Shown: positions 1 to 64,000 of the stretch, piece by piece
Numbering within the stretch: the stretch's first letter is position 1
How the letters are laid out: each line of letters starts with the position of its first letter
From: Actinomycetota bacterium
GTDB taxonomy: Bacteria; Actinomycetota; Actinomycetes; Mycobacteriales; Mycobacteriaceae
DNA length: 64,000 nt
Direction: 5' to 3'
Assembly (NCBI GenBank): GCA_018268465.1
Contig: JAFDWN010000030.1
Coordinates: forward strand, 1-64,000
The notes under the pieces: generated by a model
Told to the model about the DNA's origin: nothing
Databases searched by the model: none
What the model saw: only the letters and a program-made list of their open reading frames with translations
Position numbers and translations under genes: made by a program

Positions 1-38
1 CCGCCCCGCGGCACGAGGAGGAACGGGCCGCGGGGCGG
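1..38. terminator. Strong GC-rich hairpin at the window edge
   Basis: Bases 1-12 and 27-38 are perfect reverse complements (12-bp stem, 14-nt loop). There is no U-tract, which is usual for mycobacterial intrinsic-type terminators. It could end a plus-strand gene lying left of the window. In H37Rv the gene left of this locus (gatC) points away, so a terminator there would be unexpected and the hairpin's role is uncertain. Confidence 0.4.
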
Positions 39-95
39 CCGCGTCACTGTGAGGCACCTCCGCCCGAACTGCTGACCTGCATCGCCTGTGCGACA

Positions 96-767
96 GTGTT
101 GCGCGTGTCTTCGTATCTACTACGGATCCAGCTGGAGGACCGACCGGGCAGCCTGGGCTCCCTGGCCGTCGCACTGGGCTCGGTGGGCGCCGACATCCTG
201 TCGCTCGACGTGGTGGAACGCGGAGCGGGCTACGCCATCGACGACCTGGTGGTCGACCTTCCGCCGGGCGCGATGCCGGACATGCTGATCACGGCCGCCG
301 AGGCGTTGCACGGTGTCCACGTGGACACCATCCGCCCCTACACCGGGCTGCTGGACGCGCACCGCGAACTGGAGCTCATCGACCACGTCGCCGCGGCCGA
401 CGGCACGGAGAAGCAGCTGCAGGTGCTCGTCGACGAGGTGCCCAAGGTGCTGCGCGTCGGCTGGTGCACGGTCAACCGCCTCGACGCCTCCGGTCTGGCG
501 CGGGTGGTGGGCAGCCCGGGAGCTCCCGAGACGCAGGCGGACACCGCACCGTGGCTGCCGCTGGACCACGCCGCGGTGCTCGACGACTCCGCCGACTGGG
601 TGCCGCAGCTGTGGCGCGATATGGACACCACGCTGGCCGCCGCACCACTGGGCGATCCGCGCACCGCGGTGGTGCTCGGCCGGCCCGGCGGCCCGCGATT
701 CCGCCCGTCGGAAGTGGCCCGTCTGGGCTATCTGGCCGGGATCGTCGCGACCATCCTGGTGCGGTAG
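96..767 (+). CDS. ACT domain-containing protein (Rv3013 family)
   Basis: A roughly 220-aa cytoplasmic protein. The N-terminal ACT domain (about residues 5-75) opens with a typical ACT strand and turn, SYLLRIQLEDRPGSLGSLAV, where the D-R-P-G turn normally contacts a small-molecule ligand, often an amino acid. The C-terminal half is conserved in mycobacteria but has no recognised catalytic motif, so a regulatory role is inferred. The start is ambiguous: GTG at 96 or GTG at 105, which gives M-S-S-Y-L-L-R and a length nearer the H37Rv orthologue. Neither has a clear ribosome-binding site. It converges on the patatin gene with a 16-nt gap. Confidence 0.85.
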   Translation: MLRVSSYLLRIQLEDRPGSLGSLAVALGSVGADILSLDVVERGAGYAIDDLVVDLPPGAMPDMLITAAEALHGVHVDTIRPYTGLLDAHRELELIDHVAAADGTEKQLQVLVDEVPKVLRVGWCTVNRLDASGLARVVGSPGAPETQADTAPWLPLDHAAVLDDSADWVPQLWRDMDTTLAAAPLGDPRTAVVLGRPGGPRFRPSEVARLGYLAGIVATILVR

Positions 768-783
768 CGGTGCACGGGATCGG

Positions 784-2115
784 CTAGATGACCACGCGCC
801 GGTCTATCGCGCTCTCACCCCAGCTGGGGCCCAGCACGAATCGGACGATCTGGCCGTTCTCGAACCGCGCGCCCGCCTGACCGAGCTGCCGTTCGCCGTC
901 CCGGTCGAACCGCACGCGCCACAGCACCTCGTCACCGGCGAACTGGCGTCTGGTCATATCGACCTCGACTTCCCTGGCCAGCTGGTCGGTGATGAATTCG
1001 TGCAGCGCGGCCCGGTCGTCCCGCACCGCGGCGGCGGGGAACGGCGCGGCAGAGGTCACCGTGCATTCCGGGGCGAAGAAGCCGAGGACCGCCTCGACAT
1101 CCTTGTCGCGCCAGGCCCGTTCGAACGCCAGGGCGCTGACGAAGTCGTCCGCGGTGGCCGAACCGTCCGAGATCAGACCGTTGAGAAACGCCGGGTCGCG
1201 GTTCATCTTCGACACGGTGCCCAATTGGCGGGACTTCTCGGAGCGGGACTTCTCGATGATCCGCACGGCGATCGGCCGGTACCGCGGGTCGACGAGGGCA
1301 CCCTTCTCCAGGAGCCGGTCGATCTTCTCGATGAAGTGCAGCTCCTGGTAGAGGGACAGATTCCCGGACAGCTCGTTGCGCCGGTCGGCGATCTCGTTGA
1401 TGGTCCTCGGTTCGGTGGCCCGTGCCTGCGGGTTGATCTGAATCACCCAGATCTCGTCCGGTTCGCACGCCAGCAGGTCGCGGACCGGCGGGTTCTGGGA
1501 GAACAATCCGTCCCAGTACAGACCCTCGCCGACGCGCACCGACTTGAACAGGTTCGGGATCGCGGCCGACGCGAGCACCGCGTCGGCCGTGATCTCCCCC
1601 TTAGCGCTGTTGAAGGCCTTGAACACGCCGGTCACGACCTCGACCGCGCCGAGCACCAGCAGGGGCCGGTCGGCGTCGGGGACCTCGGAGTCGGGGTAGT
1701 TGAGACGGTCGAAGTCGACCCACTTCTCCAGCATGTTGCGCAGCAGCCGCAGACCGTAGTCCGACGCAGGATTCAGGTACGGGCTGATCTGGGGTGTGGC
1801 GACGAAGTTCGACATGAGTCCGGCCCACACCACCCACCAGTTGACGAACCGCTCGGGCAGTGTCGACGCCGAGTTGTCCGCCCAGAAACCCTTGAGGAGT
1901 TCCGACGCCTTCTCCGGCTTGCCGTCGACCAGCGCCGCCCAGCCCAGCAGGGCGCAGATCGCGCCGCCCGACGTGCCGCTCAACCCGACGATCTTGTATC
2001 TGTCGGTGATGTCGGGCGCCAGGAGGCGGCCGAGCACCCCGGCGGTGAACGCGGTGTGGCTGCCGCCGCCCTGGCAGGCAATCGCTACCCGGATCGGTTC
2101 GGCGTGTTCGGTCAC
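784..2115 (-). CDS. Patatin-like phospholipase with C-terminal SnoaL-like domain
   Basis: A 443-aa predicted serine lipid hydrolase. The patatin core spans about residues 8-310: oxyanion glycine run QGGGSH (15-20), nucleophile elbow GTSGG with Ser49, and catalytic Asp202 in WDGLF, giving the Ser-Asp dyad. From about residue 320 the sequence changes to an NTF2/SnoaL-like cone fold (FERAWRDKDVEAVLGFFAPE and following), which is not part of the standard patatin family. There is no signal peptide, so it is probably cytoplasmic or membrane-associated. It starts at GTG 2115 behind a GGAG ribosome-binding site. The substrate is unknown. Confidence 0.85.
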   Translation of the reverse strand: MTEHAEPIRVAIACQGGGSHTAFTAGVLGRLLAPDITDRYKIVGLSGTSGGAICALLGWAALVDGKPEKASELLKGFWADNSASTLPERFVNWWVVWAGLMSNFVATPQISPYLNPASDYGLRLLRNMLEKWVDFDRLNYPDSEVPDADRPLLVLGAVEVVTGVFKAFNSAKGEITADAVLASAAIPNLFKSVRVGEGLYWDGLFSQNPPVRDLLACEPDEIWVIQINPQARATEPRTINEIADRRNELSGNLSLYQELHFIEKIDRLLEKGALVDPRYRPIAVRIIEKSRSEKSRQLGTVSKMNRDPAFLNGLISDGSATADDFVSALAFERAWRDKDVEAVLGFFAPECTVTSAAPFPAAAVRDDRAALHEFITDQLAREVEVDMTRRQFAGDEVLWRVRFDRDGERQLGQAGARFENGQIVRFVLGPSWGESAIDRRVVI

Positions 2116-2224
2116 CGGTACTCCTCAATGATCGTGCCCGGGTGCGGCCGGTCTGGCTCGCTGTTCGGGTCGCGCCCTGCCATTGTGGGGGACGCCGGGA
2201 GCGGGGGCGAGCCAGGTCGAGCGA

Positions 2225-2242
2225 CACCGCGGTGCCGCGGTG
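2225..2242. repeat. Perfect palindrome upstream of the patatin gene
   Basis: CACCGCGG and CCGCGGTG are perfect inverted 8-mers separated by TG. They lie about 110 nt upstream of the patatin start, in the 207-nt gap between it and ligA (2116-2322), which holds no gene. It could be an operator or a small hairpin after ligA. GC-rich palindromes also arise by chance here. Confidence 0.3.
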
Positions 2243-2322
2243 AATGCCGGGCAACTCGGTCGTGAACACGTCGTGCCCGCGGGCTCACCCGGGGCCGCAT
2301 TTCGGCGCCCCCACAGCCGGAT

Positions 2323-5371
<3,049 letters not shown>

Positions 5372-5407
5372 GGCCGTCAGTATGTCAGCGGGGTGCCCAG
5401 CGGTCCC

Positions 5408-6847
5408 TCACCCGGTGTAGTCCACGAACGTCGCCATTCCGGCGCCGAGGTGATAGTCGTTGTGGCAGTGCACAATCCAGCGTCCGGGATTGTCGGTGTC
5501 GAAATCGACCCCGACGGTCTGCATCGGGGGCACGAGCACGGTGTCCTTGCGGGGGCCCACCTGCTGCGGTCCGGTCCCGCCCACCTGGAAGGTGTGCCCG
5601 TGCAGATGCATCGGATGGAACATCATCGACTCGCTGATGAAACGCAGCCGCACCCGCTTGGCCGGTTCCAGCGCGATCCCGTTGTTGGGCGGATCGTAGA
5701 GCTTCCCGTTGATCGGCCAGGTATATCCGTTGACCGGGCCGGACAGCCGCAGATCGACAATCATGTCCGGATCACGTGGCACAAGAACCACTTCCGGGGC
5801 GGCCGACAGTGCCGAGGTGTTGAGCACCGGCGCTGAGCGCAGCGATGCGACGAACTCGGCGGCATCGATCCGCGACGGCGCGTTCCCGACCCGCAGATCC
5901 AGCCGCGCGTAGCCGTCCTTACCCTCCGCCGCGGCGATCACCGGCACCGACTCCCCCAGCGCGACGATGGCGTCGGCGCGTTCGCCCATACCGAGGATCA
6001 GCGCTCCGGCGCGTCGGGGCACGACGGGAAACCCGTCGGTGTGGGTGACGTCGAGGTCGGCGCCCGGCACCGCGACGCGGAAGGCCGTGTCGGCTCCAGC
6101 GTTGATGATGCGCAGCCGGATCCGTTGTCCGGCAAGATAATCCACAACCTGCGGGTCGGTGGTCGTCCTGCCGTTGATGAGGAAGTAGGGGTAGGTGACG
6201 TCGCCTCCGTCCGCGCCGAGGGGCAGGCTGGCACTGAGCGGGGGCGCCTGCGATGCCATCGGTTTCATCCCGGTCTTGGCCAGGTTGGCCCCCACCTCGT
6301 CGGGAGTTGTGCCGGTCCCGTCGATCCAGTCGTCGAGTACGACGACGAGTTCGTCGTCGTAGTCGGCGCCGTCAGCGGGGTCCTCGATGATCAGCGGTCC
6401 GTACATGCCGCGGTCCAGTTGCGTGCCGACGTGGGAGTGCAGGTAGTAGGTGCCCGCGTCCGGTGGCGCGAATTCGTAGGTGAAAGTGCCGCCGGGGGCG
6501 ATCGCCTCCTGGGTCAGCACCGGGACCCCGTCCATGGCGTTGGGGATCGCCAACCCGTGCCAGTGCACGGTGGTCTCCTGGGGCAGCGTGTTGGTCACCG
6601 GTACGCGCAGCAGCTGACCCTTGCGAATTCGGATCTCCTTGGCCGGCACGGTGCCCGTGTACGTCCAGGTGCGCACCGGCACGCCACCGAGATCGACGTC
6701 AGTCTCCGCGGCGGTGAACGCGACCTCCACGGCGTCGGCGGCCTGCTCGGACGCGGCGGTTTCGGCACTGCGCGCCGAACAGCCGCCCAGCACGCCCGCC
6801 GCCGCTCCGACCGCCGAAAGCGCCAGGAAACCCCGCCTGTCGATCAT
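5408..6847 (-). CDS. Secreted multicopper oxidase, Tat/lipoprotein
   Basis: A 479-aa laccase-type oxidase. The start at ATG 6847 yields a twin-arginine signal (MIDRRGFLALSAVG) and a lipobox LGGC (Cys23), so it should be exported folded and anchored to the outer face of the membrane. All four copper motifs are present: HWHG (His95/97), HSH (His137/139), HPMHLHGH, and the C-terminal HCHNDYHLGAGM, whose Met is the likely type-1 axial ligand. Family roles include Cu(I) oxidation and copper tolerance, as in mycobacterial MmcO, which is the most likely function here. It is divergent from the MmcQ gene. A longer upstream extension was rejected because it disrupts the signal peptide. Confidence 0.92.
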   Translation of the reverse strand: MIDRRGFLALSAVGAAAGVLGGCSARSAETAASEQAADAVEVAFTAAETDVDLGGVPVRTWTYTGTVPAKEIRIRKGQLLRVPVTNTLPQETTVHWHGLAIPNAMDGVPVLTQEAIAPGGTFTYEFAPPDAGTYYLHSHVGTQLDRGMYGPLIIEDPADGADYDDELVVVLDDWIDGTGTTPDEVGANLAKTGMKPMASQAPPLSASLPLGADGGDVTYPYFLINGRTTTDPQVVDYLAGQRIRLRIINAGADTAFRVAVPGADLDVTHTDGFPVVPRRAGALILGMGERADAIVALGESVPVIAAAEGKDGYARLDLRVGNAPSRIDAAEFVASLRSAPVLNTSALSAAPEVVLVPRDPDMIVDLRLSGPVNGYTWPINGKLYDPPNNGIALEPAKRVRLRFISESMMFHPMHLHGHTFQVGGTGPQQVGPRKDTVLVPPMQTVGVDFDTDNPGRWIVHCHNDYHLGAGMATFVDYTG

Positions 6848-6933
6848 GATCGCAGGCTGACACGCGACTCCCCACCACGGCGCGGAACGACCGATCTGGT
6901 ACCGAGATGGCCGACACCGGCCACGGACACCGC

Positions 6934-6939
6934 TACCCT
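6934..6939 (+). promoter_or_regulatory. -10 hexamer TACCCT, near-leaderless start
   Basis: A TANNNT hexamer ending 7 nt before the ATG at 6947, with no Shine-Dalgarno sequence between. This predicts a transcript starting at or next to the start codon. Confidence 0.45.
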
Positions 6940-6946
6940 GGCGGGC

Positions 6947-7342
6947 ATGCCCCACCCGATCGTGTTCGGCGACGACGATCTGGGGCTGGCGCAGGTGCGC
7001 ACCATCGCGCTGGCCTTCCCGGAGGCGTTCGAGAAGATCTCCTGGGGCCGTCCGGTCTTCTGCGCACCCAAGATGTTCGTCATGTACGGGGGCAATGCGA
7101 AGCGGTCCGGCGACATGGTGGCCTACCCGTATTCGATCCTGGTGAAGGTCGACGACGGCGACCGGCAGGCGCTGGAGCAGGACGACCGCTTCTTCTATCC
7201 CGCGTACATGGGACCGTACGGCTGGCTGGGACTGGATTTCACGGCGGCGCCGGTGGACTGGGACGAGGTGGGCGAACTCGTGGATGCGTCGTTCCGGATG
7301 GTGGCCCCGCGCAGACTGATCAGACAGCTCGACGAAGTGTGA
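6947..7342 (+). CDS. MmcQ/YjbR family protein
   Basis: A 131-aa protein of the MmcQ/YjbR (CyaY-like fold) family, recognised from the pattern of sparse aromatics plus FEKISWGRPVF near the N-terminus and YPAYMGPYGWLGLDF in the middle. The family is annotated as DNA-binding from structural similarity, but no precise function is established. The start at ATG 6947 removes a long unsupported extension. It lies 34 nt upstream of the acyl-CoA ligase gene, so the two may be co-transcribed. Confidence 0.85.
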   Translation: MPHPIVFGDDDLGLAQVRTIALAFPEAFEKISWGRPVFCAPKMFVMYGGNAKRSGDMVAYPYSILVKVDDGDRQALEQDDRFFYPAYMGPYGWLGLDFTAAPVDWDEVGELVDASFRMVAPRRLIRQLDEV

Positions 7343-7376
7343 CCCGGCACCGCAACGTGATTCGATCGGAGGCGCA

Positions 7377-8972
7377 ATGAGTTTCGCCAGCCCCTTCCCC
7401 GACGTCCAGATCCCGACGACCAGCGTGTACGACTACCTGTTCGCCGACATCGACGCGGCCGACCTGGACCGCGTCGCACTGATCGACACGCCGTCGGGCG
7501 CCGCGACGACCTACCGCGAGATGATCGCCCGTATCGACGCTTTCGCCGGGGCCTTGGGGGCGCGTGGCATCGGCGTCGGCGACGTGGTCGGCCTGCTGGC
7601 CCCCAACAGCTCGGCGTTCGCCACCGCGTTCCACGGCATCCTGCGCGCGGGCGCGACCGCCACCACCGTCAACGCTCTGTTCACGGCGACCGACATCGCC
7701 AAACAACTCACCGACTCGCACGCCACGATGCTGATCACCGTGAGCGCGCTGGCGCCGCGAGCCGCCGAGGCCGCGACCGCCGCCGGCCTCGCCGCCGCCG
7801 ACCTCGTGGTGCTCGACGGGGCCGGGCAGGCGGCCGACGGTCACCCGAACGCCGCGGACCTCCTCGCCGCCGGCGCCAAGCCCCCGCGGGTCCACTTCGA
7901 TCCCGCCACCCACCTGGCGGTGCTGCCGTACAGTTCCGGCACCACCGGGGTGCCCAAGGGTGTGATGCTGACCCACCGCAACCTGACCGCCAACGTCGCG
8001 CAGATCCGGCCGCTGCACGGCATCCAGTCCGACGACGCGGTGCTGGCGGTGCTGCCGTTCTTCCATATCTACGGGATGACGGTGCTGCTCAACGCCGCTC
8101 TGCACGCCCGCGCACGGTTGGTGATCATGCCCGGCTTCGATCTCGGCCAGTTCCTCGGCGCCATCGAGACACACCGGTGCAGCGTGGTATTCATCGCGCC
8201 GCCGGTGGCGGTCGCGCTGGCCAAACATCCCCTGATCGACGAACACGACCTGTCGTCGCTGCGGACCATCATGTCCGGCGCGGCGCCGCTGGACGCCGAC
8301 GTGGGCCACACCGCGGCCACACGGCTGGGCTGCCGGCTGGTTCAGGGTTACGGCATGAGCGAGCTCAGCCCGGTCAGCCACATCACCCCGTTCTCCGGTG
8401 GGGACTCCGTACCGCTCAGCTCGGTCGGCTGGACCGTGCCCAACGCCGCCAGCAAGCTCGTCGACCCCGCATCGCGCGCCGAGATCAGCCCTCCCGCAGA
8501 AGGACTCAGCGTGACGGGTGAATTGTGGTTCAAGGGCCCCAATGTCATGGCCGGGTACCTCGGCAACGAGCAGGCCACTCGCGACACCATCGACCCGGAC
8601 GGGTGGCTGCACACCGGCGATCTCGCCCAGATTGATTCGGACGGCCGGGTTTACATCGTCGACCGGCTCAAGGAGCTGATCAAGTACAAGGGGTACCAGG
8701 TGCCGCCAGCCGAACTCGAGGCGGTGCTGCTGGGCCACCCCGACATCGCCGACGCCGCGGTGATCGGCGTCGCCGACACCGAGTCCGGCGAGGAAGTGCC
8801 CAAGGCGTTCGTCGTCACCCAGCCGGGTGCGACGCTGACCGGCGAGCAGGTGGTCCGGTTCGTCGCCGAGCATGTCGCGCCGTACAAGAAGGTGCGGCAG
8901 GTCGAATTCATCGACGTCATCCCGAAATCGGCGTCCGGGAAGATTCTGCGCAAGGATCTGCGCACGCCGTAG
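7377..8972 (+). CDS. Acyl-CoA synthetase, 4-coumarate-CoA ligase-like (FadD family)
   Basis: A 531-aa member of the ANL adenylating enzyme superfamily that forms an acyl- or aryl-adenylate and then the CoA thioester. It shows the AMP-binding P-loop YSSGTTGVPKGVML (about 185-198), the aromatic motif QGYGMSELSP, WLHTGDL, the hinge YIVDRLKELIKYKGYQV, and the catalytic lysine near the C-terminus in SASGKILRKDLR. The motifs resemble plant 4CL and mycobacterial FadD proteins; the acid substrate (fatty or phenylpropanoid) is undetermined. The start ATG 7377 has a good GGAGG ribosome-binding site. It converges on the MetE-like gene with a 3-nt gap. Confidence 0.93.
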   Translation: MSFASPFPDVQIPTTSVYDYLFADIDAADLDRVALIDTPSGAATTYREMIARIDAFAGALGARGIGVGDVVGLLAPNSSAFATAFHGILRAGATATTVNALFTATDIAKQLTDSHATMLITVSALAPRAAEAATAAGLAAADLVVLDGAGQAADGHPNAADLLAAGAKPPRVHFDPATHLAVLPYSSGTTGVPKGVMLTHRNLTANVAQIRPLHGIQSDDAVLAVLPFFHIYGMTVLLNAALHARARLVIMPGFDLGQFLGAIETHRCSVVFIAPPVAVALAKHPLIDEHDLSSLRTIMSGAAPLDADVGHTAATRLGCRLVQGYGMSELSPVSHITPFSGGDSVPLSSVGWTVPNAASKLVDPASRAEISPPAEGLSVTGELWFKGPNVMAGYLGNEQATRDTIDPDGWLHTGDLAQIDSDGRVYIVDRLKELIKYKGYQVPPAELEAVLLGHPDIADAAVIGVADTESGEEVPKAFVVTQPGATLTGEQVVRFVAEHVAPYKKVRQVEFIDVIPKSASGKILRKDLRTP

Positions 8973-8975
8973 CGC

Positions 8976-10001
8976 TCAGATGGCGTCGGGGTCCTCGGCG
9001 ATCCCGTCGGCCGCCTTCTGCGCCAATTCGACCGCGACGCGCGCCCATTCGGCGGTGGCCGCGGCCAGCCCGCAGGCGGGGGTGATGCCGATCCTGTCCC
9101 TGATCACCGACCGGGCGAACCCCAGCCGGTCGGTCAGCGTGACCGCCGCCTTCGCGATTTCTTCTGCCGACGGTCGCGCCGGCGGTGCGGACGAGGGCAC
9201 GACGCCGAGCAGCACGGTGCGACCGGAGTCGACGAACTCGCCGATACCGTCGAGGTCCGCGGCGGCCAGCGCCGCGACATCCACCGAGAGTGCATGAACA
9301 GAGCTGCGCCGCAGCAGTTCCCACGGAAGACCGGCGGCGCAGCTGTGTACGGCCACCGCGGTGCCGACCCGCGCCACGCACTCGTCGAGCAGCCCGATGG
9401 CCGTCGACTCCTCGACCGGATGCACCGGCGAGAGTGCCGTCACCCCGGTCAGTCTGCCCGCCAGCGCCGCGGGCAGCGACGGCTCGTCGAACTGCACCAC
9501 CACCGGGGTGTCCAGCCGTCGCGCCACCTGCGCGCGGTGTGCGGCCACGCCCTCGGCCAGCGACCCGGCCAGATCGCGCAGCGCCCCGCGGTCGGTGATG
9601 GCGCGATGCCCGCCGGGCAGTTCCAGCTGCGCTGCCAGCGTGATCGGCCCGGGCGCCTGCACCTTCACCACCCGTCCGCTGCCCCGCAGCCCGGCGTTCT
9701 CCCATGCCTCCTCGAGCGCGTCGATGTCCTCGTCGAGCAGGCTGGTGGCGCGGCGCACCACCGCGCTGCGCCGCGAGGCGATCCGGTAACCCCGCGGGAC
9801 GGTGTCGATGCCGATGTCGACCAGCAGTGCCGCGGCCCGCCCGATGATGTCGGCGCCGACGCCCCGGGCCGGCAGCTCCACCAGATGGGTGAGCGTGTGC
9901 AGTTCGCCGACGACCACCGCCGCGGCTTCGCGCGGCGTACTGCCCGGCCACGAGCCGATACCGGTCGCCGCCGCGAACGCGGCGGACCCAAGAGCACTCA
10001 C
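8976..10001 (-). CDS. MetE C-terminal-like (cobalamin-independent methionine synthase-like) protein
   Basis: A 341-aa orthologue of H37Rv Rv3015c, which follows ligA there. It resembles only the C-terminal UROD/MetE-like TIM barrel, with VQFDEPSLP, an Asp/Glu/Cys-bearing strand pattern, VHSCAAG and GITPACGL. These His and Cys residues fit the zinc-site positions of MetE. The N-terminal folate-binding half of true MetE (about 750 aa) is absent, so it may use a different methyl donor. The start at GTG 10001 is chosen by similarity to the actinobacterial start (ATGIGSWPGSTPREA); the frame stays open upstream into the permease gene. Confidence 0.85.
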   Translation of the reverse strand: MSALGSAAFAAATGIGSWPGSTPREAAAVVVGELHTLTHLVELPARGVGADIIGRAAALLVDIGIDTVPRGYRIASRRSAVVRRATSLLDEDIDALEEAWENAGLRGSGRVVKVQAPGPITLAAQLELPGGHRAITDRGALRDLAGSLAEGVAAHRAQVARRLDTPVVVQFDEPSLPAALAGRLTGVTALSPVHPVEESTAIGLLDECVARVGTAVAVHSCAAGLPWELLRRSSVHALSVDVAALAAADLDGIGEFVDSGRTVLLGVVPSSAPPARPSAEEIAKAAVTLTDRLGFARSVIRDRIGITPACGLAAATAEWARVAVELAQKAADGIAEDPDAI

Positions 10002-10081
10002 CGGCCAACCGTATTCGACGTCCGACAGGGTCCACGAACTGGACCGCGGTAACGCAACGGTCTGGGCCCGGAACTCCGGCG

Positions 10082-11455
10082 TCAGCTGTCTCTGGTGAAT
10101 GTGGGCTCTTCGGCTGCGGTCACGATCTCGGCTTCTTCGCGCATGTCGAGGGTGGGCGCGGGCCTGCGGAATCCGCGGGTGAGGAAGCCCAGGTAGACGA
10201 GGCCGGTGGCGAGCCAGGTCAGCCCGACGGTGAGGGCGGTCGCCGACAGACTCGTCCACAACCAAATGGTCAGTGCGAAGCCCACCACCGGGATGACGCC
10301 GTATCGGACCAGGTCGATCGGCGTACGCCGGCGTTCGTCGATGAGGTAGGTCTTGATCACCGCGAGGTTGACCACCGAGAAGGCGACCAGGGCTCCGAAG
10401 CTGACCATTGCGGCGGCGGTGCCCAGCGAGATGAACAACGCGACCAGCGAGACGAAGCCGACGACCAGAATGGCGTTGACCGGCGTGTGAAAGCGCTGGC
10501 TGATCCTGGCGAAGACCGCTCTGGGGAGCGCACCGTCGCGGCCCATCGCGAAGAGGATCCGGCCGACACTGGCCTGGGCGGTCATCGCCGAGGCAAAGCA
10601 CCCTGCGACATACGCTGCGGTGAAGAACGATTCGAGGAACGTGCCACCCACCCGAAGCATGACGTCGTTGGCTGCGGCGTCGATGCTGGTGAAGTTCTGG
10701 AAGTCGGGGAAGGCGAAGGCGGCGACAGCCGAGACGATGATGAACAGCAGCCCCCCGAGGAAGGTGACCAGCAGGATCGCTCGGGGGATGGACCGTTTCG
10801 GGTCACGTGCCTCTTCGGACAGTGTGGAAATCGCGTCGAAACCCAGAAACGACAGACACAGCACCGCCGCGCCGGCGAACAGTGTCGAGAGCTCGGCATT
10901 GCTGAAGAACACCGACCCGAGCGAGGGGGCGCCGGCGGCACCGATGTGCCGGATCGCGGTGACCATGAACACCACGATGAACACCAGCTGGAAGGCGACG
11001 AGGGCGAGGTTGAACTTGGTGACCATCTTGATCCCCAGGACGTTGAGCATCGTGACCAGGGCGATCGAGAGGACCACGACGAACCACGGCGGCACCGCGG
11101 GCCAGAGCGCATTGAGGAAGATGCCGATGACCAGGAAATTGATCATCGGCAGGAAGACGTAGTCGAGCAAGAGCGCCCAGCCCGCCGCAAAGCCGACCGA
11201 CCCGCCGAACGCCCGCTGCGCGTACGAGTAGGCGGATCCCGCGACGGGATGCGCCACCACCATGCGGCCATAGCTGTAGGCGGTGAAGAGCATCGCCACG
11301 AGCGTGATCACGTAGGCGCCGGGAAGGTGTCCCTGTGTGCTGTCGGTGACGACGCCGAACGTGGTGAAGACCGTCAGCGGCACCATGTACGCCAATCCGA
11401 AGAAAACCAGTTCGGGTAGTCCGAGTACTCGGTCGAGGTGGGATGTCGATGGCAT
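10082..11455 (-). CDS. APC superfamily amino acid permease
   Basis: A 457-aa integral membrane transporter with about 12 predicted helices. It has the APC hallmarks: an unwound first helix around GLAYMVPLTVFTTFG, FLGFDAISTLSEEARDPKRSIPRAI after helix 6, and FAMGRDGALPRAVFARI in the loop after helix 8, typical of amino acid/polyamine permeases related to YhdG/PuuP. The start is ATG 11455 (MPSTSHLDRV) behind a GAAGGGAAG ribosome-binding site. It is transcribed divergently from a LacI-family gene, with a perfect palindrome between them, suggesting substrate-controlled repression. The exact amino acid or amine is unknown. Confidence 0.9.
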   Translation of the reverse strand: MPSTSHLDRVLGLPELVFFGLAYMVPLTVFTTFGVVTDSTQGHLPGAYVITLVAMLFTAYSYGRMVVAHPVAGSAYSYAQRAFGGSVGFAAGWALLLDYVFLPMINFLVIGIFLNALWPAVPPWFVVVLSIALVTMLNVLGIKMVTKFNLALVAFQLVFIVVFMVTAIRHIGAAGAPSLGSVFFSNAELSTLFAGAAVLCLSFLGFDAISTLSEEARDPKRSIPRAILLVTFLGGLLFIIVSAVAAFAFPDFQNFTSIDAAANDVMLRVGGTFLESFFTAAYVAGCFASAMTAQASVGRILFAMGRDGALPRAVFARISQRFHTPVNAILVVGFVSLVALFISLGTAAAMVSFGALVAFSVVNLAVIKTYLIDERRRTPIDLVRYGVIPVVGFALTIWLWTSLSATALTVGLTWLATGLVYLGFLTRGFRRPAPTLDMREEAEIVTAAEEPTFTRDS

Positions 11456-11632
11456 GGACTGCTTCCCTTCAGTTGGTTTCGTCGTGGACGATGCGTGCGC
11501 CGCTCGGGGTCTGTCCGACGGTCGCGGCAGCGAGGAGCTTGTTCGGGGCATCGACGGATCCACGCCGGTCATGCCGCGTCCGCCTGCCCACGTCCACCCG
11601 CCTCCCGTCGATCGGTCGCTCAAGCAGACGCC

Positions 11633-11650
11633 TGCCGGAACGTTCCGGCA
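11633..11650. promoter_or_regulatory. Predicted LacI-family operator
   Basis: TGCCGGAACGTTCCGGCA is a perfect 18-bp palindrome with the central CG typical of LacI/GalR operators. It lies in the 290-nt region between the APC permease (start 11455) and the LacI-type regulator (start 11746). Nothing else in this region looks coding. Confidence 0.65.
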
Positions 11651-11731
11651 AGCCGATTGGGCGGGATTTTACGAAGGCGTAACGAAACGCCCGGCGCGAA
11701 CACCGGGGCACGGCGTTTCCGAAGGTGGCCC

Positions 11732-11737
11732 TACTGT
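11732..11737 (+). promoter_or_regulatory. -10 hexamer TACTGT for the LacI-type gene
   Basis: A TANNNT hexamer ending 8 nt before ATG 11746, with no ribosome-binding site. It fits a leaderless or near-leaderless transcript. Confidence 0.4.
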
Positions 11738-11745
11738 GGGTGGGT

Positions 11746-12720
11746 ATGCCGTCCAAGCGTGTGACCGTGTGGGATCTGGCTCGCGAGACCGGCTTGTCGA
11801 CCACGACGGTGTCCGACGCCCTCGCCGGCCGCGGCAGGGTCTCGGCGAAAACGCGGGAAAAGGTCCACGCGGCGGCCGACCGAATCGGGTACGTCCCGAG
11901 TTCGGTCGCCCGCAGCCTGCGCCAGGGACGGTCCGGCGCCATCGGTCTGTACCTGCCCGACCAGACGATCGGGTTGGACTACTACCTTCAACTGTGCCGG
12001 GGAGCCGCCGAACGAGCGCTCAACGCCGGGTTCGCCCTCACCCTCGTCCCGGCGTGGAACAACGCGGATCTGCTCACCGCGCTGCACTTGGATGCGCTGC
12101 TCGTCTCGGACCCCAGCACGGACGATCCGTTGATGGACACCATCCGCCGGTTACCCATCCCGGTCGTGACATGCGAACACGATCTGTCAGCGGATGCCAA
12201 CCCGGCCGCCGTCATCGAGATCGACCACCGGCGCGGAGTCACCGACCTGCTCGAGCACCTGCGCGAGCGTGGCGCCCGCAGAGTCGAAGCCTTCGTCCCT
12301 CCCCAGAACACCGGATTCGGCAAGGAACTGCACCGCTGGTTCGGCGCATGCGACAACTTGGACGTCAACATCCGCTCGGTGCCGTTCGTGACCCAGCCGG
12401 AGGCATTGGTCGACGACGTCGTCGACGCGCTGCGCTCCCGACCCGACGCCATCGTGACGGCCCCCGACGGGTCAGCCAAACTGGCACTGGACGTGGTTGT
12501 CGAACAACGGGTTTCGGTTCCACAAGAGTTGATGCTGGCCGGATACACCGACGCGTCGACGCATACGTTGAGCCGCCCCGGAATCACCGCCGTCGACCTG
12601 CAGCCCCGGTTGACCGGGCACCGGGCCGTCGAAGCCGCGCTGGCTGCGCTGGCCGGCGAGGAGCCACCCGAGTTCCCGCCGATCGAAGCGCACCTGCGGC
12701 CGAGGACGACCACCGGATGA
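11746..12720 (+). CDS. LacI family transcriptional regulator
   Basis: A 324-aa DNA-binding repressor. The N-terminal LacI helix-turn-helix is clear (VTVWDLARETGLSTTTVSDA, then hinge region VSAKTREKVHAAADRIGYVP). It is followed by a periplasmic-binding-protein-like effector domain (IGLYLPDQ through LAGYTDAS). ATG 11746 is chosen over the upstream GTG because the HTH begins at once and a -10 hexamer sits just before it. It probably controls the divergent APC permease through the palindrome at 11633-11650 and itself by autoregulation. The inducer is not known. Confidence 0.92.
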   Translation: MPSKRVTVWDLARETGLSTTTVSDALAGRGRVSAKTREKVHAAADRIGYVPSSVARSLRQGRSGAIGLYLPDQTIGLDYYLQLCRGAAERALNAGFALTLVPAWNNADLLTALHLDALLVSDPSTDDPLMDTIRRLPIPVVTCEHDLSADANPAAVIEIDHRRGVTDLLEHLRERGARRVEAFVPPQNTGFGKELHRWFGACDNLDVNIRSVPFVTQPEALVDDVVDALRSRPDAIVTAPDGSAKLALDVVVEQRVSVPQELMLAGYTDASTHTLSRPGITAVDLQPRLTGHRAVEAALAALAGEEPPEFPPIEAHLRPRTTTG

Positions 12721-12792
12721 GACCGGCCGGCAGCGCCGGGCGATCCCGCGGGACTGCGTTGCCCGACCGGACTCCCCGCCGCAACACGCCGC

Positions 12793-13767
12793 TCAGTCGG
12801 CGGCCGGGGCCCCCTGGCGCGTGAGCCGCGGGATCAACCGCACGTAGACGACCATGCCGATCAACTCGACCAGGGTCTGGGTGACGACGATGACCGCGGT
12901 GACCGCATAGTCGTCGGGCAGCGCCAGCGCCAACGGCAGCACCACCAGTGAGTTGCGGGTGGCACCGGAGAACACCAGGGCCCGGGCGCGGCCGGCGTCG
13001 AACCGCAGCAGCCGCGCCAGGGCGAGTCCCAGGACGGCCATGACGACGAGGAAGGCGGCATACACCGGCACGACGTGCAGCACCTGACGGATATCGGGAC
13101 CCATCTTGGGAATCTGACTGGCCACCACCACGAACAAGGTGGCGGCCATCAGCGGAACCATCGCCAGGCCCATCGCCGACGTCACCACCCGGCCACCGCG
13201 GTGACGCGCCGAGACCGCCTCGGTGGCCCATGCCGCGCCCAGCGGCACGACGATCAGGACGAGGAACGCTTCGATGAACGGGCCGGCGTCGACGATATCG
13301 GCCAGCTGCGGCCCCACGAACAGCACCAGCAATACCGGAAGGGCCAGCATCTGGGCCAGCATCAGCAGCGGTGCGGCCGCCAGCAGGCGTTGGCTGTCCC
13401 CGCCGGCCAGACCGCAGAACACGATGACGTAGTCGATGCACGGGGTCAGCAGCGTCAACAGCACACCGAGCAGCACCGCCTGCGGGAGCGACACGATCCC
13501 GGTCAGCACCGCCACCACCACGGGCACCACCGCGAAGTTCACCACCAGCAGCGCGGCCAGGAATCGGACATCCCGAAATGCCGCCGTCAGCTTGGTGAAC
13601 GGCACCGCCAGAAAGGTGGCGTAGAGCAACAGGCCCAGCACCGGATAGATCGCCGTCTCCCAGACCGGTCCGGCGGCCGGCCAGGCCCAGCCGACCGCGG
13701 CGCCGCCGCCGAGTCCGGCGACGTAGACGGCGATCTGATGGCGTTCCAGCCAGGATGCGGTGCTCAC
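12793..13767 (-). CDS. ACR3/SBF superfamily transporter (arsenite efflux-like)
   Basis: A 324-aa membrane protein with about ten helices of the bile acid:Na+ symporter/ACR3 fold. The sequence LLTPCIDYVIVFCGLAGGD carries the helix-4 Cys conserved in ACR3 arsenite permeases. GATRNSLVVLPLALALP near the C-terminus is also typical. No arsR or arsC gene is nearby, so arsenite export is only a family-based suggestion; an organic anion substrate is possible. The start GTG 13767 (V-S-T-A-S-W-L) gives the usual length. It lies 61 nt downstream of mnmA and converges on the LacI-type gene. Confidence 0.8.
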   Translation of the reverse strand: MSTASWLERHQIAVYVAGLGGGAAVGWAWPAAGPVWETAIYPVLGLLLYATFLAVPFTKLTAAFRDVRFLAALLVVNFAVVPVVVAVLTGIVSLPQAVLLGVLLTLLTPCIDYVIVFCGLAGGDSQRLLAAAPLLMLAQMLALPVLLVLFVGPQLADIVDAGPFIEAFLVLIVVPLGAAWATEAVSARHRGGRVVTSAMGLAMVPLMAATLFVVVASQIPKMGPDIRQVLHVVPVYAAFLVVMAVLGLALARLLRFDAGRARALVFSGATRNSLVVLPLALALPDDYAVTAVIVVTQTLVELIGMVVYVRLIPRLTRQGAPAAD

Positions 13768-13828
13768 GAGCGCCGGGATGTCCTTTCGTACAGCAGCGGC
13801 CGGATCCCGACGCGGCCCGCCGGATGCC

Positions 13829-14896
13829 TCAGCGCGCGATGGTGGCGCTGCCGAGTACCTCGTCACCGTCGGCGTCGGGGCGGTAGAGCACGAGCGTCTG
13901 ACCGGGTGCCACCCCGCGCAACGGTGTGCGCAGCCGCACCTGCAGCCGGCCGTCCACCAACTCGGCGACCGCGGGGGCGATACCGCCGTGGGCACGGACC
14001 TGCACGTCGCATTCGACCGGTCCCGCCGGGGCGACACCCGACGTGATGACGGGACGCTCGCCGATCAACTCGTGGATGTCGAGGTCGGCGGCGTTGCCCA
14101 CCTGCACCGTCGCGGTGTCGGCGTCGATCCCCGTCACATACCGCGGCAGCCCGTCCGGACCGGGCCCCGCGATGCCCAGACCCTTGCGCTGGCCAACGGT
14201 GAAGCCGTGCACGCCGTCGTGTTCGGCCAGGACGGCCCCCGCCGCGTCGACCACCGCACCGCGGCGCACACCGATACGCGCGCCGAGGAACGCCTGGGTG
14301 TCCCCCGAGGGGATGAAGCAGATGTCGTGGCTGTCGGGCTTGTCGGCGACCGCCAGACCGCGGCGGGCAGCCTCCTCGCGGATCTGCGGCTTGGGGGTGT
14401 CACCGATGGGGAACACCGCGCGGCGCAGCTGTTCGGCCGTCAGCACACCCAGCACATAGGACTGGTCCTTATCCGGGTCCACCGCCCTGCGCAGCCTGCC
14501 CTCGGACAGGCGCGCGTAATGGCCCGTGGCCACCGCATCGAAACCCAGCGCCACCGCGCGCGCGGCCAGCGCCGAGAACTTGATCTTCTCGTTGCAGCGC
14601 ACGCACGGGTTGGGGGTCTCCCCCCGCGCGTAGGACGCAACGAAATCCTCGATCACGTCTTGTTTGAACCGGTCGGCGAAATCCCAGACGTAGAACGGGA
14701 TGTCGAGGATGTCGGCGACCCGGCGCGCGTCGCCGGCGTCCTCCTTGGAGCAGCAGCCTCTCGACCCGGTGCGCAGCGTGCCCGGCGCGGCCGACAGCGC
14801 CAGATGCACCCCGACGACGTCGTGCCCGGCATCGACCATGCGTGCGGCGGCGACCGACGAGTCGACCCCACCGCTCATCGCGACCAGAACCCGCAT
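13829..14896 (-). CDS. mnmA: tRNA-specific 2-thiouridylase MnmA
   Basis: A 355-aa enzyme that thiolates U34 of tRNAs for Lys, Glu and Gln, using ATP and sulfur passed from a cysteine desulfurase. It has the PP-loop SGGVDSSVA (8-16), the catalytic Cys in NPCVRC (Cys98/Cys101) and Cys193 in HDICFIPSG, the second half of the persulfide/disulfide pair. [12 protein letters not shown] marks the central domain. The start is ATG 14896. It directly follows iscS with a 19-nt gap, the same order as H37Rv (Rv3025c-Rv3024c), which links sulfur donor and acceptor in one operon. Confidence 0.97.
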
Positions 14897-14915
14897 CAGA
14901 TACCGCTCTTCGTGC

Positions 14916-16112
14916 TCACTCCACCGCTCCCGAACTGGCAAGGGCTGCTTGCCGCGCCCGCTCCACCGCCGCGGGCAGCACCGCCAGGGCGGCATCCACG
15001 TCGGCGGCGGTGCTGGTGTGGCCCAGCGACAGGCGCAGCGATCCGCGGGCATTCGCCGGATCGGCGCCCATCGCGATCAGAACATGCGAGGGCTGCGCCA
15101 CACCCGCGGTGCACGCCGAACCGGTGGAACACTCGATTCCCTTGGCGTCCAACAACATCAGCAGCGAATCCCCTTCGCAGCCACGGAACGTGAAATGCGC
15201 GTTGCCGGGCAGCCGGTGTTCCGGCGCGGCCCCGTTGAGATCGACGTCGTCGATGACCGACAGCACGCCGTCAACGAGCCGGTCCCGCAGCGCCCGCAAC
15301 CGGGCGCCGTTGGCATCCAACCCCTCGACGGCCACCTTCGCGGCGGCTGCCATCGCCACCACACCGGCGACATCGGCCGTGCCCGAACGGACATCACGTT
15401 CCTGGCCACCGCCGTGCAGCAGCGGCACACAGCCTGCGTCACGTCGCAGCAGCAGTGCCCCGACACCGGTCGGGCCGCCGAACTTGTGGGCGGTGACGCT
15501 CATCGCCGCCACCCCGCTGGCGGCAAAACCGACCGGCACCTGCCCGAAGGCCTGAACCGCGTCGGTATGCATCGGCACATCGAATTCGGCTGCGACCGCG
15601 GCGAGTTCGGCGATCGGCAGGATGGTGCCGACCTCGTTGTTCGCCCACATCGCCGAGACCAGGGCGACGTCGTCGTGGTCGAGCAGCGCCGCCCGCAGCG
15701 ACGACGGCGCGACCGAGCCGTCGGCATCCACCGGAAGCCACGTGACCTCCGCACCCTCGTGCTCGACGAGCCAATGCACGGCATCGAGCACGGCGTGGTG
15801 CTCCACCGGCGTGGTGACGATGCGCCTGCGCCGCGGGTCGGCGTCACGGCGGGCCCAGAACATGCCCTTGACCGCCAGATTGTCGCTCTCGGTGCCGCCG
15901 GCGGTGAAGATCACCTCCGAAGGCCGCGCGCCGATCAGCTGCGCCAGCGACTCGCGTGCTTCCTCGGTGCGGCGCCGCGCCAGCCGTCCCGCGCCGTGCA
16001 GCGACGAGGCATTCCCGACGGTGCCCAGCACGGCCGTCATCGCCTCGATGGCAGCGGGGTGCATCGGGGTGGTGGCGGCGTGATCCAGGTAGACCGGCTG
16101 GTGGGTGGTCAT
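14916..16112 (-). CDS. iscS: Cysteine desulfurase IscS
   Basis: A 398-aa PLP-dependent class V aminotransferase-fold enzyme that mobilises sulfur from cysteine. The PLP lysine is Lys210 (SVTAHKFGG), His105/106 in VEHHAVLD stacks the cofactor, and the persulfide Cys334 lies in STGSACTAG. It is expected to supply sulfur to MnmA encoded next to it, and possibly to Fe-S assembly, as IscS does in M. tuberculosis, which lacks a full isc operon. The ATG 16112 start is preceded by a -10 hexamer with a near-leaderless spacing. Confidence 0.97.
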
Positions 16113-16121
16113 AACCCGTCA

Positions 16122-16127
16122 AGAATA
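16122..16127 (-). promoter_or_regulatory. -10 hexamer TATTCT for iscS-mnmA
   Basis: On the minus strand TATTCT lies 9 nt before the iscS ATG with no Shine-Dalgarno sequence, predicting a leader of about 2 nt. Confidence 0.4.
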
Positions 16128-16158
16128 GCCGCAGGCATCGGTGGACCCGTGTGCCCGC

Positions 16159-16989
16159 TCAGGCCACCAGGGCGTGACCGTCCCTGCGCGGCGCCGCCCC
16201 GCCGCGCACCGCCGCCTCGCAGCGGTGCGCCAGGTCGCGCCGGTCGGTGCCCGGGAGCTGCAACGACTGCACCGCGACGTGGCATACGGTGCGCCGGGCG
16301 GTGACCAACCGCCCGATCGACGCGAGCAGGGTGTCCTCGCCGATATAGGCCGGCACCGTCGACGGCCTGCCGTCGCGATGGTGGTAGGTCAACCGCAGCG
16401 GCTGCACGGGCCGCCCGGCGTCGACCGCCGCCTGGAACATCGCGGGCCGGAACCGTCCGTACGCCAGACCGCACCAGGTGGTGCCCTCCGGGAACGCGAC
16501 GACGGTGTGTCCGCCGCGCAACCGCTCGGCCACCGCACCCACCACGTCCGGCAGCCGCCGCAGGTTCGTCCGGTCGATCGGGATCACCTTCATCACCCGC
16601 GCCAACGCCCCCAGGCCCGGCCACGAGATCAACTCCGCCTTGGCGACGAACGACCCCGGCAACACGGCGCCGATCGCGAAGATGTCCAGCCAGGACACGT
16701 GTCCGCTGACCACCAGTACGCCACGCAGATTACGAATCGGGCCGCCGGACACGGTGATCCGCACACCGAGGCTGCGCAGCACCGACCGGCAGTAGGCCCG
16801 CTGCAGATGCGAACGACCCGGAAGTGGGATGGCCAGCAGCGGAAGCGCCGGCAGCAGCACCAGAATCACCACCATGCGCGCGCCGGTCCGCAGCCACACC
16901 AGCGGTTTGCGGCCCGTGTCGGCGCTGCCGGCGCGCATGCAGCCGTCGTCGCACGAGGCCCGTGGCAGCCAGGAATGGTCGGCGGTCAT
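16159..16989 (-). CDS. 1-acyl-sn-glycerol-3-phosphate acyltransferase (PlsC family; Rv3026c-like)
   Basis: A 276-aa membrane-anchored lysophospholipid acyltransferase. The catalytic HX4D motif is His97-V-S-W-L-Asp102, and the substrate-binding motif FPEGTTW follows at about residue 157. A hydrophobic stretch (ARMVVILVLLPALPLLAIPL) precedes the active site. It overlaps the upstream GNAT gene by 4 bases (ATGA), so the two are translationally coupled. With a GNAT of the OlsB/haemolysin type, the pair resembles OlsB-OlsA, which makes acyloxyacyl aminolipids; that role is inferred, and phosphatidic acid synthesis is the alternative. Confidence 0.88.
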   Translation of the reverse strand: MTADHSWLPRASCDDGCMRAGSADTGRKPLVWLRTGARMVVILVLLPALPLLAIPLPGRSHLQRAYCRSVLRSLGVRITVSGGPIRNLRGVLVVSGHVSWLDIFAIGAVLPGSFVAKAELISWPGLGALARVMKVIPIDRTNLRRLPDVVGAVAERLRGGHTVVAFPEGTTWCGLAYGRFRPAMFQAAVDAGRPVQPLRLTYHHRDGRPSTVPAYIGEDTLLASIGRLVTARRTVCHVAVQSLQLPGTDRRDLAHRCEAAVRGGAAPRRDGHALVA

Positions 16990-17828
16990 CGCGCGGCGCC
17001 GTCGGTGATCTGGCCGGCCATGGCGCCGGCCTGCCCGACCGAACGCAGCCGGCGCAGGTAGCGGGTGTCGGCCCGGCGCTTGTCCAGCAGCGCCGGGAAG
17101 TCGCCGACGCCGAAGTCGGGGTCGTGTGCGGGTTCGCCGCAGACCTGCGCACCCAGGCGCAGATAGCCGCGCATCAGGGGCGGCACGGTGACCCGCGCCG
17201 GCGGGTCGATGTCGTCCAGCGCCCGGCCGCCGATGACAACCGGCCGGTACGGGTAGACGGTGTACTCGCGCGGCGCGGCGTGGCGGCGGGACACGAAGTC
17301 GCGCACGCCGCGCAGCTGGCTGCCCGGCTCATCTCCGGGGTGGGTGGGCACCGACACGCAGCCCGCCACGTAGTCGTATCCGCAGCGGTCCAGGTAGGCC
17401 AGGATCCCGGCCCACATCAGCAGCACGACGGCGCCGTTGCGGTGGTCCTCACGCACCACCGCGCGGCCCATCTCCACCAGCGACGGGCGCAGCCCGTCCA
17501 GGCCGCTCACGTCGAATTCGGTTGCGGTGTACAGCCCGCCCGCGGCGATGGCGCCCGGCGGAGGCAGCATCCGGTAGCAGCCGACCAGTTCGCCGGAGCG
17601 GTCCTCCCGGACGAGCAGGTGGTCGCAGAACTCGTCGAACCGGTCGACGTCACGGCCGTCGGCGGCGCCGGCCAGGGAGAATCCCGGCTCAGAGGTGAAC
17701 ACGTCGTGGCGCAGCCGCTGGGCCGCCTCGATGAGGTCGGCGTCACTGGACAGCAGCAGCGAATAGTTCGGGGTGTCCGGGGGCGTCGTCTGATGGTCGG
17801 CCGCGATGAGCACGGAAGCAGTCCTCAT
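16986..17828 (-). CDS. GNAT acyltransferase, OlsB/'putative haemolysin' type (Rv3027c-like)
   Basis: A 280-aa protein of the acyl-ACP/acyl-CoA-using GNAT group (COG3176-like). The conserved N-terminal part AQRLRHDVF, then LVGCYRM and SLVEMGRAVVREDHRNGAVV mark the autoinducer-synthase-like acyltransferase fold, in which OlsB N-acylates ornithine. It starts at ATG 17828 and overlaps the PlsC-family gene by ATGA. The neighbour suggests that the N-acylated product is O-acylated next. The amino substrate is not determined by sequence. Confidence 0.82.
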   Translation of the reverse strand: MRTASVLIAADHQTTPPDTPNYSLLLSSDADLIEAAQRLRHDVFTSEPGFSLAGAADGRDVDRFDEFCDHLLVREDRSGELVGCYRMLPPPGAIAAGGLYTATEFDVSGLDGLRPSLVEMGRAVVREDHRNGAVVLLMWAGILAYLDRCGYDYVAGCVSVPTHPGDEPGSQLRGVRDFVSRRHAAPREYTVYPYRPVVIGGRALDDIDPPARVTVPPLMRGYLRLGAQVCGEPAHDPDFGVGDFPALLDKRRADTRYLRRLRSVGQAGAMAGQITDGAAR

Positions 17829-17951
17829 AGCCAGCACGGTCGCTGAACCGTTCGGCGCAGCGGCAAGCACGACGTGACACGTTCATGCACGCTCGGTGAC
17901 GAATTGCCTATCCTGCCGCCGAAACCCGCGTTGACGTGGGCACAGACCATA

Positions 17952-17988
17952 CGAGCCCCCGGCGCGTGGATGGTGCGCCGGGGGCTCG
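17952..17988 (-). terminator. Intrinsic-type terminator after etfA
   Basis: A perfect 14-bp GC-rich stem (17952-17965 with 17975-17988) closes a 9-nt loop. It starts about 20 nt beyond the etfA stop codon and lies between etfA and the GNAT gene. It has no T-tract, as is common in mycobacteria. Confidence 0.7.
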
Positions 17989-18008
17989 GGGAGATCTGAT
18001 CGGCCGAT

Positions 18009-18965
18009 TCAGCCCTTACGTGCCTTCACGGCATCGGTGAGCTGCGGGGTGACCTTGAACAGGTCCCCGACGATGCCGAGGTCGGCGATCTCGAAGATCG
18101 GCGCATCCTCGTCCTTGTTGACCGCGATGATCGTCTTGGACGTCTGCATCCCGGCGCGGTGCTGGATCGCCCCGGAGATGCCCAGCGCGATGTAGAGCTG
18201 CGGGGACACCGTCTTGCCGGTCTGACCGACCTGGAACTGCCCCGGGTAGTACCCGGAGTCCACCGCCGCGCGCGAGGCGCCGACGGCAGCGCCCAGCGCG
18301 TCGGCGAGCGCTTCGACCACGCCGAAGTTCTCCGCGCTGCCCACACCGCGGCCACCCGCGACCACCACCGTGGCCTCAGTCAGCTCCGGGCGGTCCCCGG
18401 CCACCACCGGCTGGCGCGCGGTGATCCTGGTGGCGTTCTCGGCCGCCGCGGGCACCTCGACGGCGACCTGCTCACCGGCACCGGCCTGCGGTGCCGCCTC
18501 GACCGCGCCCGGACGCACGGTGATGACGGGCGTGTCGCCGGTGGTCTTCGCCTCGACGGTGAACGCGCCACCGAAGATGCTGTGCACACCCACCGGGCCT
18601 GCCTTGACCTCCACCACGTCGACCAGCAGCCCGGCACCGATCCGGGCCGCGAGCCGGCCGGCGATTTCCTTACCGTCGGCGCTGGCCGCGATCAGCACCG
18701 CGGCCGGGGCGGCCGACTCGACCAGGGCGCCCAGCACGTCCACGTAGGGGGTGATGAGATAGCCCTCCACGTCCGCGGATTCGGCGACGTAGATCTTGGC
18801 CGCGCCCGCGGCCGTGAGCTCGTCGACCAGCCCCGCGGCACTGCCCGGGGCGCCCAGCACGACCACCGCGGGCTCGCCCAGTGCCCGGGCGGCGGTGATC
18901 AACTCGGCGGTGACCTTCTTGACAACTCCATCGGCGTGCTCAGCGAGCACCAGAACTTCAGCCAT
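18009..18965 (-). CDS. etfA: Electron transfer flavoprotein alpha subunit
   Basis: A 318-aa FAD-binding subunit (FixB) that, with EtfB, takes electrons from acyl-CoA dehydrogenases and passes them to the membrane quinone pool. The C-terminal FAD signature is present: [20 protein letters not shown], then [34 protein letters not shown] and [23 protein letters not shown]. It lies 63 nt downstream of etfB, and a strong hairpin follows. H37Rv has the same pair (Rv3028c-Rv3029c). Confidence 0.97.
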
Positions 18966-19028
18966 ATGTACTTCGCCTCTACTTCTCGAAAAAGACTCGG
19001 AACTGGGGACAGGACGGGTCGTGGTCGC

Positions 19029-19820
19029 CTAGATCAGCTTCTGCGCCACCAGGTACTCGGCGATCTTGCTGCCGCCCGCACCCTCGTCGCTGACCTTCTC
19101 CCCCGCGGTCTTGGGCGGCTTGGGGGTCGACGACAGGACCGTCGAGCCGGCGTTCGCCACGCCCACCTCGTCGGCCTCCACGCCGATCTCGGCCAGCGTC
19201 AGCGTGGTGACTTCCTTCTTCTTGGCGGCCATGATGCCCTTGAAGGAGGGGAACCGCGGCTCGTTGATCTTCTCGTTGACGCTGACCACGGCGGGCAGGG
19301 TGGCCTCGAGGGTGAATACGCCGTCGTCGGTTTCCCGCTCGGCGGTCACCGTGCCGCCCTCCACCGACAGCTTGCGCACATGCGTGAGCTGCGGCAGGCC
19401 CAGATATTCGGCGATGATCGCCGGGACCGCACCGGCCACACCGTCGGTGGCCTCGTTGCCCGCGATCACCAACTCGGTGCCCTCGATGGTGCCAAGCGCC
19501 CGGGCCAGCGCCCACGCGGTCTGCACCACGTCCGACCCGCGCATGCCGTCGTCCTTGAGGTGCACTGCCTTGTCGGCGCCCATCGACAACGCCTTGCGGA
19601 TCGCCTCGGTGGCGCGCTCCGGCCCGGCGGTCAACACGGTGACGGTGCCCTCGCCACCCTCACGCTCCTTGATCAGCAACGCCTCTTCGACCGCGCGCTC
19701 GTTGATTTCGTCGAGCACCGCGTCGGCGGCCTCACGGTCCAAAGTGAAATCACCGTCGGAGAGCTTGCGCTCCGACCAGGTGTCGGGAACCTGCTTGATC
19801 AGGACCACGATATTCGTCAT
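19029..19820 (-). CDS. etfB: Electron transfer flavoprotein beta subunit
   Basis: A 263-aa FixA subunit that binds AMP and docks to dehydrogenases. The family pattern is complete: VLIKQVPDTWSERKL, LDEINERAVEEALLIKE, GNEATDGVAGAVPAIIAEYL and VSVNEKINEPRFPSFKGIMAA, the last being the ETF beta signature with the recognition loop. It is the first gene of etfB-etfA. AGGAGGAT lies upstream at a longer than usual spacing from ATG 19820. A perfect inverted repeat at 19893-19908 in the divergent promoter region may mediate regulation. Confidence 0.97.
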   Translation of the reverse strand: MTNIVVLIKQVPDTWSERKLSDGDFTLDREAADAVLDEINERAVEEALLIKEREGGEGTVTVLTAGPERATEAIRKALSMGADKAVHLKDDGMRGSDVVQTAWALARALGTIEGTELVIAGNEATDGVAGAVPAIIAEYLGLPQLTHVRKLSVEGGTVTAERETDDGVFTLEATLPAVVSVNEKINEPRFPSFKGIMAAKKKEVTTLTLAEIGVEADEVGVANAGSTVLSSTPKPPKTAGEKVSDEGAGGSKIAEYLVAQKLI

Positions 19821-19892
19821 AACGCCTGTTCATCCTCCTCGATGAGACCGGAGCCCGGCCGGCCATATCACGTTTCACGCCACTGAGACCAT

Positions 19893-19908
19893 GTTACTAG
19901 CCAGTAAC
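19893..19908. promoter_or_regulatory. Palindromic operator candidate upstream of etfBA
   Basis: GTTACT and AGTAAC are a perfect inverted 6-mer pair around AGCC, in the 208-nt region between etfB and the MGLP methyltransferase. The form resembles TetR-family operators that control fatty acid oxidation genes. Its minus strand overlaps a TAACAT hexamer that could be the etfB -10 element, so binding would block transcription. The cognate regulator is not in this window. Confidence 0.5.
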
Positions 19909-20014
19909 TTGGGGTGCATCGCAGGATCACCATAGCCTGTCGATGTTTGCGCGCCAGCCTCCCCTTGGCGGGCCGAACTGCCCCGGGAGGGGGCAACCAA
20001 CCCGTCGGCTGGGT

Positions 20015-20020
20015 TAGCCT
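20015..20020 (+). promoter_or_regulatory. -10 hexamer TAGCCT for the MGLP operon
   Basis: A TANNNT hexamer ending 8 nt before ATG 20029 without a ribosome-binding site; a near-leaderless start is predicted. Confidence 0.4.
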
Positions 20021-20028
20021 CCCTTGCA

Positions 20029-20883
20029 ATGAGCGCATTGGTTACCCATACGGCGGACAGGAGCGCAGTGACCGGCGAAAAGGCAGTGGCGCACGATCCG
20101 CGATCCGGGGCTGCCGGCGAGGGTGCAACGGCCGTTCCCGAACTGCCGTTGACCGGCGAACGGACCGTGCCGGGCCTCGCCGAGGAGAACTACTGGTTCC
20201 GCCGCCACGAGGTCGTCTACCGGCGGCTGGCCGACCGCTGCGAGCACCGCGATGTCCTCGAAGCGGGTTGTGGTGAGGGCTACGGCGCGGAACTGATCGC
20301 CGGCGTCGCGACACGGGTGATCGCCGTGGACTACGACGCGGCCACGGTGGCCCATGTGCGCGCCCGCTACCCGCGCGTCGACGCACGCCACGGCAACCTG
20401 GCCGAGTTGCCGCTGCCCGACGCGTCCGTCGACGTGGTGGTCAACTTCCAGGTGATCGAGCATCTGTGGGATCAGGACCAGTTCGTCGCCGAATGCCGCC
20501 GCGTATTGCGCCCGGGTGGGCTGCTGCTGATGTCCACCCCGAACCGGATCACCTTCTCCCCGGGACGTGACACACCGCTCAACCCGTTCCACACCCGTGA
20601 ACTCGACGCGGCCGAACTGGCTCAGCTGCTGACCGGACAGGGCTTCGCCGTGGAGTCGATGCTCGGCGTGTTCCACGCCGACGGACTGCGGCAGCTCGAC
20701 GCCCGCCACGGCGGGTCGATCATCGACGCCCAGGTGGCCCGCGCCGTGGCCGACGCGCCGTGGCCCGCCGACCTGCTCGCCGACGTCGCGTCGGTGACGA
20801 TCGACGACTTCGACCTCCTCGATGCGGGCGGCGCGGACATCGACGACAGCCTCGACCTGGTCGCGATCGCGGTCCGCCCGTGA
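20029..20883 (+). CDS. SAM-dependent methyltransferase of the MGLP cluster (Rv3030 family)
   Basis: A 284-aa class I methyltransferase. Motif I is DVLEAGCGEGYGAEL, the acidic residue of strand 2 lies in VIAVDYDAATV, and NFQVIEHLWDQ plus RVLRPGGLLLMSTPN follow. It is the first gene of a three-gene operon, with GTGA overlaps, that matches Rv3030-Rv3031-Rv3032. In M. tuberculosis these genes are implicated in methylglucose lipopolysaccharide (MGLP) assembly, where O-methylation of glucose units is the expected activity. The target position is not evident from sequence. Confidence 0.9.
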   Translation: MSALVTHTADRSAVTGEKAVAHDPRSGAAGEGATAVPELPLTGERTVPGLAEENYWFRRHEVVYRRLADRCEHRDVLEAGCGEGYGAELIAGVATRVIAVDYDAATVAHVRARYPRVDARHGNLAELPLPDASVDVVVNFQVIEHLWDQDQFVAECRRVLRPGGLLLMSTPNRITFSPGRDTPLNPFHTRELDAAELAQLLTGQGFAVESMLGVFHADGLRQLDARHGGSIIDAQVARAVADAPWPADLLADVASVTIDDFDLLDAGGADIDDSLDLVAIAVRP

Positions 20884-22460
20884 CCTCATCGCATCCGGGG
20901 GCGGCCCCGGAGGTGCCGGGCCTGTTCACCCTGGTGCTGCATACACACCTGCCGTGGCTGGCCCACCACGGCCGCTGGCCGGTCGGCGAGGAATGGCTCT
21001 ACCAGTCGTGGTCCGCGGCCTACCTGCCGCTGCTGCGGGTGCTGCGCACGCTCGCCGCCGAGAACCGCCGTCACCTCGTCACCCTCGGGATGACGCCGGT
21101 GGTCACCGCGCAACTGGACGACCCGTACTGCCTGACCGGTATGCACCACTGGCTGGCGAACTGGCAGCTGCGGGCGGTGGAAGCCGCCACCATGCGCACC
21201 TCGACCGCGACATCGCCGGCGTGCCGCCCCGAAGCGTTGCGCGCATTCGGGATTCGCGAACTCGACGAGGCGGGCGGGGCGCTCGAGGACTTCGCGACGC
21301 GGTGGCGCCACGGCGGCAGTCCGCTGCTGCGGGAGCTGATCGACGCGGACACCATCGAACTGCTCGGCGGGCCGCTGGCTCACCCGTTCCAGCCGCTGCT
21401 CAATCCGCGGCTGCGGGAGTTCGCGCTGCGGGAAGGCCTCGACGACGCCCGGCAGCGCTTCGCGCACACCCCGGCGGGCATCTGGGCACCCGAATGCGCC
21501 TACGCGCCGGGGATGGAAACCGATTACGCCGCTGCCGGGGTGGGCCATTTCATGGTGGACGGGCCGTCGCTGCACGGGGATACCGCGCTCGGGCGGCCGG
21601 TCGGCGGTTCGAGGGTGATCGCGTTCGGGCGCGACCTGCGGGTCAGCTACCGCGTGTGGTCGCCGAAATCCGGCTATCCGGGCCACGCGGCCTACCGCGA
21701 TTTCCACACCTACGACCACGTCACGGGCCTCAAACCGGCCCGCGTGACCGGACGCAACGTGCCCGCCGACGATAAGGCTCCCTACGACCCGCTGCGCGCC
21801 GATCAGGCGGTCGACGCCCACGTCGCCGACTTCGTCGACGTGGTGCGCCGCCGGCTGGCCGAGGAGAGCGACCGGATCGGCCGCCCCGCCCATGTCGTCG
21901 CCGCATTCGACACCGAGCTGTTCGGCCACTGGTGGTACGAGGGACCGGTGTGGCTGGAGCGGGTGCTGCGGGCACTTCCGGAGGCCGGGGTGCGGGTGGG
22001 CACCCTGTCCGACGCGGTCGCGGACGGGTTCGTCGGCGCACCCGTCGAGTTGCCGCCCAGCTCGTGGGGTTCGGGCAAGGACTGGCAGGTGTGGTCGGGC
22101 GAGCAGGTCGCCGACCTGGTGCGGCTCAACACGGAAGTGGTCGACACCGCCCTGAGCACGGTCGACAAAGCGCTGACGCAGACCGCGTCGCTGGGGTCAC
22201 CCACCCCCAGGGACACCGTGGCCGACCAGATCCTGCGCGAGACTCTGCTGACCGTGTCCAGCGACTGGCCGTTCATGGTGAGCAAGGACTCCGCGGCCGA
22301 CTACGCACGCTACCGGGCCCACCTGCACGCCCACGCCACCCGCGAGATCGCCGACGCGCTGGCCGCCGGCCGCCGCGACCACGCCACGCGGCTGGCCGAC
22401 GGTTGGAACCGGGCCGACGGGCTGTTCGGCGCGCTGGACGCCCGGCGGCTCCCCCGGTGA
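20880..22460 (+). CDS. GH57 family glucan branching enzyme-like protein (Rv3031 family)
   Basis: A 526-aa retaining glycoside hydrolase/transglycosidase of family GH57, related to alpha-1,4-glucan branching enzymes. The start motif is VLHTHLPWLAHHG, the catalytic nucleophile is Glu205 in GIWAPECAY, and the acid/base is Asp344 in AAFDTELFGHWW. It starts at GTG 20880, overlapping the methyltransferase stop (GTGA), and overlaps the next glycosyltransferase in the same way. The predicted role is branching or trimming of the MGLP glucan. Its length equals the H37Rv protein. Confidence 0.93.
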   Translation: MTSSHPGAAPEVPGLFTLVLHTHLPWLAHHGRWPVGEEWLYQSWSAAYLPLLRVLRTLAAENRRHLVTLGMTPVVTAQLDDPYCLTGMHHWLANWQLRAVEAATMRTSTATSPACRPEALRAFGIRELDEAGGALEDFATRWRHGGSPLLRELIDADTIELLGGPLAHPFQPLLNPRLREFALREGLDDARQRFAHTPAGIWAPECAYAPGMETDYAAAGVGHFMVDGPSLHGDTALGRPVGGSRVIAFGRDLRVSYRVWSPKSGYPGHAAYRDFHTYDHVTGLKPARVTGRNVPADDKAPYDPLRADQAVDAHVADFVDVVRRRLAEESDRIGRPAHVVAAFDTELFGHWWYEGPVWLERVLRALPEAGVRVGTLSDAVADGFVGAPVELPPSSWGSGKDWQVWSGEQVADLVRLNTEVVDTALSTVDKALTQTASLGSPTPRDTVADQILRETLLTVSSDWPFMVSKDSAADYARYRAHLHAHATREIADALAAGRRDHATRLADGWNRADGLFGALDARRLPR

Positions 22461-23692
22461 AGATCCTGATGGTGTCGTGGGAGTACCCGCCGGTGGTCAT
22501 CGGCGGGCTCGGCCGACACGTCCACCATCTCGCCACGGCGCTGGCGGCCGACGGACACGACGTCGTCGTGCTCAGCCGCCGTCCCACCGGCACCGACCCG
22601 AGTACCCACCCGTCGACCGACGAGGTGTGCGAGGGCGTGCGGGTGATCGCCGCGGCGCAGGATCCGCACGAGTTCGACTTCGGCACCGACATGATGGCCT
22701 GGACGCTGGCCATGGGCCACGCGATGGTCCGCGCCGGGCTGGCGTTGCACGCCGAAGGGGCCTGGCGGCCCGACGTCGTCCACGCCCACGACTGGCTGGT
22801 CGCCCACCCCGCGATCGCGCTGGCCGAATCCTTCGACGTACCACTGGTTTCCACGATCCACGCCACCGAGGCCGGCCGGCACACCGGCTGGATCGCCGGT
22901 CCCATCAGCCGCCAGGTGCATGCGGTGGAGTCGTGGCTGGTCCGGGATTCGGATTCGCTGATCACCTGCTCGGCGTCGATGAGCGAGGAACTGGCCGATC
23001 TGTTCGGCCCCGGCCTCGGCGAGATCCGGGTGATCCGAAACGGCATCGACGCAGCCCGGTGGCCGTTCGCGCCCCGCGCTCCGCGCCGCGGCCCCGCGCG
23101 ACTGCTGTACCTGGGCCGACTGGAGTACGAGAAGGGGATTCACGACGCCATCGCGGCACTGCCCAGGATCCGGCGCACCCACCCCGGCACGACGCTGACG
23201 GTCGCCGGGGACGGGACACAATTGGACTTCCTCGTCGGCCAGGCGCGAAAGCGCAAGGTGCTCAAGGCGATATCGTTCGTCGGCCGGGTCGACCACGATG
23301 AGCTGGTGCGGCTGTTGCACCGGGCCGACGCCGCCGTGCTGCCCAGCCACTACGAGCCGTTCGGCATCGTCGCGCTGGAGGCTGCCGCCACCGGCACACC
23401 GCTGGTGACCTCCGACGTCGGAGGCCTCGGCGAAGCGGTGATCGACGGACAGACCGGGGTGTCGTTCGCGCCACGCGACGTGGCCGGGCTGGCGGCGGCG
23501 GTGCGAACGGTGCTCGACGATCCGCAGGCCGCGCAGCACCGTGCCGACGCCGCACGGGCCCGGCTGAATTCGGATTTCGACTGGCACACCGTCGCGCGCG
23601 AGACCGCCCAGGTCTACCTCGCCGCCAAACGCCGCGAGCGCGCGCCGCTACCCCGGCGGCCGATCGTCGAACACGCGCTGCCCGACCGGTGA
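22457..23692 (+). CDS. GT4 glycosyltransferase (Rv3032 family, alpha-1,4-glucosyltransferase)
   Basis: A 411-aa GT-B fold enzyme. The donor-loop start WEYPPVVIGGLGRHV is typical of glycogen synthase-like GT4 enzymes, as are HAHDWLVAHPA and the C-terminal E-x7-E motif in PSHYEPFGIVALEAAATGTP. In M. tuberculosis Rv3032 elongates the alpha-1,4-glucan of MGLP and contributes to glycogen-like polymers, using UDP- or ADP-glucose. It starts at GTG 22457 within a GTGA overlap. It converges on the acyltransferase gene with a 6-nt gap. Confidence 0.93.
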   Translation: MKILMVSWEYPPVVIGGLGRHVHHLATALAADGHDVVVLSRRPTGTDPSTHPSTDEVCEGVRVIAAAQDPHEFDFGTDMMAWTLAMGHAMVRAGLALHAEGAWRPDVVHAHDWLVAHPAIALAESFDVPLVSTIHATEAGRHTGWIAGPISRQVHAVESWLVRDSDSLITCSASMSEELADLFGPGLGEIRVIRNGIDAARWPFAPRAPRRGPARLLYLGRLEYEKGIHDAIAALPRIRRTHPGTTLTVAGDGTQLDFLVGQARKRKVLKAISFVGRVDHDELVRLLHRADAAVLPSHYEPFGIVALEAAATGTPLVTSDVGGLGEAVIDGQTGVSFAPRDVAGLAAAVRTVLDDPQAAQHRADAARARLNSDFDWHTVARETAQVYLAAKRRERAPLPRRPIVEHALPDR

Positions 23693-23698
23693 GCACAC

Positions 23699-24436
23699 CT
23701 AGCGGGCGGCCTTCTTACGTTCGATGTCGGCCAGCGCCTCGGCCAGCTGCGCGCGTTGGGCGGCCGACGTCTCCCACGCCAGTTTGCGGTTCTTGACCAC
23801 CTTGGCCGGCGACCCGACGGCGATGGAGTAGTCCGGCACGTCACCCTTGACCACGGCGTGCGCGCCGAGCACGCAGCCACGCCCGATGGTGGTGCCGCGC
23901 AGAATGGTGACCTTCGTCGCGATCCAGGTGTCGGGACCGATCCGCACCGGGCTCTTGACGATGCCCTGGTCCTTGATCGGGGTGTTGACGTCGTCCATCC
24001 TGTGGTCGAAATCGCATACGTAGCACCAGTCGGCCATCAGGGCCGAATCACCCAGTTCGATGTCGAGGTAGGTGTTGATGACGTTGTCGCGGCCCAGCAC
24101 CACCTTGTCACCGATCCGCAGCGACCCCTCGTGACAGCGGATGGTGTTCTTGTCGCCGATGTGCACCCAGCGGCCGATCTCCATCTGACTGAGGTCTGGA
24201 GTCGCTTGAATTTCTACGCCCTTGCCCAGGAACACCATTCCCCGCGTGATGATGTGGGGATTGGCCAGCTTGAACTTCAGCAGCCGCCAGTACCGCACCA
24301 GATACCACGGCGTGTAGGCGTGGTTGGCCAGGACCCACTTCAGCGACGCGACGGTGAGGAATCGGGCCTGGCGCGGATCACGCAGCCGCGAACCCCGCCA
24401 GCGCTTGTGCAACGGTGCGCCCCACATCGTCGTCAT
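23699..24436 (-). CDS. Left-handed beta-helix acetyltransferase (Rv3034c family)
   Basis: A 245-aa trimeric LbH transferase, recognised from runs of hexapeptide repeats (IGDKNTIRC, IGDKVVLGRDNVIN, IGPDTWIATKVTILRGTTIGRGCVLGAHAVVKG). The C-terminus has a short coiled segment. In H37Rv the orthologue lies just after the MGLP genes and is a candidate for acetylating MGLP; that function is inferred from position. ATG 24436 is preceded by TAGGCT with an 8-nt spacing. The H37Rv genes Rv3032A and Rv3033 are absent between the glycosyltransferase and this gene. Confidence 0.88.
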   Translation of the reverse strand: MTTMWGAPLHKRWRGSRLRDPRQARFLTVASLKWVLANHAYTPWYLVRYWRLLKFKLANPHIITRGMVFLGKGVEIQATPDLSQMEIGRWVHIGDKNTIRCHEGSLRIGDKVVLGRDNVINTYLDIELGDSALMADWCYVCDFDHRMDDVNTPIKDQGIVKSPVRIGPDTWIATKVTILRGTTIGRGCVLGAHAVVKGDVPDYSIAVGSPAKVVKNRKLAWETSAAQRAQLAEALADIERKKAAR

Positions 24437-24444
24437 GGCCGGAC

Positions 24445-24450
24445 AGCCTA
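24445..24450 (-). promoter_or_regulatory. -10 hexamer TAGGCT for the beta-helix acetyltransferase
   Basis: On the minus strand TAGGCT ends 8 nt before ATG 24436 and there is no ribosome-binding site. Confidence 0.4.
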
Positions 24451-24583
24451 ACCCAGCTTCCGGCGACCGCTGGGGCCGATTGCCGGGTCGCTGCGTCGGC
24501 TCGGCCAGGGGGCCGGGTTACCCTCACGGGGGTTTGAAGAGCAGGACCGGCAGGACGCGCACCCCAGGACCAGAAAGGACCCA

Positions 24584-25882
24584 GTGTTCCGGCGATTTCT
24601 CGTGCTGGCGGTAACGGCGCTGGTCACCGGTGTACTGGCCGGTTGCGGGGATTCCGGCTCCTGGGTGGACGCCCGCGCCGCATCGGGCTGGTCGGCGCAG
24701 TACGGCGACGCGGCGAACAGCAGCTACACCGCCGTGCGCGGCGCCGACGCGCTGGGGCTGGCGTGGTCGCGCTCGGTCAAGGGTGAGTTGGGCGCCCAGG
24801 CGGCACTGGGCTCGGGCAGTTATCTCGCCGTCAATGCCGGCACCCCGGGCGGTTGCTCGCTGATGGTGTGGGAGACCGACAACGACGCACGCCAGCGGTG
24901 GTGCACCCGACTGGTGCAGGGTGGCACGGCGTCGAGCCCGCTGTTCGACGGCTTCGACAACCTGTACGTCGGGCAGCCGGGCGCCATCGTGTCCTTCCCA
25001 CCGACGCAGTGGATCCGCTGGCGCCAGCCTGTCATCGGAATGCCCACCACGCCAAGGTTTCTCGATAACGGTCAGCTGCTCGTGGTGACCCACCTCGGCC
25101 AGGTGCTGGTGTTCGACGCGCACCGCGGCTCGGTGGCGGGCACTCCGCTGGACCTCGTTGCAGGCGTGGATCCCACCGATTCGCAACGCGGACTCGACGA
25201 CTGCGCGCAGGCGCGGTCCGGATGCCCCGTCGCCGCTGCCCCGGCCTTTGCCGGCGCGACGGGAACCGTGGTGCTCGGGCTGTGGGAGCCGGGTGCCGAC
25301 GCCCCGATGCTCGTCGGCCTGCGCTATCGGCCCGGTCAGACGCCGCTGCTGAGTCGCGAATGGACCAGCACTGCCGTCGGCGGCGGCCCGCTGGCCAGCC
25401 CCGTGTTGTCCGCCGACGGGTCCACCGTCTACGTCAACGGCCGCGACGAACGCCTGTGGGCGCTGAACGCCTCCGACGGCACCGCGAAATGGTCCGTTGC
25501 ACTCGACTACCTCGCCCAGACCCCGCCGTCGGTGTCACCCGACGGGCTGATCATCGCCGGCGGTGGCCCCGGCGCCCGCCTGGAGGCGATCCGCGACCAC
25601 GGGGACACCGGCGAGGTGGCGTGGACCCGCGACGAGGTCGCGCCGCTGACCACGTCGAGCCAGGCCGGATCCGATGTCGCCTACGCCGTCGTGGCCGAGG
25701 GCGGCCACATCAGCACGCAGGGGCAGACGTTGCTGGCCTTCGACCCGGCCAGCGGAAACACCATCGCCGCCTATCCGCTGCCGGAGGCGACGGGATGGCC
25801 GGTGGGAGTCTCGGTGGGCCACGACCGCCGGGTGGTGACCGCGACGAGCGACGGGCAGGTCTACGGCTTCGCGCCGGCCTGA
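24584..25882 (+). CDS. PQQ-like beta-propeller lipoprotein (Rv3035 family)
   Basis: A 432-aa exported lipoprotein. The signal peptide ends in lipobox LAGC (Cys21). The mature part has repeated Trp-docking blades such as VQGGTASSPLFDGFDNLYVG, LVVTHLGQVLVFDAHRG, TVYVNGRDERLWALNASDGT and LLAFDPASGNTIAAYPL, indicating a PQQ/BamB-type propeller. No PQQ-dependent catalytic residues are evident, so a scaffold role at the outer face of the membrane is more likely than enzymatic activity. It starts at GTG 24584 behind AGAAAGGA. It converges on the TB22.2-like gene. Confidence 0.88.
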   Translation: MFRRFLVLAVTALVTGVLAGCGDSGSWVDARAASGWSAQYGDAANSSYTAVRGADALGLAWSRSVKGELGAQAALGSGSYLAVNAGTPGGCSLMVWETDNDARQRWCTRLVQGGTASSPLFDGFDNLYVGQPGAIVSFPPTQWIRWRQPVIGMPTTPRFLDNGQLLVVTHLGQVLVFDAHRGSVAGTPLDLVAGVDPTDSQRGLDDCAQARSGCPVAAAPAFAGATGTVVLGLWEPGADAPMLVGLRYRPGQTPLLSREWTSTAVGGGPLASPVLSADGSTVYVNGRDERLWALNASDGTAKWSVALDYLAQTPPSVSPDGLIIAGGGPGARLEAIRDHGDTGEVAWTRDEVAPLTTSSQAGSDVAYAVVAEGGHISTQGQTLLAFDPASGNTIAAYPLPEATGWPVGVSVGHDRRVVTATSDGQVYGFAPA

Positions 25883-25889
25883 TCCTGGT

Positions 25890-26585
25890 TCAGAGGGCCA
25901 GCAGGGGCGCGAGCGCGGCACGGGGCACCGAGGCCTGCGTCGCGCCCGCCGCCGACGGCAGCACCTCACCCTGGCCGAAGAAGAAGATCACCGCGTCGTC
26001 GGTCACCGCGAAGTTCTGGTAGTGCGCGGGGTCCGTACCGTCACCGGGTGCCAGCGGGTTCGCGATGCCGGTCTGCTTCTGCAGTTCGGACTGCACGATC
26101 GGGAAGATGACGTCGAGGGCGTCGGTGCCGGGCCGGAACAGCGTGTCGAAGGTAATCGGCGCCCCGGTCGCGAGGTCGTGGTTGAACGCCTTGTACCACG
26201 TCTGCGGGTGCGCTCCCCCGACGTTCTGGTACACCTCGAACACCACGCTGCGGGTACCCCGCGTCGGCGTGCCCGAACGGTATCCGGTGCCGTTGGCGTC
26301 CAGCACGTAGGGCAGATTCCACGCCCCCGGCATATCGGAGACGTTGACGAATCCGTCGCGGGTCTGGGTGAGGTAGCCGATGAGCGCCTGCTGGTCGGGG
26401 TAGTCATCGGGGAAGCTGAAGTCGAGGGTGTAGGCCGGGTTGGTGTCGTGCACGCGGCATACGCCGGTGGCGTCGACGGCGCCGCCGAGGTCGGCGCACG
26501 CCGCCTGCGCGCTCGCGACGGCGACGCCGGGCCAGGGTGCCAGCGTGCCGGCCGCGACCAGTGCGGCCAAGAATCCCATACGCAT
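25890..26585 (-). CDS. Secreted TB22.2-like protein (Rv3036c family, DUF3298/RsiV-like)
   Basis: A 231-aa exported protein. A Sec signal peptide of about 28 residues (MRMGFLAALVAAGTL to ASAQA) precedes the mature start near ACADLGG. The core (FSFPDDYPDQQALIGYLTQ, QTWYKAFNHDLATGAPITFDTLF, NFAVTDDAVIFFFGQGE) is the domain shared by RsiV-like and mannan-binding proteins. H37Rv TB22.2 is reported as a secreted esterase-like antigen, but no classical catalytic triad is clear here. ATG 26585 is preferred; ATG 26579 is possible. Confidence 0.87.
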   Translation of the reverse strand: MRMGFLAALVAAGTLAPWPGVAVASAQAACADLGGAVDATGVCRVHDTNPAYTLDFSFPDDYPDQQALIGYLTQTRDGFVNVSDMPGAWNLPYVLDANGTGYRSGTPTRGTRSVVFEVYQNVGGAHPQTWYKAFNHDLATGAPITFDTLFRPGTDALDVIFPIVQSELQKQTGIANPLAPGDGTDPAHYQNFAVTDDAVIFFFGQGEVLPSAAGATQASVPRAALAPLLAL

Positions 26586-26675
26586 CGTCGGGTAGTCCTC
26601 GCAGGCGATCGCGGCACCGGCGACCGGCACCGGAGCATCGCCGCCAGCCTACGCTTCGCCCCGCGCCGTGGCCCG

Positions 26676-27845
26676 TCAGCGCGACGGGCGGCAGATGAAT
26701 GCCGTTGCACGGCTTGCCGCTCCGGCACCGATGCGGGCGATGACGACCGCCAGCTGCGCCGAGCCGCGCAGTCGCAGCCGGGCCCGCAACGCGTCCGGGT
26801 CGACGTCGACGCCGCGCACAAGGATCTCCACGGACCCGGTGTCGCGGACGGCCAGCGCCTGGCGCAGTCGGCGTTCGTGCAGGCCCAACGCGTCGAGCAC
26901 TTCGAATCCCCGCACCCCGTCGGGAAGTTCGTCGCCGGACAGGTAGGCGATGTCGCGGTCGAGCTGCCACAGGCCGTGGCGCGCCGCGTAGTGGCGGACC
27001 AATCCGGCACGGATCACCGCGCCGTCGGGTTCGACGATCCAGCGCCCGGCCGGCGCCACCACGCATTCGCCGGGTTCGGCGTCGGTGATCTCCTCGGGGC
27101 CGTCGAGGATCGTCGCGCGCCTGCGCACCCCTGCCGGGGTGAGTCCCTCCGACCACAGGCAGGCTTCCCGCACGCTGCCCGCCAGTGAGGTCACCTCGAT
27201 CTCACCGCGCAGCCCCAGCCGCTCCAACTGGCCGAAATCGATTCCTGGAGCGCACTTCACGACGATGTCGCGGCCCCGGTACACGTCGGCGACGGCGTCC
27301 AGCGCCGGGGTGTAGTCCCGCGGATCGAACCGCCGCCGCCCCGCTGAGCGGCGCGCCGGGTCGAGCACGACGACGGCGTCGCGGGTGACGGGGCGTAGCG
27401 CGTCGGCCCGGCACAGATCCACCCCGTCGACGTTGCCGCGCGCCATCGCCAGCCGGACGCGGTCCACATCGCTGCCCACCACCCGGGATGCGTGCTCCCG
27501 CAGCGCCGCGAGCTCGGTGCCGACCGAACAGGTGGCGTCGTGCACGACGGCGCCGGCGAGTCTGCGGGCGCGATGGGCGGCGACCGGGCCGGCGGTGGCC
27601 TGTTGCAGCGCCTCGTCGGTGAACAGCCACCGAGACGGGTCTTCGAATTTGGCCGCCGCCCGTCGGCGCAGCCGTACGGTCTCCACGAGCATCGCCGCGC
27701 GGGTGCCGAATCGCGTTCGCAACGACGCGATGTCGGCGACGAGGGACTTGTCGGTCAACGCGAACCCGGCCACGTCGCGCAGCGCCTCGGCCCCCGCGGC
27801 ACTGCGCAGGTAGCCGACGGCGTCGGTGTCGAAGGCGAAGCTCAA
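26676..27845 (-). CDS. Class I SAM methyltransferase with THUMP-like domain (Rv3037c family)
   Basis: A 389-aa protein. The middle has an unusual Rossmann methyltransferase core: VHDATCSVGTELAALR as motif I, VVGSDVDRVRLAMARGN, and VVVLDPARRSAGRRRFDPRDYTP as motif IV. The C-terminal 70-80 residues (VEILVRGVDVDPDALRARLRLRG) match the THUMP-like domain seen in this family. It was proposed as an MGLP sugar methyltransferase in M. tuberculosis; the THUMP-like tail suggests RNA instead. It starts at TTG 27845, coupled by a TTGA overlap to the upstream methyltransferase. Confidence 0.82.
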   Translation of the reverse strand: MSFAFDTDAVGYLRSAAGAEALRDVAGFALTDKSLVADIASLRTRFGTRAAMLVETVRLRRRAAAKFEDPSRWLFTDEALQQATAGPVAAHRARRLAGAVVHDATCSVGTELAALREHASRVVGSDVDRVRLAMARGNVDGVDLCRADALRPVTRDAVVVLDPARRSAGRRRFDPRDYTPALDAVADVYRGRDIVVKCAPGIDFGQLERLGLRGEIEVTSLAGSVREACLWSEGLTPAGVRRRATILDGPEEITDAEPGECVVAPAGRWIVEPDGAVIRAGLVRHYAARHGLWQLDRDIAYLSGDELPDGVRGFEVLDALGLHERRLRQALAVRDTGSVEILVRGVDVDPDALRARLRLRGSAQLAVVIARIGAGAASRATAFICRPSR

Positions 27846-28849
27846 TCGCCCGCGGGTTTGATCCCGGTCACCATCACGTTGTAGAACCAGCCCTTGGGTA
27901 CCACCCGGCGCCACACGTTGGCGTCGACCCAGCTCAGCGCGTTCCAGCCGTTGAACGCGAATCTGGCCCAGCCCCAACCCAGTCGGCCCGGGGGCACCGC
28001 GGATTCGAAGGTGCGCACCGGCCAGCCCAGCATGGCCGCGGTGAATTCCTCACTGGCCGTGCGCACGTCGACGGCCCCGGCCGAGGCGGCCATCCGCTCC
28101 AGGTCGGCGGGCTCGAACGTGTGCAGGTCGACGACCGCCTCCAGGGCGGCGGCGCGGGAGGACTCGTCCAGTTCGGCCTGCGGGCGGCGCCAGTCGCGCA
28201 GGGCGGGCAGCTTCGTGACGTTGGTGGTCAGCCGCCAGGTCAGCGTCGACAGTGTCCGCGCATATCCGTTGCCGACGGTCGTCGGTTCGCCCGCGAAGAC
28301 GAACCGTCCGCCCGGTTTGAGTACGCGCACCACCTCGCGCAGCGCCAGCTCGACGTCGGGGATGTGGTGCAGCACCGCATGGCCGACCACCAGGTCGAAG
28401 GTGTCGTCGTCATACGGGATGCCTTCGGCGTCGGCGACCCGTCCGTCGATGTCGAGTCCGAGCGACTGCCCGTTGCGGGTGGCCACCTTGACCATGCCCG
28501 GGGAGAGGTCGGTGACCGATCCGCGGCGGGCCACCCCGGACTGGATCAGGTTGAGCAGGAAGAACCCCGTGCCGCAGCCCAATTCCAGGGCACGGTCGTA
28601 GGGCAGCTCGTCCTGCTCACCTGTGGGAACGATCGCGTCGAACCGGCCGCGGGCGTAGTCGATGCAGCGCTGGTCGTAGGAGATCGACCACTTCTCGTCG
28701 TAGGTCTCGGCCTCCCAGTCGTGGTAGAGGACCTGGGCGAGTTTGCTGTCATGCCGGGCCGCCTCGACCTGCTCGGCTGTCGCGTGAGGTATGGGGGCCG
28801 GGTCGCCACCGACGTCAGACACCGCGCGAGACTCCTTCATCTCCGTCAT
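27842..28849 (-). CDS. Class I SAM-dependent methyltransferase (Rv3038c family)
   Basis: A 335-aa protein. Motif I is [15 protein letters not shown], then [35 protein letters not shown] and [15 protein letters not shown], typical of UbiE/Coq5-type small-molecule methyltransferases. The C-terminal 110 residues ([11 protein letters not shown]-like, [19 protein letters not shown]) are conserved among mycobacterial orthologues and may bind the acceptor. ATG 28849 is used; a GTG at 28822 would remove nine residues and nearly all the overlap with echA17. The substrate is unknown. Confidence 0.88.
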
Positions 28850-29516
28850 GCAGGGCAGCGTAGCCGCCGCCGTCGATCGCGGCTTTGGCGGCGGCCAGTA
28901 CGTGGGCCGGGTAGTCGACATACCGTCGTGCCCACGCCAGCGCGGCGTCGTAGACGTGGTCGGGTGCGACCAGTTCGTCGGTCAGGCCCAGTTCCAGCGC
29001 CTCGGGCGCGCCCACGAACCTGCCGCTGAACACCAGGTCCTTGGCCTTGCTCACGCCCACCGTGCGGGCCAGGCGCGGTCCGCTGTCCCCGCCGGGGGCC
29101 ATCCCGGCGAGGATCTCGGTGGCGCCGAATTTGGCGTTGTCGCCGCTGACACGCCAGTCGGCCGCCAGCGCCAGGGTCAGGCCGCCGCCCAGCGCGTAGC
29201 CGGTGATCGCGGCGACGGTGGGTTTGGGCACCGCGGCCAGGGCGTCGACGGCGTCGCTGCGGACCCGACCGGCGATGGCGGTTTCGTGGTCGTCCAGGGT
29301 GCGCAGTTCGGGTACGTCGTCCCCGGCGGAGAAGATCTCGTGGCCGCCGAAGACGATGACCGCGGTAATGTCCGCGCGGTCGCGCAACTCCCCCGCCGCC
29401 GCGGTGATCTCGCGGTAGACCTGCCGTGACAACGCGTTCGTCGGCGGCCGCGACAGCAGCAGGGTGGCGATGGCGGGGTGCTCATCGTTGCGCCGGATGC
29501 TGACGAACTCGCTCAC
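28815..29516 (-). CDS. echA17: Enoyl-CoA hydratase/isomerase family protein, EchA17-like
   Basis: A 233-aa crotonase-fold protein. It carries [19 protein letters not shown] (first oxyanion-hole strand), [19 protein letters not shown] (second oxyanion hole) and [18 protein letters not shown]. The Glu pair of active hydratases is not fully evident, as in EchA17 itself, so it may bind rather than hydrate acyl-CoA. The C-terminus is about 20 residues shorter than my recollection of H37Rv EchA17, ending in [13 protein letters not shown], and overlaps the next gene by 35 bases. It starts at GTG 29516 in a GTGA overlap with the NUDIX gene. Confidence 0.85.
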
Positions 29517-30322
29517 CGCGGTCCCCGCCGGGAGCGGGCCTCGTTGTAGCGCTCGCTGTCGAAGAACTCGATCTCCCAGCCGCTCTCGCTCACCGCCAGC
29601 CGCGGCTCGACGGCGACGATGCGGCGCTGCGCGGCGAGGACGTCGGCGACGCTGCGGTCGGCCAGCGAGTCCAGCTGCGTCCAGGTGGGCGGGAGCAGAA
29701 AGGTGCGGCCGGCCGCGAAGTCGGCGAGGGCCGCCTGCGGGGTGGCCCAGTCGGCCAGGTCGGTTTCGGTGTTGTCGCCGTCGGCGCGCTGACCCCGCGG
29801 CAGTGCACCGACGAAGAAGTAGGTGTCGTAGCGGCGGGTCCGCTCCTCCTTCGGCGTCACCCAGTTGGCCCACGGCCGCAGCAGATCGGCGCGCAGGATG
29901 AGCTTCTCCGCGGTGAGGAAGTCGGCGAAGGACAGGGTGCCGGCCGCCAGTTGGGCGCGGGCCGCGGAGTACACCGAGGCGTCGGCGACGATGCTGTCCG
30001 GGTCGTCACCCCTTCCGGCGAACAGCACACCGGACTCCTCGAACGTCTCGCGCGCCGCCGCGCACACCAGTGCCGCGGCGAGTTCGGCGTCGACACCGAA
30101 CCGGCCGGCCCACCATGAGGGGTCCGGGCCCGCCCAGGCGATACCGGCATGGCGGTCGCGGTCGTCGACGCCACCGCCGGGGAACACCGTGACACCGGCC
30201 GCGAACTCCATCGCGGCGTGGCGGCGCATGAGGAACACGCTGATGCCGGCGGGGGTGTCGCGCACCAGCATCACCGTCGCGGCGGGCCGCGGGGTCAGCG
30301 GGTCCAGCGCGGGTGCGGTCAC
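29513..30322 (-). CDS. NUDIX hydrolase (Rv3040c family)
   Basis: A 269-aa protein. A NUDIX core is recognisable but split by an insert, as in NUDT19/NUDT7-type CoA-related hydrolases: [34 protein letters not shown], then [16 protein letters not shown] carrying the REx2EExG-like metal site (RETFEESG). NUDT19-like enzymes cleave acyl-CoA or CoA, which fits co-transcription with EchA17; this specificity is inferred. It starts at GTG 30322, overlapping the upstream ABC ATPase stop (GTGA). Confidence 0.88.
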
Positions 30323-31164
30323 GCGCGCCTCCGGTGCGCCGCGCGGCGGCGGATCCGGCGGGCGAAGTAGCGCCCGTCGAGCACGTCGAGGGCGATCGAC
30401 TGTCCGAAGGCCGCGGACAGGTTCTCGGCGGTGAGCACGTCGGAGAGCAGACCCGAGGCGACGACCTTGCCCTCCGAGAGGATCAGGCCGTGGCTGAATC
30501 CCGGCGGGATCTCCTCCACGTGGTGGGTGACCAGCACGATGGCCGGCGAGTCGGGGTCGGCGGCGAGGTCGGCCAGCCGCGCCACGAGCTCTTCGCGACC
30601 GCCCAGGTCCAGCCCCGCGGCGGGCTCGTCGAGCAGGAGCAGCTCGGGATCGGTCATCAACGACCGCGCGATCAGGACCCGCTTGCGTTCGCCTTCCGAC
30701 AGGGTGCCGTAGGTGCGGTCGGCCAGATGTTCGGCGCCGAGGCTTTCGAGCATGTCGACGGCCTGGTTGTAGTCGACGTCGTCGTAGCGTTCGCGCCAGC
30801 GTCCCAATACCGCGTATCCGGCCGACACGACGAGGTCGCGGACGATTTCGTCGTCGGGGATCCGCTGTGAGAGCGCCGAACTGCTCAAACCCACCCGCGA
30901 CCGCAACTCGGACATATCGACCCGGCCCAGCCGTTCGCCGAGTACGTAGGCGGTACCCGAGGAGGGGTGTTCGGTGGCCGCGGCGATCCGCAGCAGCGAC
31001 GTCTTACCGGCCCCGTTGGGTCCGATGACCACCCAGCGTTCGTCGAGTTCGACCGCCCAGGTGACCGGACCCACCAGGGTCCGCCCGCCGCGGCGCAACG
31101 TGACCCTCGCGAAATCGATCAGCAGGTCGGGATCGGCTGCGTCGGCGTCGGATGCTGGGGGCAC
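30319..31164 (-). CDS. ABC transporter ATP-binding protein (Rv3041c family)
   Basis: A 281-aa stand-alone ATPase. Walker A is GPNGAGKTS, the signature motif LSEGERKRV, Walker B LLLLDEPAAGLD and the H-loop ILVTHHVEEIP. The order and spacing resemble ModF/YlmA-type single-domain proteins without an adjacent permease. No membrane or binding subunit is encoded nearby, so its partner is unknown and a non-transport role is possible. It begins the overlapping operon ABC-NUDIX-EchA17-methyltransferase-methyltransferase, preserved from H37Rv. Confidence 0.92.
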   Translation of the reverse strand: MPPASDADAADPDLLIDFARVTLRRGGRTLVGPVTWAVELDERWVVIGPNGAGKTSLLRIAAATEHPSSGTAYVLGERLGRVDMSELRSRVGLSSSALSQRIPDDEIVRDLVVSAGYAVLGRWRERYDDVDYNQAVDMLESLGAEHLADRTYGTLSEGERKRVLIARSLMTDPELLLLDEPAAGLDLGGREELVARLADLAADPDSPAIVLVTHHVEEIPPGFSHGLILSEGKVVASGLLSDVLTAENLSAAFGQSIALDVLDGRYFARRIRRRAAHRRRA

Positions 31165-31216
31165 CCGACCATCGTGCCGTACCGGGACGGCCAGGCGCCG
31201 TGCGGGTCGGGCACGG

Positions 31217-31873
31217 TCAGGATCTGGTCAACTCGCGCGGGGTGTCGATGAATGCCCACCCGCTGCGGGTCAGCAGCCGCCGCGGCGTCAACCGCAGAAC
31301 GAGTTGCACCAGCGGCCCGATCCCGAGGGCGTAGAGCACCGTGCCGACACCGACGGTTCCGCCCAGCAGCCAGCCGACCGCGAGCACGGTCGCCTCGATC
31401 GAGGTCCGCACCAGTCGCACCGACAACCCAGTCCGCGCGACCAGGCCGGTCATCAAACCGTCCCGCGGCCCCGGCCCAAGGCCTGCCCCGATGTAGAGCA
31501 CGGTGCTCACCGCGTTCAGCAGGATCGCGCCGAGCATCAGGGTCACCCGGACGGGCAGCGACGACGGCGTCGGCAGTAGCGCCAGCCCCGCATCCACGGT
31601 GACCGCGATGACGACGACGTTGGCGACGGTGCCGATGCCGGGCCGGTTGCGCAGCGGAATCCAGGCCAGGAGCACCGCCACGCCGACGACGCCCGACGCC
31701 AGCCCGATGGTCATCCCGGTGTAGCGGGCCAATCCCTGGTGGAAGACATCCCACGGGTCCAGGCCCAGACCCGCCTCCACCATCATCGCCATCGACAGGC
31801 CGTAGCCGGTGAGGCCGACCAGCAGGGCGGTGCCGCGCAGTGCGGCCGTGCGTGCGGATGTGACCGTCGGCAC
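31217..31873 (-). CDS. YczE/YyaS/YitT family integral membrane protein
   Basis: A 218-aa protein with about five predicted helices. The motif MMVEAGLGLDPWDVFHQGLARYTG, repeated weakly as AGLGPGPRDGLMTGLVARTG, is the hallmark of the YczE family. It starts at GTG 31873, 2 nt after the stop of a 52-aa upstream gene. The divergent MocR-type regulator gene supports the known association of YczE membrane proteins with PLP-dependent YczR regulators; transport of a vitamin B6-related or amine substrate is a hypothesis from that literature, not visible in the sequence. Confidence 0.85.
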   Translation of the reverse strand: MPTVTSARTAALRGTALLVGLTGYGLSMAMMVEAGLGLDPWDVFHQGLARYTGMTIGLASGVVGVAVLLAWIPLRNRPGIGTVANVVVIAVTVDAGLALLPTPSSLPVRVTLMLGAILLNAVSTVLYIGAGLGPGPRDGLMTGLVARTGLSVRLVRTSIEATVLAVGWLLGGTVGVGTVLYALGIGPLVQLVLRLTPRRLLTRSGWAFIDTPRELTRS

Positions 31874-31875
31874 GG

Positions 31876-32034
31876 TTAGGCGTGGTCGGGGAATCGGGCG
31901 CGGATGGCGTCGAGGTCGCTCGACGCCCGGCGGCGGTCCGCGTCGCGGTCGTAGGTGTCGGGCGGATAGGGCCGCGGCGCCCTGACGAACGAGGCGCGGA
32001 ACCGCGAGAAACGCTGAGTCCAGTGGGTAGCCAT
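31876..32034 (-). CDS. Small basic/acidic hypothetical protein (52 aa)
   Basis: Not a named family. The 52-aa product (MATHWTQRFSRFR, then APRPYPPDTYDRD, ending SDLDAIRARFPDHA) has a basic amphipathic N-terminus, a central P-Y-P-P-D-T-Y motif and a charged C-terminus. It is cytoplasmic by composition. It starts at ATG 32034, ends with TAA only 2 nt before the YczE start, and therefore sits first in a two-gene operon opposite the MocR regulator. The ordered motif and tight coupling make it likely real. Confidence 0.6.
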   Translation of the reverse strand: MATHWTQRFSRFRASFVRAPRPYPPDTYDRDADRRRASSDLDAIRARFPDHA

Positions 32035-32044
32035 ATCGGTAAAT

Positions 32045-32093
32045 CTGGCCCCTGACGGCTTGCCATTCAATAGCCAGTTGGCGGATACTGGCC
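32045..32093. promoter_or_regulatory. CTGGC repeats between yczE operon and MocR regulator
   Basis: CTGGCC occurs at 32045-32050 and 32088-32093, with an inverted copy GCCAG at 32073-32077 and GGCCAG at 32115-32120 just inside the regulator gene. MocR/YczR regulators usually bind repeated half-sites in such short divergent regions (63 nt here), so these are candidate operator half-sites. Confidence 0.4.
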
Positions 32094-32097
32094 TCAA

Positions 32098-33540
32098 ATG
32101 AGCGTAGAAATGATGGCCAGAGCCCTAGATGTGGACCTTTTGGCTCGTGAACTCGGCAACTGGCGTACGTCCAGTCGCAGCGGCCCGGCGTATCAGGGCC
32201 TGGCCGACGCCATCCGCCTGCTGATCGTCGACGGACGGATACCTGTCGGCGCCCGCCTGCCCAGCGAACGCGTCCTGGCCGACACGCTGCGGGTCTCACG
32301 CACCACCGTCACCGCGGCCTTCACCGCACTGCGCGAGGACGGCTACCTCAACGCCCGCCGCGGCGCGCGCAGCACCACCGCGCTGCCCGTGGCACCCGCC
32401 GTTCGCACCGAGGCGGCACCGCCGACCGTCAGCCTGGCCGCGGCCGCACTGTCCGCACCCGCGGCCGCCGTGCGGCAGGCGTTCGCCGATGCCACCGACG
32501 ACCTGACGCCCTATCTGCACCAGCCGGGCCACGAACTCGTCGGCGTACCCGCCCTGCGCCAGGCTGTTGCCGAAAGATATTGCGAGCGTGGACTTCCCAC
32601 CGCACCCGACGAGGTACTGATCACCACGGGCGCGCTCCACGCGATCGGCCTGATCCTGACGACGTACGTGCAGCCGGGCGACCGTGTCCTGGTCGAGCAG
32701 CCCACGTATCACGGTGCGCTGTCGGCGATCACCACCGCGGGCGCCCGACCCGTTCCGGTGGCGATGACCGAGGACGGCTGGGAACTGGACGCCGTGGCAG
32801 CCGCGATCAACCAACTGGCACCTAATCTGGCCTACCTGATCCCCGACAATCAGAATCCGACGGGCCTGACGATGCCGACGGGTGATCGAAAACGCCTGGC
32901 GCGCATCATCGCCGAGACCAGAACGCGCACCATCATCGACGAGACCATCCTGGACATGTGGCTCGGCGAACCGGCGCCCGCCCCGATGGCGGCGGAGATG
33001 ACGACGCGACGGGATCTGGTGCTGACGGTCGGTTCGATGTCGAAGTCGTTCTGGGGTGGCCTGCGGGTGGGCTGGATTCGCGCCGAGCGGTCCACCATCG
33101 CCACCATCGCCGCGCTGCGGCCCTCCATCGACATGGGCACCCCGGTGCTCGAACAATTCGCCGCCGCACGGCTTCTCGGCAGGCGCGACGAACTGCTGCC
33201 CGAACGCCGCGAAATCCTGCGGACCCGCCGAGAGTTGCTGCAGTCGCTGCTGAGCCACCACCTGCCCGACTGGCAGCCCGGTCCCGGCGTCGGAGGGATA
33301 TCGCTGTGGGTCCGGCTGCCCGCACCGATGAGCACCGCACTGTCGGCGGCGGCGTCGCGCCTGGGCCTGGAGCTGCCCGCCGGTCCGCGGTTCGGGGTGG
33401 ACGGCACGCTGGAACGGTTCGTCCGGGTGCCGTACGCGCTGCCCGACGAACAACTGAGCGAGGCGGTGGAACTGCTCGCGCGGGCCTGGCACGGCATCAC
33501 CGGAGCATCGGCGCCCGAACCCACCACGATCGTGGTCTGA
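32098..33540 (+). CDS. MocR-family regulator (GntR HTH fused to PLP-dependent aminotransferase fold)
   Basis: A 480-aa transcription factor. A winged HTH of GntR type spans about 28-95 (LADAIRLLIVDGRIPVGARLPSERVLADTL). A fold-type I aminotransferase-like domain follows, with PLP Lys316 in SMSKSFWGG, IPDNQNPTG (Asn binding PLP O3') and IIDETILDMWLG. Such proteins sense PLP or an aldimine instead of catalysing transamination. Its position opposite yczE suggests it is the YczR-type regulator of that operon. ATG 32098 is used; ATG 32110 is also possible. Confidence 0.92.
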   Translation: MSVEMMARALDVDLLARELGNWRTSSRSGPAYQGLADAIRLLIVDGRIPVGARLPSERVLADTLRVSRTTVTAAFTALREDGYLNARRGARSTTALPVAPAVRTEAAPPTVSLAAAALSAPAAAVRQAFADATDDLTPYLHQPGHELVGVPALRQAVAERYCERGLPTAPDEVLITTGALHAIGLILTTYVQPGDRVLVEQPTYHGALSAITTAGARPVPVAMTEDGWELDAVAAAINQLAPNLAYLIPDNQNPTGLTMPTGDRKRLARIIAETRTRTIIDETILDMWLGEPAPAPMAAEMTTRRDLVLTVGSMSKSFWGGLRVGWIRAERSTIATIAALRPSIDMGTPVLEQFAAARLLGRRDELLPERREILRTRRELLQSLLSHHLPDWQPGPGVGGISLWVRLPAPMSTALSAAASRLGLELPAGPRFGVDGTLERFVRVPYALPDEQLSEAVELLARAWHGITGASAPEPTTIVV

Positions 33541-33554
33541 GGGCGTCCGTCCCG

Positions 33555-36582
<3,028 letters not shown>

Positions 36583-36595
36583 TCAACAGGTATGA

Positions 36596-36624
36596 ATCCT
36601 AGCCCCCCGATCCCCGTCTGTAAG
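36596..36624 (-). promoter_or_regulatory. Promoter for ctaD-serB
   Basis: On the minus strand CTTACA and TAGGAT are separated by 17 nt. TAGGAT lies 49 nt before the TTG start, leaving a normal leader that contains the GGAGG ribosome-binding site. Confidence 0.45.
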
Positions 36625-36704
36625 CCTGGGTCCTACAAACTGTCGTATTCGATTCGGCTGCGGCGCGCGCGGACTCGCTGACCTGCGCCGACGGCGGCGG
36701 ATGT

Positions 36705-36710
36705 TACCGT
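36705..36710 (+). promoter_or_regulatory. -10 hexamer TACCGT for fecB
   Basis: A TANNNT hexamer ends 7 nt before GTG 36718. No Shine-Dalgarno sequence is present, so a leaderless start is predicted. No IdeR iron-box was recognised in this region. Confidence 0.45.
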
Positions 36711-36717
36711 CGGGCGC

Positions 36718-37842
36718 GTGTTGACGAGGGGACGCGCGCGCGCCGCCGCCCGGGCCGCCGCCCGGTTCGGACCACTGGCGGGTGGCGCCGCGATCGCCAC
36801 CGCCGCACTCGTCACCCTGGCCACCGGATGCGGGCCGTCCGGCCAAGCGCCGGTGTCGGCCGCCGGGCAGGAATCGGTCGTCACCAGCACCACCCGGATC
36901 GCCGGCGCCGGGGTGCTGGGCAACCAGCGCAGACCCGACGAATCGTGCGCACCCGAACCCGCGGCACTCGACCCCGGCCCGCCTGAGCGCGACGTGCGGC
37001 ACGCGGCGGGCACCACACAGGTGCGCGCCGACCCACAGCGCATCGTGGCGCTCTCCGACGACCAGCTCGACGCGTTGTGCGCACTGGGCCTGCAGTCCCG
37101 CATCGTCGCCGCCGCGCTGCCCGACGGCGCCGGCGAACAGCCGTCCTACCTGGGCACCGTCATCCACGACGTACCCGCGGCGGGCACGACCGGCGCGCCG
37201 GATCTGGACGCGATCCGGGCCGCGGCGCCCGATCTGATCCTGGGTTCGCAGGCGCTGACCCCTGACGCCTTCGGCTCGCTGTCGACGATCGCGCCGACGG
37301 TGTTCACCGGCCCGGCCGGCGCCGACTGGAAGGCCAACCTGCGCACGGTCGGTGCGGCGACGGGCCGGTTCGACGCCGCGGGCGGCCTTATCGACGGCTT
37401 CGACGACGCGGCGGCCAAAACCGGGATCGCCAACGACGCCGCGCATTTCCAGGTCTCGGTGGTGCAGCTGACCGACACGACCATGCGCGTCTACGGTGCC
37501 AACAACTTCCCCGCCAGCGTGCTGGGTGACGTCGGGCTGGACCGTCCCGCGGCGCAGCGGTTCACCGATAAGCCCTACGAGGAGGTCGGCACCACCGACC
37601 TGGGCGGCTCCCCCGACTTCTCCGTCGCCGACGGCGACATCGTCTACGTCTCGTTCGCCTCGCCGGCGGCCAAGGACCGGGCGCCGGAGGTCCTGGGCAG
37701 CGATGCCTGGCGCGCCCTGTCGGCTACCAAGGACAACCGGGTGTTCGTCGTGAACAACGAGGTGTGGCAGACGGGCCGCAACATCGTCGCCGCCCGGGGC
37801 ATCCTGGCCGATCTGCGCTGGGTCAACGCGCCGATCAACTGA
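36718..37842 (+). CDS. fecB: Iron-siderophore ABC transporter substrate-binding lipoprotein FecB
   Basis: A 374-aa exported lipoprotein. After an Arg-rich N-region the signal ends in LATGC (Cys38). The mature part has the class III binding-protein fold: RIVALSDDQLDALCALGL, PDLDAIRAAAPDLILGSQ, then a long helix and VSVVQLTDTTMRVYG and DGDIVYVSFASPAAKD. In mycobacteria FecB (Rv3044) binds siderophore and has been linked to cell-envelope integrity. No permease or ATPase genes are adjacent. It is divergent from ctaD. Confidence 0.92.
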   Translation: MLTRGRARAAARAAARFGPLAGGAAIATAALVTLATGCGPSGQAPVSAAGQESVVTSTTRIAGAGVLGNQRRPDESCAPEPAALDPGPPERDVRHAAGTTQVRADPQRIVALSDDQLDALCALGLQSRIVAAALPDGAGEQPSYLGTVIHDVPAAGTTGAPDLDAIRAAAPDLILGSQALTPDAFGSLSTIAPTVFTGPAGADWKANLRTVGAATGRFDAAGGLIDGFDDAAAKTGIANDAAHFQVSVVQLTDTTMRVYGANNFPASVLGDVGLDRPAAQRFTDKPYEEVGTTDLGGSPDFSVADGDIVYVSFASPAAKDRAPEVLGSDAWRALSATKDNRVFVVNNEVWQTGRNIVAARGILADLRWVNAPIN

Positions 37843-37904
37843 ACGTCCCGACCGCCGGGATCCGGTGACTGCGGGAAGACGCGTCGCGCGTCGCACCCGC
37901 CGCA

Positions 37905-37910
37905 TAGCTT
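37905..37910 (+). promoter_or_regulatory. -10 hexamer TAGCTT, leaderless response-regulator gene
   Basis: TAGCTT ends 6 nt before the ATG at 37917, so the predicted +1 base is the A of the start codon. Confidence 0.5.
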
Positions 37911-37916
37911 GGGTCC

Positions 37917-38579
37917 ATGCGAATCGCTGTGGTGGAGGACGACGACGGCCTTGGCGACGCTCTCGTGGAAGCACTCACCGAGGTGGGTCATGCGCCGGTC
38001 CGGATGCGCCGGGGCGCCGATGTGCTGCTCGGCCATCGCGAGGTCGATCTCGTCCTGCTCGATCTGGGTCTTCCCGACGTCGATGGACTGACGGTGCTGC
38101 GCCAGTTGCGTACGGTGACGCAGATTCCGGTGGTCGTGCTCACGGCTCGCGACGACGAACGCTCGGTGGTGCGGGCGCTGCGCGGCGGCGCGGACGACTA
38201 CGTCGTCAAACCGGCTCGGCTCGGTGAGTTGCGGGCGCGGTTGGAGGTCGCTGGGCGCAGGCACAGTCAGACGTCGGGGGCGACGGCGGCCGAGACGATC
38301 ACCATGGGCGACATCGTCGTCGACCTCGGCGCGCACCGGCTCGACGTCGACGGTCACGAAGTGCCGCTGACCCCAAAGGAGTTCGAATTGCTCGCCCATC
38401 TGGTGGTCCGCCGCGGCGAGGCGGTGAGCCGTCAACAACTCATGGACGCGATCTGGGGCGACGCGTACGTCGCGATCTCGCGCAGCCTCGACGTCCACAT
38501 GACCTCGCTGCGCGCCAAGCTCGGACGGCCGGACGTGATCGCGACCATTCGCGGCTACGGCTACCGGTGGAGCACATGA
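37917..38579 (+). CDS. OmpR/PhoB-family response regulator (TctD-like)
   Basis: A 220-aa regulator. The receiver has acidic residues E7/D8/D9, phospho-acceptor Asp49 in LVLLDLGLPDVDG, and the conserved Lys in DDYVVKPA. The winged helix starts near residue 130 (LTPKEFELLAHLVVRRGEAV) and ends with RSLDVHMTSLRAKLGRPD. It is followed 1 nt later by its histidine kinase gene. The arrangement with a carboxylate transporter and a TAXI-type binding protein resembles TctDE systems for di- and tricarboxylate uptake. Confidence 0.95.
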   Translation: MRIAVVEDDDGLGDALVEALTEVGHAPVRMRRGADVLLGHREVDLVLLDLGLPDVDGLTVLRQLRTVTQIPVVVLTARDDERSVVRALRGGADDYVVKPARLGELRARLEVAGRRHSQTSGATAAETITMGDIVVDLGAHRLDVDGHEVPLTPKEFELLAHLVVRRGEAVSRQQLMDAIWGDAYVAISRSLDVHMTSLRAKLGRPDVIATIRGYGYRWST

Positions 38580-38580
38580 C

Positions 38581-39990
38581 GTGTGGCGGCGTGTGTTGCT
38601 GGTGCTCGTCGCCTACTCGGCGATCGTCGTGGTCGGTCTCGCGGTTCCGCTGGCACTGACGATCGGCCGGGAGCGACTCCAGCGCTTCGGTGAAAGTCGC
38701 ATCGCGGCGGCGTCGTACTTCTCAGATCTGGCCGCCCGCCAGCATTCGGGAGATCTCGAACTGCAGGAAGCGGTCACGCGCTACCACGCGCTGTACGGCG
38801 AAGGTGTCGTGGTCGTGGACAGGAACGGTGACCCCCGTGCGTCGGCGGGACTCGGCGTGGATTCCCCGGCGGTGCAGAACGCGGTGTCCGGGGCGCTGCG
38901 GAACCAGCGCAGCGGTGTCCCGTCGACCCTGACACCGTGGTCGCACTCCGACGTCATGATCGCCGTGCCGGTCGGGGCGGGGACACAGGTGGACGGCGCC
39001 GTCGTGCTGTCGGTGTCGACGGCTGCCGCGGCCCGCGACGTCGCCCGAGCGTGGTCGGTGATCGCGCTCGGCGCCGTGGGGTTGCTCGCCGCGGCGTCGG
39101 TGATCGCCGTGGCGCTGTCCCGTTGGACGGTGCGGCCCCTGACCGCGCTGTCGGTCCGGGTGAACACGCTGAGCGCCGCGATGCTCGACCAACTCCCGAT
39201 GACCGTCGCCGACACCGCCGCCGACGGCTCCCCCGACGGCATCCGGGCCGGTTCTGCCGGACCGCCCGAGGTGCGTGAGCTGGCCCGGGTGTTCGACGCC
39301 ATGGCCGGCAACGTCGAGGCGGCCGCGGCGGCTCAGCGCCGGCTCGTCGCCGATTCGGCGCATGCGCTGCGGAATCCGCTGGCGGCGTTGCGGATACGGC
39401 TGGACACCCTCGGGATCGGGTTGTCCGGAAAGGCCGCCGAGGCGCATCGCAAGACCACCACGGAAGTGGACCGACTCAGCGACGTCGTCGCCGACCTCCT
39501 GACGCTGGCCACCGCGGAATCGCGGCCGGCGCAGCCCCCGGACGCGTCATGCGTGGTCGAGGACGTGCTGGCGGCCCGCTACGAGTTCTGGTCGAGCGCG
39601 CTCGCCGATGCGCAGATGACCGCGACCGTGGTCGCTGCGTCGGGTGGGGTTGCCGCGATCCCCGAGGACGACCTGAACCAGATCCTGGACGTGCTGCTGA
39701 GCAACACGGTGAAATACGCCGGGGCCGGCTCGCATGTCGAGATCTGTTGCCAGGCAAGAGAAAACGGTATGGCGGTGTGGGTGGCGGACTCGGGACGCGG
39801 GGTATCGGACGAGGATCTTCCGCTACTGGTCAACCGCTTCTTCCGCGCGTCGAGCACGGTCGGCCAGGGCACCGGGCTCGGGCTGGCCATCGCGCGTGCG
39901 CTCACCGAACGGGCGGGCGGCGTGTTGACCGTCGGCGCGAGCCGCCCCGCCGGTCTACGTGTGCAACTCGCTCTCCCGTCTCCGTCCTAA
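38581..39990 (+). CDS. Sensor histidine kinase (TctE-like)
   Basis: A 469-aa membrane kinase. TM1 is residues 5-28, the extracytoplasmic sensor is about 29-155, TM2 about 157-180, then a HAMP-like region (RPLTALSVRVNTLS). The phospho-acceptor is His261 in SAHALRNPLA; this replaces the usual H-E-L/D-L-x-x-P, so the H-box is atypical. The ATP domain has N-box VLLSNTVKY, G1 VADSGRGV and G2 GQGTGLGLAIA. It is translated from GTG 38581, 1 nt after the regulator stop. Carboxylate sensing is inferred from neighbours. Confidence 0.94.
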   Translation: MWRRVLLVLVAYSAIVVVGLAVPLALTIGRERLQRFGESRIAAASYFSDLAARQHSGDLELQEAVTRYHALYGEGVVVVDRNGDPRASAGLGVDSPAVQNAVSGALRNQRSGVPSTLTPWSHSDVMIAVPVGAGTQVDGAVVLSVSTAAAARDVARAWSVIALGAVGLLAAASVIAVALSRWTVRPLTALSVRVNTLSAAMLDQLPMTVADTAADGSPDGIRAGSAGPPEVRELARVFDAMAGNVEAAAAAQRRLVADSAHALRNPLAALRIRLDTLGIGLSGKAAEAHRKTTTEVDRLSDVVADLLTLATAESRPAQPPDASCVVEDVLAARYEFWSSALADAQMTATVVAASGGVAAIPEDDLNQILDVLLSNTVKYAGAGSHVEICCQARENGMAVWVADSGRGVSDEDLPLLVNRFFRASSTVGQGTGLGLAIARALTERAGGVLTVGASRPAGLRVQLALPSPS

Positions 39991-40024
39991 GGGAGTGTTA
40001 GGAACACCCCGAGCACCTTCCTAA
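39985..40024. promoter_or_regulatory. Three TCCTAA/TTAGGA half-sites before the transporter gene
   Basis: TCCTAA (39985-39990, including the kinase stop codon), TTAGGA (39998-40003) and TCCTAA (40019-40024) form alternating inverted repeats; 39998-40004 with 40018-40024 make a perfect 7-bp inverted repeat. This looks like a binding region for an OmpR-type regulator, plausibly the one encoded just upstream, or a weak hairpin. Confidence 0.45.
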
Positions 40025-40029
40025 GTCGC

Positions 40030-40045
40030 TGTGAGTGCCTTCACA
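40030..40045. promoter_or_regulatory. CRP-type binding site
   Basis: TGTGAGTGCCTTCACA matches the CRP consensus TGTGA-N6-TCACA at every defined base, the same consensus bound by mycobacterial CRP (Rv3676 family). It is extended to CTGTGA/TCACAG and lies 75 nt upstream of the MHS transporter start. Confidence 0.6.
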
Positions 40046-40119
40046 GTGATGATGCGGCTGTGATCGACGGATGTCCGATCGACGACCCGTGGCGCCGCAG
40101 AGAATGGGAAGGAACTCGC

Positions 40120-41487
40120 ATGACCAATCCGGCCACCCGGGATCCACTGGCCCCCAGTTCGCAGCGATCGCCCGTATCGTCGCCGGCAGCGACGCGCCGG
40201 GCGGTGCTCAACACGCTGCGGGGCTCGTCCGGCAACCTCGTCGAGTGGTACGACGTATACGTCTACACGGTGTTCGCGACGTATTTCGAGAGTCAGTTCT
40301 TCGACTCCGCGGACAAGAACTCGACCGTGTACGTCTATGCCATCTTCGCCGTCACCTTCCTGATGCGCCCGGTCGGATCGTGGTTCTTCGGCCGGTATGC
40401 CGACCGTCGCGGCCGACGCGCCGCACTGACGTTCAGCGTCTCGCTGATGGCCGCGTGTTCACTGGTCATCGCATTCACACCGGGACGCGAGAGCATCGGG
40501 GTGTGGGCGGCGGTCGTCCTGGTGTTATGCCGGCTCGTCCAGGGTTTCGCGACCGGCGGTGAATACGGCGCGTCTGCCACCTACATGTCCGAGGCGGCCA
40601 CCCGGGAGCGACGCGGCTTCTTCTCCTCGTTCCAGTACGTCACGCTCGTCGGAGGCCATGTCCTGGCCCAACTCACGCTGCTGGTGATGCAGTTGTTCCT
40701 GGACCGCGAGCAGATAGCGGAATTCGGTTGGCGGATCGCCTTTTTCATCGGCGGCGTCGCCGCTGTGGTCGTCTTCTGGCTGCGCCGCAGCATGGACGAA
40801 TCGCTGACCACCGAGCAACTCGACGCGGTGCGCCGCGGCGAGGACGCGGAGTCCGGTTCGTTGCGACAGCTCGTGGTTCACCACTGGCGGGCGCTGCTCA
40901 CCTGTTTCGCCGTCACGATCGGCGGAACCATCGCGTTCTACACCTACAGCGTCAACGCACCGGCGATCGTCAAGGCGACCTACGAAGACCACGGGATGAC
41001 CGCGACCTGGATCAACCTCATCGGTCTGACGTTCCTGATGGTGATCCAACCCATCGGGGGCATCATCAGCGACAAGGTGGGCCGCAAACCGGTGCTGGTG
41101 TTCTTCGGCGTCGGCGCGCTGTTCTACACCTACATCCTGATCACCTTCCTGCCCAAGACGACGTCGGTCGCGGCATCGCTGACCCTGGTCTGCGTCGGCT
41201 ATGTGATCCTCACCGGTTACACCTCGATCAACGCGATCGTGAAGGCCGAACTGTTCCCCTCGCATGTTCGCGCCCTCGGTGTCGGGCTGGGATATGCGCT
41301 GGCGAACTCCGCCTTCGGCGGCACCGCCCCGCTGATCTATCAGGCCGCCAAGGGCGCAGGCCACGTGCCGTGGTTCATCGCCTACGTCACGGTCGTGATC
41401 GCCATCTCGCTGTTCGTGTACATATTCGTACTACGCAACAAGTCCGAAACCGCTCTGGACAAGGAGCAGGGCCGCGCGTTCGTCTGA
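40120..41487 (+). CDS. MHS-family carboxylate/proton symporter (KgtP-like MFS)
   Basis: A 455-aa, 12-helix transporter of the metabolite:H+ symporter family. Hallmarks are SSGNLVEWYDVYVYTVFATY in helix 1, the loop 2-3 motif FGRYADRRGRRAALTFS, RLVQGFATGGEYGAS in helix 4, and SDKVGRKPVL in loop 8-9. This family moves 2-oxoglutarate, citrate, shikimate and similar acids. The start ATG 40120 follows GGAAGGAAC. The upstream two-component genes, the CRP-type box and the downstream TAXI gene suggest regulated carboxylate uptake. Confidence 0.93.
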   Translation: MTNPATRDPLAPSSQRSPVSSPAATRRAVLNTLRGSSGNLVEWYDVYVYTVFATYFESQFFDSADKNSTVYVYAIFAVTFLMRPVGSWFFGRYADRRGRRAALTFSVSLMAACSLVIAFTPGRESIGVWAAVVLVLCRLVQGFATGGEYGASATYMSEAATRERRGFFSSFQYVTLVGGHVLAQLTLLVMQLFLDREQIAEFGWRIAFFIGGVAAVVVFWLRRSMDESLTTEQLDAVRRGEDAESGSLRQLVVHHWRALLTCFAVTIGGTIAFYTYSVNAPAIVKATYEDHGMTATWINLIGLTFLMVIQPIGGIISDKVGRKPVLVFFGVGALFYTYILITFLPKTTSVAASLTLVCVGYVILTGYTSINAIVKAELFPSHVRALGVGLGYALANSAFGGTAPLIYQAAKGAGHVPWFIAYVTVVIAISLFVYIFVLRNKSETALDKEQGRAFV

Positions 41488-41492
41488 GTTCC

Positions 41493-41498
41493 TAGACT
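41493..41498 (+). promoter_or_regulatory. -10 hexamer TAGACT for the TAXI gene
   Basis: Ends 7 nt before GTG 41506 and lies just after the transporter stop codon. It would give the TAXI gene its own leaderless transcript in addition to read-through. Confidence 0.4.
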
Positions 41499-41505
41499 GA
41501 GCAAC

Positions 41506-42429
41506 GTGTTGGACCGGCGGATCGTCCTGCGGGGGCTGGGGATACTCGGCGCGGCGTTGGCCGGTTCGGCATGTCAGGTGCGGCCCACGGTCGAGTTGCG
41601 GTTGGCGGCAGGTGAGCCAGGCGGCTTCTTCTGGGAGTTCGCGGGCTTGCTCGCCGCGGCCGCAGACCGGGCGGCGACCGCGCGGATCACACCCCTGAAA
41701 TCGGCAGGATCCCGCGACAACCTCGACGCGCTGCGATCGGGACGAGCCGAGCTGGCTCTGAGCCTGATCGACACCGCCTACGAGAGCCCCGACCGGGACA
41801 ACCTGACGGCGGTCGGGGGCGTGTACGAGAACTACTTCCAGGTCGCGGTCCGCGGCGACTCCCCGATCGTCTCGACGGACGATCTACGCGGACGCGTCGT
41901 GAGCGTCGGAGCCAAGGGCTCCGGCGCCACCGCGCTGTCGGGCCGCGTGCTGACCGCCGCGGGATTGGCCGGCCCCGGGGAGGTCCGCGATGTCGAGCTG
42001 TCCATGCATGACGCCGCCGACGCGCTGTCCGCGGGCAGCGTCGACGCGGTGATGTGGGCCGGCGGCCTGCCCACCCCGGCCTTCGCCGACAGCGGCGCCG
42101 ACATCCGGCTGCTGGACCTGACCGCGGTCGTGGCCACACTGCGAAACTCGTTCGGGACGGCCTACGAAGCGGTACTCGTCCCGGCCGACGTCTACGGCCG
42201 GCACCCCGCGGTGACCACGGTGGGGGTGACCAACGTGTTGTTGGCGCGCCGCGATGTCGCCGACGACGTCGTGGCGGGCATCGTGGACGTGCTGATCGAC
42301 GACTCCTCGGACCTGGTGCCGGCGCAGGCCGTCGGAAGCCAATTCCTCGACGCGCAGTCGCTCATCCTGACCGGCGCCATTCCGCTGCACCCCGGAGCGG
42401 CTCAAGAATACCGCCGGCGCCACGGATGA
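41506..42429 (+). CDS. TAXI family solute-binding protein, exported
   Basis: A 307-aa protein of the TRAP-associated extracytoplasmic immunogenic (TAXI) family. A twin-arginine-type N-terminus (DRRIVLRGLGILGAAL) precedes a weak lipobox at Cys23. The mature protein has the family pattern VELRLAAGEPGGFFWEFA, SAGSRDNLDALRSGRAELALSL and VSVGAKGSGATALSGRVL. TAXI proteins normally serve TRAP transporters, but no DctQ/DctM genes are present here. It may instead present ligand to the nearby histidine kinase or serve the MHS symporter. Starts at GTG 41506. Confidence 0.9.
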   Translation: MLDRRIVLRGLGILGAALAGSACQVRPTVELRLAAGEPGGFFWEFAGLLAAAADRAATARITPLKSAGSRDNLDALRSGRAELALSLIDTAYESPDRDNLTAVGGVYENYFQVAVRGDSPIVSTDDLRGRVVSVGAKGSGATALSGRVLTAAGLAGPGEVRDVELSMHDAADALSAGSVDAVMWAGGLPTPAFADSGADIRLLDLTAVVATLRNSFGTAYEAVLVPADVYGRHPAVTTVGVTNVLLARRDVADDVVAGIVDVLIDDSSDLVPAQAVGSQFLDAQSLILTGAIPLHPGAAQEYRRRHG

Positions 42430-42567
42430 CCTGCGGCTTCGACGTGGCGCGACGCGGTGGGCGGCGCGACACCAGCCGCGGAACGCAACGGGACTAACCT
42501 CGATTGAGGTGCACATATCGAGCGTTCCGGGATTAACAGCGGGCCTCGCGTTTGTTGTGCCATCGGT

Positions 42568-42591
42568 GTGCCGCAACGTCGCGGCACCGTC
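42568..42591. repeat. Inverted repeat and first copy of a shared 20-base motif
   Basis: GTGCCGC and GCGGCAC (42568-42574, 42581-42587) are a perfect inverted pair around AACGTC. Bases 42572-42591 recur with one mismatch at 44228-44247 upstream of the APC permease. It lies 64 nt before adhC, in a 225-nt region (42430-42654) with no gene. It could be an operator or an RNA hairpin. Confidence 0.4.
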
Positions 42592-42654
42592 GCGCCATCG
42601 CCGGCACGGTTGGTCCAGCCGGCACCCGAGACGAATACAAGAGGGTTGTGTGAG

Positions 42655-43701
42655 ATGAGCACTGTTACCGCATATGCCGCCACGTCGGCGACCGAACCAC
42701 TGACAAAGACCACAATCGAGCGTCGCGCGGTCGGCCCGCACGACGTCGCGTTCGACATCCATTTCGCCGGCATCTGTCACTCCGACATCCACACCGTCAA
42801 GGCCGAGTGGGGTGAGCCCGCCTATCCGGTCGTACCGGGCCACGAAATCGCCGGCGTGGTAACCGAAGTCGGCGCCGAGGTCACCAAGTACAAGGTCGGC
42901 GACCACGTCGGCGTGGGGTGCTTCGTCAACTCCTGCCGCGAATGCGCCAACTGCCTTGCCGGAAACGAGCAGTACTGCACCGGGACCGGCATGATCGGCA
43001 CGTACAACGCCGTCGACGCGGACGGCACCCCGACCTACGGCGGATACAGCACCGCCATCGTCGTCGACGAGAACTACGTGCTGCGCGTCCCGGACTCCAT
43101 CCCGCTGGACAAGGCGGCGCCGCTGCTGTGCGCGGGCATCACGCTCTACTCGCCGTTGCGGCACTGGAACGCCGGTCCGGGTAAGAAGGTCGCGGTCATC
43201 GGGCTGGGCGGGCTGGGCCACATGGGCGTCAAGCTGGCCGCCGCCATGGGCGCCGAGGTGACGGTGCTCAGCCAGTCGCTGAAGAAGATGGAGGACGGCC
43301 TGCGCCTGGGCGCCAGCCACTACTACGCCACCAGCGACCCCGATACGTTCACCAAACTCGCCGGCACCTTCGACCTCATCCTCAACACCGTGTCGGCGAA
43401 CCTCGACATGGGCGCCTATCTGGGTCTGCTCGCCACCGACGGCACGCTGGTCGAACTGGGTGCGCCCGAACATCCGCTGATGGTGCCGTTCTTCCCGCTG
43501 GCCGCGGGCAGGCGCAACCTGTCGGGCTCGATGATCGGCGGGATCGCCGAAACCCAGGAGATGCTCGATTTCTGCGCCGAACACGGTGTGACCCCCGAGA
43601 TCGAGGTCATCGACGCGTCCTACATCAACGACGCCTACGAACGCGTCTTGGCCAGCGACGTGCGCTACCGATTCGTCATCGATATCGACACGCTGCGGTA
43701 G
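42655..43701 (+). CDS. adhC: NADP-dependent zinc alcohol dehydrogenase AdhC (CAD/YahK type)
   Basis: A 348-aa medium-chain dehydrogenase. Catalytic zinc ligands are Cys41 (GICHSDIHT), His63-Glu64 (GHEIAG) and a later Cys ([12 protein letters not shown]). The structural zinc Cys are 94, 97, 100 and 108. The Rossmann motif is [13 protein letters not shown], followed by SQSLKK, consistent with NADP preference in the cinnamyl alcohol dehydrogenase group. The start ATG 42655 follows GAGGG at a longish spacing. Same position relative to fecB as in H37Rv (Rv3045), apart from the inserted carboxylate module. Confidence 0.95.
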
Positions 43702-43706
43702 GCCCT

Positions 43707-44033
43707 CTAACTCGCGGAGCCGTCCAGGCCGGCCAGCGGCCACCCCGCCGCGGCCAGTCTGGCGGCGACCCGGTTGATGTTCTCCGGGCCGGCGTCGTGG
43801 TGGGTGACGTCCTCGACGAACGCCGCGATGGCGTCGCCGTCGAGTTCCCCGGCGGCCAGCTCAGCCGAACCGTCGGTGGTGATGTGGCGCACCACCTCGG
43901 CGAGCTGTTCCTCGGTCAGCGGGGTGGCGCGCAGCAGCGCCAACAGCGGTACGCGGTCCGTGCCGGGAACACCCTCGGGGTAGCCGGCGCGCAGCCAGTT
44001 CAGGATCGACTCGAAAAGCGACGTGGTGGACAC
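43707..44033 (-). CDS. DUF3349 family protein (Rv3046c-like)
   Basis: A 108-aa small helical protein. The family signature LFESILNWLRAGYPEGVP begins the protein, followed by PLLALLRATPLTEEQLAEVV and the C-terminal INRVAARLAAAGWPLAG. DUF3349 proteins are conserved in mycobacteria; structures are known but no function is established. The start GTG 44033 is chosen at the family N-terminus, rejecting a long Arg-rich extension. It converges on adhC with a 5-nt gap. Confidence 0.85.
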   Translation of the reverse strand: MSTTSLFESILNWLRAGYPEGVPGTDRVPLLALLRATPLTEEQLAEVVRHITTDGSAELAAGELDGDAIAAFVEDVTHHDAGPENINRVAARLAAAGWPLAGLDGSAS

Positions 44034-44227
44034 ACCGCAAGTGTCGTGGCAGCGCCCCGGCCGCGCCAGCGACGCCGGCATCGTTCGCGGCTCATTCACC
44101 GCCGGTTCATCCCCCAGCACGGGGCTTCGCGTGTGCGGATACCCAGCCGGCGTCGCTGCGAGTTTCCTGGGAATGTCGCCGCACCGGTTGAGGAGTGCCC
44201 GGCCACGGGTGACGCTCGCTGCGGAAT

Positions 44228-44247
44228 CGCAACGTCGCGGGACCGTC
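44228..44247. repeat. Second copy of the CGCAACGTCGCGG motif
   Basis: Shares 19 of 20 bases with 42572-42591. Here it lies 32 nt upstream of the APC permease start, in the 245-nt divergent region with the DUF3349 gene. The flanking symmetry seen in the first copy is lost. Confidence 0.35.
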
Positions 44248-44278
44248 CAGCACTCCATTTCGAACCGGGAGGCCCGCG

Positions 44279-45859
44279 GTGTCCACTGAATCCGCACCCG
44301 CGTCCACTGATGCACCGGCCGGCCTGAAGAAGGGCGCGATCGGTATCGTCGCCGTCATCTTCATGGCCGTCGCCAACGCCGCACCCATCACCGCGATGAC
44401 CGGCAACGTTCCCATCGCCGTCGGATTCGGCAACGGTCTGGGCGCGCCCGCGGGATTCCTGTTCGCCACCATCGCCCTCACACTGTTCGCACTGGGTTAT
44501 GTCGCGATGGCCAAGCACATCACCACCACCGGGGCGTTCTACGGGTTCATCTCCCACGGGCTCGGGCAGGTGTGGGGTATGGCGAGTGGTTTCCTGGCCA
44601 CGTTCGCCTACGTGGTCTTCGAGGGGTCGCTGATCGGCGGTTGCGCCTACTTCGCCAACGACGCGGTGAACACCATTGCGGGCGTTGATATCCCGTGGCT
44701 GGTGTTCGCCATCGCGGCGATCGTGGTGATCGGGGTGCTGTGCCACTTCCACATCAGCCTGACCGCGGCGATCCTCGGGGTGACGCTGGTGTCGGAGGTG
44801 CTCATCCTGTTCGCCCTTGCGTTCTCGGTGATCTTCTCCGGCGGCGGCCCCGACGGCTTCATGCTCGGCCAGACCGTGCTGCTGAACAACGCGTTCGAGA
44901 GCCTGCCCGCCGGCGCGTTCGGCACCGCCGCGGCCGCCGGGTCGATGGCCATCGGATTGTTCTTCGCGTTCTGGTCGTGGGTCGGCTTCGAGACGACGGC
45001 GGTGTACGGCGAGGAGTCGCGCAACCCCAAGAAGATCATCCCGAGGGCGACGCTGATCGCCGTGATCGGGCTGGGCCTGTTCTACACCTTCATCTCCGCG
45101 ATGGTGCTGGCGGGCAACGGTGCCGCGGCCTCGGTGGAGGCCTCGATCAGCGCCTCACCGCTGAACCTCTTCTTCAATCTGGTGGACGCCAAACTCGGCG
45201 GTTTCCTGCTGGACGTCTACAAGTCGCTGCTGGTGATCGGCTCGTTCGCGTGCGCGCTGGCGTTCCACAATGCGGCGTCGCGCTACCTGTTCGCCCTCGG
45301 TCGCGAAATCCCTTCAGCGAAGGTGAAATCCACGCTCGGCGCCGCGCACCCCCGTCATGGATCGCCCTACATCGCCTCCGCGGTGCAGAGCGTCGTCACG
45401 CTGGTGATCGTGCTGCTGTTCGCCGGTTTCACCGCGGTGCAGGTGCCCGACGCCAACGGGGTACCGGTGGACACCCCGTCGCTGGTGCCCTACACCAACA
45501 TCTACGGGCTGCTCGCACTCATCGGCACCGCGGCGATCCTGCTGGTGCAGGCGATCTGCTCGGTCGCGGTGATCTCCTACTTCTGGGTGCGAAAGACCCA
45601 CCGCGGCAACGTGATCACCACGCTGATCTGCCCGCTCATCGGCGGGGTTGCGATGGCCTACGTGGTGTGGCTGCTGTGGGACAACCGGGCGTTCGCCGCC
45701 GGCTACGCCGCCAACTCGCTGGTGTTCAAGGATGCGCCCTTCTTCATCGCGGGCGTGTTCGCGATCGGCCTGGTCTACGCGTTGTGGCTGCGATTCGCCC
45801 GCCCGCAGATCTACGCCGAGATCGGGCGCACCGTCATGGAAGAGGCCCACGAGCGGTAA
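44279..45859 (+). CDS. APC superfamily amino acid permease
   Basis: A 526-aa transporter with about 12 helices. Family features are GIVAVIFMAVANAAPITAMT in helix 1, WSWVGFETTAVYGEESRNPKK in helix 6 and the following loop, and RYLFALGREI after helix 8. The Gln/Glu-poor, Gly-rich helix 1 is like the mycobacterial ethanolamine/amino acid permease group. It starts at GTG 44279. It is followed by a FAD-dependent amine/amino acid oxidase, suggesting uptake and oxidation of the same compound. Confidence 0.9.
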   Translation: MSTESAPASTDAPAGLKKGAIGIVAVIFMAVANAAPITAMTGNVPIAVGFGNGLGAPAGFLFATIALTLFALGYVAMAKHITTTGAFYGFISHGLGQVWGMASGFLATFAYVVFEGSLIGGCAYFANDAVNTIAGVDIPWLVFAIAAIVVIGVLCHFHISLTAAILGVTLVSEVLILFALAFSVIFSGGGPDGFMLGQTVLLNNAFESLPAGAFGTAAAAGSMAIGLFFAFWSWVGFETTAVYGEESRNPKKIIPRATLIAVIGLGLFYTFISAMVLAGNGAAASVEASISASPLNLFFNLVDAKLGGFLLDVYKSLLVIGSFACALAFHNAASRYLFALGREIPSAKVKSTLGAAHPRHGSPYIASAVQSVVTLVIVLLFAGFTAVQVPDANGVPVDTPSLVPYTNIYGLLALIGTAAILLVQAICSVAVISYFWVRKTHRGNVITTLICPLIGGVAMAYVVWLLWDNRAFAAGYAANSLVFKDAPFFIAGVFAIGLVYALWLRFARPQIYAEIGRTVMEEAHER

Positions 45860-45924
45860 CGCACCCGGCGCCGGTCACCGCGACGGCGTGAGTCCCGCGG
45901 GCGACGCGCGTAGGGTGACGGCCC

Positions 45925-45959
45925 ATGACGTTGCGCCAGGACGAGGCGGCCGCTCCCGC

Positions 45960-45963
<4 letters not shown>
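45925..45963 (+). CDS. Possible 12-codon leader ORF
   Basis: ATG at 45925 opens a 12-codon frame (MTLRQDEAAAPA) whose TGA overlaps the GTG of the oxidoreductase as GTGA. This is the same coupling geometry as between full genes here, so ribosomes finishing the leader could re-initiate on the oxidoreductase. The ribosome-binding site is weak and no homology is recognised. Confidence 0.2.
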
Positions 45964-48742
<2,779 letters not shown>

Positions 48743-48890
48743 TTACTCTACCCGTCTCGGCACCGCTGACCTGCTCAGACCGCAGCCGGATGCGCCGCAC
48801 AGCCCGCGGCCGAGGCGGTTTTCCCGATCGCGAGGAGACCTGTGACCTTCGGTACTATCTCAGCGACACCCACCTACCGAGACGAGAACA

Positions 48891-50072
48891 ATGACGCAGC
48901 GTTACGACCTGGTCATCGCGGGCGGGGGACCTTCGGGCTCCGCGGCGGCGTGGCAGGCGGCTCAGACCGGCGCACGAGTGGTCGTTCTGGACAAAGCGGA
49001 GTTTCCGCGCGACAAACCCTGCGGGGACGGCCTGACCGCCCGCGCCGTGAGCTATCTGCAGAAGATGGGGCTGGCCGACGAGGTCGCCAAGTTCCACCGG
49101 GTCAACCGCGTGACGGTATTCAGCCCCAGCCAGTGGGAGCTGTCGTTCCCCAAACGCCCCGGCATGCCCGACCACGGTCACACGGTCAGCCGCACCGAAC
49201 TGGACACCCTGCTGCTCAAGCACGCGGAGTCGGCCGGCGCCGAGGTGCGGCAGTCCAGTGAGGTGGCCGGCCCCGAACTCGACGCGAGCGGCCGGGTCGT
49301 CGGCGTGGTGCTCAAGAGCGGTGAGAAGGTCTACGGCGATGCCGTCATCGCCGCCGACGGCGCCTACTCCCCCATCAAGCGGGCGCTGAAGATCGATTCG
49401 GAGTACAACGGCTATTCGGCCATCGCGATCCGGTCGGAGATGCACGCCAACCGGCCCGACTCCGACAGCCTCGACATCTACCTCAAGCTGCAGTTCCAGG
49501 GCGATCAGCTGCCCGGATACGGCTGGGTGTTCCCGATGGGCAACGGTGTGTTCAACATCGGCCTCGGCTACGTCAACAGTTACAAGAATTGGCAGTCGAT
49601 CAACGCCACCCAGTTCCTCGGCGAATTCCTGCGCACGCTGCCGCCCGAGTGGGAGCTGCCGGCCATCGAGGAACTGAAGAAGAACAAGAGCGTGCGGGCA
49701 TGGCGCCTACCGATGGGTTTCACGGCGTGGCCGCCGTGGCGGCCCGGCGTGCTGTTCACCGGCGACTCGCTGGGCGCCGGTAAGCCGGCGTCGGGGGCAG
49801 GGATCTCCAAGGCGCTGGAGTCCGGCCTGGCCGCCGGTGAGTGCGCCATCGCCGCGCTGCAGAACGGCGGCCCGGACGATTTCACCAACTACGCGCAGCG
49901 TATGGAGGCCGCGTGGGGCCGGGAGTACCGCCGCGGCCGGTACTTCCATAAGCTCGCGGGCATCCCGGCGGTGTCGAACACGGGTATCAAACTCATCGAC
50001 AACGCCCGCTTCCGCGACGTGCTGCTCAAATCGCTGTACAAGAAGGCGCAGGGCCCACAGCACAGTTACTAA
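48891..50072 (+). CDS. Geranylgeranyl reductase family FAD oxidoreductase (MenJ-like)
   Basis: A 393-aa flavoprotein of the geranylgeranyl reductase family. FAD is bound by DLVIAGGGPSGSAAAWQAA and by FTGDSLGAGKPASGAGISKALESG. The characteristic DKAEFPRDKPCGDGLTARAV and PGYGWVFPMGNGVFNIGLGY motifs are present. In mycobacteria MenJ (Rv0561c) reduces one double bond of the menaquinone side chain; this may be MenJ or a paralogue acting on another polyprenyl chain. It is divergent from the TetR gene (152-nt gap). ATG 48891. Confidence 0.92.
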   Translation: MTQRYDLVIAGGGPSGSAAAWQAAQTGARVVVLDKAEFPRDKPCGDGLTARAVSYLQKMGLADEVAKFHRVNRVTVFSPSQWELSFPKRPGMPDHGHTVSRTELDTLLLKHAESAGAEVRQSSEVAGPELDASGRVVGVVLKSGEKVYGDAVIAADGAYSPIKRALKIDSEYNGYSAIAIRSEMHANRPDSDSLDIYLKLQFQGDQLPGYGWVFPMGNGVFNIGLGYVNSYKNWQSINATQFLGEFLRTLPPEWELPAIEELKKNKSVRAWRLPMGFTAWPPWRPGVLFTGDSLGAGKPASGAGISKALESGLAAGECAIAALQNGGPDDFTNYAQRMEAAWGREYRRGRYFHKLAGIPAVSNTGIKLIDNARFRDVLLKSLYKKAQGPQHSY

Positions 50073-50277
50073 CCCCGGCAGCGCGAATGCCGTTATGGCA
50101 CTTCGGCTTTCGCAACGTCGCCGGCCAGTCGCCGCAGTAGTGCGCGCGTCCGGTCCGGCATGGCGTGCTGCGGCGAGACCATCGCTCCGGCACCGGTGCG
50201 GCCCGGGCGGATCCACCGTCGTCCTGGCACTGAACCATCGGCCGGGCCGCCTCACGGGCACCTGATCCCACAGACGC

Positions 50278-50326
50278 GTCCGCGGCGGGGCCAACCGACC
50301 GAAGTCGACTCGCCACCGCCGCGGAC
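50278..50326 (-). terminator. Long inverted repeat 3' of actP
   Basis: Perfect 11-bp arms (50278-50288 and 50316-50326, GTCCGCGGCGG and its reverse complement) are separated by 27 nt, starting 14 nt after the actP stop. It lies in the 268-nt convergent gap 50073-50340, which has no gene, and could terminate transcription from both sides. Confidence 0.5.
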
Positions 50327-50340
50327 CGGGCGACGCTGCC

Positions 50341-51939
50341 CTAGTGATCGAGCGCTTTGCCCTCGGCTCCGGCGCCGGTCAGCGACCGGACCTCCATCTC
50401 CGCGGCCTTGTACTCCAGGTGCTCCTTGCTGGTCATCGTCCCCAGGAAGCCGAGCAGGAACGACGCCGGGATGGACACCAGGCCGGGGTTGGCCAGCGGG
50501 AACCAGGCGAAGTCCAGGCTCGGGAACATCGCGGTCTTCGAACCCGACACCGCCGGCGAGAACGCGATCAGCAAGACCGTGATGGTCAGGCCGCCGTAGA
50601 TGCTCCACAGGCAGCCGCGGGTGTTGAACCGCTTCCAGAACAGCGAGTACAGGATCGTGGGCAGGTTCGCCGACGCCGCCACCGCGAACGCCAGTGCCAC
50701 CAGGAACGCGATGTTCTGCCCGTTGGCCGCGATCCCACCGAGGATGGCGATCACACCGACCACCACCGCCGAGATCCTGGCGACCTTGACCTCCGATCCC
50801 GCGGGAGCGTTGCCCTTGTGGATCACGCTGGAGTAGATGTCATGCGCGAACGACGCCGAGGCGGTGATCGTCAGGCCTGCGACCACGGCGAGGATCGTCG
50901 CGAACGCGATGGCCGCGATGAGGCCGAGCAGGACAGTCCCGCCGAGGTGGTAGGCCAGCAGCGGGGCGGCCGAGTTGGCGGCGCCCGGTGCCGCGGCGAT
51001 GCGCTCCGGCCCGACCAGCGCCGCGGCGCCATACCCGAGAACGAGCGTGAACAGGTAGAACAGGCCGATCAGCCAGATCGCCCAGACCACCGACTTACGC
51101 GCCTCCTTGGCGGTGGGCACGGTGTAGAACCGCATGAGGATGTGCGGCAGACCTGCGGTGCCGAGCACCAGCGCCAGCCCCAGCGAGATGAAGTCGATCT
51201 TGGTCAGGTTGCTCAGGCCGTACTTCACACCCGGTTCCAGCGAGGCACCCTTCTCGGCTCCGGCGCCCAGCAGGGAGGACAGGTTCATACCGAACTTCGT
51301 CAGCACCCATGCGGCCATCACCAGGGTGCCGCCGATCAGTAGGACCGCCTTGATGATCTGCACGTAGGTGGTGCCCTTCATGCCGCCGATCAGCACGTAG
51401 GTGATCATCAGCGCGCCGACGGCCACGATCACCAGGCTCTGGCCGGTGCGGTCGGTGATGTTCATCAGCAGCGCGACCAGACCGCCGGCGCCGGCCATCT
51501 GCGCGAGCAGGTAGAAGAACGACACGACCAGTGTGGACGTCGCGGCGGCGGTGCGCACCGGCCGTTCGCGCATCCGGAAGGACAGCACGTCGGCCATCGT
51601 GAAGCGGCCGGTGTTGCGCAGCAGTTCGGCGACCAGCAGCAGCGCGACGACCCAGGCGACGAGGAAGCCGACGCTGTAGAGGAAGCCGTCGTAGCCGGTC
51701 AGCGCGATGGCGCCGGTGATACCCAGGAACGACGCCGCCGACAGGTAGTCACCGGAGATCGCGATGCCGTTCTGGCGGCCGGTGAATGCCGCACCCGCGG
51801 TGTACATATCCGACGCGCTCTTGTTGGTGCGACTCGCGCGGATCACGAAGACCAGCGTGATGGCCACGAAACCGAGGAAGATCGCCAGGTTCAGAGCGGT
51901 GTTGCCGACGGTTTCGGCGGCGAGGACGGTGACGTTCAC
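50341..51939 (-). CDS. actP: Cation/acetate symporter ActP (SSS/SLC5 family)
   Basis: A 532-aa sodium:solute symporter with about 13 helices. Acetate-permease type motifs are present: GDYLSAASFLGITGAIAL, GGMKGTTYVQIIKAVLL, LGTAGLPHILMRFYTVPTAKEARKS and VAGLTITASASFAHDIY. The symporter should take up acetate or short-chain monocarboxylates. It starts at GTG 51939 in a GTGA overlap with the DUF485 gene, the usual YjcH-ActP arrangement. A sensor module for such compounds lies immediately upstream on the same strand. Confidence 0.95.
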   Translation of the reverse strand: MNVTVLAAETVGNTALNLAIFLGFVAITLVFVIRASRTNKSASDMYTAGAAFTGRQNGIAISGDYLSAASFLGITGAIALTGYDGFLYSVGFLVAWVVALLLVAELLRNTGRFTMADVLSFRMRERPVRTAAATSTLVVSFFYLLAQMAGAGGLVALLMNITDRTGQSLVIVAVGALMITYVLIGGMKGTTYVQIIKAVLLIGGTLVMAAWVLTKFGMNLSSLLGAGAEKGASLEPGVKYGLSNLTKIDFISLGLALVLGTAGLPHILMRFYTVPTAKEARKSVVWAIWLIGLFYLFTLVLGYGAAALVGPERIAAAPGAANSAAPLLAYHLGGTVLLGLIAAIAFATILAVVAGLTITASASFAHDIYSSVIHKGNAPAGSEVKVARISAVVVGVIAILGGIAANGQNIAFLVALAFAVAASANLPTILYSLFWKRFNTRGCLWSIYGGLTITVLLIAFSPAVSGSKTAMFPSLDFAWFPLANPGLVSIPASFLLGFLGTMTSKEHLEYKAAEMEVRSLTGAGAEGKALDH

Positions 51940-52304
51940 AGCAGACCCTCCGCTTCCATCTCTTCACGAATGCGCGCCGAACGCGGGTCGAGGGTCTTGT
52001 CGGCGTAGCGCACGTAGGCCGAGGTGATGCCGAACGTGGTGACGAACTGCAGCAGGCCGAGCACCAGACCGACGTTGATGTTGCCGACGACCGGCTGGCT
52101 CATGAACCCGGGTGCGTACGCGGCGAGTAGCACGTAGAGCAGGTACCACAAGAGGGCGGCCACGGTGACCGGGATGACCCAGCGCCGGTAGCGCCGGCGC
52201 AGATCCTGGAACTCAGGGGACTTCAGCACCGCGAGGTACTTCGCCTCGACGGGTGTCGGCGGCGGCAGTTCGTCGCCAAGATTCTGGTGGTGCGCTCTGC
52301 TCAC
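51936..52304 (-). CDS. DUF485 (YjcH-like) membrane protein, ActP partner
   Basis: A 122-aa protein with two predicted helices (WVIPVTVAALLWYLLYVLLAAY; VGLVLGLLQFVTTFGITSAYV). DUF485 proteins are encoded next to ActP in many bacteria and are thought to be accessory to the symporter. The soluble N-terminus carries the LKSPEFQDLRRRYRRWVIP pattern. It starts at GTG 52304 behind GGAGGA. The 215-nt region upstream (52305-52519) holds two DnaA-box-like 9-mers and no gene. Confidence 0.92.
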   Translation of the reverse strand: MSRAHHQNLGDELPPPTPVEAKYLAVLKSPEFQDLRRRYRRWVIPVTVAALLWYLLYVLLAAYAPGFMSQPVVGNINVGLVLGLLQFVTTFGITSAYVRYADKTLDPRSARIREEMEAEGLL

Positions 52305-52343
52305 GGGGTTTCCTCCCTGGTTGCCCGAGCATGGATGGGGTGG

Positions 52344-52414
52344 TGTGGATAACTGCCAGTGCATGAAAGTGACGGACATCTCCATCTGCCGAGGAACTTA
52401 CAACCTGTGGATAC
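52344..52414. promoter_or_regulatory. Two DnaA-box-like 9-mers upstream of the acetate uptake operon
   Basis: On the minus strand TTATCCACA (52344-52352, a perfect DnaA box) and GTATCCACA (52406-52414, one mismatch) lie 62 bp apart in the same orientation. They fall 40-110 nt upstream of the DUF485 gene. Confidence 0.5.
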
Positions 52415-52519
52415 GCTGCCAACGGCCATTGGTTGAGGTGTGCGGTGAGCGGAAGTTTGGCGCGACGAACGTTCGCAGCGCTGCGCTGAACGGGGGCCCG
52501 GGGCGGCCCGGCGGCAGCG

Positions 52520-54685
52520 TCAGGAGCCGTAGAACGAGGTGTCCAGCCTGGCTTGCAGGGTGGCGCGGGAGGCGGCGACCGCCTCGGCAAGTGTTCGCAC
52601 GCCGCGGGCACGCAGCAGCGCCACCAGCCGGATGAAGATCTCACCGGTGACCAGCGCGTCACCGAGTGCGGTGTGGCGGCCGAGGATGTCCACGCCGAGC
52701 CGCCCGGCGATCGCCTCCAGCGAATGCTCGTCGTGGTCGGGATGCACCGCGGCGTCCAGCAGCAGGGTGTCCAGCACCACCGGGCGGGCGGCGGGCATGC
52801 CGACGCGGGCCCGCTCCACCCCCAGGAACTGCATGTCGAAGCCGACGTTGTGGCCGACGAGCACCGTGTCGGCGGCGAAACGGTCGAAGGTGGGCAGGAC
52901 GGTGTCGATGGTCGGCTGCCCCCGCACCATCGCCGTGGTCAGCCCGTGGAACGCCGTACTACTGGAGGGCACCGCCCGTTGCGGATCGACCAGCCGCTCG
53001 TAGGTGTCGCCGTGCAGCATCCGTCCGTTGACGATGCGCACCGCGCCGATGGAGATGATGCGGTCACCGTGCTGGGGGTCCAGGCCGGTGGTCTCCGTGT
53101 CGAAGACGGTGTAGGAGAGTTCGGCGAGGTCGCGATCCGACCAGGAGTCGTCGTCGGTCTGGCCGCCCGAGTGACGCTCGAACAGCCCGAAGTCGTAGAA
53201 CTCGGGCCGGCTCGCGACGTCGACACGCGTGCGGGCACCCGACCCCCCGGCCGGTGCGCCCACCGGCACCGCGACCGGGAACAGCAGCCGTAGGCGGCCA
53301 CCGACAGCACGCGCGGGTGCACCGGCGCCGGTGACGGATTCGCACCAGATCTCTCCGCCGTGCCGCGCCACGACGTCGCGCGCACTGGGCGATCCGCCGA
53401 CCAGCGGTTCGTCCAGCCATGACTGCGACGACGCCGGCGCGCGACCCGACCAGGTCAGTTCGATCTGCGCGTGGCCGCCGACGCGGCGTGCGCTCAGGAC
53501 GAGCATCGCGACCCCGGCGTCTTCGCGGAGGCGGTCGGTCAGCTGGGCGAGCGCACGTGTCACGCTGTGGCTGTCCACCTTGACCCAGAGCGGTTCGGCG
53601 ACGTCGCGCCGTGACACGGCCAGGCCGACGTCGCGTTCGAGAGTGCGCGCCACCACGGCGAGCAGATCGTCGATGCTGATGTCGGTGCTGGGCCAGTCCG
53701 CCCCGAATCCGCCGTCGGACTCGCCGACCCATTCCTGCACCCGCTGCCCCAGCCTGGCGCATTCCTCCCGGACGATCCAGAGGAACTCCTGGCGGTCGAC
53801 GGCGTCCATGTCGGGGTAGCCCAGGACGTTCTCGATGGCGGCCTGGATGCTGCCCAGCGAGGCGCGGGTGCCCTCGGTGACGTCGCGCACCAGTTCCTCG
53901 CGGCGGGCGCTGCGGCCCACCCGGTCGGTCATATCCTCCAGCAGCAGCACGTATCCGGTGACGGTGTCGCCGGGCCCGCGGGCCGGAGCCACCTGCACCT
54001 GCAGCAGCTGATCACCCCGCAGGGTGGTGGACACGTGGGGAAATCCGCCACCGTCGCCGGCGCGGTCGTGCAGCCGCTCCATCGCGTGGGTGAGCAGGTC
54101 GCGGTCGACGATCCCGAACACCGAACGACCCAGACCCACCACCGCGTCGTCGCCGAGCACCGATTTCGCGGCGGCGTTGTACAGCAGAATTCGGCCCTCG
54201 TCGTTGCACACCAGCACGGCCGCCGCGAGTTCGGCCATCAGCGCGGCGAGGCGGTTGCGCTCCTCTTCGACGGTCGCCCGCGCGGCGGCGATCTGTTCGT
54301 CGACGGCGCGTTCGGCGGTCCGGCGCCGCCGGGCCAGCTCCGCGACCGCCGAGGCCAGTCCGGCGATGTCGGCGGGCCCGGACGGCTCGACGGTGTGGTC
54401 GGGGTTGGCGTCGACGACCAGGCGGGTGTCCGCGGCCAGCCGGCGCACCGCCGAGATGTAGCGGCCGGAAAGGTGGGCGACGAGCGCCACCAGACCGGCG
54501 AGTGCCAGTGCGCCACCGATCGCCAGCACCGCGGCCTGCCCGGCGATCACCCCGTGCAGGACGGCACGCCGGTCGGCCGGCAGGCCGGTGTAGAGCAGTG
54601 TCGTCAGCGCGACGAGCGCCAGCACGACGTATCCGGCGACGGCGGCGGCGAGCGACCACCGCGCGTCGGGCCGTCTGCCGGTCAT
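52520..54685 (-). CDS. Membrane PAS/pseudo-histidine kinase fused to a DnaQ-type DEDDh exonuclease
   Basis: A 721-aa fusion. TM helices are at about 12-32 and 48-70, then a HAMP-like stretch, a PAS domain (about 145-255; VLVCNDEGRILLYNAAAKSVLG), and a kinase-like region where the expected H-box has T-R-A-S (273-276) and no histidine, followed by a degraded ATPase (SARDVVARHGGEIWCES) lacking N and G boxes. The C-terminus (525-690) is a full DEDDh nuclease: Asp529/Glu531 (VFDTETTGL), Asp617 (HNVGFDMQF), His671 and Asp676 (HTALGDA). It follows the response regulator gene by 54 nt. DnaQ-type nucleases near SLC5-linked kinases occur in proteobacteria; the fusion is notable. Confidence 0.88.
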   Translation of the reverse strand: MTGRRPDARWSLAAAVAGYVVLALVALTTLLYTGLPADRRAVLHGVIAGQAAVLAIGGALALAGLVALVAHLSGRYISAVRRLAADTRLVVDANPDHTVEPSGPADIAGLASAVAELARRRRTAERAVDEQIAAARATVEEERNRLAALMAELAAAVLVCNDEGRILLYNAAAKSVLGDDAVVGLGRSVFGIVDRDLLTHAMERLHDRAGDGGGFPHVSTTLRGDQLLQVQVAPARGPGDTVTGYVLLLEDMTDRVGRSARREELVRDVTEGTRASLGSIQAAIENVLGYPDMDAVDRQEFLWIVREECARLGQRVQEWVGESDGGFGADWPSTDISIDDLLAVVARTLERDVGLAVSRRDVAEPLWVKVDSHSVTRALAQLTDRLREDAGVAMLVLSARRVGGHAQIELTWSGRAPASSQSWLDEPLVGGSPSARDVVARHGGEIWCESVTGAGAPARAVGGRLRLLFPVAVPVGAPAGGSGARTRVDVASRPEFYDFGLFERHSGGQTDDDSWSDRDLAELSYTVFDTETTGLDPQHGDRIISIGAVRIVNGRMLHGDTYERLVDPQRAVPSSSTAFHGLTTAMVRGQPTIDTVLPTFDRFAADTVLVGHNVGFDMQFLGVERARVGMPAARPVVLDTLLLDAAVHPDHDEHSLEAIAGRLGVDILGRHTALGDALVTGEIFIRLVALLRARGVRTLAEAVAASRATLQARLDTSFYGS

Positions 54686-54739
54686 CTCGGCGCGCCCCGT
54701 CGCACGCGACGTGGTTCGCCCTGGCGCGCGCCGGTCATG

Positions 54740-55111
54740 TCAGGTGCCGCTCGCCAACAGCCGGGTGACCGTCTCGACCAGCTCCGAGGTCGAAAACGGC
54801 TTCGTCACATAGGCATCGGCCCCCAGGGACAGACCCTTGGCCATCTCGGCCTCGCGCCCCTTGGCCGTCAGCAGGATGATCTTGAGGTCGGTCCACCCGG
54901 AGGCGCGCAGCTCCTGACAGACTTCGAAGCCGTCCCGCCGCGGCATCATCACGTCGAGCAGCACCAGATCCGGCCGGAACTGCGTCACGGCTTCGATCGC
55001 CTCGTCGCCGTCGCGCGCCACGCTGGTCTCGAACCCGGCCTTGCGCATGAGGAACTGCAGCGAGATGACGATATTCGGCTCGTCATCGACGATCAGTACC
55101 TTCGCAGGCAT
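54740..55111 (-). CDS. Receiver-only response regulator
   Basis: A 123-aa CheY-like protein with no output domain. Acidic residues Asp9/Asp10, phospho-acceptor Asp53 in [15 protein letters not shown], Thr in LLTAKG and Lys in YVTKPFS are all present. It starts at ATG 55111, sharing one base with the kinase stop (TGATG), so it is translationally coupled to the kinase. Output must be through another protein; the pseudo-kinase/exonuclease downstream is a possible partner. CrbS-type systems in proteobacteria usually use a LuxR-type regulator instead. Confidence 0.93.
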
Positions 55112-57900
55112 CAGCTGGCTCCTCCTTGAGCGCGTGCGGTCGCGACGGGCAGGGTGAACGAGAAGACCGCACCCTGGCCGGGCGAACTGCGCACCCACAG
55201 CTCGCCGCCGAGACGGTCCACGATCTCACGGCTGATCGGCAGTCCGAGCCCGGTTCCGGAAGGACGGTTGATGCGGGTGTCGCCGCCCTGGCGGAATTTC
55301 TCGAAGATCACGGCGTGATCCTCCGCGTCGATACCGGGCCCGTTGTCCGCGACGTCGACCCGGGCGAGCCGGCCGTCGGCCCTGCTGTGGGCAACGCCGG
55401 CCCCTGCCCCGTCGTCGGCCACGCCGATGGTGACCTGGACGTGGCCGCTGTCCGGTGGGCAGAACTTCACCGCGTTCGAGAGCAGGTTGAGCATGACTTG
55501 CACCAACCTGTCACGGTCGGCCCGCACCGTGGGCGCAGGTTCGGGGACATCGACGTCGAGCGCCACCCCGCGGTCCCGGAACAGCTGCGCGGTGGCATGC
55601 ACGGAGGACGCCACGACCTCACCGAGGTCGATCGGCTCGATATGCCATTCTGCGGCGCCGGATTCCAGCTTCGACAGGTCGAGCACCTGGTTGATCAGGC
55701 GCGTCAGCCGCTCGGTTTCGGCGACGATGATCTGCAGGTACTCCGAGCGCTCCGCCACGTCGAGATCGGGGTTGTCGGAGAGGATCTCGGAGAAGGCGCG
55801 GATCGACGTCAACGGTGTGCGCAGTTCGTGCGAGACCGTCGAGACGAATTCGTCCTTGAGCCGGTCGAGTTCCTGCAGCCGGTCGTTGGCCTCCCGCAGT
55901 TCGGTGGTGGCCTGCTGCAGCTGCGCCGACTTGCGTTCCAGCGCACGGCTGTACGCCAGCACCTCGGAGGTCTCGTCGAGGATCTGCAGGACCTCGTCGA
56001 CGGCCAGCGGCTCCTCGTCGACGACGGAGGCCACGACGAAACGGGCCGACGCCGATCCCACCGCACCGGCCAGCAGCGATTCCACGTGGCGGACCAGGTC
56101 GGCGCCCGCGGCGGCGCCCGAGGAGATGTCGGTGCCCGTGGGGCCTGCGAACGCCACCAGGGCCGCGTGGGCGCCCACGGGGCCGAGGAAACGTGCGAGC
56201 AGCACTTCGAGTTGGCCCACCGTCGCCGATCCGCGCCACAGCCGGGCTTCGGTGTCGCTGCCCACCTTGCTGAACCCGTCGGTGAACATCGACGCCTGAA
56301 CGTGTTCGGCGGTGTCGCGCCGTCCGGTCAGCGACAGCCCGACGAACAGACCCACGTTGACCAACATGCTCCACAGCATGGAATGGCTGACTTCGTCGAG
56401 TCCGTCCAGGCCGAACAGCGCGTACGGGGCGAGGAACTGCATCCCGAACGGTCCGTTGTCGACGAACGACGACGGCAGCAGACCGGCCTGGGCCAGCGAC
56501 GGCAGCGGCAGTGTGTACGCCCAGACCACGAACCCGGCGATCAGCCCCCAGGTGGCGCCGCGACGGGTGCCGCCCTGCCAGTACAGCCCGCCCAGGACCG
56601 CCGGCGCGAACTGTGCGACGGCGGCGAACGAGATCAGACCGATCGACACCAGCTCCAGCGAATCGCCCGCCACCCGGAAGTACAGGTAGCCGAGCAGCAG
56701 CAACACCACGATCGTCACGCGGCGGATGCGCAGGATCCGCCGGCCCAGGTCGCTGTCTTCGGCCAGCGCACCTCCCCGCCGCAGCAGCACCGGCACCACC
56801 AGCGAGTTGGACACCATGGTCGACAAGGCGATGGTCTCGACGATCACCATGCCGGTGGCGGCGGACAACCCGCCGACGAACACCAGCAGCGTCAGCGCGG
56901 CCTGCTGGTCGGCCATCGGCAGCGCCAGCACGAACGCGTCCGGGCTGATGCCGCCCGTGCCGAAGGTGATCAGCCCGGCGATCGCGATGGGCAGCACGAA
57001 GACGTTGATGAGCAGCAGGTACGTCGGGAACACCCACGTCGCGGTCCTGATGTGGCGTTCGTCGACGTTCTCGACGACGGCCACCTGCCACTGCCGGGGT
57101 AGCAGCAGGATCGCCAGCATCGACAACACGATGAGCCACAGCCATTCCCCGTAGCCCTGGATGTCGCCGAATGCCAGCAGCTTTGAGAGGCCCGGGTCGG
57201 CCTGGGCGCGGCCGAACAGGTCGCCGAATCCGGTGAACATCGCGTAGGTGACGTAGAAGCCGACGGCCAGGAACGCGACCAGTTTCACGACGGATTCGAA
57301 GGCCACCGCCGCGACCATGCCCTCGTGGCGTTCGGTGGCGTCGAGGTGGCGCGCCCCGAACACGATGGTGAACGCGGCGAGCAGCAGCGCGACGTACAGC
57401 GCGGTGTCGGTGAACAGCGGCGGGTCCGCAGCGGTGAGGGTCGCCATCTCGGGGTCGCCGCGCAGGATGGTGAACGAGTTGGAGATGGCCTTGAGCTGCA
57501 ACGCGATGTAGGGGACGATCCCGACGACGGCGACCACCGTCACCAATCCGCCCAGCAGCGCGCTCTTGCCGTAGCGCGCGGACACGAAGTCGGCGAGTGA
57601 GGTGATCCGGTTCTGTTTGCAGATCCGCACGATCTTGCGCAGCACCATCCACCACGCCGCCGCCATCACCGTGGCGCCGAGGTAGATCGGCAGGAAGCCG
57701 ACGCCGGCGGTGGCCGCCCGCCCGACGCTGCCGTAGTAGGTCCAGGAGGTCGCGTACACACCCAGGGACAGTGCGTAGATGTAGCCGTTGGAGATGATGC
57801 TGCGCCCGCGGTCGGCTCTGCGGTCACCGAAATGGGCGATGGCGAACAGCACGCCGAGGTAGGCCAGGGATACGCCGACGATGATCCAGACGTCGATCAT
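55111..57900 (-). CDS. SLC5 (SSS) transporter fused to sensor histidine kinase
   Basis: A 929-aa hybrid sensor like CbrA/CrbS. Residues 1-525 form a 13-helix sodium:solute symporter unit ([37 protein letters not shown]). A STAC-like linker (540-625) and coiled region follow. The HisKA His691 lies in [13 protein letters not shown], and the ATPase has N-box [11 protein letters not shown]1 [11 protein letters not shown] and G2 [10 protein letters not shown]. In proteobacteria CrbS detects acetate and related acids via the SLC5 unit. ATG 57900 lies in an ATGA overlap with a small membrane gene. Confidence 0.95.
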
Positions 57901-58088
57901 CGGGACCGGGTTATCCAGGCGAGCAGGGCGATGACGAGGATCCAGGCGCCGAACAGGTATGCCCACAGCACCGGGATGCCGCCGATCAGCGTGCCGGTGT
58001 CGAAGACGGCCAGCAGCGGGAAGTTGAACAGGACCAGCGCGAGCAGGCCGACCGCCACCAGGCGGGCTGTCCGCATCCGGTCTCTCAC
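57897..58088 (-). CDS. Small two-helix membrane protein next to the SLC5-kinase
   Basis: A 63-aa protein with two helices (ARLVAVGLLALVLFNFPLLAVF; PVLWAYLFGAWILVIALLAWI) and a basic end. It is coupled to the SLC5-kinase by ATGA and lies 13 nt from the DUF294 gene. Small helical proteins are common partners of SLC5 transporters (compare DUF485 and DUF3311), so a role in folding or sensing of the kinase's transporter unit is plausible. It starts at GTG 58088; ATG 58076 is possible. Confidence 0.8.
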   Translation of the reverse strand: MRDRMRTARLVAVGLLALVLFNFPLLAVFDTGTLIGGIPVLWAYLFGAWILVIALLAWITRSR

Positions 58089-58101
58089 GCAGCCACCCCT
58101 G

Positions 58102-59148
58102 TCACGTCACCGCGTGGGTTGCGAACCGCAGCGCGGTGGCGTCCTGGATCTCGCGGATGAGGCGCAGCGCCGCTTGGAGTTCGGCCCGGCGTCCCGGTGG
58201 GAGGCGGTCGAGCGGCACCCGGTTGTCCAGCGGCAGGTCCTCGTCGGCTTGTTCGAGTTGATGGCGCAACCGCAGGTCGGTGAGCAGGGCGTAGGCGTCG
58301 ATCAGGTCGGAGGCGTTCGCCGCGTTCAGTGTCCCGGCGGCCGCGGCGGCGCGCAGCCGCGGCACGGTGCTGTGCTCGGTGGCGCCCGCGACGAGCGCGT
58401 AGAGCCGGGCGAGCAGCACGATCGCCGCGGTGCCGCCCCGCTTCACGTCCAGTGTCGAGCCGCGGGCACGCAACCGGCCGAACCAGCCGAGCGGCGGCCG
58501 GAACGTCAGCGCGGCCCGCGCCATCTGGGCGCGGAAGGGACCTCTGCTGCCGCCCGCGAGCAGGATGCGCTCGAGTGTGTCGGGTGCCAGTTCGCCGTGG
58601 CAGAGGTGGACGTCGAGGAACACCTCGGCCTTGAGCAGCGCGTCGGGTTGGGGGCTTTCCACCCAACTGCGGAAAAGCCTGGCGTATTCGTCGATCGGCC
58701 TGCGCCAGTTCGTCGCCATGTAGCCGCCGTCGCACAGCGGGATGCCGGCGCGTTCCAGCGCGGTGACGATGATCTCGGCGAGCGCGCCGAAGTACGTTTC
58801 GGCGTCGCGCTGCGCGCCGGGTTCTTCGCATTCGAAGGCGATCGCACTGTCCTGATCGCTGGACAGGACCTGCTCGCGGCGCCCGTGCGACCCCAACGCC
58901 AGCCAGGCATACCGGCACGGCGGCGGGCCGAGGTGCGCTTCGGCGAGTGTCAGCAGTCGCCGGGTCAGCGCGTCGTTGGCATCTCCGATGGCGCCGCTGA
59001 TCGCCAGTGCGTCCTCGCCTCCGGCCAGTCCGGCGCGGGTGAGTTCGACGATCTGGCGGGGATAGTCGTCGAGCGGGTCGAGCCGGTCCAGTGCGGTGAT
59101 CTCGGCGATGGCCGACACCTGCGCGGCGTCGTGGGCCGGGGTCTCCAT
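58102..59148 (-). CDS. DUF294-type putative nucleotidyltransferase
   Basis: A 348-aa protein of the GlnD-like pol-beta superfamily. The nucleotidyltransferase motif is GSHGRREQVLSSDQDSAI: Gly86-Ser87 and the metal-binding Asp98/Asp100. The C-terminal DUF294 region ends with LTDLRLRHQLEQADEDLP, typical of the substrate-binding part. The usual N-terminal CBS and cyclic nucleotide-binding domains of the roughly 600-aa proteobacterial forms are missing. The association with SLC5 symporters, DnaQ-type nucleases and CrbS-like kinases is conserved beyond actinobacteria. Target of nucleotidylation unknown. Confidence 0.88.
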   Translation of the reverse strand: METPAHDAAQVSAIAEITALDRLDPLDDYPRQIVELTRAGLAGGEDALAISGAIGDANDALTRRLLTLAEAHLGPPPCRYAWLALGSHGRREQVLSSDQDSAIAFECEEPGAQRDAETYFGALAEIIVTALERAGIPLCDGGYMATNWRRPIDEYARLFRSWVESPQPDALLKAEVFLDVHLCHGELAPDTLERILLAGGSRGPFRAQMARAALTFRPPLGWFGRLRARGSTLDVKRGGTAAIVLLARLYALVAGATEHSTVPRLRAAAAAGTLNAANASDLIDAYALLTDLRLRHQLEQADEDLPLDNRVPLDRLPPGRRAELQAALRLIREIQDATALRFATHAVT

Positions 59149-59191
59149 CGCCTCACCTCAGCCCTCTTCGGCCATCGTGTGCCGCTCGCCG

Positions 59192-59212
59192 CGCGCCGGC
59201 CGGGCCGGCGCG
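59192..59212. repeat. Near-perfect GC palindrome between the first two cluster genes
   Basis: CGCGCCGGCC and GGCCGGCGCG around one G (10-bp arms). It separates the 158-aa gene from DUF294 and may attenuate transcription or be an operator. Confidence 0.35.
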
Positions 59213-59258
59213 TCAATTTTGTCGGGGGCTCAACCCTACGTCGTCGTCGCAGCGGTGG

Positions 59259-59735
59259 TCATGTGGACAGACCGGCGAGGACCAGCGGAATCGACTCCGG
59301 CCCGGTCCTGGCGACGTAGTGTCCGGAGCGGAGCAGGAACCGCGCGACGCGCGCCTGCTCGGGCGGCATCTCCGGGAGTTCGTTCACCGCCGCGCGCAGC
59401 GCACCCTCGATGTCGCGGTCGACGAGTTGTTCGTCGATGCGCCGGCCGCCGCGCCGCTCCACGAGTCCGATACCGGCCCCGATCTGGGCGGCCGACGTCA
59501 GCAGCTGCCGGAGGTACGGCTCGTCGTCGGGTGCCACGTCGATTCGTACGAGTGCCAGCACCTCGCCGACGATCAGGTCGGCGACGTCGTGCGCGCGCGG
59601 CTCGAACGCCTCGCGGTACCCCATCTCGTAGATCGTCTGCACCGCGAAGGAGTAGAGGGTGTCGGTCGGCGCGTGGTCGTCGAGTGCCGGCACGGGCAGC
59701 GGCAGCAGTCGTGGTTTTCGGGAGAAGAGAGGCAC
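59259..59735 (-). CDS. Conserved hypothetical protein (158 aa) at the head of the sensor cluster
   Basis: No recognised family. The protein begins with a proline/basic segment (VPLFSRKPRLLPLPVPALDD) and continues as an all-helical acidic domain (YSFAVQTIYEMGYREAFEP; PYLRQLLTSAAQIGAGIGL; DIEGALRAAVNELPEMPPEQ). It has no signal peptide and no cysteines that suggest metal binding. It starts at GTG 59735 behind GAGGAG. It is probably co-regulated with the DUF294/SLC5-kinase cluster, 110 nt upstream of it, though a hairpin lies between. Confidence 0.75.
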   Translation of the reverse strand: MPLFSRKPRLLPLPVPALDDHAPTDTLYSFAVQTIYEMGYREAFEPRAHDVADLIVGEVLALVRIDVAPDDEPYLRQLLTSAAQIGAGIGLVERRGGRRIDEQLVDRDIEGALRAAVNELPEMPPEQARVARFLLRSGHYVARTGPESIPLVLAGLST

Positions 59736-59861
59736 TGGCGGACTCCTCGTCGGCTCATGTCGGGTCCCAGCGTAGGACTGCCGGGGCGGGGTGGGCACCG
59801 GCCGGGCGGGCAGGTGCCGACGGGCCTTTGTTGTCGGGCCGTTGTTGTCGGAGCGCGCGCG

Positions 59862-59867
59862 TAGCGT
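59862..59867 (+). promoter_or_regulatory. -10 hexamer TAGCGT for the VOC gene
   Basis: Ends 7 nt before ATG 59875; no ribosome-binding site. Confidence 0.45.
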
Positions 59868-59874
59868 TCCGGCC

Positions 59875-60291
59875 ATGGAGCAACGGATCAGCCTGATCAC
59901 CCTTGGCGTCGACGATCTCGGCCGGGCCCGGCACTTCTACGAGCAGGGTCTGGGTTGGGCGCCCAGGGACGCACCCGGCGGAGTCGCGTTCTACCAACTC
60001 CCCGGCATTGCGTTCGCCTTGTGGGGCCGTGACGACATGGCCCAGGATGCCCGACATTCGCTCGACGGGCGGTTCAGCGGGATCACGATCGCGGTGAACC
60101 AGCGCAGCGAAGCCGACGTCGACGCGGTGCTCGCCCAGGCGCAGGCCGCGGGCGCAACCGTCCTCAAACCGGCCCAGCGCACCGAATGGGGTGGGTACTC
60201 CGGCTATTTCGCCGACCTCGACGGCCATGTGTGGGAGGTCGCGCACAATCCGTTCTGGACGATCAACGACGACGGCACGCTGACCATCTGA
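59875..60291 (+). CDS. VOC family protein (glyoxalase/bleomycin resistance fold)
   Basis: A 138-aa protein of two beta-alpha-beta-beta-beta units: ISLITLGVDDLGRARHFYEQGLGW and later GGYSGYFADLDGHVWEVAHNPFW, the classic VOC C-terminal strand with the metal-ligand position Glu in VWEVAHNP. The metal-ligand His expected in strand 1 is replaced (L-I-T-L-G), so metal dependence is doubtful. Function and substrate unknown. Divergent from the 158-aa gene. Confidence 0.9.
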   Translation: MEQRISLITLGVDDLGRARHFYEQGLGWAPRDAPGGVAFYQLPGIAFALWGRDDMAQDARHSLDGRFSGITIAVNQRSEADVDAVLAQAQAAGATVLKPAQRTEWGGYSGYFADLDGHVWEVAHNPFWTINDDGTLTI

Positions 60292-60699
60292 AGGGTGAGC
60301 GGGGTGTAGCGGCGAACCCACATCGCCGACGGAAACCCGCACGGATCCCCACACTCGGCACCGACCGACTCCGGTTCCGGCTCGGCTCAGTTCGGTGTGC
60401 GTCACCGTCACAGATCGTGGGGAGTGGGTTGCGGCGGCTCTCGGGAAAGCGGCGATCGCGTGCTGTTCGGGCCGTGAAAAGGCGAGTACCGCATTACTCA
60501 TCTGCGCGCCGCGGCGGCGTGATTTGATCGGCAATGTAGGTCTCGGCCGATGCGCCAATCCTCGACCGAGGCTTGGCGATGGGGAGGTCGCTATGAAGGT
60601 TGAGTGGCTGCGGACCTATCCCGCCGGAATCGCCGAAGCCTCGGTCCACCGACGCGTTGGGTGACAGTCGGGGTGACAAGTGACGCGGTGAGGGAAGCC
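60292..60699. other. 408-nt region without a convincing gene
   Basis: No frame here has conserved-looking sequence or a good start. It holds the first copy of the direct repeat (60344-60380) and, at its right end, the GAGGGAAG ribosome-binding site for the membrane protein at 60700. Composition is slightly less GC-rich than the core genes. Confidence 0.6.
60344..60380. repeat. Imperfect direct repeat, copy 1
   Basis: About 35 bases resemble 61711-61747, with the mismatches mostly C/T transitions. Shared core: ATNCCCACANTCGGNANCG, then ACCGACTNCGGTTCC. The two copies flank the membrane-protein gene. Confidence 0.55.
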
Positions 60700-61680
60700 A
60701 TGGCGATTGACGTCGGACAGCGTCCCGCCTTCGACGGTGAGCCGATCCCCGATCCGTGCAAGCCGCAGCCGGTTCTGTCAGCCACGTTGATCGTGATTGC
60801 GGCGGCCTCAGCGGCTGCCGCCCTGGCCACCGTAGGGGTGAGTCAGCCCGACCAGGCTGTGCAGTACAGCAGGCTCCCCGAATACGGCATCTGGGCAACC
60901 TTGATGATCGGACTCGTGGGCGTCAGTGTCGCCGGGGGAATCTACTCCTGGCCGACGTGGCGGGAACTTCATGGACGGTCATCGCAACGGGAGCGGCTGG
61001 TTTCCTACGTGCTCGCTTTCTTCATCGTGCTCGTCTACGACGCATCCCCAGAGCTCGTCGGCCGCGCATATCTTCAGCGGTCATCTCCTCCGATTCCGTA
61101 CGAGGTGCCACGGGAGATCGGGTTCATTCTGTTGATCGGGTTTGCAGCTCTGCCAGCGGCGGGTGCCTTGGTTCTGGCCGGTCTTCAGCTCAGCCGAAGG
61201 ACGCGCCCGTGGAACGTGGCGGGTGGTGTCATCATCGCTGAGCTCTTGCGGATCCGTGTGCAGTTGCAGCGTCTCCTGACAGTGCTGGCCTTAGTGATCG
61301 GCGGCAACGTTCTGACCATTGGAGCTATGCGGAACGCGGTGACGGCGTACGAAGCCACGCAGCACGAAGTCCGGCAACTTCAGTCGATTCCGGACGAGCT
61401 TCTGCTTGTTTACGGAATGTCGATGACCGGGCTGCTGGCCCTTGTTTACATCCCTACGTACCTGGCCTGGCAGACCAGAGCCGCCGAACAATGCGATCGA
61501 CTGTATCCCCTGCCTCCGGACGGGCGGGCAGGCCACGACTGGTACATCGGGCGTTCGGACCTCGAAGGTTTGCTCGGCCTGAAAGCTAGTGTCGGCGTGG
61601 TGTTTACCACTGGGCTGGGCTTGATCGCTCCATTCGCGAGTAGCCTTGTCAGCGCGATCCTCAATAGTTCCGCGTCCTGA
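60700..61680 (+). CDS. Hypothetical multi-pass membrane protein (326 aa)
   Basis: Not a recognised family. There are probably five or six helices: LSATLIVIAAASAAAALATVG, IWATLMIGLVGVSVAGGIYSW, LAFFIVLVYDASPE, IGFILLIGFAALPAAGALVLA, LLTVLALVIGGNVLTIGAM and a C-terminal VVFTTGLGLIAPFASSLVSAI. A cytoplasmic loop contains LRIRVQLQRLL. GC content is visibly lower and codon use less extreme than in neighbours, suggesting acquisition. ATG 60700 has GAGGGAAG upstream. It is flanked by an imperfect direct repeat. Confidence 0.7.
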   Translation: MAIDVGQRPAFDGEPIPDPCKPQPVLSATLIVIAAASAAAALATVGVSQPDQAVQYSRLPEYGIWATLMIGLVGVSVAGGIYSWPTWRELHGRSSQRERLVSYVLAFFIVLVYDASPELVGRAYLQRSSPPIPYEVPREIGFILLIGFAALPAAGALVLAGLQLSRRTRPWNVAGGVIIAELLRIRVQLQRLLTVLALVIGGNVLTIGAMRNAVTAYEATQHEVRQLQSIPDELLLVYGMSMTGLLALVYIPTYLAWQTRAAEQCDRLYPLPPDGRAGHDWYIGRSDLEGLLGLKASVGVVFTTGLGLIAPFASSLVSAILNSSAS

Positions 61681-61710
61681 ATGCTGTGCAGGCACGCTAA
61701 AACTCCTACC

Positions 61711-61747
61711 GATTCCCACATTCGGTATCGACCGACTTCGGTTCCCG
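61711..61747. repeat. Imperfect direct repeat, copy 2
   Basis: Second copy of the 60344-60380 repeat, starting 30 nt after the membrane-protein gene ends. It contains ACCGACTTCGGT-type partial dyad symmetry, like intergenic REP elements. Confidence 0.55.
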
Positions 61748-61808
61748 CCAAGGCCATTTGGTCCGACCGAAACTGCCCGCGCCACGGGGAGACCTGCACG
61801 TCATGATG

Positions 61809-62522
61809 TCATCGTCGGCCGCGCTCGGCCCGGCCCGGCATCCGGGTGGCCTTCCCCGCGGCAGCACGGGCGGCCTGCTTGGCAAGAGTCTTCTCGCGTG
61901 CGGTGCGCTTCGGCGCCGGCTGCGCCTGCCCCCGCGAGGAACTGGGTTTGCGACCCCGCACAATCCCGGTGAACTCCTCGACCAGTTCCGGCTGCGGCCC
62001 TGCCGGAAAGGCGAGCGCGACCGGGCAGGTGGGTGCGTCCGTGATCGGGCGATACGTGAGGTCCTTGCGGTGATACAGCCGCGCCAGCGACTGCGGCACG
62101 ATGAGGGCGCCCATCCCTGCGGCGACGAGTTCTATTGCGTCCTCGGTGGTTTCGGGTCGGTGTTCGATCGGGGCGCCGGGACCATCCAGCCAGGCGACGA
62201 CGTCGTCGAGTGGCAGCAGTACCGGCTCACCGTCGATGTCCGCGGAGGTGATCTCGTCGGCCGCCGTGAGAACGTGGTCGGTCGGTACCACGGCGACGGT
62301 CGTCTCGTCGTAGAGGGGGATGACGGACAACCCGGACGTGTCGACCGTCGGCCGGAGCACCGCCACGTCGATGACACCGGCGCGCAGTTCGTCGGCCGCG
62401 TCGGCCGCGGCGACGGCGCGCAACCGCAGCGGCACCCCGGGGTGGCGCTCCGCCCAGATCCGCGCCCACTTTGCGGGCGTCCCACCGGGGACGTAGCCGA
62501 GGGTCAGGGAGGACTGGGTCAC
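61809..62522 (-). CDS. LysR-type substrate-binding domain protein lacking the HTH, with basic tail
   Basis: A 237-aa protein. It begins directly with the LysR effector-domain strand LTLGYVPGGTPAKWARIWAE and continues through VDVAVLRPTVD-type, VAVVPTDHVLTAADEIT and GMGALIVPQSLARLYH. The N-terminal winged HTH (about 65 aa) of LysR regulators is missing and no upstream frame supplies it. From about residue 190 the tail is rich in Lys, Arg and Ala (TAREKTLAKQAARAAAGKA), like non-specific nucleic acid-binding tails. It starts at GTG 62522, leaderless. Divergent from a DUF5997 gene. Confidence 0.85.
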   Translation of the reverse strand: MTQSSLTLGYVPGGTPAKWARIWAERHPGVPLRLRAVAAADAADELRAGVIDVAVLRPTVDTSGLSVIPLYDETTVAVVPTDHVLTAADEITSADIDGEPVLLPLDDVVAWLDGPGAPIEHRPETTEDAIELVAAGMGALIVPQSLARLYHRKDLTYRPITDAPTCPVALAFPAGPQPELVEEFTGIVRGRKPSSSRGQAQPAPKRTAREKTLAKQAARAAAGKATRMPGRAERGRR

Positions 62523-62528
62523 CGCATC

Positions 62529-62553
62529 AGGCTACCGATGGGCCGCCTAGGCT
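62529..62553. promoter_or_regulatory. Divergent leaderless promoters
   Basis: TAGCCT on the minus strand (62534-62529) ends 6 nt before GTG 62522, and TAGGCT on the plus strand (62548-62553) ends 6 nt before ATG 62560. Both place +1 on the first base of the start codon; only 13 bp separate the two hexamers. Confidence 0.55.
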
Positions 62554-62559
62554 GGGGTC

Positions 62560-62946
62560 ATGAGCAGGCCGAACGCACAGTCCATGAAACCCGCCACGGC
62601 GGCGAAGAAGCTGGACGTGTACCTGCCCGCGACACCTGCGGATTTCCAGGAGAACCCGATCAGCCGCACCGAACTCGCCGCCCTGCAGGCGGACCCGCCG
62701 CAGTGGCTCAAGGATCTCCGCAAGAATGGGCCGCACCCGAAGAATCTGGTGGCGGCCAAACTGGGCATCTCGATCGCCGGCCTGGCACGCGGCGGCGTCG
62801 GGGATGCGCTGACTACCGAGCAGATCGACGCGTTGCTCGAGGAGATGCCGCAGTGGCTGGTCGCAGAACGCGAGAACTACCAAGAAGTGCTGCGGGAGCA
62901 GCGCCGCCTGAAGGCGTTGCGGTCGGAGCAGGCGCGCGAGCGTTGA
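62560..62946 (+). CDS. DUF5997 family protein
   Basis: A 128-aa protein: KPATAAKKLDVYLPATPADFQENPISRTELAALQADPPQWLKDLRKNGPHP-type actinobacterial family, with VAAKLGISIAGLARGG (helix-turn-helix-like) and the C-terminal Q-W-L-V-A-E-R-E-N-Y helix. It is frequently next to an HTH-less LysR-type protein in actinobacteria, as here. Function not established; the HTH-like segment and basic N-terminus suggest nucleic acid binding. Confidence 0.85.
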   Translation: MSRPNAQSMKPATAAKKLDVYLPATPADFQENPISRTELAALQADPPQWLKDLRKNGPHPKNLVAAKLGISIAGLARGGVGDALTTEQIDALLEEMPQWLVAERENYQEVLREQRRLKALRSEQARER

Positions 62947-62959
62947 GAGATCCACGCCC

Positions 62960-63592
62960 TCAGAGCGCGCTGATCCAGCGATGCTCCGGGTGCACGCGCG
63001 ACAGCCAGGCCCGCAACCGGGATCGTCGCGCCGTGTCCATCGCCGGGAGCGCACGCACGAAGTCGGCCTCATCCTTGTCGCGAACGTGCTTTGCCTTGAA
63101 CAGCAACGCGACCTCGGGGATGACGTAGGGGATACCGTCAGGGGTTCGCCGGATCAGTTCGGCGTACGGCAGGGTGATCGACGGGTCTCGTCGGCACACC
63201 CACTGCTCATCGGTATGCGGTTCCCGAAAGACGTCCAAGCGGTAGGTTCCGGTTGCCGGTTCGCGCAGCCAGGTCTGAAAGTGCGTTGCCAACTGCTCGG
63301 GGTACGGCCAGACCCGGCCATCCCCCACGACATCCCACTCATGGTCAGGCAGTGCCGCGACCACCTCGTCGAACTGCCCTGCCGGTATGGCGATTTCGAT
63401 GTCGTCGTGTGCGCGGGTGATCTCACCGACGAACAGGTCCAGTGCCCACCCCGCGGCCACACACCACGGGGCGCGAACGTCATTGAGCCGCTGCACGACC
63501 TCAGCCGGCGTCCATGCGTCCCAGCGTTGGTCGATCTCGTCGGGGGAAAGCAGCTCTCCCGTGCCATCACTCACGCCGCCGTCGGGTGACAC
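62960..63592 (-). CDS. Nucleotidyltransferase-fold protein (AadB/ANT-like)
   Basis: A 210-aa protein of the minimal nucleotidyltransferase group that includes aminoglycoside 2''-nucleotidyltransferase. Motif: VAAGWALDLFVGEITRAHDDIEIAI, in which G-W replaces G-S and Asp-Asp-x-Glu supplies metal ligands. C-terminal YVIPEVALLFKAKHVRDKDEADF is typical of this group. Antibiotic modification cannot be claimed from the sequence. It begins 4 nt after the nrdE stop, at GTG 63592 (or GTG 63574), so it could be read through from nrdE. Confidence 0.8.
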   Translation of the reverse strand: MSPDGGVSDGTGELLSPDEIDQRWDAWTPAEVVQRLNDVRAPWCVAAGWALDLFVGEITRAHDDIEIAIPAGQFDEVVAALPDHEWDVVGDGRVWPYPEQLATHFQTWLREPATGTYRLDVFREPHTDEQWVCRRDPSITLPYAELIRRTPDGIPYVIPEVALLFKAKHVRDKDEADFVRALPAMDTARRSRLRAWLSRVHPEHRWISAL

Positions 63593-63596
63593 CGCA

Positions 63597-64000
63597 TCAC
63601 AGCATGCAGCTGACGCAGCCCTCCACCTCGGTGCCCTCCAGAGCCATCTGACGCAGCCGGATGTAGTACAGCGTCTTGATCCCCTTGCGCCACGCGTAGA
63701 TCTGCGCCTTGTTGACGTCGCGGGTGGTGGCGGTGTCCTTGAAGAACAGCGTCAGGCTCAGCCCCTGGTCGACGTGCTGGGTGGCGGCGGCGTAGGTGTC
63801 GATGATCTTCTCGTAGCCGATCTCGTACGCGTCCTGGTAGTACTCCAGGTTGTCGTTGGTGAGGTAGGGCGCCGGGTAGTAGACGCGGCCGATCTTGCCT
63901 TCCTTGCGGATCTCGATCTTGCTCGCCACCGGGTGGATCGAACTCGTCGAATGGTTGATGTAGGAGATCGATCCGGTGGGCGGCACCGCCTGCAGGTTCT
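63597..64000 (-). CDS. nrdE: Ribonucleotide reductase class Ib alpha subunit NrdE (3' part)
   Basis: The last 134 residues of NrdE; the gene continues past the right edge. Recognised from [40 protein letters not shown] and [26 protein letters not shown], with the C-terminal redox Cys pair in GCVSCML that is reduced by NrdH. It pairs with NrdF2 to make dNTPs. In H37Rv it is two genes from nrdF2; here about 15.7 kb separate them. Confidence 0.95.

Follow-up and report, generated by a model that had tools for sequence, protein, structure and literature searches.

Most two-component systems described so far act through transcription factors or signalling enzymes. Among the known systems close to the locus reported here are CrbS/CrbR (MxtR/ErdR) and RpuS/RpuR, which share with it, in the passages that describe them, a symporter-like kinase, genes for acetate or pyruvate transporters and DUF485 (PMC5715377; PMC9100948). 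Their regulators drive transcription, whereas the regulator found here has no DNA-binding domain. The STAC domain is a feature of the CrbS-type kinase family, and the present likeness rests on other features.

In Pseudomonas putida, the RNase_T gene pp_0353 lies in an operon with the CBS-domain gene pp_0354, and the promoter is bound by ErdR (PMC9927547). According to the passages on these genes, deletion of pp_0353 delays growth on pyruvate but not on acetate, and a pp_0354 mutant has no pyruvate defect; the authors speculate on mRNA decay and call the presence of the nuclease in the operon unclear (PMC9927547). The P. aeruginosa homolog of pp_0353 adjoins actP and yjcH, as stated in the same passages (PMC9927547). 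Moreover, excerpts on P. aeruginosa report that PA3232-PA3235 are ~16-fold up during growth on propionate and that PA3233-PA3235 fell 2-fold after propionate addition (PMC9765439). Our locus resembles that of pp_0353 by context only, namely an RNase_T gene tied to a symporter-kinase two-component system, with the CBS-domain gene and, in P. aeruginosa, actP and yjcH as the neighbours at the Pseudomonas loci. It differs in two respects: the passages on pp_0353 mention no fusion to a sensor, whereas the nuclease studied here is fused to a PAS domain and a pseudokinase, and ErdR binds promoters, whereas the regulator here is a receiver alone (PMC9927547).

Another described protein that bears on this locus is DivL of Caulobacter, which has no catalytic His, binds ATP weakly and uses the usual docking face to bind DivK~P. 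As reported in the sections on these interactions, the substitution R553A (at position +3 from the His) weakens DivK~P binding, and neither kinase nor phosphatase activity was detected for DivL (PMC4211667).

In the open-licence literature searched, the parts of our locus are known singly and their combination was not found. No paper turned up there that combines a PAS domain, a DEDDh exonuclease and a histidine kinase, or DUF294 and an exonuclease, and the STAC domain and an exonuclease co-occur only in one paper, a CASP report. Judging by title and the start of the abstract, the four open-licence matches listed for a pseudokinase with an exonuclease, and the 10 of 36 listed for a response-regulator output domain with a nuclease, included nothing of this kind.

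The window, i.e. the whole stretch of 64,000 nucleotides analysed here, contains a module of genes on the reverse strand for DUF294, a kinase, a receiver, an exonuclease, DUF485 and a monocarboxylate transporter. The exonuclease is part of a 721-aa protein with an ATG start (52520..54685). Next to it, a receiver-only response regulator (54740..55111) has Response_reg as its sole family over the cut-off and no residues after the receiver, and hence no output domain for DNA binding. It is adjoined by a histidine kinase (55111..57966) whose N-terminal half resembles solute symporters (SSF at 21.8 bits, just below the Pfam cut-off of 22.8) and whose H, N and G boxes are intact. A DUF294 nucleotidyltransferase (58102..59148) carries a GSxxRxE...SxDxD motif, with no CBS domain found; a 213-aa ORF without a Pfam family match (59259..59900) heads the cluster, its membership being uncertain. 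On the other side lie a DUF485 protein (51936..52385) and a monocarboxylate symporter (50341..51939) that matches the MctC model NF058657 at 862 bits against a cut-off of 670 and is ActP-like. The locus thus has the symporter-kinase, its SSF match being just short of the cut-off, and the acetate/monocarboxylate transporter genes by which CrbS/R-like acetate modules are recognised.

The 721-aa protein begins with a probable membrane hairpin, two hydrophobic stretches with a short loop between them (approximately residues 8-75; 54461..54664), suggested by hydropathy and by helices in a weak structure model. It is followed by a PAS domain (residues 145-256; 53918..54253), for which Pfam gave PAS at 145-252 (1.7e-6) and PAS_4 at 153-256 (9.5e-7). 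Then come a pseudo-histidine-kinase core with a DHp and ATPase fold (residues 257-476; 53258..53917), identified by profile, alignment and structure matches, an RPEFYDF linker motif seen in the alignment (residues 493-499; 53189..53209) and a DEDDh exonuclease domain of the RNase_T family (residues 527-684; 52634..53107). We see about an even chance that this protein is a membrane-anchored, regulated 3'-5' exonuclease, which would be the output of a monocarboxylate-sensing two-component module and would be gated by the receiver acting on a DivL-like pseudokinase.

The first-pass annotation had described a membrane PAS sensor, a dead kinase and a DEDDh exonuclease in one frame, and the ORF, hydropathy, Pfam matches and residue alignment give the same architecture. 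A separate start giving a stand-alone DnaQ, named beforehand as an observation that would speak against the fusion, was looked for by a start-codon scan and is not supported: no internal ATG, GTG or TTG start lies at residues 476-530, and residues 456-530 contain just two GTG codons (473 and 475), neither of which has, by eye, a Shine-Dalgarno-like stretch upstream. It should be noted that the ATG of the whole frame is likewise without a clear Shine-Dalgarno. Moreover, the fusion is not an artefact of assembly or frame, since it recurs in actinobacterial, alpha- and gammaproteobacterial genomes. The frame is confirmed as a real fusion of PAS, pseudokinase and DEDDh.

The nuclease domain matches RNase_T with an E-value of 4.6e-36 (125.3 bits against a Pfam cut-off of 24). 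Its catalytic residues D529, E531, D617, H671 and D676 are all present, in agreement with the earlier claim, and the five are kept in 25/27 aligned family members, the other two being the degenerate paralogs L154 and L156. Judged by its fold and these residues, the domain looks fully working and is a putative 3'-5' exonuclease. The arginine of the RPEFYDF motif is kept together with the exonuclease residues in 25/27 members, and the motif was not found by alignment in the DUF294-fused forms or in L153.

The domain and its catalytic residues are the same as in the DEDDh exonucleases DnaQ, PolC and PRK07883; the nearest solved structures by sequence are the PolC and DnaQ exonucleases, and among the 25 NCBIfam matches listed only the general model TIGR00573 exceeds its cut-off. 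Such resemblance could mean that a DnaQ-type DNA repair or proofreading nuclease was joined to a sensor by chance, and PA3232 is indeed listed as DNA polymerase III, down under levofloxacin, in the portion of a report that names it (PMC9816134). We regard this as very improbable. In a tree of 93 rows, the module exonucleases, 44 rows including one duplicate, cluster together and separately from the remaining DEDDh rows (moderate support, 85/83), and in several classes their neighbours are genes of metabolism and signalling. From their lengths, the other DEDDh rows of the tree read as DnaQ-like or PRK07883-like.

For the 721-aa protein, Pfam listed neither HisKA nor HATPase_c at E<=1, and no family lies between PAS and the nuclease. 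However, when 26 family cores were compared, profile against profile, with 20 rows of kinase cores taken from these loci, the E-value was 3.5e-22 over 209 columns. The 20 rows correspond to 19 distinct kinases (L006 and L161 being one place); a symporter-like part is present in 17 and missing from two, both of Paracoccus. At E<=0.01, Pfam found HisKA in 7/26 and HATPase_c in 1/26 family cores, the window's core having neither, and the profile of family cores matched 26 PDB sequences at E<=0.01, by name histidine kinases or sensor proteins, DivL included. Structure prediction of the kinase region, suggested as a check in the first-pass annotation, also supports a kinase-like fold. A five-sequence model matched WalK, HK853, DivL and other kinases in Foldseek; it is a low-confidence model, with a pLDDT of ~63-85 across much of the ATPase portion, apart from a dip, and it backs the kinase-like fold alone because the DEDDh part was not modelled and the overall pLDDT is 54.9. 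A single-sequence model (pLDDT 42.8) was unusable.

In the window's core, Glu271 replaces the phosphoacceptor His, with Gly at +1 and Ala at +4, Trp412 replaces the G1 Asp, and the second N-box Asn is gone, while Arg274 is kept. These changes and the alignment of the 26 cores bear out the earlier description of an H-box without histidine and an ATPase without N and G boxes. Across the 26 cores, the phosphoacceptor position is occupied by Glu in 18, Arg in 3, and Ser, Thr, Asp, Asn and Val in 1 each, and by His in none (0/26); the second N-box Asn and a Thr at +4 are each found in 0/26. The ATP-binding Asp of G1 is Trp in 26/26, and the G2 stretch is shortened or missing. As for the E/D-x-x-T/N phosphatase motif, only L154 and L156 have E-x-x-N (Glu at +1, Asn at +4). 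By comparison, the phosphoacceptor His, the second N-box Asn and the G1 Asp are all kept in 20/20 of the compared kinase-core rows. The arginine at His +3 is kept in 26/26 of the pseudokinase cores. The family cores therefore lack the set of features that marks an active histidine kinase (phosphoacceptor His, phosphatase motif, and N, G1 and G2 boxes) and are pseudo-histidine kinases, in which the kinase fold is retained and the catalytic residues are gone.

Like DivL, which is found by both structure and profile searches, the protein is a PAS-bearing pseudo-histidine kinase; to our knowledge, DivL has no nuclease domain. The family further differs from DivL in its Trp in place of the ATP-binding Asp, and DivL acts on CckA. 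The positions of the DivL contacts at +7 and +12 (T557 and Y562, from the passages on this interface; PMC4211667) are not kept and are occupied by Gly/Ala and Ala, respectively.

Could the fusion be a degenerating, pseudogene-like product without function? Just one of 248 genomes of the window's genus carries it, its own, when the best 3-4 candidates per genome are scored, and the two gammaproteobacterial paralogs L154 and L156 have also lost the nuclease residues. Set against these points, the long open frame, the intact nuclease residues, and the Trp and Arg that are invariant in 26/26 pseudokinases across classes make this hardly credible. The paralogs themselves (L154 509-2734 and L156 8075-10243) combine the pseudokinase with a nuclease-like tail that has lost all five catalytic residues, and the DNA read around them contains none of this module's receiver, kinase or DUF294 genes.

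Relatives spanning PAS to an intact nuclease, with the best 3-4 candidates per genome scored, were found in 3/296 genomes of the same phylum (the window's own, G042 and G062), 7/240 genomes of the class to which Paracoccus belongs, counting Paracoccus itself, and 10/229 genomes of the gammaproteobacterial class of L038, where G849, G980 and G992 have two copies each. The symporter-like kinase was found in 1/118 genomes of the window's genus, its own, with the best 7 candidates per genome scored. Absences in these large searches are not proof, because only these first-look candidates were scored. Named matches are a Nocardioidaceae MAG, Paracoccus alkenifer, P. solventivorans and a gammaproteobacterial MAG without the kinase part. 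The full-length set comprised every search row spanning PAS to nuclease, L099 and L134 being cut by a contig end. Wide flanks were taken for 20 places besides Paracoccus and ten further loci had short flanks, stronger rows only being used. What goes beyond the first-pass annotation is thus a family spread across several classes, an acetate/monocarboxylate-like operon with DUF294 and, through the P. putida work, an RNase_T gene tied genetically to growth on pyruvate.

The exonuclease group has several architectures. Besides the TM-PAS-pseudokinase-DEDDh form, there are shorter frames that have no kinase part (L038, L142 and others, a PAS match being recognisable in several), an exonuclease alone (L153) and single frames with DUF294 (L155, L157, L159, L160 and L089). 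On the 93-row tree, the pseudokinase label needs five changes, the bootstrap not being settled and G062 being labelled pseudokinase there. In L138 (1-1743), a DUF294 frame precedes a stand-alone exonuclease of 237 aa (29% identity); this genome also has the fused form, ~6 kb away.

We compared the neighbours of loci with and without the pseudokinase, using wide flanks where present, some flanks being cut short by contig ends. The locus of G062 (L123), in which the phosphoacceptor helix is gone and a degenerate ATPase part kept, was counted as without pseudokinase and lies outside the 26 cores; L154 and L156, with their dead nuclease, are within the 26 cores and in neither adjacency group. At 17/24 loci with the pseudokinase versus 0/19 without it, a receiver-only gene of the same orientation lies no more than 400 bp away (Fisher 8.8e-7, a guide only, as such p values overstate independence when loci share descent); after removal of loci cut near a contig end, the counts are 17/21 versus 0/17. 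The counted receivers have no output domain, since only 0-22 residues follow the receiver match. Anywhere in the DNA read, a receiver gene was seen at 18/24 versus 2/19 loci, and the symporter-kinase at 15/24 versus 2/19, the Paracoccus loci, whose kinase has no symporter part, being outside these 15. The ActP-like transporter shows no difference (10/24 versus 8/19). The ten further short-flank loci, all without pseudokinase, have no adjacent receiver gene. Among uncut pseudokinase loci, 4/21 lack an adjacent receiver (L126, L131, L132 and L135), and in L126 a receiver gene lies 4.6 kb off on the opposite strand. The G062 protein groups with that of the window in the tree (97/82), yet it is without the phosphoacceptor helix; in this genome (one contig, 100% complete), no receiver gene was found in the 18 kb read around the locus, and the best match to the symporter-kinase spans the kinase core only. 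The first-pass annotation had suggested that the nuclease could be the output of the adjacent receiver-only regulator: the link between the two is backed by this adjacency and by the kinship of pseudokinase and kinase, and the interpretation as a whole is partly supported.

DUF294 follows another pattern and might point to a different role. The exonuclease might be an eraser for DUF294, which would add nucleotides to protein or RNA 3' ends that DEDDh removes, the pseudokinase being an extra layer of regulation in some lineages. We find this somewhat unlikely, although DUF294 occurs in the DNA read at 19/19 loci without the pseudokinase versus 11/24 with it, is adjacent or fused to the exonuclease in nine of the ten short-flank loci, and shares one frame with it in the five loci named above; moreover, in the sister rows L020 and L025 a stand-alone exonuclease stands between DUF294 and DUF485-ActP. 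However, no DUF294 was seen in the DNA read at 13/24 pseudokinase loci (some cut short), and pp_0354, which we take to be a DUF294 protein, was not the gene whose loss affected growth on pyruvate. In the passages on the P. putida mutants, that gene was the nuclease pp_0353 (PMC9927547). The single frames of DUF294 and exonuclease suggest a shared substrate or pathway.

With respect to the origin of the pseudokinase, the best non-self match of its profile in the whole genome is the adjacent intact kinase (E 5.6e-14; next 8.7e-8). Over the pairs of pseudokinase and partner kinase, similarity is 27.5% in the DHp part and 16.4% in the ATPase part, and own-pair similarity of the DHp (27.5%) is hardly higher than that of cross pairs (26.5%), so that recent gene conversion between kinase and pseudokinase was rejected. 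In none of the 17 pairs do pseudokinase and partner kinase agree at the receiver contacts +12 and +15, with Phe/Leu to Ala at +12 and hydrophobic to mixed at +15. These sequences fit an old duplication of such a kinase, with a docking surface partly kept (Arg +3) and partly changed.

Given that, among the kinases of the genome, the neighbouring one is closest to the pseudokinase, hetero-pairing or competition for the receiver is plausible. The pseudokinase could then have the partner kinase as its target, through a heterodimer or receiver competition, and the exonuclease would be separate cargo with a constant function. This appears quite unlikely: in 25/27 members the pseudokinase comes with intact exonuclease residues and the RPEFYDF arginine, and relatives without pseudokinase keep the exonuclease, the reverse being found only in the two degenerate paralogs.

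We therefore return to gating of the nuclease by the receiver. What argues for it are the uniform losses in the pseudokinase, the kept DEDDh residues, the receiver adjacency, the kinship with the kinase, the kept Arg +3 and the pyruvate link of pp_0353; it is weakened by the 4/21 loci without a receiver, the changed contacts and the phosphatase-type pair that L154 and L156 keep. Under this reading, the adjacent symporter-like kinase would phosphorylate the receiver-only protein, as the gene pair suggests, and the phosphorylated receiver would dock on the pseudokinase core as DivK~P does on DivL. The pseudokinase would offer its retained fold and docking arginine, with the phosphoacceptor, phosphatase-type and ATP-binding residues gone. 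Docking, together with the PAS domain, may change where the DEDDh domain sits, or how accessible it is, via the conserved RPEFYDF linker. The nuclease might then, speculatively, trim RNA 3' ends (mRNA or DUF294-added tails) and so tune acetate/pyruvate metabolism; RNA as the substrate is itself speculative, following the analogy that others proposed for pp_0353, and DNA is an alternative. We tentatively propose, as a whole chain, that the two-component signal ends in a nuclease: a receiver-only protein reads the acid-sensing kinase, docks on a dead relative of this same kinase and thereby switches a membrane-held exonuclease that trims RNA, perhaps DUF294 tails, giving post-transcriptional control of monocarboxylate use without a transcription factor.

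If true, a phospho-signal would lead directly to nucleic-acid decay through a conserved pseudokinase-nuclease encoded next to a lone receiver. It could account for the presence of nucleases in acetate/pyruvate operons, and some acid-sensing two-component systems may signal by nucleic-acid breakdown instead of gene switching. The loci with and without the pseudokinase provide a natural test set.

Finally, we examined how the module sits in its genome. Contamination of the contig was considered (the assembly being put at 5.86%) and rejected: the neighbourhood looks native, because the left flank (46599-50072), which is collinear in the relative G297, matches same-genus genomes at 84% across ~3.2 kb and at up to 90% across ~1 kb. 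In G297, the matches to window positions 50070 and 61808 lie 275 bp apart, so the module is in an inserted stretch of ~11.7 kb (50071..61807, no strand assigned) that is missing from the matching site. Five other relatives were compared at this site; in one of them, L174, the sequence read did not include the right flank, and in the other four the flank matches are separated by 2.5 to 12 kb of other DNA. A glyoxalase-like gene (59791-60291, forward strand) also lies within the 50071-61807 stretch.
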